64,000 bases of DNA from NCBI GenBank assembly GCA_028869385.1, contig JAGWSR010000023.1, positions 1 through 64,000 of the forward strand, read 5' to 3'. The stretch comes from a bacterium (lineage in GTDB: Bacteria > Vulcanimicrobiota > Vulcanimicrobiia > Vulcanimicrobiales > Vulcanimicrobiaceae). The translations under genes were made by a program, and so were the position numbers. Positions 1 to 64,000 of the stretch are shown here, one piece after another; position 1 is the first letter of the stretch; each line of letters begins with the position of its first letter. The notes below the pieces were generated by a model. It was not told the DNA's origin. It searched no databases and saw nothing but the letters and a program-made list of their open reading frames with translations.

Positions 1-95
1 ATTCGCTCGGCCTCGACTACGTGTCGTGCTCTCCCTATCGCGTGCCGATCGCACGGCTCGCCGCGGCGCAAGCGACGCTCGGTGCGTTGAAGTAG
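1..95 (+). CDS. ppdK: Pyruvate, phosphate dikinase, C-terminal fragment
   Basis: Only the last 30 codons are in the window, in the frame starting at base 3 and ending at the TAG at 93-95. The tail reads [20 protein letters not shown], the conserved C-terminal end of pyruvate, phosphate dikinase; the Cys in it corresponds to the catalytic Cys of the PEP/pyruvate domain. The enzyme interconverts pyruvate, ATP and phosphate with PEP, AMP and pyrophosphate. Finding it just ahead of an HD protein, dnaG and rpoD matches a gene order I know from clostridia. The identification is firm for such a short piece because the motif is so well conserved. Confidence 0.88.
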
Positions 96-123
96 CAGGC
101 TCGTTAGAGCGAGATGAAACCTT

Positions 124-153
124 GCGGGTTCCGGCAGCGATGCCGGAACCCGC
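124..153 (+). terminator. Perfect 12-bp hairpin after ppdK
   Basis: Bases 124-135 and 142-153 are exact reverse complements, separated by a 6-base loop. The hairpin lies 28 bases after the ppdK stop and ahead of the next gene's ribosome binding site. It has no T-run after it, so it could be a terminator lacking a U-tract or an mRNA-stabilising hairpin. Confidence 0.5.
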
Positions 154-210
154 GTCGTAGAGCGAGCGTTGTCCACCGCATCAACGTCTTATCTTCGGAG
201 GCAACGTCTC

Positions 211-738
211 ATGCACACGCTTCACCGTCTCGGAACGCTCGCACTCGCCGCGGCGGTCGGCTTCGGCGGATATGCGTTCGTCGCGACCGTCGCGCCGGCT
301 GCGGCTCGCGCCGACTGCGCCAGCAACGCGAACATCTGGCAGGTACACCGCCACCTCGACGGTGCGATCGATCAACTCGGTCACGACGGCCACGACTACG
401 GCGGTCATCGCGTCAACGCGATCGCCGATCTGCAGCGCGCGCGCGGCGAACTGGTGGCCGCCGAGCAGTATGCGATCGAGCACGATCGCGAGAATCCCGG
501 TTGCGTTCGCGCCCATGGGCCGACCGGCGGTAGCGACCGTACGTGGGGTACGCGCGCGCAGCGCGGGAGCAACGCCAACATCGCGCAGGTCGGGCGCTGG
601 GTCGAACGGATGAGCGATCAACTGCAGCGCGATCAGCACGATTACGACGGCCATCGCGTCGCTGCGATTCGCGACTTGCAGAACGCGCGCGGCGAGCTCG
701 CCGAAGCCGAGCGGTACGTCGGCGCGCGTCGATACTAG
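211..738 (+). CDS. Secreted protein with two copies of a ~50-residue repeat
   Basis: No function recognised. The start is ATG 211, with GGAGG at 197-201 nine bases upstream; an in-frame TTG at 169 has no such site. Residues 1-32 form a signal peptide with an Ala-rich core and a probable Ala-X-Ala cut. The mature part holds two near-identical modules, each running SNANIxQV, then a DQL-x(2)-D stretch, HDYxGHRVxAI, DLQxARGEL and AExY, separated by about 20 residues rich in Gly and Arg. The modules look like amphipathic helices with conserved His and Asp, possibly a four-helix bundle or a metal-binding periplasmic protein. The role is inferred only from this pattern. Length is 175 aa. Confidence 0.8.
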   Translation: MHTLHRLGTLALAAAVGFGGYAFVATVAPAAARADCASNANIWQVHRHLDGAIDQLGHDGHDYGGHRVNAIADLQRARGELVAAEQYAIEHDRENPGCVRAHGPTGGSDRTWGTRAQRGSNANIAQVGRWVERMSDQLQRDQHDYDGHRVAAIRDLQNARGELAEAERYVGARRY

Positions 739-741
739 CGC

Positions 742-1953
742 CTACCGGCTCGTCGCGATGATCTCCGCGCAGACGGCGCGCGCTTCGCGCACGTCTGCGC
801 GGTCGCGGCGAACGAAGAGCTTGCGCCAATAGGCCTTGCCGGAGAGTTTCGCGATCAGATCCGAAGCGAGGCGCGCGTCGAGCGGGCCCGAGGGCGTTCC
901 AACCCAGACAGTCGAGCGCGGATCGTCGGCGCCGAGCGGCAACCGATGCATCACCTGCGACTGCTCGTCCGCCCACACCGCATCGTCGCCGAAGCGTTCG
1001 CGCAGCGCGCGCTCGCAGCGCTCGTAGGCGCGCAGGTCGCGCTCGGCGTTGAACTCCGCCACGATCACGTAAACGCGCAGGCGTTCGCGCAGGGCGCGCG
1101 CCGCTTCGCTCTCGCGATCGCGCAGGTCGTTGAGCACCCGGAAATCGTCCCAGCGCAGGTACTTGTCGATCGGATCGAGCGCGCGCGGGTCGGGCCACAG
1201 CTCGGCGAGCACGTCCTGGAGGATGCGTTCGAACATGCGCGTCGTGTGGTGAAAATAGACCGACGCGAACATCATGTAGCGAGCGACGACGAACGATTCG
1301 AGCGCGACCGTGCCGCGCGCATCGATGCCGACGGCGAGACGTCCGGCGTGCTCGAAGAGCCGGAGCGAGGCGATCAATTGATCCGCATCGTAGCGTCCGC
1401 TCGCGACGCCCGTGAAGTACGCGTCGCGCAGCAAGTAATCCATCCGGTCCGCGTCGAGATTCGGGCCGCTCACGAGTTCGCGCAACGCCGGATAGGGCGT
1501 CTGCGGATCGCCGATGATGAGCCCGAGCACGTGCGCCGGATCGAGCTCGAGCGCCTCGATGCCCGCGCGCATCTCGGGCAGCGCGAGCAGTTCGTTGGTT
1601 CGCGCTTCGTGCCGTACGCCGAGCACGGCCTCGCACGCGTGACTGAATGGGCCGTGCCCGATGTCGTGGAGCAGGAGCGCGCAGCGAACGAGGCGTCGCT
1701 GGTAGGCGCGGTCCGCCGCGTCGGGCACGGCGTCGCCGCTCGAGCGCATCAACTCGTCGAAGGCACGGGTGCCCATCGCGAGCGCGCCGAGCGCGTGGGT
1801 GAAGCGCGAGTGCTCCGCCGAGGGAAAGGCAAAGTAGGCGAGGCCGAGCTGGCGCAGTCTGCGCAGCCGCTGCATGGGCGGAAGATCGAGCAGCCGTGCC
1901 TCGGCGGGGGTGAGCTCGATAAAGGAGTGAACGGGATCGAAAATTCTCTTCAC
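742..1953 (-). CDS. HD-domain phosphohydrolase (dGTPase-like, COG1078 type)
   Basis: A 403-aa member of the HD superfamily close to dGTPase/YdhJ-like proteins. It begins KRIFDPVHSFIELTP, which is typical of this group. Metal ligands are visible: His48 in EHSRFTHALG, the HD pair at 96-97 in LLHDIGHGPFSH, and a later Asp in LDADRMDYLLRD. Relatives hydrolyse dNTPs or other phosphoesters; the substrate here is not known. The start is GTG 1953 with a GAGGG site a few bases upstream. It is transcribed away from dnaG, whereas in the clostridial ppdK-dgt-dnaG-rpoD arrangement the HD gene usually points the same way. Confidence 0.88.
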   Translation of the reverse strand: MKRIFDPVHSFIELTPAEARLLDLPPMQRLRRLRQLGLAYFAFPSAEHSRFTHALGALAMGTRAFDELMRSSGDAVPDAADRAYQRRLVRCALLLHDIGHGPFSHACEAVLGVRHEARTNELLALPEMRAGIEALELDPAHVLGLIIGDPQTPYPALRELVSGPNLDADRMDYLLRDAYFTGVASGRYDADQLIASLRLFEHAGRLAVGIDARGTVALESFVVARYMMFASVYFHHTTRMFERILQDVLAELWPDPRALDPIDKYLRWDDFRVLNDLRDRESEAARALRERLRVYVIVAEFNAERDLRAYERCERALRERFGDDAVWADEQSQVMHRLPLGADDPRSTVWVGTPSGPLDARLASDLIAKLSGKAYWRKLFVRRDRADVREARAVCAEIIATSR

Positions 1954-2021
1954 GCTGCCCTCGAAAGGTTCGTCCGGCGCTAGGATTCTCCGTTCGGCTC
2001 CGAATGTGGGTTGGTAGCTCC

Positions 2022-3842
2022 ATGGCGCGTTTCGATCAGGGCGTCATCCGCGAAATTCACGCGCGGATCGACATCGGCACCTTCATCGGCCAATACGTCT
2101 CGCTCAAGAAGCGCGGGACGGATCTGGTCGGGCTCTGCCCATTCCACGGTGAGAAGACGCCGTCGTTTCACGTGCATCCCGATCGCGGGTTTTTCAAATG
2201 CTTCGGTTGTGGCGTCGGCGGCGACGTCATCGCGTTCGTGCAGAAGCTGGAGAACCTGCCGTTTCCCGAGGCCGTGCGCGTCCTTGCGAGCAAGGCGGGC
2301 GTGGAGCTCGAAGCCGAGGATCCGCGGGCCGCGCGCGCGCGTAGCGAGCGTGAGGCGATCTACGAAGCCAACCAGATCGCGGCCGCCTACTTCGCGCGGA
2401 TGCTGCGGTCGCACGAGGGCGAGGCGGCGCGCGCCTATTGCGAGCGGCGCGGCTTCACCGCCCCGACGATCGAAAAGTTCACCCTCGGTTACGCGCCCGA
2501 GGGCTGGAGCGGCCTAACGGACGAACTGCGCAGCAGCGGCGTGGATCTCGCGCTCGCCGCCAAGGCCGGCTTGGTGAAGCCGTCGCAGCGCGGCGGCTAC
2601 TACGATTTCTACCGCAATCGCCTCATGGTGCCGACGTACGCGACGACGGGCGAGGTGATCGCCTTCGGCGGGCGCGCGCTCGACGGGAGCGAGCCGAAGT
2701 ACCTCAACACCTCGACGACGCCCGTCTACACCAAAGGCGACCATCTCTACGCCCTCAACGTCGCGCGGCGCGCCGCGCAGCGCGACAAGACGCTGGTCGT
2801 GGTCGAAGGCTATCTCGACTGCATCGCGCTCCACCAAGCGGGCTTCGAGAACGCCGTCGCGGCGCTCGGAACGGCCTTCACCGAAAAGCAGGCGAGCGAA
2901 TTGCGCAAGTACGCGGAGTTCGTCTATCTCTGCTTCGACGCCGACGCCGCGGGCAGCAACGCCGCAACCAAAGCGATCGATGTCGCGTCTAAAGTGATCG
3001 AGCACACCGGTTCGAGCGTGCGCATCGTCATGCTTCCCGACGGCGAAGACCCCGACAGCTTCGTGCGCGGACGCGGCCCCGACGCCTTTCGCGCGCTGCT
3101 CGAAAGCGCGAAACCGGCCGTCGAGTACAAGCTCGACCAACGGATGGCTGCGCTGAACGCGGGTTTCGAATCGCCCTCCGCGCTCGCACGCAAAGCCGAG
3201 GCGATCATCCGAGAGTTAACTCCACGTGAAGAATGGGACCGGTGGCGCGTGTACGTCGCCGGACGTCTGAAGGTGAACGTGGACGACCTTCGGAATAGCC
3301 GCTTCCTCGCGAACGCCGCAAATTTCGGCCCGCGCGCGAACGCTGCCGAGCTCGGCAGCCGCCACGCTCCGGTCCACCGGCGTCCGACCGCGGGGACGCA
3401 CCTCGAACCGTTCTCGTTCGAGCGCGAAGTCTTGAGCATCGTGCTCGAAGACCCGCCGCTCGCGCGGGAGTACGGCGAGCGTATCGCTCCGCAGCGCTTC
3501 CGCAGCGAGCTCTACCGACGGGCATACGAAGCGATCGTGGCGCAGGCCGACGGCCTGCGTGCGACAGCCGACGTGCTCGCGGCGTGCGCGGAGGACGAGG
3601 AAGCGCTCGAAGCGCTCACCTCGCTCGGGGCGCGCGACCGCAGCTCGACGGTGCGTTACGGTGACTCCGAGGAGCGCCGCGCGCATCTCGACCGCATCGT
3701 CGAGCGGTTGCAACGAGAGGACGACGAAGCCCGGTACGCCGAGCTGTCCCGCTCGATCGACGAGATGTTCCTAGCCGGGCAACCGGTACCGCGCGACCTG
3801 CTGGAGCAGTTCGAGGCGGCAAAGCTGAAGCTAAAGAAGTAA
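2022..3842 (+). CDS. dnaG: DNA primase DnaG
   Basis: Bacterial replicative primase, about 606 aa, which makes RNA primers for the replisome. The N-terminal CHC2 zinc finger has Cys39, His42, Cys60 and Cys63 (LCPFHGEKTPSF and FFKCFGCGVGGD). The catalytic core and Toprim domain follow, with VVVEGYLDCIAL and the acidic CFDADAAGSNA motif. The C-terminal third is a divergent helicase-interaction region. ATG 2022 is chosen because the protein then begins MARFDQGVIREIH as the family usually does; an in-frame ATG at 2004 is also open, and neither has a strong ribosome binding site. It probably shares a transcript with rpoD, 75 bases downstream. Confidence 0.97.
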   Translation: MARFDQGVIREIHARIDIGTFIGQYVSLKKRGTDLVGLCPFHGEKTPSFHVHPDRGFFKCFGCGVGGDVIAFVQKLENLPFPEAVRVLASKAGVELEAEDPRAARARSEREAIYEANQIAAAYFARMLRSHEGEAARAYCERRGFTAPTIEKFTLGYAPEGWSGLTDELRSSGVDLALAAKAGLVKPSQRGGYYDFYRNRLMVPTYATTGEVIAFGGRALDGSEPKYLNTSTTPVYTKGDHLYALNVARRAAQRDKTLVVVEGYLDCIALHQAGFENAVAALGTAFTEKQASELRKYAEFVYLCFDADAAGSNAATKAIDVASKVIEHTGSSVRIVMLPDGEDPDSFVRGRGPDAFRALLESAKPAVEYKLDQRMAALNAGFESPSALARKAEAIIRELTPREEWDRWRVYVAGRLKVNVDDLRNSRFLANAANFGPRANAAELGSRHAPVHRRPTAGTHLEPFSFEREVLSIVLEDPPLAREYGERIAPQRFRSELYRRAYEAIVAQADGLRATADVLAACAEDEEALEALTSLGARDRSSTVRYGDSEERRAHLDRIVERLQREDDEARYAELSRSIDEMFLAGQPVPRDLLEQFEAAKLKLKK

Positions 3843-3850
3843 ACCGAAAT

Positions 3851-3891
3851 TAACGAGTCTAATGTAACGAGTCCCCGCGCCCTCGCGCGGG
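3851..3891 (+). promoter_or_regulatory. Direct repeat and hairpin in the dnaG-rpoD gap
   Basis: The 9-base word TAACGAGTC occurs twice, at 3851-3859 and 3865-3873 (14 bases start to start). A hairpin follows directly, with 7-bp arms 3874-3880 and 3885-3891 and a 4-base loop, just ahead of the rpoD ribosome binding site. A role in controlling rpoD expression is an inference. Confidence 0.35.
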
Positions 3892-3917
3892 AGCAACGGA
3901 AAGGGGGTGACGAGCGA

Positions 3918-5078
3918 GTGCCACGCAAGAAGGCCGCGGTAGCGGAGACGCAACAGCCGACGATGACGTTGGATGAACTGAAGAAGAAACTGATCGCGCG
4001 CGGCAAGCAGCGCGGTTCTTTGACGTATGAAGAGATCAATACCGCGTTCGACGCACTCGACGACGTCAACCCCGACGAGATCGACGGCCTCTTCGAAGAG
4101 ATCACCACCGCCGGCATCGAGATCGTCGACGAGCAGAAGGAAGAGAAGCCCGAAGCCGAGGCTAGCGAAGAGCAGCCCATCCCCGACGGAATGTCGCTCG
4201 ACGATCCGGTTCGGATGTATCTCAAAGAGATCGGCCGCGTTCCGCTGCTCTCGATGGAGCAAGAGAAGTCGCTCGCGATGCGCATCGAAGCGGGCGAGCT
4301 GGAGCTCGCGAAGAACGGCACCGCCGATTCGCGCCTCGTGGCCGACGGCGACGAGGCCAAGCGCCAACTCACCGAAGCGAACCTGCGTCTGGTCGTCTCG
4401 ATCGCGAAGAAGTACGTCGGGCGCGGAATGCTCTTTCTGGACCTGATCCAAGAAGGCAACTTGGGCCTGATTCGCGCGGTCGAAAAGTTCGACTATCGCA
4501 AGGGCTATAAGTTCTCCACCTACGCGACGTGGTGGATTCGTCAGGCTATCACGCGCGCGCTCGCCGATCAGGCCCGTACGATCCGCATTCCCGTGCACAT
4601 GGTCGAGACGATCAATCGCCTGATCAAGATCTCGCGGCAGTTGCTCCAGGAACTCGGCCGCGAACCCGCGGTCGAGGAGATCGCCGAAGCGATGGGGCTC
4701 ACGCCCGAAAAGGTTCGCGAGGTGATGAAGATCTCGCAGGAGCCGATCTCCCTCGAGACGCCCATCGGCGAAGAGGAAGATTCGCACCTCGGCGACTTCA
4801 TCGAGGATCAAGAGGCGGTCGCTCCGGCCGAAGCCGCCTCGGTGATGCTGCTCAAAGAGAAGATGCAGGACGTGCTGCAAAACCTCACCGAGCGCGAGCG
4901 CAAAGTGCTCGTGCTGCGCTTCGGCCTCGAAGACGGCCATCAGCGCACGCTCGAAGAGGTCGGCCAGGAGTTCGGCGTCACGCGCGAACGCATCCGCCAG
5001 ATCGAAGCGAAGGCGCTACGCAAACTCCGCCACCCAAGCCGCGGCAAAGCCCTCAAAGACTACTGGTCTAATGAATGA
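3918..5078 (+). CDS. rpoD: RNA polymerase primary sigma factor (sigma-70, RpoD/SigA)
   Basis: A 386-aa group 1 sigma factor that directs RNA polymerase to housekeeping promoters. A short acidic N-terminal region 1.1 is followed by region 1.2 ([18 protein letters not shown], from about residue 96). Region 2 runs from [18 protein letters not shown] (about 154) through the -10 binding stretch [18 protein letters not shown]. Region 3 follows, then region 4 with the -35 reading helix [19 protein letters not shown] near residue 355. The start is GTG 3918, preceded by AAGGGGG about ten bases upstream. The short region 1.1 resembles Gram-positive SigA rather than the large E. coli RpoD. Confidence 0.97.
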
Positions 5079-5086
5079 CTTTATTT

Positions 5087-5106
5087 CGCAAAGCTGAAGC
5101 TTTGCG
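5087..5106. terminator. Hairpin downstream of rpoD
   Basis: Arms 5087-5094 and 5099-5106 pair over 8 bp around a TGAA loop, nine bases after the rpoD stop codon. A T-rich stretch lies before it on the plus strand and none after. It resembles the smaller hairpin inside the 81-bp repeats just downstream, so it may be both a terminator and a diverged copy of that repeat. Confidence 0.5.
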
Positions 5107-5119
5107 ACCTAAAGTCACT

Positions 5120-5138
5120 ACCGAAGCTGCGCTTCGGT
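5120..5138. repeat. Small palindrome in the rpoD downstream gap
   Basis: Arms 5120-5127 and 5131-5138 (ACCGAAGC/GCTTCGGT) pair over 8 bp around a 3-base loop. It sits between the rpoD terminator-like hairpin and the tandem repeats and has no coding content. Confidence 0.4.
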
Positions 5139-5179
5139 ATGAGGGCGTCGCAACGTCACGAATCTGCCCCTGAAATGCA

Positions 5180-5337
5180 TATGTGCTTCAGCGGGGCCGC
5201 ACAAGCGGCCCCGCTGGTAGCTTTATTCGGCAGAGCTTCAGCTCTGACGCATAAAACTGATATGTGCTTCAGCGGGGCCGCCCAAGCGGCCTCGCTGGTA
5301 GCTTTATTCGGCAGAGCTTCAGCTCTGACGAATAAAG
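5180..5337. repeat. Two tandem 81-bp units, each with two palindromes
   Basis: Copy 1 starts at 5180 and copy 2 at 5261. They are nearly identical. Each unit holds a large GC-rich hairpin (5190-5215 and 5271-5296: 11-bp arms, 4-base loop ACAA or CCAA) and a small hairpin (5231-5246 and 5312-5327: CAGAGC/GCTCTG around TTCA). In copy 2 one C-to-T change turns a G-C pair into G-T, so the fold is kept. The array fills the gap between the convergent genes rpoD and 5339-6007. It looks like a REP/BIME-type intergenic palindrome family, possibly also acting as a two-way terminator. Confidence 0.75.
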
Positions 5338-5338
5338 C

Positions 5339-6007
5339 TTACATTGTGGATTTTTCGGCGGATTTGCTTGGGGTCACGTTGGGGTTCTTGTCGGCGAAGG
5401 CGCCGTTCGGGTTGGGGAGCACCCACACGATGAGATCCCACATATCGGGTGAGAGGAAGACGTGCTTGACTTGGCTCGCGTCTTTCACGAGGCCGAGCTT
5501 TACGAGCGGGGCCGCGGTGGGGGCGGTGATGTCGCCGCCGGCGCCGGTGTACTTCTTCACGCTCGTTGCTTTGCCGTAGACCATCGCGCCCGAGGCATCG
5601 GTATAGACGTAGTGCACGTGCGGATCGAAGTCATCCCAACGCGCGGGGGTCACGCCCCATAGCGCTGGGCGCTTCGGCGAAGTGCTTTTGAGCTCGCAGA
5701 AATCGGCGCCGAGCAGCTTGCCGCTCGCGCTGTACCATAGTTGGCACGGATGCGCGGGATCGCTCGAGTTCCATGCGAGGTTCGCGTAGCTGATCGCTCC
5801 GGTCGGGTCCTCGTTGGTATAGCGGAAGAATCCGGCCTTCTCCGCGTCGCTCGGCGTGGCGAAGCGCGCCGTGAGATCTTTTTGAATGCCGGCGACGAAC
5901 GCGGCTTCGGCGCCCTGCGGCATGGGCGAGAGCTTCTCTGCGGCGAACGTCATGCTCGTAGCGATCGCGACGAGCGCGACGAAGCTGCTGATGAAACGAC
6001 GGATCAC
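5339..6007 (-). CDS. Secreted protein of unknown function
   Basis: No family recognised; 222 aa. The start is GTG 6007 with a strong AAGGAGG site about six bases upstream. Residues 1-22 form a clear signal peptide (positive RR, hydrophobic core, cut near TFAAE). The mature protein is soluble, with two Cys (in HPCQLWYS and ADFCEL) about 19 residues apart that could form a disulfide, and many Trp and Tyr. The C-terminal end is Lys- and Ser-rich. It is the last gene of a minus-strand run with 6032-6940 and the KGG-repeat gene, and the rpoD-side repeats lie just beyond its stop. Confidence 0.75.
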   Translation of the reverse strand: MIRRFISSFVALVAIATSMTFAAEKLSPMPQGAEAAFVAGIQKDLTARFATPSDAEKAGFFRYTNEDPTGAISYANLAWNSSDPAHPCQLWYSASGKLLGADFCELKSTSPKRPALWGVTPARWDDFDPHVHYVYTDASGAMVYGKATSVKKYTGAGGDITAPTAAPLVKLGLVKDASQVKHVFLSPDMWDLIVWVLPNPNGAFADKNPNVTPSKSAEKSTM

Positions 6008-6031
6008 GTGATCCTCCTTCTTGCGTCGTCG

Positions 6032-6940
6032 CTATGGCGACGGCGTTTGATAGATCGGCGGTGGCGTCGCGTGCTCGCCCGGCTGCGGTGTCGGGGTCGG
6101 GACGATCATCGACGGCTTCACCTCAGGTATCAACAGCGTTCCGGGATTTCCCCCCGGCGTGGCGAGCGGCATCACGCGAAACGACGAACGCGGCATGCCG
6201 CTGTCGATGACGAGCGGTGGCGGCGTCTCGACGGCGACCGCGCCGTCGGCCGCGAGCGCGATGCGCGCCTCGGTGAAGGCGTGCACGACCGCGCCGGGCG
6301 CGAGCGTGAAGTTGCGGCCCTTGCGAAAGACGTGCAGGAGCAGGGTCGGTGCGAAGATGTCGCCGACGGTGTTCTCGACGCCGACCGTCGATTCGTGGCC
6401 GGCCGACGTGTTGACGCTCAGGTGCGAACTCGGCGCGCGCAGCGGAAGCTCGCGTCCGTCGGGGAGGCGCATCGCTTCGAAGTAGATATCCACGAAGCCG
6501 TAGATATCGGGATTCGACGCCGGGCTCGCATCCAAAACGCGAATCTGGACCGGCGTGCCGGCCGGTACGATCGTGCGGTCGCGCAGGACGACCGGATCTT
6601 TGAGGTGCGCGGTCACGAGGTCGTTCGCGCGCGAGGAGCCCGACGAGATCGTTCCGTCGAGGACAAACGCGAGGCGCGCGCCGACCGGAAGCTCGGGGCT
6701 CGATGGATCGAGGGTCGCCGACGCGGTGGGCGTCGGGCTCGCCGTCGCGGCGGGCGTCGTGGGGAAGGCGTCGGCGCGCCGCGCGTGCAGCGGCGCGATC
6801 GCGGCGAGCGCGAGGCTCGCCGCGATCAGCGTCGTGAAGCTAGCTCGCGCGTTGCTCTTCGGCAGCGGCAGCGGCCGCGTCGCGTGCGGCTGCAGCGGCG
6901 CGTTTGCCTTCTTCGATAAGTTGCTTGACTTTCTGGCCAC
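6032..6940 (-). CDS. Secreted or envelope protein of unknown function; start uncertain
   Basis: The recognisable body starts with a hydrophobic signal sequence (TLIAASLALAAIAPLHA), followed by a Pro/Thr/Ala linker. A beta-rich domain then holds LPVGARLAFVLDGTISS and IVPAGTPVQIRVLDA, which faintly recalls the beta-barrel of VirB10/TrbI-type proteins. The C-terminus is a Pro-rich tail. The difficulty is the start: between the stop of the upstream gene at 6840 and the signal peptide there is no ATG, GTG or TTG. The nearest in-frame start is GTG 6940, inside the KGG gene, giving 302 aa with a 98-base overlap and a long basic leader. A further GTG lies at 7012. The gene is real; its start is not settled. 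Confidence 0.65.
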   Translation of the reverse strand: MARKSSNLSKKANAPLQPHATRPLPLPKSNARASFTTLIAASLALAAIAPLHARRADAFPTTPAATASPTPTASATLDPSSPELPVGARLAFVLDGTISSGSSRANDLVTAHLKDPVVLRDRTIVPAGTPVQIRVLDASPASNPDIYGFVDIYFEAMRLPDGRELPLRAPSSHLSVNTSAGHESTVGVENTVGDIFAPTLLLHVFRKGRNFTLAPGAVVHAFTEARIALAADGAVAVETPPPLVIDSGMPRSSFRVMPLATPGGNPGTLLIPEVKPSMIVPTPTPQPGEHATPPPIYQTPSP

Positions 6941-7196
6941 CTTTTTGTCCGATGCGTTCGTAGAAGTCTGGGCCGTAGCGATCGCGCGTGGCTTCGCCAC
7001 CTTTCTTTCCACCCTTCTTACCGATTTGCTCGTAGAATTCGTGACCGTGAGCCTGTTTTGTCGCGAGGCCGCCCTTGCGGCCGATCTGTTCGTAGAATTC
7101 CGGCCCGTACTTTTTCTTGACGGTCTCGCCGCCTTTCTGGCCGGCCTCTCGGACCGACATGCCGGTCGTCTTCTTTGGGGATTCTGGGCTTGACAT
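6840..7196 (-). CDS. KGG-repeat (GsiB-like) stress protein
   Basis: A 118-aa hydrophilic protein built from about four copies of a ~22-residue repeat of the type xYGPEFYEQIGRKGG, the Lys-Gly-Gly motif of GsiB and YciG-like general stress proteins. The tail is a long Ala/Glu/Lys helix. Relatives are induced by stress and starvation and are thought to protect other macromolecules, like LEA proteins. ATG 7196 is preferred, with a GAGAGAG stretch upstream; GTG 7214 adds six residues. The 3' end overlaps the 5' end of the next minus-strand gene. Confidence 0.85.
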   Translation of the reverse strand: MSSPESPKKTTGMSVREAGQKGGETVKKKYGPEFYEQIGRKGGLATKQAHGHEFYEQIGKKGGKKGGEATRDRYGPDFYERIGQKGGQKVKQLIEEGKRAAAAARDAAAAAAEEQRAS

Positions 7197-7250
7197 GTAG
7201 TTGCTCTCTCTCACCTAGCTGCGTCGACCAGGAAGGTCGCCGGTCGTTCT

Positions 7251-7262
7251 GCATATACTAGA
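7251..7262. promoter_or_regulatory. AT-rich promoter-like element between divergent genes
   Basis: In the 100-base gap between the KGG gene (minus) and the HEAT-cyclophilin gene (plus), the only AT-rich stretch holds TATACT on the plus strand (7254-7259) and TAGTAT on the minus strand. Either could be a -10 element. No convincing -35 box is visible on either side. Confidence 0.3.
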
Positions 7263-7296
7263 ACGCATTACTGCGGCTAATGGTTGGGGGTAGAGC

Positions 7297-8772
7297 GTGC
7301 GCTTCTTGGGTTCTTTGCGAATCGCGGCAACGGCCGTGCTCGGAGCTAGCTTGCTCCTAGGAGCCGTCTCGCCGAGCAATCTGCGCTCGATGGTCACCCT
7401 GGAGTCGCAGCGCTCGCTCGGTGCGGGGCAGCTCGCCGCATTCTTGGATTCCTCCGACGAGGCGACGGCGGCGCGCGCGGCGCTCGCAATCGGAAGAACC
7501 AAGCTCCCCGCCGGAATCCCACTCCTCGAAGCGCATCTCGACGACCGTCGCGCGAGCGTGCGCGCGCTGAGCGTGTACGGGCTCGGCCTCATCGGCACGG
7601 GCAGCGACGTCGCGCGCATCGCGGACGACGCGCACGCCGATCCGTCCGGGGCGGTCCGCGTCGCGTCGCTCGATGCGCTCGGGCGCTACGAGGATGCGAA
7701 GGTACTCGACGCCGCCGCCGAGCGCGACGCCGCCGCGGCGGTAATGGCGGCGCTTGCGAGCGATCGCGATCCGATCGTGCGCGGTCGCGCCGCCATCACG
7801 CTGAGCTTCTTCGGCGATAGTCCCGAGAAGACGCGCGCGCTCGACGCGCTCGTCGCCGCGACACGTCGCGATGCGGCGGTGGGCGTACGCGAACGCGCGA
7901 TGTGGAGTATCTTTCGGCGCTACGCCACGCTCGCGCCGCGCCCGTTTCTGCGCGAGATGCTGCTCGATCCCGATATCGTCGTTCGCATCGAAGCGGTGCG
8001 CGCCTACGGCAAGCTCGGCACCGCCGCCGCCGCCGACGATCTGTTGCCGCTGCTGCACGACTCGTCGTGGCGCGTGCAAGAGCAGACCGCCGAGTCGATC
8101 AACGTGCTGCGCGGCGGCAAGATGACCGAGCATCTGACGGCGGTTCCGTCGTACGCACACGTGCCGCCGCCGCAGCCCGATCCGCTCGCCGTCCTCGCGC
8201 CGCGACCGTGGCCGAGCGTCGCGCCCGGCGCGCCGACCGCGGCGCAACTCGGGACGGTTCCGGCCCTCGTTCCAACGACCGCGGAGCAGATGGTGAGCCC
8301 GGCGCGCGGTCCGCATCCGCGCGTGCGCTTCGTCACGACGCAGGGCGATTTTTACGTGGTGCTTTTTCCCGAATGGGCGCCGATGACGGTCGCGAACTTC
8401 ATGAACCTCGCGGCCCGCGGCTTCTACGACAACAATCGCTGGTTTCGTATCGTGCCCGATTTCGTCGTCCAGACCGGCGAGCAGGACGACGTCAAAGCCC
8501 CCGGCCCGGGCTACACGATCGTTGCCGAAGAGAATCCGCTCGAACAGAACGCCTACGTGATCTCGATGGGCTTGGATTACGACGACAAGACGCAGACGCC
8601 CAAGCGCGATTCGGCCGGAAGCGAGTACTACATCACGCTATCCCCGCAATACCATCTCGATAACGCCTTCACGGTCTTCGGCGAGGTGACGAGCGGGTTC
8701 GACGTCTTCGCGCGCCTGGCGGAGCGCGATAAGGTGCTGCGCGTCGAACGTGTGGACGATGCGAATCTCTAG
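7297..8772 (+). CDS. HEAT-repeat protein fused to a cyclophilin-type peptidyl-prolyl isomerase
   Basis: A 491-aa secreted fusion. Residues 1-27 are a signal peptide. Residues ~40-275 are HEAT repeats (alternating short helices with LPLLHD and VRIEAVRAYGKLG patterns). A Pro/Ala linker leads to a cyclophilin domain from about residue 342, with VRFVTTQGDFYVVLFPEWAP, TVANFMNLAARGFYDNNRWF, DFVVQTGEQ and the closing FTVFGEVTSGFDV. Cyclophilins speed cis-trans isomerisation at proline, here presumably in the periplasm. The HEAT scaffold probably recruits clients. The start is GTG 7297 with GGGGGTAG upstream. Confidence 0.87.
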   Translation: MRFLGSLRIAATAVLGASLLLGAVSPSNLRSMVTLESQRSLGAGQLAAFLDSSDEATAARAALAIGRTKLPAGIPLLEAHLDDRRASVRALSVYGLGLIGTGSDVARIADDAHADPSGAVRVASLDALGRYEDAKVLDAAAERDAAAAVMAALASDRDPIVRGRAAITLSFFGDSPEKTRALDALVAATRRDAAVGVRERAMWSIFRRYATLAPRPFLREMLLDPDIVVRIEAVRAYGKLGTAAAADDLLPLLHDSSWRVQEQTAESINVLRGGKMTEHLTAVPSYAHVPPPQPDPLAVLAPRPWPSVAPGAPTAAQLGTVPALVPTTAEQMVSPARGPHPRVRFVTTQGDFYVVLFPEWAPMTVANFMNLAARGFYDNNRWFRIVPDFVVQTGEQDDVKAPGPGYTIVAEENPLEQNAYVISMGLDYDDKTQTPKRDSAGSEYYITLSPQYHLDNAFTVFGEVTSGFDVFARLAERDKVLRVERVDDANL

Positions 8773-8796
8773 CTTCGCCGGGATCCGTCCGGACGC

Positions 8797-9246
8797 TTAG
8801 AACGCGCGCGACGAGTCGAGGAGCAGCGTGACCGGCCCGTCGTTGACGAGTTCGACGGCCATGTCGGCACCGAACTCGCCGTACGCGACGCGCAACCCCG
8901 CCGCCGCGATCTCGCGACCCACGAGTTCGTAGAGGTCGCGCGCGAGCGGCTCGCGCGCGGCGGTGATGAACGAGGGGCGCCGTCCCTTGCGCGCATCGCC
9001 GTAGAGGGTGAATTGCGAGACGAGCAGCACCGCGCCGCCTACGTCGGCTAGGCTGCGATTCATCAGGCCGGCGTCGTCGGTGAAGATGCGCAGGTTCGCG
9101 ATCTTCTCCGCGAGGTACCGCGCGTCGTCGGGCGTGTCGTCCACGTGCACGCCGAGGAGCACGAGCAGACCCGCCTCGACGGCGCCGGTGACCCGCTCGC
9201 CGACGCGCACCTCGGCGCGCGCGACGCGTTGGACGACGGCGCGCAC
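8797..9246 (-). CDS. dtd: D-aminoacyl-tRNA deacylase
   Basis: Hydrolyses D-amino acids (and glycine mischarged on tRNA-Ala) off tRNA, a proofreading step in translation. The 149 aa match the family length. It begins RAVVQRV and carries both signatures: [17 protein letters not shown], with the conserved SQFT loop, and the cross-subunit Gly-cisPro motif in [12 protein letters not shown] near the C-terminus. The start is GTG 9246. It lies four bases after the proline dehydrogenase stop, so the two form an operon. Confidence 0.95.
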
Positions 9247-9250
9247 GTGA

Positions 9251-10144
9251 CTACTTCGAGAACATCGATGAGAGCGCGAAGAACGCGTTTTCGCGACGCT
9301 CCATCACGCGGCGGTAGAAATAGCCCGCCCAGTGCGTGCCGAACGGCACGTACACGCGCATGCGGAACCCTTCGGCCACGAGTTCGCGCTGCAACTGCGG
9401 GCGGCAGCCGTAGAGCATCTGGAACTCGAAGCGATCGCGCGCGATGCCCTGCTGTTTGACGAACGTACGCAACGCATCGATCACGTCGCGGTCGTGCGTC
9501 GCGAGGCCGGGATAGTTGCCACGTTGGAGCAATGCGTGCGCGAGCGAGAGATAGTTGGTGCGGATATCCGGCATCTCTTTGATCGCGATCTCGGCCGGCT
9601 CGTTGTACGCGCCCTTGCAGAGGCGCACGCGAACGCCCAGATCGATCATGCGCTCCACGTCGGCTTCGGTGCGCTTCAGATAGGCTTGCAGCACGACGCC
9701 GACGTTCTTGTTCTTCGCATAGGCGCGTTCGAAGACGCGCAGCGTGGCGTCGGTGACCGGCGAGCCCTCCATGTCGATACGCACGAAGGGATCGGCGTTG
9801 CGCTGCGCGTGCTCGACGATCGAGGTGAGGTTGTCGAGCGCGAAATCTTCGTCGATCAAGAGCCCCATCGCGGTGAGCTTCACCGAGACGTTCGTGTTCG
9901 CGCCGCTCGTGCGAATCGCATCGAGCATCGCGACGTACGCGTCGCGCGTCTTGAGCGCGGCGTCACGCTCGAAGACGTCTTCGCCGAGAAAGTCGAGCGT
10001 TGCGGACATACCCTGCGCGTTCAACTCGCGAACGGCGGCGATCGCCGAATCGATGGTCTCGCCCGCGACGAAGCGCTTGGCGAGGAAGAAGAAGTTCTTC
10101 TGAAAGGCGGAGTCGGGGGCGAGGAGCCGATCGATGATAGCCAT
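9251..10144 (-). CDS. Proline dehydrogenase
   Basis: A 297-aa single-domain FAD-dependent enzyme that oxidises proline to pyrroline-5-carboxylate and feeds electrons to the quinone pool. Its length fits the monofunctional (Bacillus/Thermus PutB-like) class rather than PutA fusions. Family motifs are present: [11 protein letters not shown] at the FAD and substrate site and [15 protein letters not shown] near the C-terminus, which contains the arginines that bind the proline carboxylate. The start is ATG 10144. It is upstream of dtd in the same operon. No P5C dehydrogenase gene is in the window. Confidence 0.92.
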
Positions 10145-10152
10145 ATCGCTGC

Positions 10153-10893
10153 CTAGACTACGACGCCGCGCCTAAAAACCCACCGCACCGCGAGCACCGC
10201 GACCGCGAGCAGCACGAAGCCGTAGGTGAGCGCGAGCGCCGCACGCACCCCCGATGCCGAGAGTGCGACATAGAGCGCCACCGGCAGCGACGTGGGATGG
10301 TAGGCGACGATGCTCGTCGCTCCGTATTCGCCGATGGCGCGCAGCCACGCAAAGGCGATTCCTGCCGCGACGTTGCCGGCCGCGGCCGGCAGTGCGATGG
10401 AGCGGAAGATGCGCCACTCCGAGACCCCGAGCGTGCGCGCCGCATCCTCACGCTGCTGATCTAGTGCCGCGAAGGCCGCCGCCGACGCGATCGCCACGAA
10501 CGAGCCGGAGACGAAGAATTCGGCGGCGGCGACGCCCGCGAGCGAATCGGGCAGCGGCGTGAAGCGGAGCGCCGAAAGCAGCAGAATCCCCGACGCGATG
10601 GGCGGAAACGCGAGCGGTAGCGCGAGGACGAAGAGGATCGCCGCGCCGACGCGGCGCGGCGCGCGGGCGAGCCAATACCCGCCGGGCACGCCGAGCAGCG
10701 TCGCGCACGCCGTAGCGATGCTCGAGGCGAGCAGCGAGACGCGCACCGCATCCCGAGCGGCGGGTGCGGCAAATGCCACCGCGAACTCGCGCGGTGAGAC
10801 GCTGACGAGCAGCGCGAGGATCGGGATCGCGATCGCGGCCGTCAAAAGAATCGCCGCGATAGGAAAGAAGAGTCCGGGTACCGGTCGGCTCAT
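10153..10893 (-). CDS. ABC transporter permease, ModB/WtpB type
   Basis: A 246-aa inner-membrane permease with five or six hydrophobic segments. The cytoplasmic EAA loop (EDAARTLGVSEWRIFRSIALP) docks the ATPase, and AWLRAIGEYGATSIVAYHP matches the ARALGEFGAT motif of molybdate/tungstate and sulfate permeases. It presumably imports an oxyanion. No ModA-type binding protein or ModC-type ATPase lies nearby, so it is an orphan here. The start is ATG 10893, with no clear ribosome binding site. Confidence 0.82.
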   Translation of the reverse strand: MSRPVPGLFFPIAAILLTAAIAIPILALLVSVSPREFAVAFAAPAARDAVRVSLLASSIATACATLLGVPGGYWLARAPRRVGAAILFVLALPLAFPPIASGILLLSALRFTPLPDSLAGVAAAEFFVSGSFVAIASAAAFAALDQQREDAARTLGVSEWRIFRSIALPAAAGNVAAGIAFAWLRAIGEYGATSIVAYHPTSLPVALYVALSASGVRAALALTYGFVLLAVAVLAVRWVFRRGVVV

Positions 10894-10895
10894 TA

Positions 10896-10912
10896 ACCAA
10901 AGTTTACCAAAG
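10896..10912. promoter_or_regulatory. Direct repeat ACCAAAG x2, possible operator
   Basis: The word ACCAAAG occurs at 10896-10902 and 10906-10912, exactly 10 bases apart (one helical turn), directly upstream of the permease start and in the 58-base gap shared with the divergent receiver gene. Paired half-sites on one DNA face suggest a regulator site; the regulator is unknown. Confidence 0.35.
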
Positions 10913-10951
10913 CATCACGGCGTCGGCGAGGCGGGAGGTTGACGACCACGA

Positions 10952-11374
10952 ATGGCTGAGCAAATGGCCCAGCGGAATTGGCGGGTACTGATTGCGGACG
11001 ACGATCCGGCGATCTGTACGCTCATTGATACGGTCCTGCGCAAAGGCCCGTACGAGATGGTCATGTGCAATGACGCCGAGAGCGCCCTCGTGGCCGTGGA
11101 TCGCCAAGGTCCGTTCGATATCATCATCTGCGACTTCATGCTGCCCGGCATCTCGGGCATCGACCTGATCGAGCGCCTGCGCGGCAAAGAGAGCACGCGC
11201 GGCGTTCCCATCCTCATGATCTCGGGTCATACGAACTACGCGATGGACGGTCGGGCGAAGAACGCGGGCGCCAATCTCTTCCTCAACAAGCCGTTCACGA
11301 TCTCGCAGCTTCGCGCGGCCGTCAGCCACCTGCTCTCGAAGCGCGAAGCCTACTTCGGCACTCAGAACTTTTAA
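10952..11374 (+). CDS. Single-domain response regulator (CheY-like receiver)
   Basis: A 140-aa receiver domain with no output domain. The acidic pocket is Asp16-Asp17 (LIADDDP), the phospho-acceptor is Asp61 (IICDFMLPG), Ser91 (LMISGH) and Lys113 (LNKPF) complete the site. It probably relays phosphate between proteins or acts by protein contact. No histidine kinase is adjacent. GGGAGG at 10933-10938 lies 13 bases before the ATG, a longish spacing. Confidence 0.9.
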   Translation: MAEQMAQRNWRVLIADDDPAICTLIDTVLRKGPYEMVMCNDAESALVAVDRQGPFDIIICDFMLPGISGIDLIERLRGKESTRGVPILMISGHTNYAMDGRAKNAGANLFLNKPFTISQLRAAVSHLLSKREAYFGTQNF

Positions 11375-11392
11375 CGCAGTGGGTCCGATCCG

Positions 11393-11962
11393 ATGATGTT
11401 CGCGTCGACGATCAAGATCGTCGTCATCGCGCTCTCGCTGGCGCTCGACGTTTTTGCGGTGAGCATCGGCGTGGGGGTGCGCGGCGTACCGCGCGCGACG
11501 AAGATCCGTATCGGCATCGCCTTCGCCTCCGCCGAGATTGTGATGAACCTGATCGGCGCCGGAATCGGCGTCATCGCCGGTCGCCTCCTGGGAGAGGTCG
11601 CCGGCTACCTCGGCTTCGTCGCGCTGGTCGGCGTCGGCACGTACATGATCTACGAGGCCTCACGCGATCTCGCCGAGCGCGACCCGCTCGATATGTCGAG
11701 CGGCTGGGGGCTCGCGCTCGCGTCCGCGTCGATCAGTCTCGACTCGCTCGGCATCGGGTTTTCGATTCTCTACATCGACGTGCCGATCGAGATATCGCTC
11801 GCGATCATCGGCGTGGTCTCGATCGCGGCGACGACGCTCGGCTTGAGCCTCGGACGGATGCTCGGCAAACGCATCGAGGATCGCGCGGAACTGCTCGGCG
11901 GCGTGATGCTCGCGCTCACCGGCATCGTCTTCATCGTACTCAAGGCCCTGCACCTGGACTGA
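11393..11962 (+). CDS. mntP: Manganese efflux pump MntP
   Basis: A 189-aa protein of six membrane helices made of two inverted halves. It carries the paired family motifs LALDVFAVSIGVGVRG in helix 1 and SISLDSLGIGFSI in helix 4, whose Asp residues are needed for Mn2+ export in E. coli MntP. It protects against manganese toxicity. It lies 18 bases after the receiver gene, so a shared transcript is possible, and there is no room for a yybP-ykoY riboswitch directly before it. The start is ATG 11393 or the next codon. Confidence 0.92.
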   Translation: MMFASTIKIVVIALSLALDVFAVSIGVGVRGVPRATKIRIGIAFASAEIVMNLIGAGIGVIAGRLLGEVAGYLGFVALVGVGTYMIYEASRDLAERDPLDMSSGWGLALASASISLDSLGIGFSILYIDVPIEISLAIIGVVSIAATTLGLSLGRMLGKRIEDRAELLGGVMLALTGIVFIVLKALHLD

Positions 11963-11977
11963 GAGAACAGCGTCGCC

Positions 11978-12867
11978 ATGCACGTACGCGTCGGCGATTC
12001 GATTCTGGCGCTCGCGCTTGCGACCGGAGCGCGCTCGCTCTTCGTCGTGGGCACGGGGAAGAACGTCGGCAAGACGGTCGCGATGCGCGCCATGTACGAC
12101 GCGTGCCTCGCGCGCGAGATCCTGCCCGCGCTCACCTCGATCGGTCGCGACGGCGAGGCCGTGGACGCGGGCGACGCCCAGGCGAAGCCGCGCCTCTTTC
12201 TTCGGCCCGGAACGATTGTCGCCACCGCGCGCGACGTGCTCCCGCGCTCGCCCGCGAGCGAGATGCTCGCGCTCTCCACGCTTCGCACCGCCGCCGGTAC
12301 GCTGGTCTATGCGCGCGTGCGCCATGCGGCGCATTACGAGTTGGTCGGCCCGCCGACCGCGTCGGGCATTCGCGAGGCGGTCGCGACGCTCGGGTCGCTT
12401 GCGCCCTACGTTATCGTTGACGGCGCGATCGATCGCATCGCCGCGCTCGCGGGCGGCGAGGATGCCATCGTCGTCGCCTGCGGTGCATCGGCGTCGAACA
12501 CGCTCGACGAAACCGTGGCCGACGTTCGCGCGCTGGTCGCGCGACTGTGCGTGCCGAAGCTCGAGCGCGGCAACGACGCGTTGCGGATCGAGGGCGCGCT
12601 TACGCCGAGCATCGCCGCCGAGCTCATTCGAGCGGGCGAGCGGCGCAGCGTGGTCGTCGCCGATCCCACCAAGATCGCGCTTGCCGGGCATGCGGCGCTG
12701 CACGCGCTCGAACGCCTGGATCTGCGCTGCGAGCGTCCGCTCAACGTCGTGGCGGTTACCGTCGCGTCGATCGGGCGCGACCGTTCGTTCGAGCCCGCGC
12801 GACTGCTGCGCGACGTGGCGGCCGCGACCGGCGTTCCCACCTTCGATGTGTACGCGGCGAGCGCGGC

Positions 12868-12871
<4 letters not shown>
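11978..12871 (+). CDS. KamB-like subunit of the lysine 5,6-aminomutase reactivase
   Basis: A 297-aa P-loop protein with Walker A GTGKNVGKT at residues 25-33, followed by LTSIGRDGEAVDAGDAQAKPR and GTIVATA, a pattern I associate with KamB of the clostridial lysine fermentation cluster. KamB and KamC are proposed to reactivate the B12- and PLP-dependent lysine 5,6-aminomutase. The next gene overlaps it by 4 bases (ATGA) and is the matching MutS-like ATPase, which strongly supports the pairing. No aminomutase subunit (KamD/KamE or OraS/OraE) is in the window. A role with another B12 aminomutase cannot be excluded. Confidence 0.75.
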
Positions 12872-14471
<1,600 letters not shown>

Positions 14472-14475
<4 letters not shown>

Positions 14476-14939
14476 AGCGCTCTAGCGCGATCGGAAACGC
14501 CTGCGCGCTCGCGCTTCTTGCGCTCAACGTCGCCATCGTGCTCTACGGCGTGGACGCACTGCCCGCGACGATCGCGACGCATTTCGGTCCCGACGGCGTC
14601 GGCTACGGATCGAAGGACACGCTGCTGCTGTTAATTCCGCCGCCGTTGCTCGTGTATGCGCTGCTTTACGCGGTGGACTTCCTGCCGCTGCGCTGGATGA
14701 ATCTGCCGATGCTCACGCTCACGCCGCAGAACGAAGGGCGCGTACGCGACACGGTGCGCGCGATGTTCGCATGGATCCGGGTGTGCGTCGGCGGCACGTT
14801 TGCGCTCTTGTCGTTTGCCGCGGTACAGAGCGCGGCGGGATCACCTTCCCCGATCTTCGTTGCGATCGTGTTCTCGGTGATCCCGCTCGGCGGCGTGCTG
14901 GTGTACTTCCTCGGCGCGCTCGCGCGGATCGGTCCTTAG
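14472..14939 (+). CDS. DUF1648-type small membrane protein
   Basis: A 155-aa protein with about four membrane helices. The stretch LPATIATHFGPDGVGYGSKD after the first helix is the DUF1648 signature (IPTHWNxxGxxDGWGSK type), found in SdpI-like and related membrane proteins. SdpI proteins give immunity to a killing factor, but most DUF1648 proteins have no known role. Start GTG 14472 is coupled to the KamC-like stop. Its last 4 bases overlap the convergent hydrolase gene. Confidence 0.8.
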
Positions 14940-15658
14940 AAGACCTCGTAGGCCCGCAGAAACTCGAGGGCGAGCGCCCAGGCCTGACGCGCCGCGATCG
15001 CGTTGTAGCTCGCGCGCTGATCGCAGAAGAAGCCGTGGTCGGCCTGGCCGAAGACGACCTGTTCGTGCACCTTGCCCGCTGCGGTGAGTGCGTCGGCCAC
15101 GGCGCGGTACTGCTCGGCCGGGATGTGCGCGTCGAGACCGCCCCAGAACATCAAGAGCGGCGCGTGCTGCTGCGCGGCGCGGTCGAGCAGATCGGGCGCG
15201 ATGCCGCCGCCGTAGAACGAGATGCCGGCACGCAGCTTCACGCGCGCGTTCGCGAGATACGTCATCCGTCCGCCGAGGCAGAAACCCGCGGCGGCGATGC
15301 GCTCGTCATCCACGTCGGCGCACTCGGTGAGAAAGCCGTACGCCGCGTCGATGTCGGCGAGCAGCCCGTCGAGGCCGAGCGCGCCGAAGTGCGGGCGCAC
15401 GCTCTCGAAATCCGTATACGAGCCTTCGAAGCCCGGCTCGGCGGTGCGATGGAAGAGCTCGGGCGCGACGGCGACAAAGCCGAGGCGCGCGAAGCGCTCG
15501 GTAACGTCTTTGATGTGGGCGTTCACGCCGAAGGCTTCTTGGAAAACGATGATGCCGGGGGCGAAGCCGCTGCGCTTGGCGGGGGTGGCGACGTAGGCGT
15601 TCATGCTCGTGCCGTCGGCGACGGAGAGCGTGACGTGCTGGCTAGTGATCTCGGACAC
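14936..15658 (-). CDS. Dienelactone hydrolase family protein
   Basis: A 240-aa alpha/beta hydrolase. The nucleophile is Cys in AAGFCLGGRM, the classic dienelactone hydrolase motif, with Asp in WGGLDAHIP and His in QADHGF completing the triad; the fold begins with PGIIVFQEAFGVN. The model reaction opens dienelactone to maleylacetate in chloroaromatic breakdown, but many relatives act on other esters. GTG 15658 is chosen because GAGG lies seven bases upstream and the protein then starts MSEITSQHVTL; an ATG at 15670 is an alternative. It is divergent from the cleavage enzyme next door. Confidence 0.88.
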   Translation of the reverse strand: MSEITSQHVTLSVADGTSMNAYVATPAKRSGFAPGIIVFQEAFGVNAHIKDVTERFARLGFVAVAPELFHRTAEPGFEGSYTDFESVRPHFGALGLDGLLADIDAAYGFLTECADVDDERIAAAGFCLGGRMTYLANARVKLRAGISFYGGGIAPDLLDRAAQQHAPLLMFWGGLDAHIPAEQYRAVADALTAAGKVHEQVVFGQADHGFFCDQRASYNAIAARQAWALALEFLRAYEVF

Positions 15659-15777
15659 GTGTTTCCTCATCTTGGTCGGGCAGCGTTGCGAAGATACGGC
15701 GCTAACAACTCGTGAGCATGGCAAGGAGATGCAGCGCGCACCGGGACGCGCGGCGCCGAGCGCGGAATCGGGCGGGC

Positions 15778-16602
15778 ATGGATCCGCTCATCATCACGTG
15801 CGCGCCCGTCGGCGCCGAAGTCATGCCCGACCAGACGCCCCACCTGCCCTACACGCCGGCGAAGCTCGCGCAGACGGCGGCGGCGATCCGCGAGGCGGGG
15901 GCCTCGATCGTGCACGTGCACTGCCGCAACGACGACGGCAGCAACACCCACAGCGTCGAGCGGTTCCGCGAGGCGTACGACGCGATTCGGGGAGCGAGCG
16001 ACCTGATCGTGCAGTTCTCGACCGGCGGCGCCATCGGCATGACGCCGGAGGAGCGCGCCTCGGTGCTGCAACTGCGCCCCGAGATGGCGACGCTGACCTG
16101 CGGCACGGTGAACTTCGGCGACGATATCTTCGAGAACAGCTTCCCGATCATGCGCGGCATCCTCAAGAAGATGCATGAGTTCGACGTGAAGCCCGAACTC
16201 GAGATCTTCGATAAAGGCCACCTCGCCAACGCGCGGCGCTTGGCGAAGGAGGGCTTGCTCGCGTTTCCGGCCCACGCGGATTTCGTGCTCGGCGTTGCGG
16301 GCGCGCTCGAGGCCACGGTGCCGAACCTCGCCGACCTCGTCGCCGATCTGCCCGAAGGGTGCACCTGGTCGGTCGCGGGGATCGGTCGCCAACAGTTGCC
16401 GATGGCGCTCGCCGCGATCGCAATGGGCGGGCACGTGCGCGTCGGACTAGAGGACAACCTCTTCTACAGCAAGGGTCGTCTGGCGACCAACGAGGAGCTG
16501 GTCGCACGCGTCGCGCGCATCGCCCACGAAGTCGGTCGGCCCGTGGCGACGCCGGATCAGGCCCGCGCGATTCTCGGCCTGCGGAAGGCAGCGGTCGCCT
16601 AG
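15778..16602 (+). CDS. Beta-keto acid cleavage enzyme (Kce/DUF849 family)
   Basis: A 274-aa TIM-barrel protein of the BKACE family. The founding member, Kce, cleaves 3-keto-5-aminohexanoate with acetyl-CoA in lysine fermentation. Expected zinc and active-site residues are visible: Glu in CAPVGAEVMP, the His pair in IVHVHCRN, the TGG loop in VQFSTGGAIG and the catalytic Glu in RVGLEDNLFY. Substrates vary in the family and cannot be read here. Its closeness to KamB/KamC-like genes makes a lysine- or ornithine-derived beta-keto acid likely. ATG 15778 gives the standard N-terminus; upstream in-frame starts would add an Arg-rich leader. Confidence 0.88.
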   Translation: MDPLIITCAPVGAEVMPDQTPHLPYTPAKLAQTAAAIREAGASIVHVHCRNDDGSNTHSVERFREAYDAIRGASDLIVQFSTGGAIGMTPEERASVLQLRPEMATLTCGTVNFGDDIFENSFPIMRGILKKMHEFDVKPELEIFDKGHLANARRLAKEGLLAFPAHADFVLGVAGALEATVPNLADLVADLPEGCTWSVAGIGRQQLPMALAAIAMGGHVRVGLEDNLFYSKGRLATNEELVARVARIAHEVGRPVATPDQARAILGLRKAAVA

Positions 16603-16647
16603 CCCGGCAGGGTTTGTCGCACCGACTCCGCTAACTAGGCGCGGTTC

Positions 16648-17622
16648 GTGTTTACGTATGTTGTCCGGCGGTCGCTGCAAGCGATCCCGCTGCTCCTCGT
16701 GATCTCCGTGATCGTGTATGTGATTCTGAATAACGCGCCGGGCGGACCGCTCGCGCCGTATCTTCAGAATCCGCACATCACGCCCGCCGATATCGAGCGA
16801 CTCAAGCATAACTTGGGTCTGGATCGGCCGATCTGGTATCGCTACGGCGTCTGGCTGTGGACCGTGCTCCATGGGAACTTCGGGTACTCGACGAGCAACT
16901 CGGAGCCGGTGATGCAGGCGATCCTCGAACGCCTGCCCGCGACGCTCGAGCTGATGGTGACCTCGTTCGTCGTCTCCGTCATCATCGGAATCTCGGCGGG
17001 TATGTTCTCGGCGGTGCGGCCCTACTCGTTCGCCGACTACTTCATCACCACGTTCGCGTTCTTCGGGCAATCCATGCCGGTCTTCTGGTTCGCGCTGATG
17101 CTGCAGCTCGCGCTTGCGGTGCACGGCATTCCACTGCCGGGCGGGTACGAGATCCAGTTGCCATCGGCTGGCTTGAGTTCGAGCGACGCGTTCGACCTGG
17201 GCGACCGCATCCAGCATCTCATCATGCCGGTGATCGTGCTCTCGCTGCTCAATCTCGCGCTCTACAGCCGCTTCATGCGTTCGTCGCTGCTCGAAGTGAT
17301 GAAGACCGACTACATGCGCACCGCCGCGGCCAAAGGCTTGGACGGCCGCACGATCCTCTTCAAACATGGCTTGAAAAACGCGCTGATTCCGGTCGTGACC
17401 GTGATCGCGCTCGCGCTGCCCGGCGTGCTCGGCGGAGCGATCGTCACGGAAACGATCTTCGCGTGGCCCGGTGCGGGACGCATGTTCTACAACGCGCTGC
17501 AGCAGACCGACATCGCGCTGATGATGGGCTACCTGCTCATCCTCGCGTTCTTCGTCGTCTTCTCCAACTTGCTCGCCGACGTGCTCTACGCGTGGCTCGA
17601 TCCGCGCGTGAAGTACGACTAG
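16648..17622 (+). CDS. Oligopeptide/dipeptide ABC transporter permease (DppB/OppB type)
   Basis: A 324-aa inner-membrane permease with six helices. The N-terminus MFTYVVRRSLQAIPLLLVIS and the NAPGGPLAPYL region are standard for this family. The EAA loop is MRTAAAKGLDGRTILFKHGLKNALIPV. It imports short peptides or related solutes together with the next gene. The start is GTG 16648. No substrate-binding protein or ATPase gene is adjacent, so the partners must lie elsewhere. Confidence 0.93.
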   Translation: MFTYVVRRSLQAIPLLLVISVIVYVILNNAPGGPLAPYLQNPHITPADIERLKHNLGLDRPIWYRYGVWLWTVLHGNFGYSTSNSEPVMQAILERLPATLELMVTSFVVSVIIGISAGMFSAVRPYSFADYFITTFAFFGQSMPVFWFALMLQLALAVHGIPLPGGYEIQLPSAGLSSSDAFDLGDRIQHLIMPVIVLSLLNLALYSRFMRSSLLEVMKTDYMRTAAAKGLDGRTILFKHGLKNALIPVVTVIALALPGVLGGAIVTETIFAWPGAGRMFYNALQQTDIALMMGYLLILAFFVVFSNLLADVLYAWLDPRVKYD

Positions 17623-17632
17623 GAACGCGCCG

Positions 17633-18565
17633 ATGGCAACGACCTATCCCACCACGCCGCAGGCGCTCGACGACGAGACCTACTCCAAGGTCACGTTCTG
17701 GATGCGCCTTCGCCGCCACCGCATGGCGATCGCGGGCGCCGTCGTGCTCTCGCTGATGCTGCTCGCGGCGATCTTCGCGAAATTTCTCGCGCCGTTCGAT
17801 CCGAACTTCATCGACAACGTGCACTGGCAAGGCACGCCGCTGCCGCCGTGCTTCCAGGACGGTTCGATCTGCGGCGGACACTTGCTCGGCACCGACGAGG
17901 TCGGCCGCGACCTGCTCTCGCGACTGCTCTTCGGCGCGCGCATCTCGCTCGAGGTCGGCATCTTCACCGTCGTGATCGAGGTGCTCATCGGCACGACGCT
18001 CGGCGCGCTCGCCGGCTACTATGGCGGCTGGGTGGACTGGCTGATCATGCGCGTGACCGACGTGTTTCTCTCGATCCCGCTGCTGCCGCTCTTGCTCGTG
18101 CTCACCGCGATCGTCGCGGCGAGTTCGTCGCGCGCGGCGCTGAACTTCGGCGTGATCGTGCTCATCATCGGCGCGCTCTCGTGGCCGTCGGTCGCGCGCC
18201 TCGTGCGCGCCTCGTTCTTGTCGCTACGCGAGCGCGAGTTCGCCGAGGCCGCGCGCGCGGTCGGCAACAACGACGGACGGATCATTTTCCGGCACTTGCT
18301 CCCCAACGCCGTGGCGCCGATCATCGTGCAGGCGACGCTCGACGTGGCGAACGTGATCATCTTGGAATCGGTGCTCTCGTTCCTCGGCTTCGGCATTCAG
18401 CCGCCGACCGCGTCGTGGGGCAACATGCTTGCGAACGCGCAGGCCAACCTGCAGATCGCCTGGTGGGCGGCGGTCTTCCCGGGCCTCTGCATCCTCCTCA
18501 CGACCCTCTCGATCAACTATATCGGCGACGGTCTGCGCGATGCACTTGACCCGAACATGAAGTAG
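17633..18565 (+). CDS. Oligopeptide/dipeptide ABC transporter permease (DppC/OppC type)
   Basis: A 310-aa partner of the permease 10 bases upstream. After a short cytoplasmic N-terminus and one helix comes a periplasmic stretch ending GTDEVGRDLLSRLLFGAR, the DppC/OppC hallmark. The EAA loop is EFAEAARAVGNNDGRIIFRHLLPN, and it closes with SWGNMLANAQ and INYIGDGLRDALDPNMK. The loop between helix 1 and GTDEVGRD contains two Cys (PPCFQDGSICGG) that could pair outside the membrane. A GGAAC site lies about eight bases before ATG 17633. Confidence 0.93.
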   Translation: MATTYPTTPQALDDETYSKVTFWMRLRRHRMAIAGAVVLSLMLLAAIFAKFLAPFDPNFIDNVHWQGTPLPPCFQDGSICGGHLLGTDEVGRDLLSRLLFGARISLEVGIFTVVIEVLIGTTLGALAGYYGGWVDWLIMRVTDVFLSIPLLPLLLVLTAIVAASSSRAALNFGVIVLIIGALSWPSVARLVRASFLSLREREFAEAARAVGNNDGRIIFRHLLPNAVAPIIVQATLDVANVIILESVLSFLGFGIQPPTASWGNMLANAQANLQIAWWAAVFPGLCILLTTLSINYIGDGLRDALDPNMK

Positions 18566-18619
18566 GCTATAGACTACCAAGGTTGTTCGGCCCGACCGCC
18601 TAGGTCGCGTGCCGAGTAT

Positions 18620-18703
18620 GCACAGGTGGCGGAATTGGTAGACGCACTAGCTTGAGGTGCTAGCGGGAGCAATCTCGTCCGAGTTCGAGTCTCGGCCCGT
18701 GCA
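18620..18703 (+). tRNA. tRNA-Leu (anticodon GAG)
   Basis: An 84-base class II tRNA. Acceptor strand 18620-18626 pairs with 18696-18702. The D-arm holds GGCGGAATTGGTAGACGC. The anticodon stem CTAGC/GCTAG frames loop TTGAGGT, giving anticodon GAG for CUC and CUU leucine codons. A long variable arm follows (GGGAGCAATCTCG), then T-arm CCGAG-TTCGAGT-CTCGG. The 3' CCA is not encoded. Pair 5:68 of the acceptor stem is an A-C mismatch. Confidence 0.95.
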
Positions 18704-18711
18704 GATTTCGA

Positions 18712-18741
18712 AAAGGTCCGAAGCAGCCGCTTCGGACCTTT
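18712..18741 (+). terminator. Intrinsic terminator after tRNA-Leu
   Basis: Perfect 13-bp arms at 18712-18724 and 18729-18741 around a 4-base loop AGCC, starting eight bases after the tRNA, followed by the pyrimidine-rich TCTCTATCTC. The stem is strong and begins with A and ends with T runs. It likely ends the tRNA transcript, and because the stem is symmetric it may also serve the minus-strand gene at 18755-18997. Confidence 0.85.
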
Positions 18742-18754
18742 CTCTATCTCAGGG

Positions 18755-18997
18755 TTAGGTATAGGGGCCGCAGGGTCCCCACTGGTGGGGCGGATGGCCG
18801 AGCAGTGTGGCGACGACGAGCGCGCCGTAGGCTGCGAACGCCAGGGTCACAAGGATCGCGTTGATCGCGAGCCCACGTCGGCGTCCGTACACGCCGAGCG
18901 CGATCATCACGAGCGCGGTCCCGCCGCCGTAGGGCCCGAGCAGCATGAGCGGCCCCGTCGGCTTGGCGGCGGCGATGGGGCGGACGTCATCAGGCAT
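18755..18997 (-). CDS. Small membrane protein of unknown function
   Basis: An 80-aa protein with two hydrophobic segments (about residues 16-36 and 43-65) separated by GRRRG, so the loop is probably cytoplasmic. It ends HPPHQWGPCGPYT, with one Cys in a Gly/Pro context. No family recognised and no clear ribosome binding site before ATG 18997. It stands alone between the tRNA terminator and the RND gene. Confidence 0.5.
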   Translation of the reverse strand: MPDDVRPIAAAKPTGPLMLLGPYGGGTALVMIALGVYGRRRGLAINAILVTLAFAAYGALVVATLLGHPPHQWGPCGPYT

Positions 18998-19152
18998 CGC
19001 TTGCGTGCCCCGAACGCGCAGGCCTGCAGCTTTGATCGCTCGCTTAGGACGCGCTCAGGGTTCGGGTGCTACGCTCGGGCCGGTCCGTTTCGAAACAACG
19101 AGCCGCATTCGCTCGTAGGGAAGGGCGAAGGTTCGTCCGAGGAGTTCATACC

Positions 19153-22100
19153 GTGTCGTTAACGCGCTTTGCCATCAGCCGCCCCGTGATCACCGCGATG
19201 CTCTTTGCGGCGCTTGCGATCTTCGGCACCATCGCGTACTTCCAACTAGGCCGCAGTTCGAACCCGCCCAACACGACCTTTCCCGTCGTCGTGGTCGCGG
19301 CCGGCTATCCGGGCGCCTCTCCCCAAGATATGGAGAAGCTCATCGTCAAGCCGATCGAAGATCAGCTCGACGGGATCGACAACCTCGACCAGGTGAGCGC
19401 GACCGCGCAAGAGGGCACGGCGAGCGTCGTCGTGCAGTTCAAGCTCGGTACGAACCTCGACCTCGCGGCGGTGGACGTGCAGCGCCGCGTCGACACGGCG
19501 CGCATCTACATGCCGAGCGACCTCAATCCGCCCTTCGTCTATAAGAATGGTGCGACGGAGCCGTTGCTCGATCTCGCGGTCAGCTCGAATTCCTTAAGCG
19601 AAGCGCAACTCGCCGATATCGCGAACAATCAGCTCGAGCCGCTGCTCAAACAGATTCCGAACGTGCAGACCGTCGATATCTTCGGCGCGGCCGATCGCGA
19701 GTTTCACGTGGAGCCCGATCCGAACCGTCTCGTCGGCGTCAACGCGACGCTGCAGGACGTCTTCAACAGCGTCGCGGCGAACAATCAAAAACTTCCCGGC
19801 GGTATCCTGCACTCGCCCACGCAAGAGGCGACCGTCTCGGTGAACGCCGATCTTCAGAACGTCGCCGACATCAGCGGCATTCCGCTCGTCGTGCCGGGCG
19901 GCGCGAATCGGTACATGAACGTGGGCAGCGTCGCGAAGGTGTACGACAGTCACGTCGAGATGCGCACGATCTCGAGCTACAACGGCTTGCCCCGTCTCTA
20001 CGTGAGCCTCGGACGCAACATCAATGCCGACGAGATCACCTCGACCAAGATCGCACGCGAGAAACTCAAGTCGATCGAGGCGCAGTTTCCGCAACTGCAA
20101 TTTCACGAAATCGACGCGCCGGCCGACTATACCGCGAAATCCCTCGCCGGAGTCGGTCAGTCGCTGATCGAAGGCATCTTCCTCACCGCGATCGTCATGC
20201 TGCTCTTTCTGCATGCGTGGCGCAACGCGGTGGTCGTGTTGGTCGCGATCCCGTCGTCGATTCTATCGACCTTCATCTTGATGAAGGCCTTCGGCTTTCA
20301 CATCGATTCGATGTCCATGATGGGGCTCTCGCTCATTATCGGTATCCTCGTGGACGACTCGATCGTCGTCTTGGAAAATATCACGAGGCATCGAGATTTG
20401 GGGGAAGATCCGACGAGCGCCGCGATCAACGGCCGTAACGAGATCGGCAGCGCCGCGGTCGCGATCACCATGGTCGATGTGGTCGTCTTTCTTCCGGTTG
20501 CGTTTCTCCCGGGCATCGTCGGCGCTTACCTCAAGGAGTTCGGCGCGGTCGTCGTGATCGCGACGCTCTTCTCGCTCTTCGTCTCCTTCACGCTCACGCC
20601 GCTGCTCGCGGCGAAGTGGAGCGTGCGCGAGCGTTCGGAGGCCAAGCCCGCGTGGCTGCTCGCCCTCGACGATCGCCGCGTGGATCTCGCCTTCGTCCTC
20701 GTCGGGGCGCTGCTCTTCGTCGCCGGCCATCTCACCGGCTGGCTCTGGCTCAAAGCCTTCGGCATCTTCGCGATCGCCGTCCTCGTGCTCAACGCCTTCG
20801 TGCACCGTTACGAGTGGCTGCTCGAGCAGTATCGTCAGAAGCTCCTCCCGTTCGCGCTCGAACATGGTTCCTTCGTGGTCTTTACCTGCACGGTGCTGCT
20901 CCTCAATGCACTCGCCGTCGTCGGCGGCGGCCAGAACGCGGTCGGACTTGACGCGGCGATCCTCATTTTGCTCGCGGTTACGTACGGTGCGGCGTGGATC
21001 GTGCGACGCAGGCGTGGGCCCGGGCGCGGCTTTCGCAGCCTCGGCAGTCACCGTCCACTCGCCGTCGCCACGTTCGTGATGCCGGTACTGCTCGCGCTCG
21101 CAATGTATCCGCTCAACGTCAATTTCGACTTCGTGCCGCAGACGCAAACCGGCCACATCAATATGAACGTGACCTATCCCGCCGGAACGCCGATTGACAC
21201 GACGAATGCCGGCGTGATGCGCCTGGCCCACGCGATCTTGAAGATTCAGGGCATCAAGGACGTCAGCACGACCGTCGGCCGCAAACCGTCGGGTTGGGGC
21301 AGCTCGATCGGCGGGAACTACGCGCAGTTGGGTGCCGACATGCAAGATAACTTGCGCGGCCAAACCAACGATACGATTCCGAAGATTCGCAAGCTCGCGT
21401 ATCTGGTTCCGGGTGCGAGCTTCCAAGTCGCGGGCGATAGCGGCAGCGGCTCGGGAAATGCGATCTTCTACTCGCTCTCCGGTCCGGAAGACGAGATCGG
21501 ACCGGCGGCGGAGAAGGTCGCGCAGATACTGCGCAGCACGCCGGGCTCGGTAAACGTGCAGACGAGCGCGGAGAACGGCGCGCCGCGCCTCAACGTGGAC
21601 ATCGATCGAGCGCGTTGCGCGGTGCTCGGCATCTCGCCCGCCGATGCGGCGGAGGTTGCGCGTCTCGCGGTCAGCGGTGGCGTGGCGACCAAGGTGCGCA
21701 GCGCCAACGGGCTCGTGGACGTACGCGTGCAGTTCCCGTACGACGCGCGCAACAGCGTTGATCAACTCAAAGACGTACGCGTGCGCTCGGCGACCGGCGT
21801 GCTGGTGCCGCTCGGCAGCATCGCGACCTTCACCTGGATGAAGGCGCCGACCAAGGTCGAGCGCTTGAATCGCGAGCGCGTGGTGAACGTGCTCGGCGAT
21901 GCGCTGCCGGGCTACTCGCTCGGTCAAGTCACGGCGCCGCTCGAGAAGAAGCTGAAAGAGCCGGGCTTTCTGCCGCCGGGCGTCGGCCTCACGGCGCAGG
22001 GCGACACGCAATTCATGCAAGAGACCTTCGCGAACATGGGCATCGCGCTGCTCACCTCGTTCATGCTCGTGTACATGCTGATGGTGATCCTCTACAGCTC

Positions 22101-22605
22101 GTTCGTCGAACCGCTGATCGTGATGTTCTCCGTTCCGCTCGCGGTGATCGGTGCGCTGATCTTCCTCGCCGTGATGGGTAAGCTGCAGCCCGAGCAGGGG
22201 CAGTCGCTCAACATCATCTCGATGCTCGGGATCATCATGCTCTTCGGACTCGTCGCGAAGAACGGCATCCTGTTGGTGGACTACTCGAATACGCTCTGCA
22301 AGCGCGGGATGCGCGTTCGCGAAGCGGTCCTGCAGGCAGCGACGACGCGCTTCCGCCCGATCGTCATGACGACGGCCGCGATGATCTTCGGCATGCTGCC
22401 GCTCGCGCTCGGCTTCGCCGAAGGCGGCGAGTGGCGCCAAGCGATGGGAACCGTGATCATCGGCGGGTTGCTAAGTTCGCTCGTGCTCACGCTCTTCATG
22501 GTGCCGATGATCTACAACACCTGGATGGGGGCGCTCGAGCGACGCGCCGACCGCCGTGCGGTCAAAGCCGAACTCGAAGGCACCGCAATACCCGCCCACA
22601 CGTAG
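19153..22605 (+). CDS. RND-family multidrug efflux transporter with extra membrane segments
   Basis: A 1150-aa inner-membrane pump of the AcrB/HAE1 group that exports hydrophobic compounds using proton flow. The start is GTG 19153 with GAGGAG nine bases upstream, giving SLTRFAISRPVITAML. Proton-relay residues are present: Asp401-Asp402 in helix 4 (GILVDDSIVVLENI) and Lys1036 in helix 10 (GLVAKNGILL). Between LTPLLAAKW (about 480) and the usual helix 7 (about 637) lies an insert with roughly four additional hydrophobic helices (near 510-530, 534-552, 574-594 and 600-620). No adaptor or TolC-like gene is adjacent. Confidence 0.93.
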   Translation: MSLTRFAISRPVITAMLFAALAIFGTIAYFQLGRSSNPPNTTFPVVVVAAGYPGASPQDMEKLIVKPIEDQLDGIDNLDQVSATAQEGTASVVVQFKLGTNLDLAAVDVQRRVDTARIYMPSDLNPPFVYKNGATEPLLDLAVSSNSLSEAQLADIANNQLEPLLKQIPNVQTVDIFGAADREFHVEPDPNRLVGVNATLQDVFNSVAANNQKLPGGILHSPTQEATVSVNADLQNVADISGIPLVVPGGANRYMNVGSVAKVYDSHVEMRTISSYNGLPRLYVSLGRNINADEITSTKIAREKLKSIEAQFPQLQFHEIDAPADYTAKSLAGVGQSLIEGIFLTAIVMLLFLHAWRNAVVVLVAIPSSILSTFILMKAFGFHIDSMSMMGLSLIIGILVDDSIVVLENITRHRDLGEDPTSAAINGRNEIGSAAVAITMVDVVVFLPVAFLPGIVGAYLKEFGAVVVIATLFSLFVSFTLTPLLAAKWSVRERSEAKPAWLLALDDRRVDLAFVLVGALLFVAGHLTGWLWLKAFGIFAIAVLVLNAFVHRYEWLLEQYRQKLLPFALEHGSFVVFTCTVLLLNALAVVGGGQNAVGLDAAILILLAVTYGAAWIVRRRRGPGRGFRSLGSHRPLAVATFVMPVLLALAMYPLNVNFDFVPQTQTGHINMNVTYPAGTPIDTTNAGVMRLAHAILKIQGIKDVSTTVGRKPSGWGSSIGGNYAQLGADMQDNLRGQTNDTIPKIRKLAYLVPGASFQVAGDSGSGSGNAIFYSLSGPEDEIGPAAEKVAQILRSTPGSVNVQTSAENGAPRLNVDIDRARCAVLGISPADAAEVARLAVSGGVATKVRSANGLVDVRVQFPYDARNSVDQLKDVRVRSATGVLVPLGSIATFTWMKAPTKVERLNRERVVNVLGDALPGYSLGQVTAPLEKKLKEPGFLPPGVGLTAQGDTQFMQETFANMGIALLTSFMLVYMLMVILYSSFVEPLIVMFSVPLAVIGALIFLAVMGKLQPEQGQSLNIISMLGIIMLFGLVAKNGILLVDYSNTLCKRGMRVREAVLQAATTRFRPIVMTTAAMIFGMLPLALGFAEGGEWRQAMGTVIIGGLLSSLVLTLFMVPMIYNTWMGALERRADRRAVKAELEGTAIPAHT

Positions 22606-22650
22606 AATCAAACGGTGTTCATCGCTCCGTTCGCGGGTACGAACGGGGCG

Positions 22651-23700
22651 ATGAACAGCACGATTGCACGCCGGACGGCCGTCGCGGCCGTCGCTTCCGC
22701 CGCTCTCTGCGCCACGCTCGCGACGCCCCCGGTGCTCGCGCGCGACGTGACCGTCGTGGTGAACGGATCGCAACTCCAGTTCGACCAGCCGCCGATCGAG
22801 CGCGCCGGGCGCGTCTTCGTGCCGCTGCGCGGCGTCTTCGAGCGCCTTGGCGCGAGCGTCGTCTATCAGAACGGCGAGATCAACGCGACCGGCAACGGGC
22901 GCTCGATCTCGCTTCACGTCGGGTCCACCCAAGCAAGCGTGAACGGGCAGACGCAGTATCTCGACGTCGCGCCCTTTATCGTCGGCTCGCGCACGCTCGT
23001 GCCGTTGCGCTTCGTCGCGCAGGCGCTCGGCGCCGCCGTGGACTGGAACAACAGCGACGCGACGGTGACGATCACCGGCGGTTCCGGCGCGTCGTACGTG
23101 CCGCCGAGCAATCCGTCGTTCCACCTCGTCAACGTGCGTCCGAGCGGATCGGTTCGCACGCTGGACCCGGCGATTCACGCGGGCTTTAGCGAGGGAGTGC
23201 GGCAAGGCACGCTGCGCGTAAGCATCGACGGTCGCGAAGTGACCGGCGACGTCTATTCCAACGCCAACGGCTTCGATGTGACGCCCCCGTTCCAACTCGC
23301 GGCGGGAACGCATCGCGTGAACGTCAGCGGAATGACGCAGGCGGGGGCGCAGTTTTCGACGGGGTGGAGCTTCGCGACCGGCGGGGCGGCGGGTGCGAAT
23401 TACCTGCGCAACATCATCCCCGCGCCGAACGCCCGCGTGGGCTCGAACTTCAACCTCTCCGGCCGCACGTTGCCTGGCTCGCAGGTGAAGATCGTCGCGA
23501 ACGGTGAGGCGAGTGCGCTCGGAGGCATCCTGCAGATCGGTACGGGCACGTATCAGACCTCCACGCAAGCCGACGGCAACGGCGTCTTCAACGCGAACAT
23601 CGTCTTGAGCGGCGTGAGCGGGACCCTCGTGCGCGTGCTGATCCAGTCCACCGCCCCGGATGGCTCCTCGACGGAACGCTCCTTCACGTACGCGATGTAG
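22651..23700 (+). CDS. Secreted protein with copper-amine-oxidase N-terminal-like (stalk) domain
   Basis: A 349-aa secreted protein. ATG 22651 gives a good signal peptide (cut near VLARD). Residues ~35-150 are the stalk domain named after the copper amine oxidase N-terminus, here without the oxidase: VVVNGSQLQFDQPPIERAGR, FVPLRGVFERLGA, and a second half with FIVGSRTLVPLRFVAQALGA and VTITGG. Two beta-sandwich-like parts follow, with NFNLSGRTLPGSQVKI. Such domains are common in cell-surface proteins of Firmicutes and some other phyla. It is 45 bases after the RND gene; a functional link is not shown. Confidence 0.85.
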   Translation: MNSTIARRTAVAAVASAALCATLATPPVLARDVTVVVNGSQLQFDQPPIERAGRVFVPLRGVFERLGASVVYQNGEINATGNGRSISLHVGSTQASVNGQTQYLDVAPFIVGSRTLVPLRFVAQALGAAVDWNNSDATVTITGGSGASYVPPSNPSFHLVNVRPSGSVRTLDPAIHAGFSEGVRQGTLRVSIDGREVTGDVYSNANGFDVTPPFQLAAGTHRVNVSGMTQAGAQFSTGWSFATGGAAGANYLRNIIPAPNARVGSNFNLSGRTLPGSQVKIVANGEASALGGILQIGTGTYQTSTQADGNGVFNANIVLSGVSGTLVRVLIQSTAPDGSSTERSFTYAM

Positions 23701-23745
23701 CGCGTCGCGCCGGGTTCCGAAGTGTTCCGGGGCCCGGCGCGGAAT

Positions 23746-24378
23746 GTGACGCTCGTGCGAATTGACATATGGAGCGACGTCGTCTGCCCGTGGTGCTACA
23801 TCGGCGTCACGCGCTTCGAGCGGGCGCTCGAAGGGTTCGAGGGCGACGTCGAGATCACGTTGCACCCGTTTCAGCTCGATCCGGAGGCGCCGATTCCCGG
23901 CGTGCCCGCGCGCGAGCGCTACCGCGCCAAGTTTGGCGACGAAGCCGAAGCGATTCTCGCGCGGGTGACCGCGGAGGCTGCATCCGACGGGCTCGTCTTC
24001 GACTTCGATCGCGCGCGTACGGCGAACACCTTCGACGCACATCGCGCCATCGCGTTCGCGCGGCGGTTCGGTAAGGATCGCGAGCTCGAACGCTCGCTCT
24101 TCGCGGCATATTTTACCGAAGGGCTCGACGTGAGCGATCGCGGGGTGCTCGCGGATCGCGCCGCGGCGCTCGGAGTGGATCGCGCGGCGCTCGTCGCGCA
24201 CTTGGACGGCGACGAGGGTGTCGACGAGTTACGCCGCGCCTTCGGCGAGGCGTTCGACCGCGGCATCACAGCCGTTCCGACCTTCGTCTTCGAGGATGAG
24301 TTTGCCGTACCCGGCGCGGTGGATGCTGCGACGTTTCGACGCATCCTCGAACAGATGCGCGCGATGAGCGGCGCATGA
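23746..24378 (+). CDS. DsbA-family oxidoreductase (FrnE-like)
   Basis: A 210-aa cytoplasmic thioredoxin-fold protein. It begins VRIDIWSDVVCPWCYIG, with the CPWC active site at residues 14-17, has the inserted helical domain typical of FrnE/2-hydroxychromene isomerase-like DsbA relatives, and carries the cis-proline in ITAVPTFVFEDEFAVPGA. It likely acts as a disulfide isomerase or oxidoreductase on small thiols or proteins. Start GTG 23746 is chosen by position; GTG 23755 is also possible. It overlaps the next gene by 4 bases. Confidence 0.9.
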   Translation: MTLVRIDIWSDVVCPWCYIGVTRFERALEGFEGDVEITLHPFQLDPEAPIPGVPARERYRAKFGDEAEAILARVTAEAASDGLVFDFDRARTANTFDAHRAIAFARRFGKDRELERSLFAAYFTEGLDVSDRGVLADRAAALGVDRAALVAHLDGDEGVDELRRAFGEAFDRGITAVPTFVFEDEFAVPGAVDAATFRRILEQMRAMSGA

Positions 24379-25127
24379 CGCGCCGCGCGCTCGTTACGGG
24401 AGCCGCGAGCGGCTTGGCCGCGGGGATCGCCGCGGCGCTCGCAGCCGACGGATTCGCGCACGTCGCCATCACCTATCGAACGACGCCGCCCGATGCGGTG
24501 CTGCGATCGATCGAGCGAGCGGGCGCATCGGCGAGCGCGACGCGCATCGACTTTCTCGACGATCCGGCGATCGTAGAATCGGCACTCGCGTCGGCGAGTG
24601 CCGAGGCCGGGCCGTTCGACACGCTCGTGCATGCCGTCGGTCCGATGGTCGTGAAGCGCTTCGAACGTCTCGACCTCGACGACTACCGCGAGATGTTCGA
24701 CGGCAACGTGCGCAGCGCGGTGCTCGCGGCGCGCGCGGTGCTGCCGACGATGCGCGCGGCCGGCTTCGGGCGCATCGTGCTCTTCGGCATGAACGGTTCG
24801 AGCGAGACGCGGCCGTTTCGCGGCTTCACGCTGCACGGTGCGGCGAAGAGCGCGGTGGTCGCCTTCGGGCGTGCGCTCGCGGTCGAAGAAGCGCCGCACG
24901 GCATCACCGTCAACCTCATCGAACCCGGACACATTCGCGATAAACGCATCGCGCGCGCCGACGCCATGAACGTGCCGAGTCCCGCGCCGCGCGGGCGAGC
25001 GGGCAGCTACGAGGATGTCGCCGACGTGGTACGCTTTCTCGTGGCTCCCGAGCGCGACTACGTCACGGGCGCGGTGATCGCGGTCGGCGGGGGGTTGACG
25101 CAGGCCGACGAGCGAAACGCGACCTAG
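24375..25127 (+). CDS. Short-chain dehydrogenase/reductase with altered active site
   Basis: A 250-aa Rossmann protein of the SDR family: TGAASGLAAGIA near the N-terminus, a central NVRSAVLAARAVLP helix, and the FabG-like end FLVAPERDYVTGAVIAVGGG. The catalytic Tyr of YxxxK is replaced: the motif reads HGAAK with His154 and Lys158. The nucleotide motif also lacks one of its three Gly. It may be a non-catalytic or altered reductase, possibly using the PTPS/FabG-like scaffold for another purpose. Start ATG 24375 is coupled to the DsbA-like gene. Confidence 0.87.
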   Translation: MTRRALVTGAASGLAAGIAAALAADGFAHVAITYRTTPPDAVLRSIERAGASASATRIDFLDDPAIVESALASASAEAGPFDTLVHAVGPMVVKRFERLDLDDYREMFDGNVRSAVLAARAVLPTMRAAGFGRIVLFGMNGSSETRPFRGFTLHGAAKSAVVAFGRALAVEEAPHGITVNLIEPGHIRDKRIARADAMNVPSPAPRGRAGSYEDVADVVRFLVAPERDYVTGAVIAVGGGLTQADERNAT

Positions 25128-25130
25128 TCC

Positions 25131-27692
25131 ATGATCATTGCCGATGATTCCGATGGGCACCGCGCCTTTGCGCTGCCGGGTGCCCGCCTGCAGTACGGTC
25201 CCGATAAACTGGTCGAGGTCGAGCATATCGATCTCGTCCTGCATCCCAATCTTGCCGAGCGGCGTCTCGACGGCGTCTGCACGACCACGGTGCGCGCCTA
25301 CGACGAGCCCGTCGCGCGTCTCGAACTGAGCGCGGTCGATCTCGAGGTCGAGCGGGTCGAACGCGACGGTCGCGCGCTCGCGTTCGACGCGAAGGACGGG
25401 AAGCTCGCGCTCTCCTTCGAGCCGGCGATCGCGCCGGGAGAACGCTGCGCGTTCGCCGTCACCTATCGCACGACCGATCCGCGCCACGGACTCTTTTTCA
25501 TCGCGCCGACGCCGGAGTATCCGCAGAAGATCGCGCACGCATGGACGCAGAGCCAAGACGAAAATGCGCGCTACTGGTTTCCGTGCCTCGATTATCCGCA
25601 TCAGAAGCAGACGACCTCGACGACGATTCACGTGCCCACGGGGCTCTTCGCGCTCGGCAACGGCGCGCTCGTCGAGCGGCGTGAAGAAGGCGCGCAGGCG
25701 ATCTATCACTATCGTCAGGACGTACCGCATAGCACGTACCTGATGACGCTCGTCGTCGGACCGTTCGTCGAGATCGATCAAGGCGCCGCGGGCGAGCGGA
25801 AGGTGCCGGTCGCGTATTACGTGCTGCCGGGTCGCGAGTCGGACGGCGAACGCGCCTTCGCCAAGACGCCGCGCATGATCGAGCTGTTTGAATCGCGCAT
25901 CGGTACGCCGTATCCTTACGCGCGCTATTCGCAGATCGCGGTCAGCGACTTCATCTTCGGCGGCATGGAGAACACGTCGGCGACGACGCAGACCGACCGC
26001 ACCCTGCACGATGCGACCGCCCATCTCGATTTCTCGAGCGACCCGCTCGTCTCGCACGAGCTCGCGCACCAATGGTTCGGCGACCTGCTCACCTGTCGTG
26101 ACTGGGCGCACGCGTGGCTCAACGAAGGCTTCGCGACGTACTTCGAATGCGTGTGGCGCGAAGCGGATTTGGGATACGACGAGTATCTCTACGACGTCTT
26201 CGGGTGCGTCGCGCGCTATCTCGATGAGGACGGAAATCGCTATCGTCGCCCGATCGTCTGCAATCGCTTCCGCGACCCGATCGAACTCTTCGACCGTCAC
26301 CTCTACGAAAAGGGCGGTGCGGTGTTGCACATGCTGCGCGGGGCGCTCGGCGACGAGCGGTTCTGGCGCGCGATCCGTCATTACGTCGCGCAGAACGCGC
26401 AGCGTAACGTCGAGACGATCGACCTGATCCGCGCGATCGAAGAGGCGACCGGGCGCAACATGCGCGCCTTCTTCGATCAGTGGGTGCTGCGCGGCGGCCA
26501 TCCCGAACTCGAGATCGGCGTCGCGTGGGATCCCGCCCGCAAGGCCGCGACGGTCACCATCGACCAAAAGCAGAAGGTCGACGACGCAAATCCGGCCTAT
26601 GCGTTCGACCTCGAACTCGGCTTCTGCGACCGCGTCGAAGAACGGCCGCGCGCCGACGCCGGTCACGGCGAGTTGCCGGGCGAGCGCCGTATCCGCGTGC
26701 GCGTCGAGCGCGCGCACGAGACGATCACCGTTCCCCTCGACGCCGAGCCGAAGCTCGTGCGCGTGGATCCCGGCGCCTTTATCCTCGCGAGCGTCTCGTA
26801 CAAACTCGGCGGCGATTTCGCCGCGGCGACGCTGCAGGGCGATCCCGATCCGGTCGCGCGCATTCGCGCCGCGCGCGAACTCACCAAGAACGCATCGCAA
26901 TCGGCTCGCGCCGCGCTGCGCGCGGCCTTTGCGAACGATCCGTTCTGGGGCGTTCTCGAAGAGTGCGCCGCCGCGCTCGGAGCGACGAAGGCTCCGTGGG
27001 CGCGCGAGATTCTGCTTGGTGCGCTCGCGCACGACCATCCCAAAGTACGACGGGCCGTCGCGGCCGCGCTCGGCAACTTTCGCGACGCCGATGTCGCAAG
27101 CGCCCTGCTTGGTCCGGCGGGCGGCGACGCATCGTACTTCGTACGTGCGGCGGCGCTTTCGTCGCTCGGTCGCACGCGCGATCCGCGCGCGTTCGACGTG
27201 CTGCTCGCGGCGCTGCGCGGTACCTCGTGGAACGGCATCGTCGAAGGCGGTGCCGCGCGCGGAATCGCCGAGCTGGCCGACGCGCGCGCGCTCGAACCGC
27301 TCGTCGCGGCGACGCGCCTCGGGAGCGATGAGGGGTTGCGCCGCGTCGCCGTGGTCGCGCTCGCGCGCCTCGGCGAACTCGTCGAATCCGCACGTACCGC
27401 GGTCGTCGAGCGCATCGTCGAACTACTCGACGATCCCATGTTTCTCGTGCAGTTGGCGGCGATCTCCGCGGCCGAATCGCTCGAGGACGCGCGCGTGCTC
27501 GCCACGCTCGATCGCCTCGGACGCAGCGGCTTCGACGGCCGCGTGCGCCGCGACGCGATGGAGGCCGCGATTCGCGTGCGCGAAGCACAGAAAGTTCCCG
27601 CCCAGGTGAGCGCGCTGCGCTCGGATGTCGATACGCTACGTGAAGAACATCGGAAACTCCAGGAGAAGATCGAAGCGCTCTCGCGCCCGTAA
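25131..27692 (+). CDS. M1-family aminopeptidase with C-terminal HEAT repeats
   Basis: An 853-aa zinc peptidase. The M1 core holds the exopeptidase motif GGMEN (residues 277-281), the zinc motif HELAH (309-313) and the third ligand Glu in WLNEGFATY. It removes N-terminal residues from peptides. No signal peptide is visible, so it is probably cytoplasmic. From about residue 565 the usual C-terminal domain is replaced by regular HEAT repeats (helix pairs with KVRRAVAAALGNF), and the last ~30 residues form a short coiled coil (VDTLREEHRKLQEKIEAL). The next gene starts inside its 3' end. Confidence 0.93.
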   Translation: MIIADDSDGHRAFALPGARLQYGPDKLVEVEHIDLVLHPNLAERRLDGVCTTTVRAYDEPVARLELSAVDLEVERVERDGRALAFDAKDGKLALSFEPAIAPGERCAFAVTYRTTDPRHGLFFIAPTPEYPQKIAHAWTQSQDENARYWFPCLDYPHQKQTTSTTIHVPTGLFALGNGALVERREEGAQAIYHYRQDVPHSTYLMTLVVGPFVEIDQGAAGERKVPVAYYVLPGRESDGERAFAKTPRMIELFESRIGTPYPYARYSQIAVSDFIFGGMENTSATTQTDRTLHDATAHLDFSSDPLVSHELAHQWFGDLLTCRDWAHAWLNEGFATYFECVWREADLGYDEYLYDVFGCVARYLDEDGNRYRRPIVCNRFRDPIELFDRHLYEKGGAVLHMLRGALGDERFWRAIRHYVAQNAQRNVETIDLIRAIEEATGRNMRAFFDQWVLRGGHPELEIGVAWDPARKAATVTIDQKQKVDDANPAYAFDLELGFCDRVEERPRADAGHGELPGERRIRVRVERAHETITVPLDAEPKLVRVDPGAFILASVSYKLGGDFAAATLQGDPDPVARIRAARELTKNASQSARAALRAAFANDPFWGVLEECAAALGATKAPWAREILLGALAHDHPKVRRAVAAALGNFRDADVASALLGPAGGDASYFVRAAALSSLGRTRDPRAFDVLLAALRGTSWNGIVEGGAARGIAELADARALEPLVAATRLGSDEGLRRVAVVALARLGELVESARTAVVERIVELLDDPMFLVQLAAISAAESLEDARVLATLDRLGRSGFDGRVRRDAMEAAIRVREAQKVPAQVSALRSDVDTLREEHRKLQEKIEALSRP

Positions 27693-29193
27693 GCGCCGCG
27701 CGCTCGCGGGCCTCGCTGCCCTCATCCTCGTCGTCCTCGTCGCCTGGTTCGCACTGCATCGCGTGCTTGGCGGGCCGCCGCATGTCGCGCGCGTCGCACG
27801 CGACGCGGGTGCGCTCGAGACGCCGACGCCGCGTCCCCTGCCGGCGCCCGTCGGGCGTCCCTGGACGCCGGCCGAGATCGCGCGCGTGCGCGGCGAACTG
27901 CGTGCGATCTTCGCTCCCGTCAAGGGCGACGTACGCTACAGTCTCGTGGTCCTCGACGCGAGCGGCAAGACGATCTACGAAGATCACGCCGATCGCGCCG
28001 TCGCGCCCGCGTCGGTACAGAAGCTCGTCGTTTCGTTCGCGTCGCTCAACCTGCTCGGCCCGAGCTATCGCTTTCACACGATCCTCGCCGCATCGCAGGG
28101 CATCGGATCCGACGGAGCGCTCGACGGCGACCTCTGGCTCGTCGGCTCCGGCGATCCGTCGCTGCGCAGCGAGGACCTGCGCGCGGGCGTCGCAGCGCTC
28201 GCACGCGCGGGTTTGCGCTCGGTCGGGCGCGTCGTGGTCGATCCGAGCGCGATGCGCGGCCCGGAGATCAACCCACACTGGAGCGCGCAAGACGCGAACG
28301 AGGATTATCAGACCGCGACGAGCGCCGTCTCACTCGACGGCGACACCGCCGAATTTCACGTGATCGGAACGACCCCCGGCGCGCCCGCGCGCGTGAGCGT
28401 GGTGCCCAAGAGTTCGGCGCTGCACGTCAGCGGCGAGATCGAGACGAGCGGCGGTTCCGACGATGTCATCATCGCCGCGATGGCGGCGCCCAACACGTTC
28501 TATCTGCATGGCACGATCCCGGCGGGCGTCGAGGAGAAGTACTGGCTGCCCGTGCACGACATTCCGCGCTACGACGGTGCGGTGCTCGACGAGATGCTGC
28601 GCGAAGCCGGCGTTACGACCGCGCGACCGCCGGCGGTCGGGGCCGCACCGCTCTCGAGCGTCGTGCTCTGGGATCATCGCTCGAAATCGCTGCCGGCGCT
28701 GCTCAAAGCGATGCTCTACGTCTCGGACAATCACTATGCCGAACAGCTCTTGCGCTCGCTCGGCGGCAATGCGACCGACGTGGCGGACGATGCCACGGGC
28801 ATCGCGGCGGAGACGCAGTATCTCCACGCGCGCGGTATTCCGACGCCGGGCATGCACGTCGTGGACGGTAGCGGGCTCGCCGAGAGCAATCGTATCGCGG
28901 CGATCACGCTCGCGCGTATCTTGAGCGACTCCGCGTTGAGCGATCAGGGGGCCGAGCTCTATCCGCTGCTTCCCGAGGGCGGAAAGGACGGCACGCTCAA
29001 ATACTACGACTTCGCGATCTCCCCGCAACGCATCCACGCGAAGACGGGTCATTTGAGCGATGCGGCGTCGCTTGCCGGATATGTGGATACGACGCATCAC
29101 GGACGCATGGTCTTCGCCTTCATGATCAACGACTCGCCGGGCGATCCGGACACGGCCTACGTACGCGCCGTGGACCGGCTCGCGGCGTGGTAA
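27625..29193 (+). CDS. dacB: D-alanyl-D-alanine carboxypeptidase/endopeptidase (PBP4, S13 family)
   Basis: A 522-aa penicillin-binding protein that trims or cuts peptide cross-links in peptidoglycan. A basic N-terminus leads to one membrane anchor (about residues 26-46). The three active-site motifs are intact: Ser130-x-x-Lys133 (PASVQKL), Ser367-Asp-Asn (VSDNHYAEQLL) and Lys473-Thr-Gly (HAKTGHL). The large insert after SxxK is typical of class C PBP4. Start ATG 27625 overlaps the aminopeptidase gene by 68 bases in another frame; GTG 27640 is an alternative. Confidence 0.92.
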   Translation: MSIRYVKNIGNSRRRSKRSRARKRRALAGLAALILVVLVAWFALHRVLGGPPHVARVARDAGALETPTPRPLPAPVGRPWTPAEIARVRGELRAIFAPVKGDVRYSLVVLDASGKTIYEDHADRAVAPASVQKLVVSFASLNLLGPSYRFHTILAASQGIGSDGALDGDLWLVGSGDPSLRSEDLRAGVAALARAGLRSVGRVVVDPSAMRGPEINPHWSAQDANEDYQTATSAVSLDGDTAEFHVIGTTPGAPARVSVVPKSSALHVSGEIETSGGSDDVIIAAMAAPNTFYLHGTIPAGVEEKYWLPVHDIPRYDGAVLDEMLREAGVTTARPPAVGAAPLSSVVLWDHRSKSLPALLKAMLYVSDNHYAEQLLRSLGGNATDVADDATGIAAETQYLHARGIPTPGMHVVDGSGLAESNRIAAITLARILSDSALSDQGAELYPLLPEGGKDGTLKYYDFAISPQRIHAKTGHLSDAASLAGYVDTTHHGRMVFAFMINDSPGDPDTAYVRAVDRLAAW

Positions 29194-29201
29194 GGAGTAC
29201 G

Positions 29202-30596
29202 ATGCTCGATCTCGAGTATTACGATCGCATCCTCGCGCGCGCGCTGCGCTTCGGCGGCGATTACGCCGACGTCTTCTGCGAACGGCGGCGCGCCTACGCG
29301 TTTCGCCTGCAGGACGGCACGATCCACGAAGGCACGACCGTGCTCACCCAGGGCGTCGGCATTCGCGTGGTGGTGGGCGAGTCGGCGGGATACGCCTATT
29401 CCGACGACCTCTCGCTCGACGCGCTGCTGCGCGCCGCGGAGTCGGCGTCGCTGATCGCGCGCGGCGCACCGAACGGCGCGCAGCGGCAGATCGATCTCAC
29501 CACGATGAACGTGCCGCCGCTCTACGATCAAGAGCGTACCGATCACGCCGCCGCCGCGCGCTACGTGGCGCTGCTCGAGCGGGCGGATTCCGCCGCGCGC
29601 GCGTACGACACGCGCATCGTCGCGGTGAACGCGCACGTAACCGACGAGCTCCAAGACGTTTGGATCGCGACGAGCGACGGCCGTTTCGTACACGACCATC
29701 GCCCGATGATCGCCTTCGGCGTGCAAGCGGTCGCGACCGCGCAGCGCGAGCGCGCCTCGGGCTACGTAGGCGACGGCGGACGCACCTCGATCGCATACTT
29801 CGACGCGCATGCGCCCGACGAACTCGCGCGCGATGCGGCGCGCATCGCCGTTACCAACGTCGAGGCGCGCCCGGCGCCCGCCGGCGAGATGGAGATGGTC
29901 GTCGGCGCGGGCGGCGGCGGCGTGCTGCTGCACGAGGCGGTCGGGCACGGCCTCGAGAGCGATTTCAACCGCCGCGGCACGTCGCTCTACAGCGGACGCG
30001 TCGGCGAACGCGTCGCAAGCGAGCTCGTGACGATCTACGACGACGGCAATCTTCCCGAAGAGCGCGGCAGCATCACCGTGGACGACGAAGGCGTTCCCGG
30101 GCAGCACAAGGTTCTCGTGGAGAACGGCGTGTTGCGCGGCTACATGCAGGATACGCTCAACGCGCGCCTGATGGGGACGACCTCGACGGGCAGCGGCCGC
30201 CGCCAATCGTTTCGCTTCTTGCCGCAACCGCGTATGTGCAACACGTACATGCCCAACGGTACCGCGACCGTCGAAGAGATCATCGCGTCGACCAAGCGCG
30301 GCCTCTATGCTAAGTCGTTCTCCGGCGGACAGGTAGAGATCAGCAAAGGCGACTTCGTCTTCATGGTCGCCGAAGGCTATCTGATCGAGAACGGCAAGAT
30401 CACGACGCCGATCAAGAACGCGACGATCGTCGGCAACGGTCCCGACGTCATGACCAAGGTGACCGCCGTCGGAAACGACAGCCGCCTCGCGCGGCGGCAT
30501 TACACGTGCGGCAAGGGTGGGCAGCACGTACCGGTCGGCGTCGGCATGCCCACGGTGAAGATCGGCTCGATCACGGTCGGAGGAACGCAAGAGTGA
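29202..30596 (+). CDS. tldD: TldD-family metalloprotease
   Basis: A 464-aa protein that with TldE forms a zinc protease acting on unfolded or modified peptides, as in microcin B17 maturation and CcdA turnover. The zinc motif HEAVGH is at residues 244-249, followed by GLESDFNRRG and the conserved Cys in RMCNTYMPNG. ATG 29202 has AAGGAG just upstream; an in-frame start at 29187 lies before that site. Its stop overlaps the tldE start (GTGA). No RiPP precursor was seen nearby. Confidence 0.93.
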   Translation: MLDLEYYDRILARALRFGGDYADVFCERRRAYAFRLQDGTIHEGTTVLTQGVGIRVVVGESAGYAYSDDLSLDALLRAAESASLIARGAPNGAQRQIDLTTMNVPPLYDQERTDHAAAARYVALLERADSAARAYDTRIVAVNAHVTDELQDVWIATSDGRFVHDHRPMIAFGVQAVATAQRERASGYVGDGGRTSIAYFDAHAPDELARDAARIAVTNVEARPAPAGEMEMVVGAGGGGVLLHEAVGHGLESDFNRRGTSLYSGRVGERVASELVTIYDDGNLPEERGSITVDDEGVPGQHKVLVENGVLRGYMQDTLNARLMGTTSTGSGRRQSFRFLPQPRMCNTYMPNGTATVEEIIASTKRGLYAKSFSGGQVEISKGDFVFMVAEGYLIENGKITTPIKNATIVGNGPDVMTKVTAVGNDSRLARRHYTCGKGGQHVPVGVGMPTVKIGSITVGGTQE

Positions 30597-31924
30597 CGCA
30601 AGATGAAGCGCTCGAACTCGCGCGCGACACCGTCGCCCGCGCGCAGCGCGCCGGGGCAGGGGATGTCGAAGCGACCCTGAGCGTCACGCGACGCTTTCAC
30701 GCCGAGGCGCGCGACACGACGATCAGCAAACTCGAAGGATCGACCGGACGTTCGTTACACGTGCGCATCTTCAACGGCGGGCGCCGCGTGACGCTCTCCA
30801 CGTCGGATCTCTCGCCCGAGAGCCTCGATCGGGTGCTGCGCGACGCCGTGGCGCAGAGCGAATTCGTCGAACGCGATCCGTTCGCGGAACTGCCCGACGC
30901 GTGCGGCCGCTTTCAAGGCGACTTGGATCTCTACGATCGCGCGCTCGCCGAACGCGACGACGCGCGCAAGGTGGATGACGCCCTCGCGCTCGAGCGACTC
31001 GTGCGCGCGGCCGACGCACGCATCGTGAATTCGAGCGGCTCGCAGTACGCCGATGCGGTGACGACGGTCGCGCTCGCGAATTCGCGTGGCTTCGCCGACG
31101 CGTACCTTTCCACGCGCGCGTCGCGTTCGTCGGGTCCCGTGGCCGAAGATGCGGGCGTCAAGCGTACTGCGCACTACGGTACGGCCGCGCGGCACGAGCG
31201 CGAGCTCGAGTCGAATGAGGTCGTTGCCGGGCTTGCCGCGCGTCGCGCCGTCGAGATGTTCGGCGCGCGCAAGCCCGCAACGATGCGCGTTCCGGTGATC
31301 TTCGAACGCGACATCGCGGCGAGCGTGCTCGCCGATCTCTTCGCGGCCGTGAGTGCCTCGAACGTGGCCGTTGGAAACTCGTTCCTCGCCGAAGCGATCG
31401 GCGAGCGCATCGGCAGCGACCTCGTGACGATCGTCGATGATGGGACGCTCGCCGGACGTCTCGGCAGTTCGCCCTTCGACGGCGAGGGCGTGCCGACGCG
31501 GCGCACGCCGGTCTTCGAGCGGGGCGTGCTGCGGACGTTTCTCTACGACACCTACTATGCGCGCAAACTCGGCGCGCGGACGACCGGAAACTCGACCGGG
31601 GGCGGCATCGGTGCGAACACGTTCTACCTGGAGCCCGGCACGCACTCGCTCGAGGAACTCATCGCGTCGACGCCGCGCGGCGTGTTCGTGCTCGACACGA
31701 TCGGTTTCGCGACCGAGCACGCGACCGGGACCTACAGCCGAGGCGCGCGCGGCTTCATGATCGAAAACGGTGAATTGACGTACCCGATCGACGAGTTCAC
31801 CGTCGCCGGGCACTTCGGCGAGATGCTCGCCGCCGTGGATGCAATCGGAAACGACTTGCGCTTCGACGGATCGGTCGTGTCGCCGTCGTTTCGCGTCGGA
31901 GAGATGACGATCAGCGGCAACTGA
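30593..31924 (+). CDS. tldE: TldE/PmbA-family protein
   Basis: A 443-aa partner of TldD. It shares the fold but lacks the HExxxH zinc site, as PmbA/TldE does. Family features include VNSSGSQYADAVTTVALANSRG, the GSDLVTIVDDGTLAGRLGSSPFDGEG region (similar to TldD's DDGN and VDDEG) and the closing FRVGEMTISGN. Start GTG 30593 overlaps the tldD stop and has GGAGG about ten bases upstream. The pair is clearly co-translated. Confidence 0.92.
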   Translation: MTQDEALELARDTVARAQRAGAGDVEATLSVTRRFHAEARDTTISKLEGSTGRSLHVRIFNGGRRVTLSTSDLSPESLDRVLRDAVAQSEFVERDPFAELPDACGRFQGDLDLYDRALAERDDARKVDDALALERLVRAADARIVNSSGSQYADAVTTVALANSRGFADAYLSTRASRSSGPVAEDAGVKRTAHYGTAARHERELESNEVVAGLAARRAVEMFGARKPATMRVPVIFERDIAASVLADLFAAVSASNVAVGNSFLAEAIGERIGSDLVTIVDDGTLAGRLGSSPFDGEGVPTRRTPVFERGVLRTFLYDTYYARKLGARTTGNSTGGGIGANTFYLEPGTHSLEELIASTPRGVFVLDTIGFATEHATGTYSRGARGFMIENGELTYPIDEFTVAGHFGEMLAAVDAIGNDLRFDGSVVSPSFRVGEMTISGN

Positions 31925-31939
31925 CGCACGGAGGTGCCC

Positions 31940-33382
31940 ATGGCCCAGGTCGCGATCAGTTTTACCCTCATCATGCGCATCGAGATGCCGAACGAGAACG
32001 GTTCGTTCGGTGCGCTCGCGAGTGCCATCGGTGACGCGGGCGGCGAGATTGCCGCCGTCGATATGCGCTCGGTCACGCGCGCGCGCGTCGTGCGCGACGT
32101 CACGATCAACGTCTCCAGCGACACGATCGCGACCGAGATCCGGCGCGTGGTCGAACGCCTCGATGGCGTACGCATCATCTCGGTCTCCGACTCCACCTTC
32201 CTCGCGCACCTCGGCGGCAAGATTCGCGTCGAGCCGAAGATCCCGGTCAAGACGCGTAAGGATCTCTCGACGGTCTATACGCCCGGCGTCGCGCGCGTCT
32301 CGATGGCGATCGCGGCCGATCCCAGCAAGGCGTTCTCGCTCTCGATCAAGCGCAATACCGTCGCGGTCGTCTCCGACGGCACGGCGGTGCTCGGCTTGGG
32401 CGACATCGGTCCGCTCGGCGCGCTGCCCGTCATGGAAGGGAAGGCGATGCTCTTCAAGCAGTTCGCCGACATCGACGCCTTTCCGATCTGCCTCGACACC
32501 AAGGACGTCGACGAAATCGTCGAGACCGTGGTGCGGATCGCTCCGGTCTTCGGCGGCATCAATCTCGAGGATATCTCGGCGCCGCGCTGCTTCGAAGTAG
32601 AGCAGCGGCTGATCGAGCGCCTCGACATTCCGGTGATGCACGACGACCAGCACGGCACGGCCGTCGTGATTCTCGCCGCGCTCATCAACGCGGCGCGAGT
32701 GGTCGGCAAGGAACTCACCGACATGCGCGTCGTCGTCTCGGGCAGCGGTGCGGCGGGCACCGCGACGATCAAGATGCTGCTCGAAGCGGGCGTCCGCGAC
32801 GTGATTCCGGTGGATCGCAGCGGTGCGCTCAACCGCGACGATCGCTACGACAACTCGCACTGGCGCTGGCTGGCGGAGCACACGAATCGCGAGAACCGCC
32901 ACGGGCCGCTCGCCGAGGTGCTCGCCGGAACCGACGTCTTCATCGGCGTCTCGGCGCCCGGCATCTTGCAGCCCGAGCACATCGCCACGATGGCGCGCGA
33001 TCCCATCATCTTCGCGATGGCGAATCCGACGCCCGAGATCATGCCCGACATCGCCGCGCCGGTCGCGGCGGTCGTGGCCACCGGGCGCTCGGACTTTCCC
33101 AACCAGGTTAACAACCTGCTGGCCTTTCCCGGCATCTTTCGCGGTGCGCTCGACGTGCGGGCGAGCCGCATCACCGAGCGTATGAAGCTCGCCGCCGCCT
33201 ACGCCATCGCCGGGATCGTGACCGACGAGGAGCGCAGCGCCGAGTACATCATTCCGAGCGTCTTCGACCCCCGCGTGGTGGACGTGGTGGCCAAGGCCGT
33301 GGCCGCCGCCGCGATCGACGAAGGCGTGGCCCGGCGGACGATTGTAAAGAATGAGGACGAAGAGAACGACATTAGGGTGTAG
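31940..33382 (+). CDS. NAD(P)-dependent malic enzyme with N-terminal ACT domain
   Basis: A 480-aa enzyme that decarboxylates malate to pyruvate. Residues 1-~85 are an ACT domain (ligand-binding, probably allosteric). The malic enzyme core has VYTPGVARV with the catalytic Tyr, LDTKDVDEI with the catalytic Lys, the metal site INLEDISAPRCFEIE-like (here FEVE), and HDDQHGTAVV, then a Rossmann domain with SGSGAAGTA. The ACT-fused form is known from actinobacteria. ATG 31940 has GGAGG at 31930-31934, six bases upstream. A short 3' tail is acidic. Confidence 0.94.
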   Translation: MAQVAISFTLIMRIEMPNENGSFGALASAIGDAGGEIAAVDMRSVTRARVVRDVTINVSSDTIATEIRRVVERLDGVRIISVSDSTFLAHLGGKIRVEPKIPVKTRKDLSTVYTPGVARVSMAIAADPSKAFSLSIKRNTVAVVSDGTAVLGLGDIGPLGALPVMEGKAMLFKQFADIDAFPICLDTKDVDEIVETVVRIAPVFGGINLEDISAPRCFEVEQRLIERLDIPVMHDDQHGTAVVILAALINAARVVGKELTDMRVVVSGSGAAGTATIKMLLEAGVRDVIPVDRSGALNRDDRYDNSHWRWLAEHTNRENRHGPLAEVLAGTDVFIGVSAPGILQPEHIATMARDPIIFAMANPTPEIMPDIAAPVAAVVATGRSDFPNQVNNLLAFPGIFRGALDVRASRITERMKLAAAYAIAGIVTDEERSAEYIIPSVFDPRVVDVVAKAVAAAAIDEGVARRTIVKNEDEENDIRV

Positions 33383-33415
33383 AGGATTCTTTCTACGGAT
33401 AGGAGCGCACCCCGG

Positions 33416-34108
33416 ATGGCATTAGCCCGGATACTCGTGATCGAGGACGACGACGACGTCGCCCGGCTCGAACAGACCGTTCTGGAGCGGGCCGGATACG
33501 AAATCCGGGTGACCGGGAGCGGTGCGGAGGGCCTCGAGCTCGCCGACAGCTACAAGCCCGACGTCGTGATCCTCGACGTCGGCTTGCCCGATATCTCGGG
33601 GCTCGACGTCTGCACCTCGCTCTCGAATTCGACGAACTGCTACATCCTGATGGTGAGCGGCCATTCGCGCGAGCAAGACATCTTGCTCGGGCTCGGTCTC
33701 GGGGCCGACGACTACATCACGAAGCCGTTCTCGGGTAACGAACTCGTCGCGCGCGTCGCGTCGTTTCTGCGCCGTCGTGAGAAGACGTCGCAGAAGCGCG
33801 AGGGCGCGAACATTCTCAACCTCGGCGCGTCGTATCTCGACCGCGATTTTCACACGCTCGTTCATAGCGATCGCACCGTCTCGCTGACCGCGCTCGAGTT
33901 TCGCTTGCTCTGGTTTTTGGGCGAAGCCGAGGGCCGGCTCCTGACGCGCGCGCAGATTCTCGAACACGTGTGGAACGACACCTCGGGCGTGCCGACGCGC
34001 GTCGTGGACGTGCACGTCGCCGCGCTACGCAAGAAACTCGCCGAGGCCGATGCGCCGCTCGAGATCGCGAGCGTGCGCGGCATCGGCTATCGTCTCGACA
34101 AGAAGTAA
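33416..34108 (+). CDS. OmpR/PhoB-family response regulator
   Basis: A 230-aa transcription regulator. The receiver domain has Glu10-Asp11, phospho-acceptor Asp54 (VVILDVGLPD), Ser in MVSGH and Lys in YITKPFSGNEL. The C-terminal winged helix begins near residue 130 with LNLGASYLDRDFH, LTALEFRLLWFL and the recognition helix TRVVDVHVAALRKKL, ending IRGIGYRL-like (VRGIGYRLDKK). AGGAG lies about 12 bases before ATG 33416. No sensor kinase is adjacent. Confidence 0.94.
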   Translation: MALARILVIEDDDDVARLEQTVLERAGYEIRVTGSGAEGLELADSYKPDVVILDVGLPDISGLDVCTSLSNSTNCYILMVSGHSREQDILLGLGLGADDYITKPFSGNELVARVASFLRRREKTSQKREGANILNLGASYLDRDFHTLVHSDRTVSLTALEFRLLWFLGEAEGRLLTRAQILEHVWNDTSGVPTRVVDVHVAALRKKLAEADAPLEIASVRGIGYRLDKK

Positions 34109-34138
34109 GCGGCGCGAACCGCGTCGCTCGCGACCGTA

Positions 34139-35593
34139 ATGCCTCTCGACCTCCGCCTCGAGCCTGCCGACGCGCGGCCGCTCTACGTGCAACTCGCCGA
34201 TCAACTGGTCGAGGCGATCGAATCCGAGCTCCTCGCTCCCGGCGCGCGTCTTCCGGCGATGCGAGAACTCGCGCGCGAACTCTCGTGCGCGCTCGTGACC
34301 GTCTCGCAGGCCTACGAATTGCTCGCGGCGCGCGGTCGCGTGATCTCGCGCGTCGGCAAGGGCACCTTCGTCGCACCGCCGCCGGAGAGCACGACGCCCT
34401 TCGCGCGCCGTTGGGAGCCCGACGTCGCGCGGCTCGCGCGCGCCCAACGCCTCGAGGGCGTGATGGAGCAGCTCACGCGTGCCACGGCTCCCGGGGCGAT
34501 CTCGCTCGCGGCGGGCCATCCCGCGCCTGAGACGTTTCCGCTTCACGATTTCGGACGCGCGTTGCAGCGCACGCTGCTCGACGATCCGCCCGAAGCGATG
34601 CAGTACCGCTCCTCGACCGGTGACGGCGACCTCTGCGAGACGCTCGCGGGGTTCTTGCGCGGACGCGGCTGCGCGAGCGCCGAGGCGAGCGACGTGATCG
34701 TCTGCAGCGGCGCGCAGCAGGCGGTGGATCTGGTCGCGACGCTGCTGCTCGACGAACGCGACGTCGTGGCGAGCGAGAGTCCGGCATTCTCCGGCACGCT
34801 CGGCGTCTTCGACGCGCGCGGCATCACCTACGTCGAGGTGCGCAGCGACGCCGACGGCGTGCGCACCGACGATGTCGAACGCGTTTTCGCGGAGCACCGT
34901 CCGCGCCTGTTTTACGTCAATCCGATCGCGCAGAATCCAACGGGGGCCGTGCTGCCGCAGCGTCGAGCGAAGCAGATCGTGACGCTCGCGCGGCGCTACG
35001 ACGTGGTGATTCTCGAGGATCAGACCGGCTGGCAACTCACCTACGACGCCGCCGCTCCGCCGCCGCTTGCCGCGTTCGACACCGACGGCCGCGTGATCGT
35101 TATGGAGAGCCTTTCGAAATCGCTCTTTCCGGCGTTGCGCATCGGCTATCTGTACGCGAAGGGCTCGATCGCCGAGGCGCTCGAGGTGGCGAAAGTGCGC
35201 GCCGACGTCTTTACCTCGACGCTCACCCAGCGCGCGCTGTGGCGCTTGATGAACGCTCCCGCGTACGCGCGCCATTGGCGCAGCGCGCGCGGGCTGTATC
35301 GCGCGCGGCGCGACGCGTTCCTCGAGGCGCTGGCGGAGTTCGTGCCGTGGGCCGACGTGCGTCCGCCCGCAGCCGGCGTGAACGTCTGGATCGCGCTGCC
35401 GCCGCGCCTCTCCACGCAGGCGGCGTTCGACGCCTGCGCGCGCGAAGGCGTGCTCGTGATGCCCGCCGAGCCGTTCTATCCGACGCGCAGCGGGCCGCCC
35501 GCGATCCGGCTCTCGTTCGGGCATCTCGACGAAGCGACGGCGCGCGAAGGGGTGCGCCGCGTCGGCGCGGCCTTGAACGAGTTCGTGCACTAG
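34139..35593 (+). CDS. MocR-type regulator / PLP aminotransferase (GntR-aminotransferase fusion)
   Basis: A 484-aa protein. Residues 1-~75 are a GntR winged helix (PLYVQLADQLVEAIESELLA, LPAMRELARELSCALVTVSQAYELLAARG). The rest is a class I aminotransferase fold with the PLP Lys327 in ESLSKSLFPALRIGYL and YVNPIAQNPTGAVL. MocR proteins control vitamin B6, taurine, ectoine or amino acid genes; some fusions act as aminotransferases. No target gene is obvious from the neighbours, and the upstream gap is only 30 bases. Confidence 0.9.
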   Translation: MPLDLRLEPADARPLYVQLADQLVEAIESELLAPGARLPAMRELARELSCALVTVSQAYELLAARGRVISRVGKGTFVAPPPESTTPFARRWEPDVARLARAQRLEGVMEQLTRATAPGAISLAAGHPAPETFPLHDFGRALQRTLLDDPPEAMQYRSSTGDGDLCETLAGFLRGRGCASAEASDVIVCSGAQQAVDLVATLLLDERDVVASESPAFSGTLGVFDARGITYVEVRSDADGVRTDDVERVFAEHRPRLFYVNPIAQNPTGAVLPQRRAKQIVTLARRYDVVILEDQTGWQLTYDAAAPPPLAAFDTDGRVIVMESLSKSLFPALRIGYLYAKGSIAEALEVAKVRADVFTSTLTQRALWRLMNAPAYARHWRSARGLYRARRDAFLEALAEFVPWADVRPPAAGVNVWIALPPRLSTQAAFDACAREGVLVMPAEPFYPTRSGPPAIRLSFGHLDEATAREGVRRVGAALNEFVH

Positions 35594-35697
35594 CGGCCGG
35601 CGGGTTCGGCAGCCGAGCGCTCGGCATCCGGCGGCAGCGGATGCTCAGGTTTCGAAGAGGGCAGGTTCCCCGGGGATGGCGTCCGTAGCCTAGGGTC

Positions 35698-38013
35698 GTG
35701 AAGATTCGTGGACCCCTCGCGGCGGCTCTGGCCGCCGTTTTGCTGGCCGCCGCTCCGCGGCAGCCGCTGCTCGTGTACTCCGCCCCGGCCGGGGTGCGTC
35801 CCGCGGGCGCGAATGCGCTGCATCGCACCGATGCGGTGCTGCCCGATGGACGGATCGCCGCGCCGGTTGGTGTGGCGACCTTCGTCGGCACCAATCCGCT
35901 CGGCGTGGCGTTGAGCCCCGACGGGCGTTACGCCATCGTGAGCAACGACGAGCAGCTGACGAATCCGCCGAGCGCGGCGCCCTCGCCCGAACTCGCCGCG
36001 GGGTACTCGCTCGCGGTCGTGGACACGCGCACGATGCGCGTCGCGAGCGTCTATCATGCCGATGATGCGGCGTTCTTCGTCGGCGTCGCCGCGGTGCGCG
36101 ATCCGGCCAATCCCGCGCAGACGCTCGTGCTCGCCTCCGACGGCCCGAACGGACGCGTGCGCGTCTTCGACCTCGCCGATGACGGAACGCTGACGCCCGA
36201 GCCTGCCGTGCTCGCCGTCGGCGGCTTTCCCGCGACGATCGATATCGCGCCGAACGGGCGCATCGCGTACGTCGCGAACAATCTCGGCAATCGCGTGACC
36301 GCGATCGATCTTACGACGCGGCGCGTGCTCCATGCGACCGCGGTCGGCTACGCGCCCTTCGGCGTCGCGGTGAGTGCGGATCGCGCCTACGTCACCAACG
36401 GCGGACTCGCGACCTACGCCACGCTCGAACGTCCGCGCACCGCGCCGACCTTCGCGAACGCGAACGCGGATCCGGACAAGTCGTCGTCGCTCTCGGTCGT
36501 CACGCTCGATGCGAGCGGCGATATCCTTTCCGATCCGGCCGACGCAAGCATCGTACGCATGGATCCGGTGCCCGACGGTACGACGACCATCGGCGGGGCG
36601 CGCCCGGGCGCGCTCGTCGTGCGCCGCGACGGCGAGTACGCGTACGTGGCGCTCTCGAACGTGGATCGCATCGCGACCGTCGCGCTGCGGCCGACGCCGC
36701 GCGTGATCTCGGGTCTCGACATCCGCCTCTTCGTCGATGCGCCGTACGGCACGCAGCCGAGCTCGCTCGTGCTCTCCGCCGACGGTAAACGCCTCTATGT
36801 CGCACTCGCGGGACTCAATGCGGTCGCCGTGCTCGACTCGCACGATCCGGCCCAACTGCACCGCACGGCGCTGATTCCGACCGGCGCGTACCCGAGCGCG
36901 CTCGCGCTCTCGCCCGACGGACGCTATCTCTACGTGACGAGCGCGCACGGCGTGGACGGATGGGGCCTGCTGCAGCGCATCGACCTCAAAAAGACGTCGC
37001 TCGTGAAGGCCGCGCTCTCCGCGCTGCGTTACACGCGCGTCGCCGCCGCGGCCAAGCCCAACCACATCGTTCCGCCGCTGCGCTCGCACGATCGCAGCAG
37101 CGTCATCGATCGCGTCGTGTATATCTCGATGGGCGTCGGTACGTTCGACGCGTTCTTCGGACCGACGCCGCAGTTCGACGTGCCGAATCTGCAGTCGCTC
37201 GCGGCGCACTACGCGCTCGCCGAGAATCTGTATGCGAACGACGCGAACCTGGATGCGAACGCGCAAGTCGCCTTCGGCGGCGCGCCGACGCTCTATGCCA
37301 ATCAGACGCTGCACGTCAACGGCGGCCGCACCGGCCTCGACGCGCACGCGCAGGATCCCGAAGAGTACCCGCGTGCGGGATACATCTTCAATGCGCTCGC
37401 GCGTGCGAATCTGACCTATCGCGACTACGGCGCGCTCTTGAACCTCTCCGGCTACGACCCGCGCGCGAGCGCGCCGCTCGGCGGCGTTTACACGCGCGAC
37501 GTTCCCGCGCTCGCCGCGCTCGACGGGCACGTCGATCTCTCATACCCGGGCTGGAATCCGCAGGTGAGCGACGTCGCGCGCGCCGCGGAGTTCGTCTCGG
37601 ACATGGGCAAGCTTGTGGCGGCCGACGCGCAGCCGACCTTCACGTACGTGTGGCTGCCGTCGACCGGCACCCCGGAGAGCACGGCCGATGCCGACAAGGC
37701 GCTCGGCCAGATCGTCGGCTACCTCTCGCGGACGCCCCACTGGTCCTCGACCGCGATCTTCGTCGTGGGCGACGGGGTGAGCCCGAGCACGGTGGATCAC
37801 GTCAACCAGTCGCGCAGCTTCGCGCTGGTGGTCTCGCCGCTCGCCAAGCCCGGCTACCGGGGTAAGGCGCACCTCTCGGTCGCGAGCGTCGTGAAGACCG
37901 AGGAGGAGCTCCTGGGGCTCGATCCGCTCTCGCTCGGGGACCTGCTCGCCACCGATATGGCGGAGTTTTTCGGTGACGTCCCGTATCCGACACCGTACCA
38001 ATCTCTGCCATAG
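35698..38013 (+). CDS. Secreted YncE-like beta-propeller fused to a degenerate phosphoesterase-like domain
   Basis: A 771-aa secreted protein with signal peptide (1-20). Residues ~50-450 are a YVTN/YncE-type propeller with repeated SPDGRY blades. Residues ~470-771 align with the alkaline-phosphatase-superfamily domain of known bifunctional YncE/phosphoesterase proteins (YPGWNPQVSDVARAAEF, then WSSTAIFVVGDG and DHVNQSRSFALVVSPLAK). The expected catalytic and metal motifs are changed: VKENRTYDQ-type becomes SMGVGTFDA near residue 479, the NDHTAG-type loop becomes STGTPES, and DDxxxGxDHVDxHR becomes GDGVSPSTVDHVNQSR. It is likely a pseudoenzyme. Start GTG 35698. Confidence 0.82.
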   Translation: MKIRGPLAAALAAVLLAAAPRQPLLVYSAPAGVRPAGANALHRTDAVLPDGRIAAPVGVATFVGTNPLGVALSPDGRYAIVSNDEQLTNPPSAAPSPELAAGYSLAVVDTRTMRVASVYHADDAAFFVGVAAVRDPANPAQTLVLASDGPNGRVRVFDLADDGTLTPEPAVLAVGGFPATIDIAPNGRIAYVANNLGNRVTAIDLTTRRVLHATAVGYAPFGVAVSADRAYVTNGGLATYATLERPRTAPTFANANADPDKSSSLSVVTLDASGDILSDPADASIVRMDPVPDGTTTIGGARPGALVVRRDGEYAYVALSNVDRIATVALRPTPRVISGLDIRLFVDAPYGTQPSSLVLSADGKRLYVALAGLNAVAVLDSHDPAQLHRTALIPTGAYPSALALSPDGRYLYVTSAHGVDGWGLLQRIDLKKTSLVKAALSALRYTRVAAAAKPNHIVPPLRSHDRSSVIDRVVYISMGVGTFDAFFGPTPQFDVPNLQSLAAHYALAENLYANDANLDANAQVAFGGAPTLYANQTLHVNGGRTGLDAHAQDPEEYPRAGYIFNALARANLTYRDYGALLNLSGYDPRASAPLGGVYTRDVPALAALDGHVDLSYPGWNPQVSDVARAAEFVSDMGKLVAADAQPTFTYVWLPSTGTPESTADADKALGQIVGYLSRTPHWSSTAIFVVGDGVSPSTVDHVNQSRSFALVVSPLAKPGYRGKAHLSVASVVKTEEELLGLDPLSLGDLLATDMAEFFGDVPYPTPYQSLP

Positions 38014-38022
38014 CTAGGAATC

Positions 38023-38859
38023 ATGACGACCAAGGACGCGATCCATTTCGGCCCGCGCCTCGTGGGAACGCCCACGGGCAAACTGCGAGCCGCCGTACTG
38101 GTGAAGCCGACCGCGAGCATCGAGCAGGCGAACCCGCTCCCCGGTGAACCCGGCGCGGTCTTCGCGCGCACGCTCGAACAGCACGAGATCCTGCGCAAGA
38201 CGCTCGAGTACTTCGGCGTCGAGACGATCGTGCTCGAAGCGCGGGGCGAGGATCCCTACGAGTCCTCCGTGGCCGACGCGGCCGTTGCGTTCGAGGACGG
38301 CGTGACGATCATGCGTCCGAGCGCCATGTCGCGTCGTGCCGAAGCCGACCGTATGCAGAGCGAATTCGCGCGCCTCGACGTGCCGCTCGCGGGTCACATC
38401 GAAGCGCCCGGACTGCTCGACGGCGGCGACGTGCTGCTCGTCGGGGGCACGGCCTTCGTCGGCGTGAGCGCGCGGGGGAACGCGATCGGGCGCGCCGGTT
38501 TCGCCGCGGTCGCCAAAGCGCACGGCTATCGCGTGGTCGAGGTGCGTCTCGCTGCGGATGCGCCGTCGCTGCGTGCGGTCGCGAGCGCGGTCGCGAGCGA
38601 TACGCTCGTGCTCTCGTGCGACAAGGTGGAGCTCGATGCGTTCGCCGGCTTCAAGACGATCGTGCTCGAACGCGGTGAGGATATGGCGGCGGGCGTGCTC
38701 TGCCTCGGCGAGCACCACGTGATCGCCGACGTGCGCTACCGCACGTCGCTCGCGATCATGCGCAAGGCGGGCCTCGTGGTCGAGGGCATCGATCTCTACG
38801 ACTTCGAGAAGATCGGGCTCACGCCGTCGCTGCTCGCGCTCGCGCTCAAACGCGACTAA
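38023..38859 (+). CDS. DDAH/amidinotransferase-like protein lacking the catalytic triad
   Basis: A 278-aa protein of the guanidine-modifying superfamily, closest by eye to dimethylargininase (DDAH). The five-bladed fold is traceable: LEQHEILRKTLEYFGVET, EAPGLLDGGDVLLVGGTAFVGVSARGN (residues 127 on), DVRYRTSLAIMRKAG. Aligned with Pseudomonas DDAH, the catalytic Glu is Asp133, the His of HLK is Ser182 (SLRAV), and the Cys near the C-terminus is Leu270 (TPSLLAL). A hydrolase or transferase reaction is therefore unlikely, and a binding role is more plausible. It follows the pseudo-phosphoesterase by nine bases. Confidence 0.8.
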   Translation: MTTKDAIHFGPRLVGTPTGKLRAAVLVKPTASIEQANPLPGEPGAVFARTLEQHEILRKTLEYFGVETIVLEARGEDPYESSVADAAVAFEDGVTIMRPSAMSRRAEADRMQSEFARLDVPLAGHIEAPGLLDGGDVLLVGGTAFVGVSARGNAIGRAGFAAVAKAHGYRVVEVRLAADAPSLRAVASAVASDTLVLSCDKVELDAFAGFKTIVLERGEDMAAGVLCLGEHHVIADVRYRTSLAIMRKAGLVVEGIDLYDFEKIGLTPSLLALALKRD

Positions 38860-38860
38860 C

Positions 38861-39589
38861 TTGCGAATCGCGGTTCTCTCCGACGTCCACGGAAATCTCG
38901 CTGGATTAGATGCGTGTCTCGCCGACTTGCACGCGCAGGGCGGCGCCGACGCGATCGTCGCGGCGGGCGACCTCTGCGTCGACGGGCCGAAGCCGAAGAA
39001 GGTGCTGCAGCGCCTCGAAGAGGTCGGAGCGCAGGCCGTGCGCGGAAACACCGAGCGCTACTTGGTGGATCCCGGCGACGAGACGTTCGACGAGATCGAA
39101 GCCGCGCAGTTGGAATGGACGCGCCGCGAGGTCGGTGAGAAGTGGCTCGCGTGGATGCGCGATCTGCCCTTCGCCCTGCGCATCGGTGACGGCGACGAAC
39201 AACTCTTGGTGGTGCATGCGAATCCGACCAACGACGTCGAGCACCTCTGGCCCGATGCCGACGACGCGCTGCTCGAGCGCCTCATCGGCGCGGAGCGGGC
39301 AAGCGCGATCGCGTTCGGCCACCTGCACCTACCCTACGTTCGCGTCTGGCGCGGCAAGCTGCTCGTGAACGTCGCGTCGGCCGGGCTTCCGAAGGACGGC
39401 GACGCACGCGCTGCCTACGCGATCTTCAGCCAGCGCCCGGGTGGCTGGGAAGTCAAGCACCGGCGCGTCGAGTTCGACGTGAAGCGCGTTGCAACCCAAC
39501 TCACCGACTGTGGGATTCCGGGGAGCGACGAGCTGGTCGCCACCCTGCGTCGCCATCGCTACAAACGCCTCAAAGGATTCGTGCCGTAA
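38861..39589 (+). CDS. Metallophosphoesterase (YfcE/calcineurin-like)
   Basis: A 242-aa protein with the full metal motif set: LSDVHGNLAGL at the N-terminus, AAGDLCVDGP, RGNTERYL, a His in VVHANPT and the closing GHLHLPY. Relatives cleave phosphodiesters or phosphoproteins such as cAMP-like compounds or Ser/Thr phosphates; the substrate is unknown. The start is TTG 38861, one base after the previous stop, indicating coupling. Confidence 0.9.
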   Translation: MRIAVLSDVHGNLAGLDACLADLHAQGGADAIVAAGDLCVDGPKPKKVLQRLEEVGAQAVRGNTERYLVDPGDETFDEIEAAQLEWTRREVGEKWLAWMRDLPFALRIGDGDEQLLVVHANPTNDVEHLWPDADDALLERLIGAERASAIAFGHLHLPYVRVWRGKLLVNVASAGLPKDGDARAAYAIFSQRPGGWEVKHRRVEFDVKRVATQLTDCGIPGSDELVATLRRHRYKRLKGFVP

Positions 39590-39594
39590 CCTCC

Positions 39595-40314
39595 GTGACT
39601 CCCGCGATCGAAATCCAACATCTCGTCAAGCGTTACGACGATTTCACCGCCGTCAACGACGTCTCGCTGCGCGTCGAAGCGGGCGAGTTCTTCGGCTTTC
39701 TCGGCCCGAACGGCGCCGGCAAAACGACGACGATCAATGCGATCGTCGGCCTCGCGCGCGCGGACAGCGGAACCATCCGCGTTTTTGGACACGACAATCA
39801 CGAGCAGTGGCGCGAAGCGCGGCGTACGATCGGACTCGCACCGCAGGAGTACAACTTCGACCGCTACCTCTCGATTCGCGACGTGCTGATCTTTCAGGCG
39901 GGCTACTTCGGGCTGCGCGGTCCGCAGGTGAAGGCGCGCGCCGACATGCTGCTCGAACGGTTCGGCCTTGCCTCGAAGGCGAAGCAAGAGTTCACGCGGC
40001 TCTCCGGCGGCATGAAGCGCCGCTTGACGCTCGCGCGCGCGCTCATCCACGAGCCCAAGCTCATCATCCTCGACGAGCCGACCGCCGGCGTGGACGTCGA
40101 GCTGCGTTTGGAACTCTGGGATCTCTTACGCGAACTCAACGGCGACGGCCTCACGATCTTCCTCACCACGCACTATCTGGAAGAGGCCGAGGCGCTCTGC
40201 AAGACGATTGCGATCATCCGCGAGGGCCGCATCGTAACGCAAGAGTCCACCCGCGATCTGATCGCGCATGGCGCGAGCCTGCAAGACGTCTTCCTGGAGC
40301 TGACCCGCTCGTGA
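39595..40314 (+). CDS. ABC exporter ATP-binding protein (ABC-2 type)
   Basis: A 239-aa ATPase. Walker A GPNGAGKTTT, signature LSGGMKRRL, Walker B LIILDEPTAGVD and a switch His in LTTHYLEEAEAL are all present. The sequence resembles the YadG/NodI/CcmA group of ABC-2 exporters. Start GTG 39595, five bases after the phosphoesterase stop. It is coupled by a GTGA overlap with its permease. Confidence 0.93.
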   Translation: MTPAIEIQHLVKRYDDFTAVNDVSLRVEAGEFFGFLGPNGAGKTTTINAIVGLARADSGTIRVFGHDNHEQWREARRTIGLAPQEYNFDRYLSIRDVLIFQAGYFGLRGPQVKARADMLLERFGLASKAKQEFTRLSGGMKRRLTLARALIHEPKLIILDEPTAGVDVELRLELWDLLRELNGDGLTIFLTTHYLEEAEALCKTIAIIREGRIVTQESTRDLIAHGASLQDVFLELTRS

Positions 40315-41090
40315 CCGCCGTAGAGACATTCAATCGCATCGGGCTCTTCACGCTCGTGCGACGCGAAATGATTCGCACGATGAAGGTGATCAATCAGGTC
40401 ATCTGGCCGCCGATCATCTCGACGCTGCTTTACGTCTTCGTCTTCGGGCTCGCGCTCGGTAACCGTATCTCGAGCGTGCAGGGCGTGAGCTATGCGCAGT
40501 TCCTGATCCCCGGCCTCATCATGCTCCAGGTGATAGACTCGTCGTACGGCGAGTGCTCGAGTTCGATCTTCCAGGGGCGCTTCATGAACTCGATCCAAGA
40601 GATGCTGATCGCGCCGATGTCCGCTTTCGAAATGGCGAGCGGCTACGTGCTCGGCAGTTTGGTGCGCGCGCTCTTGATCGCGGCGCTCATCACGATCATG
40701 GGTGCGATCCTCGTCCACACCTGGCCGGTGCACTGGCTACTCTATGTGAGCGTGCTCGCGCTGGTCTCGATCCTGTTCTCGTCGCTCGGGCTCATCTTCG
40801 GCCTGATGGCCGAGAAATTCGACCACCTCGCCGCGCTCACGACCTTCGTGATCACGCCGCTCACGTTCGTCGGCGGCGTCTTCACGTCGGCGCAGATGCT
40901 TCCGTCCGCGCTGCGGAACCTCGAACTCTTCAACCCGATCTTCTATACGATCGACGCGTTCCGATTCAGCTTCACCGGCGTGAGCTATCTGCCGCTCGGC
41001 TTCTCGGTTGCGATGATCGCGGTGCTGGCGCTGGCCGCCTTCTCGATCGCGCTGCGCATGATGGCGGTCGGGTACAAACTGCGCACGTAA
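40311..41090 (+). CDS. ABC-2 type transporter permease (YadH/NodJ-like)
   Basis: A 259-aa permease with six hydrophobic segments, including FLIPGLIMLQVIDSSYGECSSSIFQGR and ITPLTFVGGVFTSAQMLP followed by NPIFYTIDAFRFSFTG, both typical of the YadH/NodJ/DrrB family. With the ATPase it forms an exporter for drugs, lipids or polysaccharides; the substrate is not predictable. Start GTG 40311 overlaps the ATPase stop. Confidence 0.92.
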   Translation: MTAVETFNRIGLFTLVRREMIRTMKVINQVIWPPIISTLLYVFVFGLALGNRISSVQGVSYAQFLIPGLIMLQVIDSSYGECSSSIFQGRFMNSIQEMLIAPMSAFEMASGYVLGSLVRALLIAALITIMGAILVHTWPVHWLLYVSVLALVSILFSSLGLIFGLMAEKFDHLAALTTFVITPLTFVGGVFTSAQMLPSALRNLELFNPIFYTIDAFRFSFTGVSYLPLGFSVAMIAVLALAAFSIALRMMAVGYKLRT

Positions 41091-41102
41091 GGAATGCCTT
41101 CC

Positions 41103-41447
41103 ATGCTGCCGATCTTCGCGCTCGCCGCGCTCGTCATCTCACCCTGGAACGGACACGACCTGCCCACCGCGACGCAGGCCGCGGCGAAGTACCGTCTCGA
41201 GATCGCCGGCAAGCCGGGCTCGACCGTGCAACTCACCGCCACCGGCGTGGCGAACGGGTGGATCGCCGCGTTCTGCAACGATCGCGTCTGCTCGCCGACG
41301 CACGTGAGCGAGACGATCCCGGTCTCGGGACGCGCGGTCGTGCAGTTCGAATTGATTCGCGAGACCGACGACGCACCGCATCAGAGCGGCGCGACGATTC
41401 GCAGCAGCGACGGCGGCCGCGTTACGGTTCCGCGCGCGACGCGCTGA
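41103..41447 (+). CDS. Small secreted protein of unknown function
   Basis: A 114-aa protein with a short signal peptide (LPIFALAALVISPWNG) and a beta-rich body with two Cys (AAFCNDRVCSPTH) spaced to form a disulfide. No family recognised. ATG 41103 has AAGGA nine bases upstream, while ATG 41094 sits directly on that site. Its last 26 bases overlap the convergent methyltransferase gene. It follows the ABC permease by 12 bases and may share its transcript. Confidence 0.7.
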   Translation: MLPIFALAALVISPWNGHDLPTATQAAAKYRLEIAGKPGSTVQLTATGVANGWIAAFCNDRVCSPTHVSETIPVSGRAVVQFELIRETDDAPHQSGATIRSSDGGRVTVPRATR

Positions 41448-42159
41448 CGCGTCGTCGTTCGCGCAGCGCGACGATCGTCTGCGCGACGAAGCCGGCGATC
41501 CAAGCCCAGAAGATCGGCATCCCGCCCAACTGCGGTTCGACCGCGACGATGACGGTGCCGAGCGCCAGTGCGGTGGTGAGCAGCTCCGATCGAAATCCAA
41601 ACGCGAACGAGGGATCACCGCGCCGACTCCCTTCGACGCGCGCCGGAACGAGGCGTGGGAGCAACGCCGGAACGGCGCGGCGATAGGCGTCGAAGGTTGC
41701 GCCGAATTGGGCGCGCATGCCGCGCGCTTCGTGATCGGCGAGCATGATGCAGAACGCGATCGAGCCGAGCACGACGATTCCGAAGCCGCAGGGCGTGGCG
41801 AGCGCGCCGATGCCGAGCGCGAGAAAGATGTTGCCGAGGTAGAGCGGGTTGCGCACGTAGCGAAAGGGACCGTCCACGTAGAGGACGTCGTCGAGCGCGT
41901 CGGGATTCCAAACGACGGCGGGCGTGAGATACGACGAGCCCCAGACGCGCAAGAGCACGCAGATGACCGATGCGCTCGCCGCGAGCGCGAGCCACACGCG
42001 CGGCGACGCGCCGGTGGTTTGCGCGAGCCAAGCGAACGTGGATTGCGGCGCGGCGCCGCCGCGGGTCCAGAGCCAGGTACCGAGCGAGAACGCGAGCGCG
42101 TAGAGGACGAGAAAGACCGTGCCGCGCCCGCGGTACCACCACGGCGAGCGCTCAGGCAT
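41422..42159 (-). CDS. Isoprenylcysteine/phospholipid methyltransferase-like membrane protein
   Basis: A 245-aa integral membrane protein of the ICMT/PEMT superfamily, which methylates small lipids or thiols with S-adenosylmethionine. The key motif is GPFRYVRNPLYLGNIFLALG, followed by the Glu-containing DHEARGMRAQFG and FDAYRRAVPALLPR. Start ATG 42159 overlaps the stop of the upstream metallo-hydrolase (8 bases), so the two are co-translated. A C-terminal extension adds two further hydrophobic segments. Its substrate is unknown. Confidence 0.82.
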   Translation of the reverse strand: MPERSPWWYRGRGTVFLVLYALAFSLGTWLWTRGGAAPQSTFAWLAQTTGASPRVWLALAASASVICVLLRVWGSSYLTPAVVWNPDALDDVLYVDGPFRYVRNPLYLGNIFLALGIGALATPCGFGIVVLGSIAFCIMLADHEARGMRAQFGATFDAYRRAVPALLPRLVPARVEGSRRGDPSFAFGFRSELLTTALALGTVIVAVEPQLGGMPIFWAWIAGFVAQTIVALRERRRVSASRAEP

Positions 42160-43003
42160 GATCGTCAAAGAATGGGTTGTGCGCGCGCTCCTGAGCGACC
42201 GTCGAGGGCGGCCCGTGCCCGGGCATCAGGATCGTCTCGTCGGGCAGGGTGAAGATTTTCGCGCGAATGCTATTGAGGATGTCGTCGTACGTGCTCACGT
42301 CGCCGTACGCGCCGCCGACGCTGCCGGCAAAGAGCGTATCGCCGGTGAAGAGCGTGGATTTGAACAGATACGACGACGATCCGTCGGTGTGCCCCGGCGT
42401 GTGCAGCATGCGGATGCGGACGTCGTCGCCGAAGGGGAGTTCCTCGCCGTCGCGTACGCGCAGCGCCGACGGCGCGAGATTGCCGATCGCGTGCGCGTCG
42501 AGTTCGTGCATCACGATCTTCGCGTCGGGAAACGCCGCCGCGACCTCCGTCGTCGCATCGCAATGGTCGGCGTGCTTATGCGTGATGAGAATGTACTCGA
42601 GTCCGTAGGCGCCCTCGTGCAGCATGCGCACGAGGTGCTCCGGAACACCGGCCGGATCGACGAGCGCGGCGCGCTTGCCGCCCTCGAGGAAGAAGACGTA
42701 GCCGTTGCTCGGATGGGGATCGTGCGGATGGTGGCGCACGTCCTCGGCATGCGGGATCGTGGGATACCACGCATCGCTCGCGCGATCGGCGAGGCGCTCG
42801 GGATCCAGGCGCAGCACGCGCGCGAGCGCGCGCGCTTCGTCGCGCGTGGCGACGCCGTCGTCGCCGCACCAGCGCGCAATCGCGTGCGCGGCGATGCCGG
42901 TCTGCGCGGCGAGCATCTGCGCATCGCTCCCGACGCCGCGCATTGCCTTACGCAACACGTCGCCGAACGTATCCTCGAGCGGAAGTCGCGGCCAGTCGCT
43001 CAT
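42152..43003 (-). CDS. Metallo-beta-lactamase-fold hydrolase with N-terminal HTH-like domain
   Basis: A 283-aa protein. Residues ~12-75 look like an XRE/lambda-type helix-turn-helix (VLRKAMRGVGSDAQMLAAQTGI, IARWCGDD, ARALARVLRLDPERL). The rest is a glyoxalase II-like metallo-beta-lactamase domain: ITHKHADHCDA near residue 140, HTPGHTDGSSSY, FTGDTLFAG and LMPGHGPPST. Zinc ligands are complete. The domain could hydrolyse a thioester or lactone. DNA binding by the HTH part is inferred. The start codon lies at 43003, close to the divergent gene. Confidence 0.87.
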   Translation of the reverse strand: MSDWPRLPLEDTFGDVLRKAMRGVGSDAQMLAAQTGIAAHAIARWCGDDGVATRDEARALARVLRLDPERLADRASDAWYPTIPHAEDVRHHPHDPHPSNGYVFFLEGGKRAALVDPAGVPEHLVRMLHEGAYGLEYILITHKHADHCDATTEVAAAFPDAKIVMHELDAHAIGNLAPSALRVRDGEELPFGDDVRIRMLHTPGHTDGSSSYLFKSTLFTGDTLFAGSVGGAYGDVSTYDDILNSIRAKIFTLPDETILMPGHGPPSTVAQERAHNPFFDDHA

Positions 43004-43046
43004 GGCGCACAGGTTCGACGCGCACCCCGGCGTAACTGCCGCATGG

Positions 43047-43865
43047 ATGCTCGACGAACGCCTGCGTACGGCGGCGATCTTCTCCGCACTCGTCCTCGCG
43101 GCAGTGCTGGGGCTCGCGTTCGCGCGCTACGTGCCGGTCGATAGCTTTGTGTCGCACGACTGGCAGCGGCCGATCGCGGTAGCGCCGCGTGTCGCCTATG
43201 CATTCGCGCGCGCGCAGCTCGCGGCGCTCGGAGGTCTTCCCGGTGATGCGGTGCTCGATCCGTCATTCTCCGTCGCGCAGGTGAGCGGCGGCGGATTGGC
43301 GGCCCCGATGCGGAGCTCGTACACCTTCACATGGTATCCGCGCGATGCGCTCGGCACGCGCGACCAGATTCGCGTGGAGGTTGCGCAGCGCGCCGACGGG
43401 GGGCTCTACCTGGCGTCGGTGCGCCGTCAGTGGCGTCCGGCGTGGCTGCGTACGTTCGAGCAGTGGCGCATCCGTGCGGGAGCGCTCGCCGTCGCCCGGC
43501 CCGATCGCGTGACCTCGACGTGTCCGCACGGCTACGACCTCGCGGCCCTGCTGCGCATCGTCGGTTCGAGCCCGGCGTATGCCCCCTACCTCTCGATCCG
43601 CCCGCAGCCCATCTATCCGCCGAACACGCCGGTCGTGACGGCTTCCTGGCGGACGCCGGTGGCGATCCCGTCTCGCAACGCGTGCTGCGATGCGCACCCG
43701 CCTTCGCCGATCTTCGTGACGGGCGCCATGCTCGCCGACGATACGCGGCCGCACCGTTGGGGGCCACGCGCGCTCGGGTTGCTGGTGGTCGCCCCCAGGC
43801 TCTCGGGCTCCAGGCTGATGTGGTCGCGCTTCATAAGCACCGACGTGGAGCGGGTCTGCCGCTGA
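43047..43865 (+). CDS. Membrane-anchored protein of unknown function
   Basis: A 272-aa protein with one N-terminal membrane segment (about residues 9-27) and a soluble outer part of mixed alpha/beta character rich in Arg, Trp and Pro. Two Cys next to each other (NACCDAHPP) and a further Cys at the C-terminus are notable. No family recognised. ATG 43047 is chosen because an in-frame ATG at 43002 would start on top of the divergent metallo-hydrolase start; neither has a clear ribosome binding site. trxB begins 16 bases downstream. Confidence 0.7.
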   Translation: MLDERLRTAAIFSALVLAAVLGLAFARYVPVDSFVSHDWQRPIAVAPRVAYAFARAQLAALGGLPGDAVLDPSFSVAQVSGGGLAAPMRSSYTFTWYPRDALGTRDQIRVEVAQRADGGLYLASVRRQWRPAWLRTFEQWRIRAGALAVARPDRVTSTCPHGYDLAALLRIVGSSPAYAPYLSIRPQPIYPPNTPVVTASWRTPVAIPSRNACCDAHPPSPIFVTGAMLADDTRPHRWGPRALGLLVVAPRLSGSRLMWSRFISTDVERVCR

Positions 43866-43881
43866 AACCGGAGCGCCCGGC

Positions 43882-44850
43882 ATGCGGGTCGAAACGAGCG
43901 TCACCATGGAACGAGTCATCATCATCGGTTCCGGCCCCGCCGGACTCACCGCCGCCGTCTACGCCGCGCGCGCCAATCTCAACCCCCTCGTCTTCGCGGG
44001 CGGCCTCTACGGCGGGCAGTTGATGCTGACGACCGAGGTCGAGAACTTTCCGGGCTTCCCCGACGGCATCATGGGGCCCGACCTGATGATCAAGTTCCGC
44101 GAGCAGGCCGAGCGCTTCGGCGCGCGCATCGAGAACGTGGACGTGACGAGCGTCGACTTCAGCAAGCGCCCGTTTACCGTGAGCACGAGCGAGGGCTCGT
44201 ATCAAGCGAAGACCGTGATCGTCGCGACGGGCGCGAGCGCACGCTGGCTCGAGATTCCGGGTGAGGAGAAGCTGCGCGGCCGCGGCGTCTCCACCTGCGC
44301 GACCTGCGACGGCGCGTTCTTCCGCGACAAGCACATCGTGGTGGTCGGCGGCGGCGATTCGGCGATGGAAGAGGCGCTCTTCCTCACGCGTTTCGGCAGC
44401 AAGGTGACGGTGATCCATCGCCGCGATCATCTGCGCGCGAGCAAGATCATGGCAGAACGCGCGACCTCGCACGAAAAGATCGCGTTCGTCTGGAACACCG
44501 TGGTGGACGAAGTCCTCGGCGATCCGGTGATGACCGGTCTCAAGCTGCGCAACGTGGAGACGGGCGAGACGAGCGAATTCGCCGCCGACGCGCTCTTCAT
44601 CGCGATCGGCCACACGCCGAACACGAGCATCTTCCAGGACCAGCTCGACCTCGATGAAGCGGGCTACATCGTCTCTCCCGACGGCACCTCGACGAGCGTC
44701 GACGGCATCTTCGTCGCGGGCGACGTGAGCGATCTGCGCTACAAGCAGGCGATCACCGCGGCCGGCGCCGGCTGCAAAGCCGCAATGGACGCGGAGAAGC
44801 ACCTCGAAGCGCTCGAGTTCGCCATGCGGGAGACCGCCACGGCGCGCTAA
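43882..44850 (+). CDS. trxB: Thioredoxin reductase
   Basis: A 322-aa NADPH- and FAD-dependent enzyme that reduces thioredoxin. It has the FAD motif IIIGSGPAGLTAAVYAARA, the redox pair Cys139-Ala-Thr-Cys142 (STCATCDGAFF), the NADPH motif VVGGGDSAMEEALFL and the closing FVAGDVSD. ATG 43882 has GGAG eight bases upstream; ATG 43906 gives the more usual short N-terminus. Its stop overlaps the convergent csaA-like gene by 4 bases. Confidence 0.95.
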   Translation: MRVETSVTMERVIIIGSGPAGLTAAVYAARANLNPLVFAGGLYGGQLMLTTEVENFPGFPDGIMGPDLMIKFREQAERFGARIENVDVTSVDFSKRPFTVSTSEGSYQAKTVIVATGASARWLEIPGEEKLRGRGVSTCATCDGAFFRDKHIVVVGGGDSAMEEALFLTRFGSKVTVIHRRDHLRASKIMAERATSHEKIAFVWNTVVDEVLGDPVMTGLKLRNVETGETSEFAADALFIAIGHTPNTSIFQDQLDLDEAGYIVSPDGTSTSVDGIFVAGDVSDLRYKQAITAAGAGCKAAMDAEKHLEALEFAMRETATAR

Positions 44851-45179
44851 TACAGTCTCGTGCCGTTCGGCACGCTGAACTGCGGCCGAACGAGAACGAC
44901 GGCACCGCGCTCGTCGTTCATGCCGAGAACTAAGACCTCGCTTACGAATCCGGCGATGCGTTTCGGCGCGAAATTGATCACCGCGCATACTTGCGTCCCG
45001 ATCAGTTCATCTGATGTGTAACGCACGGTGATCTGAGCCGACGATGCGCGTTGCCCGAGTTCTTTGCCGAAATCAATCCGTAGCGCGTACGCGGGCTTGC
45101 GTGCACCTGCGAGCGGTTCCGCTGCGACAATCGTTCCGGCGCGAATGTCGAGCGTGAGGAAATCGCTGATATCAATCAC
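44847..45179 (-). CDS. csaA: CsaA-type tRNA-binding/chaperone protein
   Basis: A 110-aa single OB-fold of the EMAP II/Trbp111 type. It matches CsaA along its length: ISDFLTLDIRAGTIVAAEP, SSAQITVRYTSDELIG, AVINFAPKRIAGFVSEVLVLG and VPNGTRLY. CsaA proteins bind tRNA and show chaperone activity in vitro. Start GTG 45179 has GGAAG upstream and overlaps the nucleotidyltransferase stop by 8 bases (GTGATTGA), so it depends on that gene's translation. This is unusual company for csaA. Base composition is lower in GC than the surroundings, as for the two genes before it. Confidence 0.93.
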   Translation of the reverse strand: MIDISDFLTLDIRAGTIVAAEPLAGARKPAYALRIDFGKELGQRASSAQITVRYTSDELIGTQVCAVINFAPKRIAGFVSEVLVLGMNDERGAVVLVRPQFSVPNGTRLY

Positions 45180-45717
45180 GTCGTAGTTCTTCCAAGAAAT
45201 CTTCGAAGCGAGCGAGTTCGCGCTCGCGCTCACTCCAGGTGCGAATGCAGTCAATGTCAATTGCGCCCGAACGTGCCACGGCAACCGCAGAGCGAAGCGA
45301 ACTGCGATCGGCATAAAAATAGAATCCCGCCAGGCGGTCGCGTACGCAGTCGGTGCGATTCAGTACGTGCAGCTGTTCGTCGTGACGCTCGAAGGTCTCC
45401 CATGCGGAGACTAAATCTCCTCCGATTGCAAGAGGTCCGGGTGGAAATTCGACCGTGAACGCATTTGTTTCATGAATGTAGATACCGCTGCGCTCGTTGT
45501 AGCCAAGGGTCTCCATCGCACTCGGCGACGAGATAATCCGCGGACGCTTCATGACGATGAAGTCAGCGTCGCGTGACTGATACGCTTCCGGGGCGTAGAA
45601 TGTAGCTGCGCTACCGCCGGTCAATACCGCTGTCACTCCATCGCGTTCGAGTGTCGTGCACACCGCATAGCAGACGTCGAGAAGCGTAGAATCTGCGCGG
45701 ATGCGGGGATCACACAT
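45172..45717 (-). CDS. Nucleotidyltransferase-fold protein (MNT/AbiEii-like)
   Basis: A 181-aa protein with the polymerase-beta nucleotidyltransferase core: LTGGSAATFY (Gly34-Gly35-Ser36), then RDADF with Asp50 and Asp52, and a third carboxylate Glu90 in AFTVEFPPG. All three catalytic acids appear intact. A helical C-terminal part follows (DRLAGFYFYADRSSLRSAVAVA), as in DUF6036/AbiEii-like proteins. Such enzymes include toxins that modify tRNA or proteins and HEPN-partner antitoxins; which applies here is unknown. ATG 45717 overlaps the upstream HTH gene stop by 8 bases (ATGTGTGA); 45756 is a longer alternative. Confidence 0.8.
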   Translation of the reverse strand: MCDPRIRADSTLLDVCYAVCTTLERDGVTAVLTGGSAATFYAPEAYQSRDADFIVMKRPRIISSPSAMETLGYNERSGIYIHETNAFTVEFPPGPLAIGGDLVSAWETFERHDEQLHVLNRTDCVRDRLAGFYFYADRSSLRSAVAVARSGAIDIDCIRTWSERERELARFEDFLEELRRD

Positions 45718-46039
45718 CTTTGCCAGCGCGGCGCGGTCGGCGGCGCAGGCGCGCAAGACGCTCCTGAACCGTTGTTTTGCGTGCGTATTTCATGAGGAAC
45801 TCCCGAAGCTCGATACCGCCGTACATGCGGGGGTTGATTGCAAATACGCGACTGCGACCAACGAGGCGAGAAACAAGAGCGCCCTCGCGTTCCAAGTCAT
45901 TGAGTATGCGTTGGACCGTGAGCGGCGCGAGTTCGAGGGCGCGAGCGAGTTCACGCGCGTAGGTCTCTTCGAGCAGGGCGACGGCGACGAGAATATCTGT
46001 ACGGGTCGCACTGCCGAAGAGTTTGGCGGGGGGCTCCAT
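45710..46039 (-). CDS. Winged helix-turn-helix regulator
   Basis: A 109-aa ArsR/MarR-like winged-helix protein: helix-rich SATRTDILVAVALLEETYARELARALELAPLTVQ (recognition helix LTVQRILNDLEREGAL) followed by the wing VSRLVGRSRVFAINP and a basic C-terminal tail (RLRRRPRRAGK). It is the first gene of the HTH-nucleotidyltransferase-CsaA operon and has a palindrome right before its ATG, suggesting self-regulation. The recognition by fold is good; the family is not pinned down. Confidence 0.8.
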   Translation of the reverse strand: MEPPAKLFGSATRTDILVAVALLEETYARELARALELAPLTVQRILNDLEREGALVSRLVGRSRVFAINPRMYGGIELREFLMKYARKTTVQERLARLRRRPRRAGKDV

Positions 46040-46043
46040 ACAC

Positions 46044-46057
46044 GCATGATAGCATGC
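46044..46057. promoter_or_regulatory. Palindrome GCATG-ATAG-CATGC, possible operator
   Basis: Arms 46044-46048 and 46053-46057 are inverted repeats around four bases, five bases upstream of the HTH gene start and between it and the -10-like sequence. A second CATG follows immediately. The position suits autorepression by the winged-helix protein; binding is inferred. Confidence 0.45.
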
Positions 46058-46060
46058 ATG

Positions 46061-46089
46061 TATTCATATGGCTACATTTTTGTAGTCAA
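46061..46089 (-). promoter_or_regulatory. Candidate sigma-70 promoter for the HTH-nucleotidyltransferase-CsaA operon
   Basis: On the minus strand TTGACT (46089-46084) is followed after 17 bases by TGAATA (46066-46061), or after 15 bases by TATGAA (46068-46063). The stretch is unusually AT-rich for this chromosome. The -35 box lies inside the last codons of the upstream epimerase gene. Confidence 0.45.
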
Positions 46090-46923
46090 AATGTCCGCCA
46101 GCGCGTCGCCGACGGTCGTGAAGCGGAAGCGGTAGCCGAGCTCTTGCGTGCGTTTGGGGAGCACGCGCTGGCCGTTGACGAGGATGTCGGCGCCTTCGCC
46201 GAAGAGCAGGCGCAGCGCGAAGACGGGCACGGGGAAGAGCGTCGGGCGATGCAGCACGGCTCCGAGCGCCTTCGTGAAATCGGCATTGGTAACCGGAGCG
46301 GGCGCGGTGCCGTTCATCACGCCGCTCGCGCCGTCGATCGCCGCGAGGTAGATCGCGACCAGATCCGCGATGTGGATCCACGACATCCACTGCCTGCCGT
46401 TGCCGATGATGCCGCCCGCACCGAGCTGGAACGGCGGGAGCATCTGCTTGAGCGCTCCGCCGTCTTTGCCGAGCACGATGCCGGTGCGCACGATCGCGAC
46501 GCGCATGCCGAGGTCGGCCGCGCGGTTCGCAGCGCGCTCCCACGCCACGCAGAGTTCGCCGAGAAAGTCGCTTCCGGGCGCGCTCGACTCGTCGTAGGTC
46601 GCGCTCTCGGAGTTCGCATAATAGCCGACCGCCGACGCGGAGACATACGCGTGCGGGCGCTTCGCCATGGAGGCGAACGCGTCGAGCAGGGCGCTCGTCG
46701 CATCCACGCGGCTCGTGACCAGACGCTGCTTCACGGCGGGCGTCCAGCGCTGCGCGATCGGTTCGCCGGCGAGGTTCACGACGACGTCGCACGCGGCTAC
46801 GGCCGCCGCGGCGGCCTGCGGATCGCGAGCCGATGCGGTGATCACCTCGTCGCCGCGTGCGCGCAGCGCCGCGCAGAGGTGCCCTCCGATGAATCCCGAG
46901 GCGCCGATCACTCCAACTCGCAT
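46072..46923 (-). CDS. TIGR01777-type NAD-dependent epimerase (YfcH/SulA-like)
   Basis: A 283-aa extended SDR protein: VGVIGASGFIGGHLCAALRARG nucleotide-binding motif, VVNLAGEPIAQRWTP, SASAVGYYANSE with the active-site Tyr region, RTGIVLGKDGGAL, SWIHIADLV and the C-terminal GQRVLPKRTQELGY. All are hallmarks of the YfcH/TIGR01777 family, found from bacteria to plants (associated with cell division and with lipid-linked functions but not biochemically defined). Start ATG 46923. The next gene upstream ends 14 bases away. Confidence 0.92.
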   Translation of the reverse strand: MRVGVIGASGFIGGHLCAALRARGDEVITASARDPQAAAAAVAACDVVVNLAGEPIAQRWTPAVKQRLVTSRVDATSALLDAFASMAKRPHAYVSASAVGYYANSESATYDESSAPGSDFLGELCVAWERAANRAADLGMRVAIVRTGIVLGKDGGALKQMLPPFQLGAGGIIGNGRQWMSWIHIADLVAIYLAAIDGASGVMNGTAPAPVTNADFTKALGAVLHRPTLFPVPVFALRLLFGEGADILVNGQRVLPKRTQELGYRFRFTTVGDALADILTTKM

Positions 46924-46937
46924 GCTCCGTCCTCTCG

Positions 46938-48257
46938 CTAGCGGACGGCGGTCAGGGCCTCGCTTCCGACGATCGCTTCGATCTCGGCGATGCGCTTGGG
47001 CGCCGCCGCGGTGAGATTCTCGTGGCCGTCGTTGGTGACCAGGAGATCGTCTTCGATGCGGACGCCGATGCCCTTGAACCGCTCGTCACAGTTCAGATCT
47101 CGGTGCACGTAGATCCCCGGCTCGACCGTCGTGACCATGCCCGCCGCGAGGGCGATCGGCTGGTCCTCGGCATCACGCGTGCGACCCACATCGTGCACGT
47201 CGAGCCCGAGCCAGTGCCCGGTTCCGTGCATGTAGTAGTCGCGGTAGCGTTCTTGCTCGATGTTCTCGTCCACGCTGCCGCGCAGCAGGCCGAGCTCGAT
47301 CAAACCTTCGGTGATCGTGCGCACCGCTGCTTCGTGAAACGCGCGCTGCGGGCGACCGGGTTGCACCTCGGCGATGGCGGCCTCTTGCGCCCGCAGCACG
47401 ATCTCGTAAATCGCCCGCTGTTCGGGGGAGAAGCGCCCGCCGACCGGCCACGTGCGCGTGACGTCGGCCGCGTAGTAGTCGATCTCGCAGGCGGCGTCTA
47501 CGAGCAGCAGCGTCCCGTCGGCGAGGCGGTCGCGATTCTCGCGATAGTGGAGAATCGTCGCGTTGTCGCCGCCCGCGACGATGGATTGGTAGGCCATGTG
47601 CTGCGCGCCCGCGCGTTTCGTGGCGTACTCGATGCGGGCGGCGATCTCGTATTCGTAGGCTCCCGGGCGCGTTGCGCGCATCGCGAGCGCGTGCGCGTCG
47701 GCGGTCAACGCACCCGCGCGGCGCATCGTCGCAATCTCGTGCGCATCCTTGATCTGCCGCATCGCGTGAAGGATATCGGTGGGATCGGCGATCGCTCGCG
47801 GCGCGCGACCGGCGCGGCGCGTCTTTGACTTGGCCGCGCGCATCGCGGCGCGCACCTGCGGCTCGAACGTCGGATGTGCCTCGAGGTCGAAGAAGAGCCG
47901 CTCGGCGCCGACCAACAGGCCCGGAAGACGGTCGTCGAGCGTGTCGATCGGCAGCGCGCGGTCAACGCCGAGCGCCTGCGTCGCGGGCTCGACGCCCAAG
48001 CGCTTCCCATTCCAAATCTCCATCGCTCGGTCGCGTTCGCGCAGAAAGAGCACGCTCGTCGCATCGGGATGCTCGGGTGCGAGCACCAGCAGCGCGTCGG
48101 GCTCGTCGAATCCGGTCAAGTAATAGAAGTCGGAGTTCTGCCGAAACGGATACTCGCTGTCGTTGCTGCGGATGATCTCGCGCGCCGAGGGAATGACGGC
48201 GACGCCGCCGCGCAGCGCGGCGAGTGCGCGGGCACGGCGCTCGGCGTAGATATTCAT
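46938..48257 (-). CDS. pepP: Xaa-Pro aminopeptidase (M24B)
   Basis: A 439-aa creatinase-fold peptidase that removes residues preceding proline. An N-terminal domain (FRQNSDFYYLTGFDEPDALLVL) is followed by the catalytic domain with five metal ligands: Asp in VDAACEIDYYAADVTRTWP (two), His in HGTGHWLGLDVHD, Glu in VEPGIYV and Glu in GIGVRIEDD. It is close to PepP. Start ATG 48257 overlaps the M28 peptidase stop by 4 bases (ATGA), so two peptidases are coupled. Confidence 0.93.
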   Translation of the reverse strand: MNIYAERRARALAALRGGVAVIPSAREIIRSNDSEYPFRQNSDFYYLTGFDEPDALLVLAPEHPDATSVLFLRERDRAMEIWNGKRLGVEPATQALGVDRALPIDTLDDRLPGLLVGAERLFFDLEAHPTFEPQVRAAMRAAKSKTRRAGRAPRAIADPTDILHAMRQIKDAHEIATMRRAGALTADAHALAMRATRPGAYEYEIAARIEYATKRAGAQHMAYQSIVAGGDNATILHYRENRDRLADGTLLLVDAACEIDYYAADVTRTWPVGGRFSPEQRAIYEIVLRAQEAAIAEVQPGRPQRAFHEAAVRTITEGLIELGLLRGSVDENIEQERYRDYYMHGTGHWLGLDVHDVGRTRDAEDQPIALAAGMVTTVEPGIYVHRDLNCDERFKGIGVRIEDDLLVTNDGHENLTAAAPKRIAEIEAIVGSEALTAVR

Positions 48258-50077
48258 CGGTTCGTCGCCTTGGCGATCGTATCGCTCAGAGCGTCGAGTT
48301 CGTGCGCGGTGCGGCCGATCGCCGCCGAGATCGCGGCCCGGTTCCCGTCGGCGAGCGCCGCGCTGACGTCGGGAAAGGCGATCGGCGCATACCCGTTGCG
48401 TCCGTAAAAGAGGCGATCGAGGCGCTGCGTCGCGGTGATGAGCACGTTGCCGTCCATACCGCGTCGATCGGCGTTGTCGGCGACGTAGGTGAAGCGGCGA
48501 AGCGCGGTCGCGATCGGCGCGAGGTCGCTCGCGCGCCCGCCGAGCGCGAGTTTCGCAAGCGCGGCGCTCATACGCGGCGGGTAGGCCGCGAGGCGATACG
48601 GCACGCTGCCGGCGGCAAAGCGATAGGTCAGCAGCGCGACGATCTGCGCCATCGTACGGTGATTGACGAAGCCCGGATCGGCTTGCGTCTCGGCGTAGCG
48701 AAAGTCGTCGAACGAGGAGTGATACACGCCGAAGACGCCGCCGAAGCCCATCTCGAGCGTCGGAATACCGAGGTCGTAGAGAAACGCCTCGAAATCCGAG
48801 CCGCCGCCGGGTCCGCGCACCTGCGCGCCGCCGCGCTGCGCGTGCCAGCGGCCGTAGAGCGTGCGCGTCGGCTCCATCGGATCGTGCAGCGTCATCGCCG
48901 CGGGCGCGACCGTGTGCTCGAGCGCGGCTACCGCGCTCGCGTAGAACGTCTGTCCGGTCGTGTCTTCGTCGGCATTGATATACGCGATACAGCCGCTTCC
49001 GAGTTCGCCGTAGTGCGCGCGCACGTACGCCGCGGAGCCGAGCTCGCCGACCTCTTCGCCGTCGAATCCGACGACGACGATGGAGAACTGCGGGCGCCAC
49101 CCGCTGCGATAGAGATAGCCGAGCGCGCGCGCCGCCTCGAGCACCGTCGTCACGCCCGCGCCGTTATCGGTGACGCCGTACACCCATGCGTCGCGATGCG
49201 CGCCGATGACGACCATGTGCGTGGGATCTTTGCCTTGCAGCACGCCGACGGTGTTCCACAATGTCGCGTTATGGCGCATACGCATCTCGACGGTCATCCG
49301 CACCGGACGCCGCGAGATGCCGTCGTGCATCTCCGCGAGGATGCGTCGCGCGGTGAGCGCGGTGATCGGCAGCGTGGGGATCGTCAGTTGCGGTTCGCCG
49401 AGGCTGCCGCGCTGCAGCGAGCCAAGGGGGCGATAGGGGCCGTCGGGATACGCCGGCCCGCGCAGCGAGCCGTCGCGGTCGGCGGGGTCGGAGAAGAAGA
49501 GCACGCCGCGCGCGCCCTTCGCTTGCGCGCGTCGCGCGAGCAGGCCGCGAAACTCCGCGCCGTAGCGCACGAGCAGGATGCGGGTACGCACGTCGAGGCC
49601 GCGCTTGGCGAGCGCCGCATAGTCGGCCTCGGTGCCGTGTCCGGCGTCGATGACGTTCGCGACGACGATACCGCTGCCGCTGAAGGCATTGTACGGCGGT
49701 CCCGAATCGCGCCGCGTGCCGTCGGGATCTTGCGGAATCGGCACCTCGTCGAGCGGCAGCGCGATGTTCTTTTTGCCGCCGGTGAGGATTTCGAGCCCGA
49801 GCTTCTTCGAGAACGGCACGTCGTGCGTGAAGGGCTCGAGCTTGGCGTCGAATCCGTCGGCGGCGAGTTGATCGCGCATCCAGGTCGCGATATGGTAATC
49901 GCCCGGCGTGCTTGCGAAGTGCGATTCCTGATTGATGCGCTGCGCGTCTTCGCGCGCGGCGGCAACGGTCGGCACGTCGAGCAGCATGCGTTCGAGCGCG
50001 CGATCCTGGGCTCGCGCCGGGGCGAGCGATCCGAAGACGAGCGTGGCACCTAGTAGTGCCGCAAGCGAGCGATTCAG
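48254..50077 (-). CDS. Secreted M28 metallopeptidase (glutamate carboxypeptidase II-like) with probable CTG start
   Basis: About 607 aa. Zinc and catalytic residues follow the GCPII pattern: GAHRDAW, VTDNGAG, DGEEVGELGS, YINADED and YHSSFDDF, with a PA domain inserted in the N-terminal half and a TfR-like helical C-terminus. The first ATG in frame (49987) would leave out a signal peptide. Upstream the frame stays open through a good signal sequence (SLAALLGATLVFGSLAPARAQ) that begins at CTG 50077, seven bases after GGGAGGG. No ATG, GTG or TTG exists there, so a CTG start is proposed. Confidence 0.88.
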   Translation of the reverse strand: MNRSLAALLGATLVFGSLAPARAQDRALERMLLDVPTVAAAREDAQRINQESHFASTPGDYHIATWMRDQLAADGFDAKLEPFTHDVPFSKKLGLEILTGGKKNIALPLDEVPIPQDPDGTRRDSGPPYNAFSGSGIVVANVIDAGHGTEADYAALAKRGLDVRTRILLVRYGAEFRGLLARRAQAKGARGVLFFSDPADRDGSLRGPAYPDGPYRPLGSLQRGSLGEPQLTIPTLPITALTARRILAEMHDGISRRPVRMTVEMRMRHNATLWNTVGVLQGKDPTHMVVIGAHRDAWVYGVTDNGAGVTTVLEAARALGYLYRSGWRPQFSIVVVGFDGEEVGELGSAAYVRAHYGELGSGCIAYINADEDTTGQTFYASAVAALEHTVAPAAMTLHDPMEPTRTLYGRWHAQRGGAQVRGPGGGSDFEAFLYDLGIPTLEMGFGGVFGVYHSSFDDFRYAETQADPGFVNHRTMAQIVALLTYRFAAGSVPYRLAAYPPRMSAALAKLALGGRASDLAPIATALRRFTYVADNADRRGMDGNVLITATQRLDRLFYGRNGYAPIAFPDVSAALADGNRAAISAAIGRTAHELDALSDTIAKATNR

Positions 50078-50100
50078 CGGCGGACCCTCCCTGCTATAGG

Positions 50101-51168
50101 TTATCGGGCGTTCGCGCGCAGCAGCGCACGGGCCTCGCGCTCGAGGCGGCCGCTCTCGATCTTGGGATGGCTCAGGTAGAAGAGCGTCATGACGTCGAGG
50201 ACGAAGCGGTGGTGCCGCGCGTGCGCCAGCGGGGCGAAGCGCGCGAGGGCCGCCTCACGCAGCGCGAGCGCGCGTTCGCGCAAGGCTCGCGCGTTCGGAT
50301 AGACATCGGCGAAGTTGAGCTCGCCGTGCTCGCGATCCTCGTCGCGGTCGATAAACGAATCGAGCAGCACGTGCAGCGCGCTGACGTAGGGGAAGTAGCC
50401 GTCGTACGTGGCGCGGATCGCGTCGGGTGCGTCGGCGAAGGCCGCGTAGAGCGGGCCGTACACTTGAAATTGCGAACCGGCCGCGCAGGCGAATTCGTGC
50501 CAATCGAGATCGGCGAAGCGCGCGCGGTGCTCGTCGTACCACGCGACGCAGCGTAGTTCGCGCTCGCCCGGCGGATAGTGTTTGTTCGTCTGCATCTCGC
50601 CGTAGAATGCCGCCGCCTCGGCGAAGTAGGGTAAGAGCATGTCGAGGTGCGGCACCGAGCGAAGCGCCGTCTGCGTGCGCAGGACGAGTTCGCGCAGATA
50701 GCCGCCGTCGTCGCCGCTCGGGCCGAGCGCGTAGTAGTCGCGCGGGGCGGCGCCGGGATCGAGCGCGTCGGCGATCGCGCGATGCAGCACCGGATAGGCC
50801 TCGGCGCGCACCTCCGGGTGGCGGTCGCAGAGATTGTCGAGATAATCGTAGATCGTTTCGAGCGGCGCGACGACGTCGATGTAGGATCGCGCGCGCTCGC
50901 TCGGGAGGAACGTCGCGAGAATGCATGCGCCCGCTACGTGAAAGGCCTTACCGTCCACGCTCGCGAGCGCCTCGCGCCGCAAGCGCTCGTCGGGAATTGC
51001 CGCCGCTCGCGTGCGTATCTCCGCGAGCGCGACGGCGCTGCGCGGCACGACCGCCTGCAAGAAACGCAGCAGGTCTATCGGCGTCGAGACGCCTGCGGCA
51101 ACCAACGCGCGCAGGCGCTCGGGGCTGCAGAGCACGCTGCGGAGCGCCGAGGCGATTTCGCTGAACAT
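50101..51168 (-). CDS. YtpB-like (DUF2600) large terpene synthase
   Basis: A 355-aa all-helical protein of the tetraprenyl-beta-curcumene synthase family, which cyclises long prenyl diphosphates to sesquarterpenes. Diagnostic stretches: VAPLETIYDYLDNLCDRHPEV with the Asp-rich motif, DDGGYLRELVLRTQ, EMQTNKHYP, CAAGSQFQVYGPLYA and FPYVSALHVLLDSFIDRDEDREHGELNF, the second Asp-rich motif. The exact substrate and product cannot be told from sequence. ATG 51168. It lies seven bases after the GlcE-like stop, so it may be in that operon. Confidence 0.88.
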   Translation of the reverse strand: MFSEIASALRSVLCSPERLRALVAAGVSTPIDLLRFLQAVVPRSAVALAEIRTRAAAIPDERLRREALASVDGKAFHVAGACILATFLPSERARSYIDVVAPLETIYDYLDNLCDRHPEVRAEAYPVLHRAIADALDPGAAPRDYYALGPSGDDGGYLRELVLRTQTALRSVPHLDMLLPYFAEAAAFYGEMQTNKHYPPGERELRCVAWYDEHRARFADLDWHEFACAAGSQFQVYGPLYAAFADAPDAIRATYDGYFPYVSALHVLLDSFIDRDEDREHGELNFADVYPNARALRERALALREAALARFAPLAHARHHRFVLDVMTLFYLSHPKIESGRLEREARALLRANAR

Positions 51169-51174
51169 CAGGGC

Positions 51175-52368
51175 CTACAAACCGCCCACGAATCGTCCGG
51201 GATTCAGAATGCCGTGCGGGTCGAAACGCTCTTTCAGCGCGCGCATGCGCGCGAGCGCGTCGGGCGGAGCGCCCCAGACCTGCAGGAGCGCGCGGCTCGG
51301 GTGTTCGCCCGCGACGACGATCGCCTGCGGGCGCAGATCGTGCAACGCGTCGTCGAACATCTCGATCTTCGCGCCGAGCGCGCGCGCGTCGAGATCGCTC
51401 ACGCGCAGGATCACGTCGCCGTTCATCGCGTCGAGCAACGTGTCGCTGCGCAATTCGAAGCGCTGCGCGAGTGCGAGCGCTTCGAGGGCCGTCGCCTCGG
51501 CTTCGTCGGGAAAGCCGCCGATGCGATAGGTGATCGAGCGCTCGCCGACGTTCGCGACGTACGCATCGAGAACGCGCTCGAACGCCTCGCGCGCGCCCGC
51601 ATCGACCACGCGCGTCTCCGGCACGCCGGCGCGCCCGAGCGCCGAGCGCAGCTCGCGCGTCGCGCGCTCCAGCATCGCGTCACTGCACTCCACGAACGCG
51701 AGGAGCCGCCCCTCGGCGCCGTCTTCGCCGTCGATCTGTTGTTTGAAACCCTCGACCCAGAGCACCGCCGCCGGCACGATGCGCATCGTGGCGAGCGCGG
51801 CAATCGCGCGCGTGCGCGTGTACTCCGGCAGCCGCATCGTGAAGAGACGCGTGCGTTCGGGCGCGGCGATCGTTTTGAGGTTCACGCGTGCGAGCACGCC
51901 GAGCGTGCCGAACGAGCCGACGTAGAGGCGGCTCATGTCGTACCCCGAGACGTTCTTCACGACCATGCCGCCCGCGCGGGCGATGCTGCCGTCGGCGAGT
52001 GCGATCGTGGAGCCGATCACAAAGTCGCGCGGGCGGCCGTAGAGGTGGCGACGCGGTCCGAGCCAGCCCGCGGCGAGCGTGCCGCCGACGGTCGCTTCGC
52101 CGGCAAAGGGCGCGTCGAACGGAATCTGCGTGCCGTGCGCGCCGAGACGCTGCGCGAGCGCGCGCAGCGACATGCCGCCCTGCACCGCGATCGTGAGATC
52201 GGCGGGGGCGTCTTCGATCACCTCGGCGAGCGCGCGCGTGGAGAGCACGCGCGCGTCGGGCGCGCCCGGGCGCCCCATGCCGCGCAGCGTGTTCCCGCCG
52301 ACGATCGTGAGCGGCGTGCGTTCCCGTTGCGCCTCGCCGAGCGTTGCTGCCAGTTCCTCGATCGTCAT
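51175..52368 (-). CDS. glcE: FAD-binding oxidase subunit, GlcE-like
   Basis: A 397-aa FAD-binding PCMH-type protein, related to GlcE of glycolate oxidase. It has TPLTIVGGNTLRG, GATVGGTLAAGWLGPRR-like (EATVGGTLAAGWLGP), GGMVVKNVSGYDMSRLYVGSFGTLGVL and the closing FDPHGILNPGRFVGGL. Start ATG 52368 overlaps the glcD stop by 4 bases. Glycolate or another 2-hydroxyacid is the probable substrate. No GlcF iron-sulfur subunit is adjacent. Confidence 0.9.
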   Translation of the reverse strand: MTIEELAATLGEAQRERTPLTIVGGNTLRGMGRPGAPDARVLSTRALAEVIEDAPADLTIAVQGGMSLRALAQRLGAHGTQIPFDAPFAGEATVGGTLAAGWLGPRRHLYGRPRDFVIGSTIALADGSIARAGGMVVKNVSGYDMSRLYVGSFGTLGVLARVNLKTIAAPERTRLFTMRLPEYTRTRAIAALATMRIVPAAVLWVEGFKQQIDGEDGAEGRLLAFVECSDAMLERATRELRSALGRAGVPETRVVDAGAREAFERVLDAYVANVGERSITYRIGGFPDEAEATALEALALAQRFELRSDTLLDAMNGDVILRVSDLDARALGAKIEMFDDALHDLRPQAIVVAGEHPSRALLQVWGAPPDALARMRALKERFDPHGILNPGRFVGGL

Positions 52369-53756
52369 GCGCTCGGCGCCTTCACTTCGGGGCACGACGC
52401 GCCCGAGGGAAAGATCTTCTCGGGGTTGAGCGCGCGCGCGGGGTCGAAGACGTCGCGCACGCGCGCCATCGCGGCGAGGTCGGCGGTGGAGTACACGGCC
52501 GTCATCGCGTCGCGCTTTTCGAATCCGATCCCGTGCTCGCCCGAGACCGTGCCGCCGAGTTCGATTGCGGCGCGCAGAATCTCGTTCCCGGATTCGATCA
52601 CGGCCTGCACAGCGCGCGCGTCGCGACGGTCGTAACAGAGCATCGGGTGCAGGTTGCCGTCGCCCGCGTGAAAGACGTTTGCGACCGTGAGTCCGTAGGT
52701 GTGCGCGATCTGCTCGACCGCGTGCAGCGCTTTGGGCAGCGTGCTGCGACGTACGCAGACATCTTGCAGGTAGTAGTTGGGCGAGATGCGGCCCATCGCG
52801 CCCGCGGCGCCCTTGCGCCCGGCCCAGAGCGCGTCGCGCTCCGCTTGCGAGCGCGCGGCACGCCAGGAGAGCGCGCCGCGTTCGCGCACGATGCGGGCGA
52901 GCTCGCTCTCGCAGGCGTCCATATCGTCGTCGTAACCCGCGGTTTCGATGAGCAGCACCGCGCCGCAGTCGGTGGGATAGCCCGCGTGGAACGCGGCCTC
53001 GACCGCTTGCGCCGCGACGCGATCCATCATCTCGAGCGCGGTCGGTACCATGCCCGCCGCGATGATTGCGGAAACGGCATCGGAGGCGGCGTCCACGTCG
53101 GGAAAGGTTGCGAGCCACACGCGCACCGCTTCGGGGGCGCGCATCAGGCGCACCCATGCCGAGGTGACGATGCCGAGCGTGCCCTCGCTGCCCACGAGCG
53201 CCGCGGTGAGATCGTAGCCCGCATCGTCGATGGTGGTGTAAAAAACCTCACCCCGCTCGTCCACGACTTCGAGACCGAGCACGTGGTTGATCGTCGTGCC
53301 GTACGAGAGACAGTGCGGCCCGCCCGCATTGGTCGCGATGTTTCCGCCGATCGTCGAGACCTTTTGTGACGAAGGGTCCGGCGCGTAGAAGAGTCCGCTC
53401 GGTGCGACGTGCGTGGAGAGATCGAGATTGACGAGGCCCGGCTGCACGCGCGCCCGGCGGCGCACGGGATCGAACTCGAGCACGCGATTCATGCGCGCGA
53501 ACGAGATCACGAGGCCCCCGGCGACCGGCACCGCGCCGCCGCAGAGGCCGGTGCCCGCGCCGCGCGGCACGATCGGCTCGCCGCAATCGCGCGCGATGCG
53601 TACGACGGCGCTCACCTCGTGCGTGGTGCGCGGCAGCACCACGGCAGCGGGCGGCCGCCCGGCGGTGTAGGCGTCGAAGGAATAGACGGCGAGGTCCTCG
53701 GGCGCGGTCTTGACCGCATCGGCCCCGAGTGCATCGATCAGGCGCTCGTGAAGCAT
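52365..53756 (-). CDS. glcD: FAD-linked 2-hydroxyacid dehydrogenase, GlcD-like
   Basis: A 463-aa flavoprotein that oxidises glycolate or a related 2-hydroxyacid such as D-lactate. FAD motif VPRGAGTGLCGGAVPVAGG, then STIGGNIATNAGGPHCLSYG, FHAGDGNLHPMLCYD near the active site and GTVSGEHGIGFEKRDAM at the C-terminus are all typical of GlcD. Start ATG 53756. It is the first gene of a run continuing with glcE and the YtpB-like synthase. Confidence 0.92.
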   Translation of the reverse strand: MLHERLIDALGADAVKTAPEDLAVYSFDAYTAGRPPAAVVLPRTTHEVSAVVRIARDCGEPIVPRGAGTGLCGGAVPVAGGLVISFARMNRVLEFDPVRRRARVQPGLVNLDLSTHVAPSGLFYAPDPSSQKVSTIGGNIATNAGGPHCLSYGTTINHVLGLEVVDERGEVFYTTIDDAGYDLTAALVGSEGTLGIVTSAWVRLMRAPEAVRVWLATFPDVDAASDAVSAIIAAGMVPTALEMMDRVAAQAVEAAFHAGYPTDCGAVLLIETAGYDDDMDACESELARIVRERGALSWRAARSQAERDALWAGRKGAAGAMGRISPNYYLQDVCVRRSTLPKALHAVEQIAHTYGLTVANVFHAGDGNLHPMLCYDRRDARAVQAVIESGNEILRAAIELGGTVSGEHGIGFEKRDAMTAVYSTADLAAMARVRDVFDPARALNPEKIFPSGASCPEVKAPSA

Positions 53757-53820
53757 CGTTCGATAGGGTGGATTAACGCGTGCAGGAAGCGGCGCCTGCT
53801 CGCCTTAACGCCCTCAAGCC

Positions 53821-54336
53821 GTGTTTTTCTTCGGGAAGAAAAAGGCAGAGAAAAAGGGCCCGCTCAAAGCGCAGCCCTCTGCAATGCAAAAACGCTCATC
53901 GTTCCGAATGTCGGTCGAGTTCGACGTGTTCTACACGCTCGCCGAGCGCCCGGGACGTCGTTTTGCGCGCGCGACCGACCTCTCGGCGGGCGGCCTGCGT
54001 CTCTCGACCGACGAGGATCTACTCGCCGGTTCGGTTCTCGAATTCGACTTTGAATTGCCGGATGATTTTCTCGAAGGGCTCACGATCGAAAAAGAGGTCT
54101 TCGAGCAGACTCCGTTCGGGCTGCGCCCCGAATCGGTGAAGACCACGCCGCCGCCGTTCAAGCCGATGCACATGCGCGCCGTCGTGCTCTCGACGTTCTA
54201 TCTACCCGCGTCTCGCGCGCTCGCGCACGGCACGAAGTTCGTGGACGTCGAGCCCGAGATCAAAGAAGAATTGCAGCGCTTCATCCATCTCTGGCAACTC
54301 CACCAAATCCGCCTCCGCGCCGAAGCGAATCGCTAG
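53821..54336 (+). CDS. PilZ-domain protein (probable c-di-GMP receptor)
   Basis: A 171-aa protein with the PilZ signature: RxxxR in KRSSFRMSV (about residues 25-29) and DxSxxG in DLSAGGLRLS about 25 residues later, the two parts that grip cyclic di-GMP. A Lys-rich N-terminus precedes it and a helical C-terminus follows. It could link c-di-GMP to motility, secretion or exopolysaccharide; no partner is obvious. Start GTG 53821 without a visible ribosome binding site. It is divergent from glcD. Confidence 0.87.
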   Translation: MFFFGKKKAEKKGPLKAQPSAMQKRSSFRMSVEFDVFYTLAERPGRRFARATDLSAGGLRLSTDEDLLAGSVLEFDFELPDDFLEGLTIEKEVFEQTPFGLRPESVKTTPPPFKPMHMRAVVLSTFYLPASRALAHGTKFVDVEPEIKEELQRFIHLWQLHQIRLRAEANR

Positions 54337-54367
54337 ATCGTGACAGAACGTGATCGATGGGACGAGA

Positions 54368-54670
54368 TCACGGATACTGCCCTCGATCTCGTATAGCGCG
54401 GTCCTGCCGTTCAAGCGCGGAGCGCCCGATCGTATCCGCTCGCCGTTTGAGGAGCTTGCCTGTTGCAACGACGCTCCAAACGGTCAAGAGAATAGCGAGC
54501 GTCGTGTAACGCGCTTCTCGAGCGGCTGCGATCTCTGCGATACCGCCCGCGAGTAGTATCAACGCGGGCAGCACGAGCGCTTTTGGCGGCGTCCGCGATA
54601 TCCTCGCAAACGCCACCAGAAGCATACCGAGTGCGCACGCTATCGCGAGCGACCCTAGGAAGATGACCAT
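54368..54670 (-). CDS. Small membrane protein of unknown function
   Basis: A 100-aa protein with three hydrophobic segments (about residues 2-21, 32-51 and 56-72) and an Arg-rich C-terminal tail. No family recognised. Start ATG 54670 lies three bases after the lipoprotein stop, so the two are probably co-translated. GC content is a little lower here than in the flanks. Confidence 0.6.
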   Translation of the reverse strand: MVIFLGSLAIACALGMLLVAFARISRTPPKALVLPALILLAGGIAEIAAAREARYTTLAILLTVWSVVATGKLLKRRADTIGRSALERQDRAIRDRGQYP

Positions 54671-54673
54671 GCG

Positions 54674-55411
54674 CTAGCTATTCCAGCACTTGACCGCGAC
54701 TATCGCGGCGCCGATTGTGAGGCCGACCGCTCCGAGAAGCGCGAGGAGCTCGCCGGGCCCGCAGAACGCGAGAAGAAGCGTCACAAATTCGGAAAATGTG
54801 ATGAGGCCCGTCGTTAACCAGGTCGCCGCCTTGAGCAAATTGGGGCCGTAGATCGTGATTGCATTTTGAGCGTTCTGGATGTTCTGAGCGATCGACGTCA
54901 ACGCCGTGCCCGCCAACGCTAAATTCTCTCCGGCGCATTTCGCCCAGTCGAATCGCGGCGTCGTGTACGTCGGCCCCGTACAAACCGGGCCCAACAGACC
55001 GCCACTGTAGAATCCGTACGTCCACCCGTTCAATCCGAAATTCCCACCGTAGATCGAAACGCTTGAACCGTAGACGGTTTCGGTCATGATGGTCGGCGGC
55101 GTGGGATCGGGCGTCGAGCAATCCATCGGCGCGACGTGCGAACCGATGACGAGGGGTTGGGCACACGTATCCGGCGCCACCGTCGTTGGAGCGTGGGAAA
55201 TCGTCGCAGCTTTTTCAGGTAAGACCCAAAAGGTGTTCGAGGTTTGGATCGCCCACACGCCGGCGCGACGCATCGCGTCGAACATTGCGGCCTGCGGATC
55301 TTTGGGCGTAAGAATCGAGGTGCCGGTGGGCCCGCCGCATGCGGCAAGGGCGAGAAGCGAACCGGACGACAAAAGAAAAGAAGCCCGGCTGGGTTGGGAC
55401 ATATCGCGCAT
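54674..55411 (-). CDS. Lipoprotein of unknown function with C-terminal membrane segments
   Basis: A 245-aa protein. ATG 55411 (or the ATG 55414 just before it) lies after GGGAG. The N-terminus has a hydrophobic stretch ending LALAACGG, a lipobox, so the mature Cys would be lipid-modified. A Thr/Pro-rich region with several Cys (APDTCAQP, PMDCSTPD, GPVCTG, WAKCAG) follows, then a Gly-rich section and two hydrophobic helices near the C-terminus (FSEFVTLLLAF, LLALLGAVGLTIGAA). Combining a lipobox with C-terminal membrane helices is unusual. No family recognised. Confidence 0.7.
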   Translation of the reverse strand: MRDMSQPSRASFLLSSGSLLALAACGGPTGTSILTPKDPQAAMFDAMRRAGVWAIQTSNTFWVLPEKAATISHAPTTVAPDTCAQPLVIGSHVAPMDCSTPDPTPPTIMTETVYGSSVSIYGGNFGLNGWTYGFYSGGLLGPVCTGPTYTTPRFDWAKCAGENLALAGTALTSIAQNIQNAQNAITIYGPNLLKAATWLTTGLITFSEFVTLLLAFCGPGELLALLGAVGLTIGAAIVAVKCWNS

Positions 55412-55516
55412 CATCACTCCCGAAATGACGTTTGAAGAAAGCGCTCCCTTTGGCGGAAGCTGCGCGCACATTCGACGGATCGCTCGATTCCATCCTGCGC
55501 GCAAAAATATGGGAAG

Positions 55517-56743
55517 TTAGTAAAGTGAGTACCTGTCTCGCAGGCGCGCGAAGCGCGCGTCGTTACGGGTGAGCGCCGCAAGGATCGCCTCCACGCTCTC
55601 GCCGTGGAGGAGACCCGTTCGCAGCACGTCGGTGCCCCAATCGCGGTCGAGTGAGGCGGGCTCTTTGACGCGGATGACGCGCGGCGCGATCTCGCGCACG
55701 GCGACGAGGATCTCGACCGCGCTGCGGATCGCGAGAAAACGGCGTGGATCGAAGATGACGAGCTCGACGCCGCTCAACTCCTTGCCCTTCCAGAAACCCG
55801 CGATCGGCGACCACGATGCCGCGCGGAAATACACGCCGGGGAGATCGCGCGCGTTCAAGCGGTGCGCGAGGGCGCTTGCGTCGAGACCCGCCATACCCGC
55901 GTAGAAGAACGGATTCGTCGTGCCGACGCCGTTGTTCACCCCGGCGTTATCGATCAAGCCCGTGCAAAGATAGGGAAAGCACGTCTCCCACGTCGGGATA
56001 TTCGGCGAGCTCTGCACCCACGCTAAGCCGGTGTCGGGCCAGATCATCTCGCGCGTGTAGCCGTGCATCGGAATGACGCGCAGCTTTGCGCCGATGCCGA
56101 AGTGCTCGTTGAACAGGCGCGCGAGCTCGCCGATCGTCATGCCGTGACGCATCGGAATCGGATAGAGCCCGATGAACGAGGCGAATTTCGGATCGAGCAC
56201 CGGACCTTCGAGCGTCGCGCCGACGGGATTCGGACGGTCCAGCACCCAGATCTCGCGGTCGTGCTGCGCGGCGCTCTGCATCGCGTAGGCCATCGTGGAG
56301 ACGAACGTGTACGCGCGCGAGCCGACATCTTGAATGTCGAAGAGCATCACCTCGACGCCTTCGAGCATCGCCGGGCTCGGATGGCGCGTCGGGCCGTAGA
56401 GGCTGTACACGGGCAAGCCGGTCGCAGCGTCGGTGTAGGAGGGCACGTACGCGCCGGCGGTGCGGTCGCCGCGAAAGCCGTGCTCGGGCGCATAGATGGC
56501 CTTCAGTCGAATCGCCGGAACGCGGCGGATCGCATCGACGATGGATTCGAGTTTCGAGGTTACGCCGGTTTGATTGGTGATGACGCCGACGCCGCGACCG
56601 CGGAGTTCGCGAGCCGCTTCGGCCAGAAATACTTCGTTGCCGAGCACGACCTTCGCGCGCGGGAGCATCGCCGCGCGCAACGGCGCGGTGCCGAGCGCCG
56701 CGAGCGCGGCGGCCGAGCTAGCGAAGAACGCGCGGCGCCGCAT
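55517..56743 (-). CDS. namZ: Exo-beta-N-acetylmuramidase NamZ-like (DUF1343)
   Basis: A 408-aa secreted protein with a Tat-like signal (RRRAFFASSAAALAAL). Conserved DUF1343 motifs include GVITNQTGVTS, YAPEHGFRGD, LFDIQDVGSRAYTFVSTM, VLDRPNPVGA and WVQSSPNIPTWET. NamZ cleaves terminal N-acetylmuramic acid from peptidoglycan fragments, so a cell-wall recycling role is likely. Its start overlaps the end of mqnD by 26 bases, putting it in the menaquinone/queuosine gene run, which is curious company. Confidence 0.9.
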   Translation of the reverse strand: MRRRAFFASSAAALAALGTAPLRAAMLPRAKVVLGNEVFLAEAARELRGRGVGVITNQTGVTSKLESIVDAIRRVPAIRLKAIYAPEHGFRGDRTAGAYVPSYTDAATGLPVYSLYGPTRHPSPAMLEGVEVMLFDIQDVGSRAYTFVSTMAYAMQSAAQHDREIWVLDRPNPVGATLEGPVLDPKFASFIGLYPIPMRHGMTIGELARLFNEHFGIGAKLRVIPMHGYTREMIWPDTGLAWVQSSPNIPTWETCFPYLCTGLIDNAGVNNGVGTTNPFFYAGMAGLDASALAHRLNARDLPGVYFRAASWSPIAGFWKGKELSGVELVIFDPRRFLAIRSAVEILVAVREIAPRVIRVKEPASLDRDWGTDVLRTGLLHGESVEAILAALTRNDARFARLRDRYSLY

Positions 56744-57554
56744 CGCGATCCAAGATGCCGGCGGCGTGCGCGCGGCCGAAGAGTTCGCGCACGGCGGCGA
56801 TGCCGTCGTCGCGCACGTCGTCGGAGTACTCGTTCACGTAGAGTTCGATGTGCTTGCGCATCACGTCGTCGCTCATCTCAAAAGCGTGTTCGCGAACGTA
56901 GGGCATGATGGCTGCCTCGTCGCTCCGCGCGAAGGCGAGGCTCGCGCGGATCGCCTCGTTGATGCGGCGTGCGTCCTCGTCACCCACGTCGCCACGCACG
57001 AGGATGGCGCCGAGTGGAATCGGCATGCCCGACGCGCGCTCCCACCAGTCGCCGAGATCGGTGACAGCGTGCAGTCCGTCTGCCTGGTAGGTAAAGCGCG
57101 ACTCGTGGATGATGAGTCCCGCGTCGACCTCGCCCGCGGCGACCGCGGGAATGATGCGGTCGAAGCGCATCTGCACGGCGTCGGGGCGCCCGCCGAGCGC
57201 GAGCTGGAGCAGCATGAACGCGGTCGTGCGCTCGCCGGGAATCGCAAAGCGCTTACCGCGCAGCCCGTCGAGGGCGTCGGCGACGCCGGGGCGCGTGACG
57301 ACGAGCGGACCGCAGCCGCGTCCGAGCGCTCCGCCGGCACGCAGGATGCGATAGTCGCGCATCAGGTAAGGAATCGCGCCGTAACTGACCTTGGTAAGTT
57401 CGTGCCGTGCGGCGGCGGCCGCGGTATTGAGCTCCTCGATATCGCCGAGTGCGACGCGCACGCGCGGTGCGTCGGGAAGCATCCCGTTGGTCAACGCGGC
57501 GAAGATGTACGTGTCGTTCGGACAGGGCGAGTATGCGAGGGTGCGTTCGTGCAT
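56718..57554 (-). CDS. mqnD: 1,4-dihydroxy-6-naphthoate synthase (menaquinone, futalosine pathway)
   Basis: A 278-aa periplasmic-binding-protein-like fold enzyme that converts cyclic de-hypoxanthine futalosine to 1,4-dihydroxy-6-naphthoate. It starts with LAYSPCPNDTYIFAAL, the MqnD signature, and has VSYGAIPYLMRDYRILRAGGALGRGCGPLVV and LIIHESRFTYQADGL. It shows that menaquinone is made by the futalosine route. The upstream gene mqnB ends 12 bases away. MqnA, MqnC and MqnE are not in the window. Confidence 0.95.
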   Translation of the reverse strand: MHERTLAYSPCPNDTYIFAALTNGMLPDAPRVRVALGDIEELNTAAAAARHELTKVSYGAIPYLMRDYRILRAGGALGRGCGPLVVTRPGVADALDGLRGKRFAIPGERTTAFMLLQLALGGRPDAVQMRFDRIIPAVAAGEVDAGLIIHESRFTYQADGLHAVTDLGDWWERASGMPIPLGAILVRGDVGDEDARRINEAIRASLAFARSDEAAIMPYVREHAFEMSDDVMRKHIELYVNEYSDDVRDDGIAAVRELFGRAHAAGILDRDAAPRVLR

Positions 57555-57566
57555 GGTGCGCGGCCG

Positions 57567-58172
57567 TTACTCGGTCGGGCGGAGCGCGTCGATCGTGGCG
57601 GTGAGGATCGGTTTGAGGCCCTCGATGCCCGAACTGAAGCTCCAGCGGCTACGCTCGCGGTTGCCGACGATGTTCGAGATGCCGCGCACTTCGATCGCGG
57701 GAATTCCGAGCAGTTCGGCGGCGCGCAGCACGGAGAAGCCCTCCATGGATTCGACCTGCGCACCGAGCGCACTCAAGCGATGCCCCGTTGCGTCGCTCGC
57801 GGTGACGCGCGACACCGTGACGCCGCGCGCGGCTTTGAAGCCCAGGCGCGTGACCGCGGTGACGAGATTACGGTCGCTGCGCGCCGTGTCGGGCACGCGC
57901 ATGCGGTCGGGAAGGACGATCGGCTCGCCGGTTTCGACGTCGAGCTCCATGAACTCATCGCGCACCACGACGGCCTCGCCGACATTCGCGACGCCCGGCA
58001 GCGCGCCCGCGATCCCGGCGTTGACGACCGCGGTGTACGTATCGCGCATGAGCGCGCGCGTCGTGTTGATCGCGGCTTCCACCGGACCGACTCCGGTGAC
58101 CAGCACCCGAAAACCCTCCGGGACCTCGAGCCACGAGAGTTCGCGAGCGACGGCGCAGACGAGCAGAATCAT
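57567..58172 (-). CDS. mqnB: Futalosine hydrolase
   Basis: A 201-aa nucleosidase of the MTA/SAH phosphorylase fold that splits hypoxanthine from futalosine. Visible motifs: LLVCAVARELSWL, VVNAGIAGALPG, VESMEGFSVLRAAELLGIPAIEVRGISN with the Glu-Met-Glu substrate loop. Together with mqnD it is the second step pair of the futalosine pathway. ATG 58172 overlaps the queE stop by 4 bases. Confidence 0.92.
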   Translation of the reverse strand: MILLVCAVARELSWLEVPEGFRVLVTGVGPVEAAINTTRALMRDTYTAVVNAGIAGALPGVANVGEAVVVRDEFMELDVETGEPIVLPDRMRVPDTARSDRNLVTAVTRLGFKAARGVTVSRVTASDATGHRLSALGAQVESMEGFSVLRAAELLGIPAIEVRGISNIVGNRERSRWSFSSGIEGLKPILTATIDALRPTE

Positions 58173-58744
58173 CGGACTCCGATCATTTTGTGCGTTTGCA
58201 GCGAGAGTCGGAAACGCTGCGGGTGCGATTGGGCGTATGCGAAAGCGATTTCGATGTTCTCGCGTCGATTGCCCTCGGGTTGGAGCAAGATCGTCGGATG
58301 CTCGGTAAAGAGCGCGAGATGCTCTTCCGGAACCCGCCCATCGACGATCAGTTTCACCTCGTTTGCGCGGGCGGCCATGCGTGGATCGACGCGCTCCTTC
58401 GGCGAGACGCAGAGCCACACGTCCTCGGGCAGTTCGGTGAAGATCGTGCCGTTCGATTCGATATGTACCCTGCGGCCGTCGCGGCGCAGCGCCTCGATGA
58501 GCGCGGGCGTTTCGGCTTGCGCGAGCGGCTCGCCGCCGGTGAGGATGACCATCGGACACGCACCGCCGCTCTCGCCGACCATGCGCACGATGTCGTCGAT
58601 GCCGACGAGCGACTTCATCGCGTAATCGGTATCGCAGAACGCGCAGGCAAGATTGCAGCCCGCGAGGCGCACGAAGACCGCGGGCGTGCCGCTCCACGTG
58701 CCCTCACCTTGGATGCTGTAGAAGAGTTCGGCGAGCGCGAGCAT
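58169..58744 (-). CDS. queE: 7-carboxy-7-deazaguanine synthase
   Basis: A 191-aa radical SAM enzyme of queuosine biosynthesis that makes 7-carboxy-7-deazaguanine from carboxytetrahydropterin. ATG 58744 gives LALAELFYSIQGEGTWSGTPAVFVRLAGCNLACAFCDTD, where Cys30, Cys34 and Cys37 form the CX3CX2C iron-sulfur site, followed by the ILTGGEPL SAM motif and NEVKLIVDG. It sits 10 bases after queD and overlaps mqnB. Confidence 0.93.
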   Translation of the reverse strand: MLALAELFYSIQGEGTWSGTPAVFVRLAGCNLACAFCDTDYAMKSLVGIDDIVRMVGESGGACPMVILTGGEPLAQAETPALIEALRRDGRRVHIESNGTIFTELPEDVWLCVSPKERVDPRMAARANEVKLIVDGRVPEEHLALFTEHPTILLQPEGNRRENIEIAFAYAQSHPQRFRLSLQTHKMIGVR

Positions 58745-58754
58745 CGGCGTCTCG

Positions 58755-59132
58755 CTAGCGCGCGGTCGGGCCGAAGTCCGAGGCCCGCAGCACCGCGCAA
58801 CTGTTCGCGGTCTCCCAGAGCACAAGTTCGTCGAGTCCGCGCAAGTGCGGCTCGAGCGCGCGCCACGCCCACATGACGATATGCTCGGCGGTGGGGTTCT
58901 CGATGATCTCGTTCAAGTGCTGGTGATCGAGCACATCGACGACATGGGTTCGCACGACGCTCTTGATCGTGTCGAAATCCTCGATCATGCCGCGCGCCGG
59001 TCCATCGCTCTGGAGCGGACCGCGCACGGCGACCTCCAAGCGATACGAGTGGCCGTGCACCCGGGCACATTTACCCAGGTGGTACGGAAGTACGTGCGCG
59101 GCTTCAAAGCGAAAGTGTTTGCGAATCTGCAT
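58755..59132 (-). CDS. queD: 6-carboxytetrahydropterin synthase
   Basis: A 125-aa PTPS-fold enzyme converting dihydroneopterin triphosphate to 6-carboxytetrahydropterin. Zinc ligands are His13, His26 and His28, with catalytic Cys22 (FEAAHVLPYHLGKCARVHGHSYRLEV). Later motifs DFDTIKSVV, LDHQHLNE and NPTAEHIVMW are standard. ATG 59132. It heads the run queD-queE-mqnB-mqnD-namZ. queC and queF are not in the window. Confidence 0.94.
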   Translation of the reverse strand: MQIRKHFRFEAAHVLPYHLGKCARVHGHSYRLEVAVRGPLQSDGPARGMIEDFDTIKSVVRTHVVDVLDHQHLNEIIENPTAEHIVMWAWRALEPHLRGLDELVLWETANSCAVLRASDFGPTAR

Positions 59133-59222
59133 GATACGTCGGGACCCGCTGCGAGCGTTCGCGTCGGAGCCTGGTAAGTCCGTCCCGCGCCGCCCGAGTG
59201 CGACAGGAGTCTGAAAGCCCTC

Positions 59223-60089
59223 ATGGCCGTTCGAATCAACCGCGAGGAACTCGTCGTCACCGCCGTTACCGGCGAGGCGGCTCCCATGCTCGCGAACAGC
59301 GGACTCTATGACGTGAGTTTCGACGGGCAGCCCTTCATTCTGCCCTCGGTCGGCGGCATCAATCCGAACGTTCGTGTGGGAGACTCCGCGTTCGCGCACC
59401 TCGCCGATCACATCGAGCCGGCCGTCAGCGTGCGACATCCCGACGACCGCCTCAACACCTCGCTCAACGTCTTCTCGTGCATCGGCAACGAGGCGGTGGT
59501 GATCACGGGCGAGGCCAAGGGCGAGCGCGGCCGCGTGACCGGCAAGCACGGCGGCGTGGAGCACGTGATGGTGGACTTCACCGAAGAGGTGATGCGCCGC
59601 ATGACGATCGGCGACAAGATTCAGATTTGGGCGTGCGGGCTCGGCATGCGCTTGCTCGATGCGCCGGGCGTGAAGGTGTTTAACGCCGATCCGGCGCTGC
59701 TCGACCGAATGGGACTCGACGTCGCGGGTGGACGCGTGAAGGTGCGCGTGGCGAAGGTCGCGCCCGCAACCGTGATGGGTTCGGGCCTCGGCCGCTCGAC
59801 CGTCGTGCGCGGAGACTACGACATTCAAACCTTCGACGACGCGACGGCCGAGAAGTACGGCTTGCGCGAACTGCGCTTGGGCGATCTGGTCGCGATTATC
59901 GACGCCGACCACTCGTTCGGTCGCATCTACCGTGGCGGCGCAATCTCGGTCGGCGTGGTGGTTCACGGGCGCTCGTTCGTGGCCGGGCACGGCCCGGGCG
60001 TGACGACGCTCCTCACCTCGCCGAAAGGCGAGCTCGACGTCGAGATCGACCCGAGCGCCAACCTCGCGACTATTCTGAAGCTGCGATAA
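59223..60089 (+). CDS. DUF4438 family protein
   Basis: A 288-aa protein of a family with no assigned function, recognised from SVGGINPNVRVGDSAF, DRLNTSLNVFSCIGNEAVVITGEAKG, GVEHVMVDF and the C-terminal GRIYRGGAISVGVVVHG. It looks like a soluble beta-rich enzyme with conserved His and Asp residues, and has no signal peptide. AGGAG lies about 12 bases before ATG 59223. Its 3' end overlaps the convergent kinase-like gene by 20 bases. Confidence 0.85.
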   Translation: MAVRINREELVVTAVTGEAAPMLANSGLYDVSFDGQPFILPSVGGINPNVRVGDSAFAHLADHIEPAVSVRHPDDRLNTSLNVFSCIGNEAVVITGEAKGERGRVTGKHGGVEHVMVDFTEEVMRRMTIGDKIQIWACGLGMRLLDAPGVKVFNADPALLDRMGLDVAGGRVKVRVAKVAPATVMGSGLGRSTVVRGDYDIQTFDDATAEKYGLRELRLGDLVAIIDADHSFGRIYRGGAISVGVVVHGRSFVAGHGPGVTTLLTSPKGELDVEIDPSANLATILKLR

Positions 60090-60903
60090 ACGCGAACGCG
60101 CGCCGCGCGGCCGCTTCGAGCGCGGCGTCGCCGATCGAGCGCGCGTACTCGAGCGTATGGCTCGCATGTCTGCGGGCGCGCGCCCGTGCGAAGTGCAGCA
60201 CGCGTGGACGCACGGGGCCGTAGGTCGCAAAGAAGCGATCGTGCAGTGCCGACGGCGCGAGCATGAAGAGGGCGCTCAAGTCCACGGCAACGGAGCCGTA
60301 GTGCAGATCACCCCAATCAATCACGCCGCAGAGACGCTCGTCTTCGTCTACGAGGAGATGGCGGGCATAGAGGTCGCCGTGCACCACGCGTAGGTCATCG
60401 TCGAGCGGAGGCTCCGCGATCTCGAGTCGTTCGGGTGAGAGCTTGCCGAAGGTGTCGCGGAGCAGCCCGCGCGCGAGCAGCGGCTGCGGATCGAGATCGT
60501 GCAACGCACGTAAGAAACGCGCAAGCTCCTCGACGAAGCGCGCGAGCGCCGCGTCGCCGACGACGCGCGTGCACATCGTGATCCCCGCGATGCGTTCGTA
60601 ACCAGCGAACGGCCATGGATAGGATGCGCTCGGCGTGCCGACGTAGCGCGGATGCGGGATGGGGAGCGGCAGTTGCGGTGCGAGCATCGGAAGCATGGCG
60701 ATCTCGCGCTCCATCAATGCCACCGCGAGCGTGCGTTGCGGAAAGCGAAAGACGAGCTGCTCGCCGACGAGGAATGCCGCGTTATCCCAGCCGCTACCGA
60801 GCGGCTCGACGGGTGCATCGGCGAGGTCGGGAAACGACGCGGCGATCAGGGGCCGCGCCAGGGACGCGTCGACGACGAGCTCCGGCGTCCACGCCGGGCT
60901 CAT
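60070..60903 (-). CDS. Aminoglycoside phosphotransferase (APH) family protein
   Basis: A 277-aa kinase-fold protein. Catalytic loop HGDLYARHLLVDEDERLCGVIDWGD carries the HxDxxxxN-like site (HGDLYARH, with His in place of Asn) and the metal Asp in IDWGD; the N-lobe has LGSGWDNAAFLVGEQLVFRFP. It phosphorylates a small molecule, or a sugar, choline-like or antibiotic substrate, that cannot be identified here. ATG 60903 overlaps the upstream gene stop by 4 bases. Its placement with a Cys/Met enzyme is not informative. Confidence 0.85.
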   Translation of the reverse strand: MSPAWTPELVVDASLARPLIAASFPDLADAPVEPLGSGWDNAAFLVGEQLVFRFPQRTLAVALMEREIAMLPMLAPQLPLPIPHPRYVGTPSASYPWPFAGYERIAGITMCTRVVGDAALARFVEELARFLRALHDLDPQPLLARGLLRDTFGKLSPERLEIAEPPLDDDLRVVHGDLYARHLLVDEDERLCGVIDWGDLHYGSVAVDLSALFMLAPSALHDRFFATYGPVRPRVLHFARARARRHASHTLEYARSIGDAALEAAARRAFAFIAASE

Positions 60904-62072
60904 TGCAGCGCGCGGTCGAGATCGGCGAGCAGGTCGTCGAGGCGCTCGATGCCGACCGAGAGGCGCAAGAGCGACGGGATGACGCCCATCTCCCGCGCGC
61001 GCTCCGAGGCATTGACCTCGGGCCACATCGCCGCGGGCTGCGCGATGAGCGACTCGACGCCGCCGAGACTCACCGCGCCGTGCGCGAGGCGCAAACGCTG
61101 CGCGACGCGATGCGCGTCGTCGAACGAGCCGTCCACTTCGAAGCTGAGCAATCCACCGAAGCCGCGCATCTGCCGCTTCGCCACGTCGTGGCCGGGGTGC
61201 GAGGTGACGCCCGGGTAGTACACGCGGCGTACGCGCGGATGCTTCGAGAGATGCTCGGCGATGCGCAGCGCGTTTTCGTTGTGGCGTTCGACGCGCACCG
61301 CGAGGGTGCGCATGCCGCGCAGCAACAGCCACGCGTCGAACGGCCCGAGCGTCGCGCCCAAGAGGTGGTGCGTCTCCCAGATGCGCGCGACGAGTTCGCG
61401 CGAGCCGACCACGGCGCCGGCGAGCAGATCGGAGTGACCGCCGAGATACTTCGTGGCGCTGTGCAGCACCACGTCGGCGCCGAAGTCGAGCGGGCGCTGG
61501 TTGATCGGCGTCGCGATCGTGCTATCGACGCTCACGAGCGCGCCCGCGGCGTGCGCGATCTTCGCGACCGCGGCGAGATCGGTGATGCCGAGGAGCGGAT
61601 TGCTCGGCGTCTCGAGCATGACGAGCGTCGTGTTCGGCCGCATCGCCGCGGCGAAGGCCTCCGTATCGTGCTGATCGACGAACGTCACCTCGACGCCGAA
61701 GCGCGCGAGCTGCGCGGCGAGCAACGCGCGCGTGCCCGCGTAGGTCATCGTCTGCGCGACGACGTGCGCGCCCGACTTCGTGAGCGCAAACGCCGTCGCC
61801 GCGATCGCGCCCATGCCCGACGCGCTTACCATCGCGGCCTCGCCGCCCTCGATCTTGGCGAGCACGCGTTCGACCTGCGCGTGGTTCGGATTGCCGTGAC
61901 GCGTGTAGAACGCCGGGTGCCCGGGAGTTGCGGCGGCGAGCGCCATCGCTTGCGGATCGTCGATCGCGAAGGTCGAACTCTGGTAGATCGGCGGCGTCAC
62001 GTCGCTGCCGGTTGCGCCCTCGCGATCGGCGTGTAAGAGGTCGGTTTCGAGATCGAAGTCGTGCGAGTCCAT
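60900..62072 (-). CDS. Cystathionine gamma-synthase/lyase family PLP enzyme
   Basis: A 390-aa enzyme of the Cys/Met metabolism PLP family. It has TDLLHADREG, TPPIYQSSTFAI, ASGMGAIAATAFAL, LETPSNPLLGITDL, the PLP Lys in LHSATKYLGGHSDLLAGAV and VSLGGVESLIAQPA at the end. It could be a gamma-synthase, gamma-lyase or homocysteine synthase; the distinguishing residues cannot be judged by eye. Start ATG 62072. Confidence 0.9.
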   Translation of the reverse strand: MDSHDFDLETDLLHADREGATGSDVTPPIYQSSTFAIDDPQAMALAAATPGHPAFYTRHGNPNHAQVERVLAKIEGGEAAMVSASGMGAIAATAFALTKSGAHVVAQTMTYAGTRALLAAQLARFGVEVTFVDQHDTEAFAAAMRPNTTLVMLETPSNPLLGITDLAAVAKIAHAAGALVSVDSTIATPINQRPLDFGADVVLHSATKYLGGHSDLLAGAVVGSRELVARIWETHHLLGATLGPFDAWLLLRGMRTLAVRVERHNENALRIAEHLSKHPRVRRVYYPGVTSHPGHDVAKRQMRGFGGLLSFEVDGSFDDAHRVAQRLRLAHGAVSLGGVESLIAQPAAMWPEVNASERAREMGVIPSLLRLSVGIERLDDLLADLDRALQ

Positions 62073-62099
62073 GCGGCTCGCGTTCGCGCACGTCGTGCG

Positions 62100-63326
62100 C
62101 TACTCCGTCCGCAGCGCGACGATGGGATCGAGCGTCGCCGCACGACGGGCGGGGCTGTACCCGAAAAAGATGCCGACCGCGCTCGAAAAGACGAGCGCTC
62201 CGATGATGGATGGAAGGTCGGGTTGGTATGCAAACTTGCCGATGGCGCTCGCGACGAGCGAGCCGACGACGCCGAGCACGACGCCGATCGCGCCGCCGAC
62301 GGTCGCGAGCGTCGCGGACTCCACCAGGAATTGCATGAGGATCGCGCGACCGGGCGCGCCGACCGCCATGCGCAGGCCGATCTCGCGCGTGCGTTCGGTG
62401 ACGGAGACGAGCATGATGTTCATGATGCCGATGCCGCCGACGACGAGCGAGACCGTCGCGACCGAGGCGAGCAGAATCTGCAACGTAAGCGCGGTCGACG
62501 TGGCGACGCTCGCCACGTCTTGCGTGTTGCGGATGCTGAAGTCGGGAAGCGCGCTCGGTGCGATGCGATGCCGCGCGCGCAGCAGCGCATCCACGTCGGC
62601 CGTTACGCCGGTCATGTTCGTCGGGTCGTCCACCGAGAAGATGAGCGTGTTCACGGCGTCGGCACGCACGTTCGAACTCTGCAGGCGCTGCATGAGTGCG
62701 GAGTAGGGTACGACGATCAGATCGTCTTGATCCATGCCGAAGACGTTGTGCCCTCGCGTGGTGAGTACGCCGATGACGCGAAAGGGGACGTTGCGAATCG
62801 CGATCGTTGTACCGATGGGATCGGCGTTGGGAAAGAGTTCGCTTGCGACCGTTGCGCCGATCACGCAGACCTTCGCGCTCGTCGCGACGTCGGTGTCTGA
62901 GAAGAAGGTTCCCGCCGATAACTCCCAGTTGCGAACGAAGGGCCAGGTCGGCGCCGCGCCTTGAATCTGCGTCTGCCAGTTGCCGTATTGCGAAACGACC
63001 TGCGTGCGCAGCGTGACGAGCGGCGTCGCCGCCGCGACGTGCGGCAGGTGCGCGATCGCGAGCCCGTCACCGAGGGTGAGTGTCGCGGCGCCACCGAGGC
63101 CGAGATGCGCGCCCTGCGTCGCGCTCGAACCCGGGATCACGATGACGACGTTGCTGCCGAGATTCGCAATCTGCTGGTCGATCGAGGCGCGCGCGCCGGC
63201 GCCGATCGAGACGGTGACGATCACCGCGGCGACGCCGATGACGATGCCGAGCACGGTGAGCAGCGAGCGCTCTTTGTTGCGTACGATGGCCCCGAGTGCG
63301 AGCCGCAGCGCGAGCGCGAGGTTCAT
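62100..63326 (-). CDS. MacB-like ABC transporter permease
   Basis: A 408-aa permease of the MacB/FtsX type. One N-terminal helix (LLTVLGIVIGVAAVIVTVSIG) precedes a large periplasmic domain (LGSNVVIVIPG, DVATSAKVCVIGATVASELF, IPFRVIGVL-like VPFRVIGVL) and three C-terminal helices with VGGIGIMNIMLVSVTERTREIGLRMAVGA. Such proteins export drugs, peptides or lipoproteins using mechanotransmission. ATG 63326 overlaps the ATPase stop by 4 bases. Adaptor and TolC genes are not in view. Confidence 0.93.
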   Translation of the reverse strand: MNLALALRLALGAIVRNKERSLLTVLGIVIGVAAVIVTVSIGAGARASIDQQIANLGSNVVIVIPGSSATQGAHLGLGGAATLTLGDGLAIAHLPHVAAATPLVTLRTQVVSQYGNWQTQIQGAAPTWPFVRNWELSAGTFFSDTDVATSAKVCVIGATVASELFPNADPIGTTIAIRNVPFRVIGVLTTRGHNVFGMDQDDLIVVPYSALMQRLQSSNVRADAVNTLIFSVDDPTNMTGVTADVDALLRARHRIAPSALPDFSIRNTQDVASVATSTALTLQILLASVATVSLVVGGIGIMNIMLVSVTERTREIGLRMAVGAPGRAILMQFLVESATLATVGGAIGVVLGVVGSLVASAIGKFAYQPDLPSIIGALVFSSAVGIFFGYSPARRAATLDPIVALRTE

Positions 63327-64000
63327 TCGACGGCGCTCCCGGCCACGTAACGCTCCGTCGGCACGTCGTTGACGATGCGGCCGTCCAGAAACGAGACGAT
63401 GCGCTGTGAGTAGCGCGCCACGCTCGCTTCGTGCGTCACCATGAGCACGGAGAGACCGCGCGCACGATTGAGGCCTTGAAAGAGCGTCATGATCTCGCCG
63501 GAGGTCTTGGTGTCGAGCGCGCCGGTCGGCTCGTCGGCGAGGATGAGTTCGGGTTGGTTGACGAGCGCGCGCGCGATCGCGACGCGCTGTTGCTGCCCGC
63601 CCGAGAGTTCGCTCGGCGGCTGCAGGTGGTGCCGCTCTTCCAAGCCCGCATCGAGCAGCGCACGCACCGCGCGATCGCGACGTTCGCGCGAAGAGAGCCC
63701 CGCGTAGATCATCGGCAGTTCCGCATTCTCGATCGCCGAGGTGCGCGGCAGCAGGTTGTACGCTTGAAAGACGAAGCCGAGCTTCGCGCGTCGCAGCGCC
63801 GCGCGCGCATCGGCATCGATCGTCGAGACGTCCACGCCGTCGAAGAGATACGTGCCGCTCGTCGGGCGATCCAAGCATCCGATGATGTGCATGAACGTCG
63901 ATTTTCCCGATCCCGACGGGCCCATGATCGAAACGAACTCACCGCGCGCGAGCGTGAAGTCCACGCGATCCACGGCGACCAAGCGATGTTCGCCCGCGGC
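63323..64000 (-). CDS. MacB-like ABC transporter ATP-binding protein (5' end outside window)
   Basis: At least 225 codons; the frame stays open to the window edge and begins [17 protein letters not shown], so the true start lies beyond 64000. Walker A is GPSGSGKST, the signature [15 protein letters not shown], Walker [13 protein letters not shown], with the Q-loop and switch His in MVTHE. The sequence is typical of the LolD/MacB ATPases that pair with FtsX-type permeases. Coupled (ATGA) to the permease gene. Confidence 0.94.

Follow-up and report, generated by a model that had tools for sequence, protein, structure and literature searches.

A conserved DDAH-fold protein family of Eremiobacterota that has lost the catalytic cysteine and histidine

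The gene cluster and its DDAH-like product

The window, that is, the whole 64,000-nucleotide stretch of DNA analyzed here, carries a gene for a DDAH-like protein within a series of co-directional genes, as follows:

35698..38013, + strand: upstream neighbour with a signal-peptide-like N-terminus (predicted from sequence only), a YncE/lactonase-type beta-propeller and a C-terminal phosphoesterase-like region
38023..38859, + strand: predicted DDAH-fold pseudoenzyme of 278 amino acids (sequence, profile and structure matches), the only copy in its genome
38861..39589, + strand: downstream neighbour, a YfcE-type calcineurin-like phosphoesterase with a TTG start (domain matches, synteny)
39595..40314, + strand: ABC transporter ATPase (DrrA/NodI type), a member of the conserved cluster (domain matches, synteny)
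40341..41090, + strand: ABC-2 permease (close to the threshold for the PRK15066 permease family, at 222 vs. 225 bits)

The DDAH-like gene opens with an ATG codon behind an AGGA-like ribosome-binding site, and its host genome comprises 3.08 Mb. The closest named relatives, at 90 and 87% identity, are metagenome genomes of Candidatus Eremiobacterota (WPS-2, Vulcanimicrobiota), a soil-dwelling phylum with few cultured members. In what follows, f1 denotes the bacterial family of the window gene, f2 its sister family and f3 the class-level relatives; residue counts and synteny refer to 65 f1 members and their loci.

The co-directional order of propeller/phosphoesterase-like gene, DDAH-like gene, YfcE-type phosphoesterase, ABC ATPase and ABC-2 permease was kept in nearly all f1 loci. 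The gap between the upstream gene and the DDAH-like gene did not exceed 96 nt in 58 of the 65 loci, while the phosphoesterase was the directly following gene in 60, with a median gap of 8 nt (in the window it begins 1 nt after the stop codon). Intergenic spacings within the cluster are 0–20 nt, and, as far as gene arrangement can tell, co-expression of the cluster is likely. A fusion to the upstream propeller was considered and discarded: the two genes are separated by stop codons, and the long open frames seen in some genomes do not speak for one. The upstream gene itself is the fastest evolving of the cluster (dN/dS 0.18–0.35), and its phosphoesterase region gives a weak match to PF04185 (E 0.007, below the cut-off). 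Near the cluster, and conserved there in many relatives, lies a gene on the opposite strand (42152–43003, −) in which a helix-turn-helix domain (PF13560, below the curated cut-off) is fused to a metallo-beta-lactamase domain (PF00753, above the cut-off). Long antisense frames over conserved genes (34025–35590, 35590–37530 and 38014–39051, all −) are likely a by-product of high G+C content and not genes.

The sequence-only reading had assigned the DDAH fold to the protein, and this assignment was backed by several comparisons. A phmmer search of the PDB returned strong matches that were all DDAH (PaDDAH, E 7e-17; bovine and human DDAH1, 1e-12 to 3e-11), and the DDAH match improved to E 2e-22 when hmmsearch was run with a profile of 12 family sequences. 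An hhalign comparison of the 65 family members with 12 DDAHs extended over 254 columns, nearly the full protein length, with an E of 7e-50. Lastly, in a Foldseek search with an AlphaFold2 model, the top PDB matches were again all DDAH (E ~1e-12); RESC5, arginine deiminase, ArgZ and amidinotransferases came next. The model is of modest confidence (mean pLDDT 63, pTM 0.60) and too weak for mapping pocket or surface residues, side-chain geometry not being secure. The predicted pentein fold of the guanidine-modifying superfamily, of the DDAH type, is nevertheless secure. The Pfam search of the window protein matched no family, the gathering score of arginine deiminase (PF02274) not being reached, and both NCBIfam DDAH models scored it below their cut-offs (93.5 bits against 340 for NF045660; 79.3 bits against 450 for NF045658).

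Catalytic and pocket residues

In the profile alignment, Cys249, His162 and Glu114 of PaDDAH are paired with Leu270, Ser182 and Asp133 of the window protein, the same placements that had earlier been made by eye. The corresponding codons, and that at the PaDDAH N204 position, are:

38419..38421, + strand: Asp133, catalytic-acid position (PaDDAH Glu114), acid retained (profile alignment; PMC10958460, PMC10256801)
38566..38568, + strand: Ser182, position of the catalytic His162, lost (profile alignment; S, R or A, with H in 0/65 family members)
38692..38694, + strand: Gly224, PaDDAH N204 position, Asn lost (comparison alignment)
38830..38832, + strand: Leu270, position of the nucleophile Cys249, lost (profile alignment; M, S, L, Q and others, with C in 0/65 family members)

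The residues that replace the catalytic ones are not themselves conserved among the relatives. Position 270 is occupied by methionine in 26 members, serine in 17, leucine in eight and glutamine in four, with arginine, asparagine and valine among the others; at position 182, serine (31) and arginine (21) prevail over alanine (11), with one proline and one cysteine. The column entropies of the two positions fall at the 54th and 84th percentiles. Other alignments were also tried for recovering the catalytic residues. Since the only cysteines of the window protein are Cys199 and Cys227, and its last 51 residues are free of cysteine, no alignment can restore the nucleophile; none that restores the histidine was found, and no histidine is present within 14 residues of position 182. 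Across the family, a cysteine occurs within the last 40 residues in three of the 65 members and never at the catalytic site.

The acid behaves differently. Position 133 is aspartate in 92% of the members, the catalytic acid of human and bovine DDAH1 is Asp127 and Asp126, respectively (PMC10958460, PMC10256801), bovine DDAH1 aligns there as LDGGD, and all six ordinary DDAHs found in the phylum have aspartate at this position. Because mammalian DDAH1 and the ordinary DDAHs of the phylum use aspartate, Asp133 counts as a conservative replacement. Thus, of the earlier claim that all three catalytic residues are lost, the part concerning cysteine and histidine stood while that concerning the acid did not: by alignment, the window protein has lost the catalytic cysteine and histidine and retained the catalytic acid.

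An active enzyme with a different, Cys-independent chemistry, for example Asp-based, could draw on Asp133, Asp136, Asp85 and Arg104, which remain in the pocket region. However, no conserved cysteine, serine or histidine has taken the place of the lost ones, positions 270 and 182 being variable, and the asparagine at position 224 has gone as well: the family has glycine, aspartate or alanine there, with one serine, although all comparison sequences but one, a Cys-less Natribaculum protein with serine, have asparagine. Further, known Cys-less DDAH homologues are inactive (PMC10256801). We regard such an enzyme as very unlikely.

The roles of the binding residues are established for PaDDAH, and their equivalents have fared unevenly. 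In f1, Arg104 (R85 of PaDDAH, the carboxylate anchor) is conserved in 98%, Asp85 (D66) in 89% and Arg151 (R132) in 75% of the members, and all three are present in the window protein. The equivalents of D60 and E65 are absent from it: at the D60 position, the amino-group anchor, the window protein has Tyr79 and the family usually tyrosine, leucine or phenylalanine (91st entropy percentile), and at the E65 position it has Ala84, most members carrying alanine or glycine, chiefly the former. The sister family f2 keeps just the R85 equivalent and the acid (Arg104 and Asp133), without those of Asp66 and Arg132. The DDAH1 counterparts of these residues are named in PMC9980740 and PMC10958460. As the D60 and E65 equivalents are lost and Arg104 and Asp85 kept, the site appears to be a partly dismantled amino-acid pocket. 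The intact methylarginine site that had been expected is there only in part, and the case for putative binding of arginine or methylarginine via the old site is weakened.

The same residues bear on whether the protein could be a small-molecule sensor, in which the old pocket would still take up a carboxylate ligand, arginine-like or other, and binding would control a neighbour, for instance the phosphoesterase or the exporter. The f1 conservation of Arg104, Asp85, Asp133 and Arg151 speaks for such a sensor, while the variable D60 anchor, the predominance of alanine at the E65 position and the reduction to Arg104 and Asp133 in f2 speak against it, and some of the retained pocket residues may be structural. 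Moreover, although RESC5 keeps four binding residues, thermal-shift tests revealed no binding of citrulline or dimethylarginine to it (PMC9980740). A sensor is thus, in our judgement, rather unlikely.

Four residues, E42, R157, R238 and R277, were invariant in the 65 f1 members, and E42 and R238 also in f2. R238 occurs in no comparison enzyme and E42 in a few, while R277 corresponds to the C-terminal arginine common to arginine-deiminase-type relatives and is not new.

Distribution, selection and ancestry

An intact gene without internal stops was present in 97 of the 99 f1 genomes, in one copy each, and in all four f2 genomes. In one of the two exceptions (G015), the gene is missing because two contigs end either side of its place, the locus being split between them exactly at the expected gene position; the other genome (G102), of 68% completeness, is also missing the neighbouring genes. 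The dN/dS values against four relatives were 0.098–0.165, within the range of most neighbouring genes, and the DDAH-like gene is kept by purifying selection in f1. Gene decay or faulty assembly would account for the missing residues and for nothing else. This reading is ruled out by the frame being open in each of the 101 f1 and f2 genomes with the gene, together with dN/dS values of about 0.1–0.165, and the invariant residues add to this, so that we hold it to be hardly conceivable.

In the phylogenetic tree, f1 and f2 formed a single clade (support 100/99) apart from the ordinary DDAHs, and the gene was inherited vertically within one conserved gene cluster. Histidine was lost once on the tree and cysteine twice, once in f1+f2 and once in an unrelated haloarchaeal protein. 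In f2, histidine is kept and cysteine is replaced by alanine, a state that, on the alignment, looks like an intermediate stage. Catalysis may accordingly have been lost stepwise, the nucleophile disappearing before f1 and f2 diverged and the histidine afterwards, within f1.

The host genome was found to encode neither a second DDAH homologue nor any homologue of arginine or agmatine deiminase, PF02274 having no match in it, and the idea that the protein regulates an active DDAH paralogue within its own cell was therefore rejected for this genome. In three other f1 genomes (G044, G045 and G011), an ordinary full-triad DDAH is encoded beside the pseudoenzyme (L081, L082 and L083, respectively).

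Candidate roles and known DDAH-fold pseudoenzymes

Since the catalytic cysteine and histidine are gone, the protein most likely acts by binding a partner or a small molecule, not as an enzyme. A binding or regulatory protein had also been suggested by the sequence-only reading; the family-wide data uphold a fold kept under selection without DDAH chemistry, the binding or regulatory role itself being what we infer from it. We consider it probable, with due reserve, that the window protein is a pseudoenzyme under purifying selection with a non-catalytic scaffold or regulatory role. It would be a five-bladed pentein located in the cytosol and belonging to the DDAH/arginine-deiminase superfamily, incapable of that family's Cys-dependent chemistry and retained for a non-catalytic job. 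The fold may now act as a scaffold or as a regulatory subunit, touching a protein partner via surfaces marked by Glu42, Arg157 and Arg238, the candidate contact residues, with Glu42 and Arg238 invariant in both f1 and f2 and Arg157 in f1. Counting against a pure scaffold, Arg104, Asp85 and Asp133 of the pocket are still conserved, which a scaffold need not keep.

The weakest step of this proposal concerns the partner, for which the ABC exporter and the YfcE-like phosphoesterase, neighbours on the same putative transcript, are the likeliest candidates. The f3 relatives have the ABC pair elsewhere, without DDAH-like gene or propeller, which weakens the ABC transporter as an obligate partner; the phosphoesterase, for its part, does not directly follow the DDAH-like gene in f2 or in a few of the f1 loci. 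Neither neighbour is thus an obligate partner across the clade. A fuller version, in which a near-universal, obligate regulatory or scaffold subunit couples a cytosolic phosphoesterase to the ABC exporter and has arisen from a guanidine-modifying enzyme, independently of the eukaryotic DDAH pseudoenzymes, seems to us distinctly unlikely.

DDAH-fold pseudoenzymes are already known from trypanosomes and mammals. Trypanosoma brucei RESC5 (MRB11870, PDB 8dpk; PMC9980740) is likewise a lineage-conserved, non-catalytic protein with several pocket residues kept, and it has lost the same two residues, with alanine and proline in place of the catalytic cysteine and histidine. In contrast to the window family, it is a subunit of a eukaryotic mitochondrial RNA-editing complex, is ~18% identical in the fold comparison and retains more binding residues, and there is no sign that the losses share an origin. 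Mammalian DDAH2 (PMC10256801) does not hydrolyse ADMA and has leucine or serine at the Cys273 position, comparable to Leu270 of the window protein; however, it is ~50% identical to active DDAH1, of which it is a paralogue among animal enzymes, and keeps the neighbouring Cys276, whereas the window family forms a separate bacterial clade. PaDDAH (1h70) and the ordinary Eremiobacterota DDAHs (L078–L083) share with the window protein the fold, a full-length alignment, the catalytic acid and the equivalents of R85, D66, D117 and N134, but keep Cys249, His162, D60, E65 and N204 and belong to a different clade. The window family resembles RESC5 and DDAH2 and yet, going by the absent cysteine and histidine and the NCBIfam scores, is predicted not to be a DDAH enzyme.

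Our search, limited to the open-access literature, yielded no previous description of DDAH pseudoenzymes forming a family in bacteria. In f1, the loss has become fixed throughout the bacterial family. With the sister family at an apparent intermediate stage, the order in which catalysis was lost and a new role gained is open to direct study. For such genes, an automatically assigned name of dimethylargininase or of arginine deiminase family would be wrong.

The best-scoring relative outside f1 and f2, and the nearest intact one, was a non-syntenic DDAH-like protein from another family of the phylum (G086; L074:5761–6588), which shares Pro268 and the C-terminal arginine with the window family. 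It lies outside the conserved cluster and, unlike the window family, keeps the full Glu-His-Cys triad, for which reason it may be an active enzyme; its branch is long and its placement unsure. Searches of plasmids returned distant homologues only (28–31% identity). An 'arginine deiminase family protein' on a plasmid of the haloarchaeon Natribaculum luteum (NZ_CP095398.1, L140:271–1158) has glycine at the cysteine, threonine at the R132 and serine at the asparagine position, keeps the histidine and the glutamate, and is possibly another pentein pseudoenzyme.
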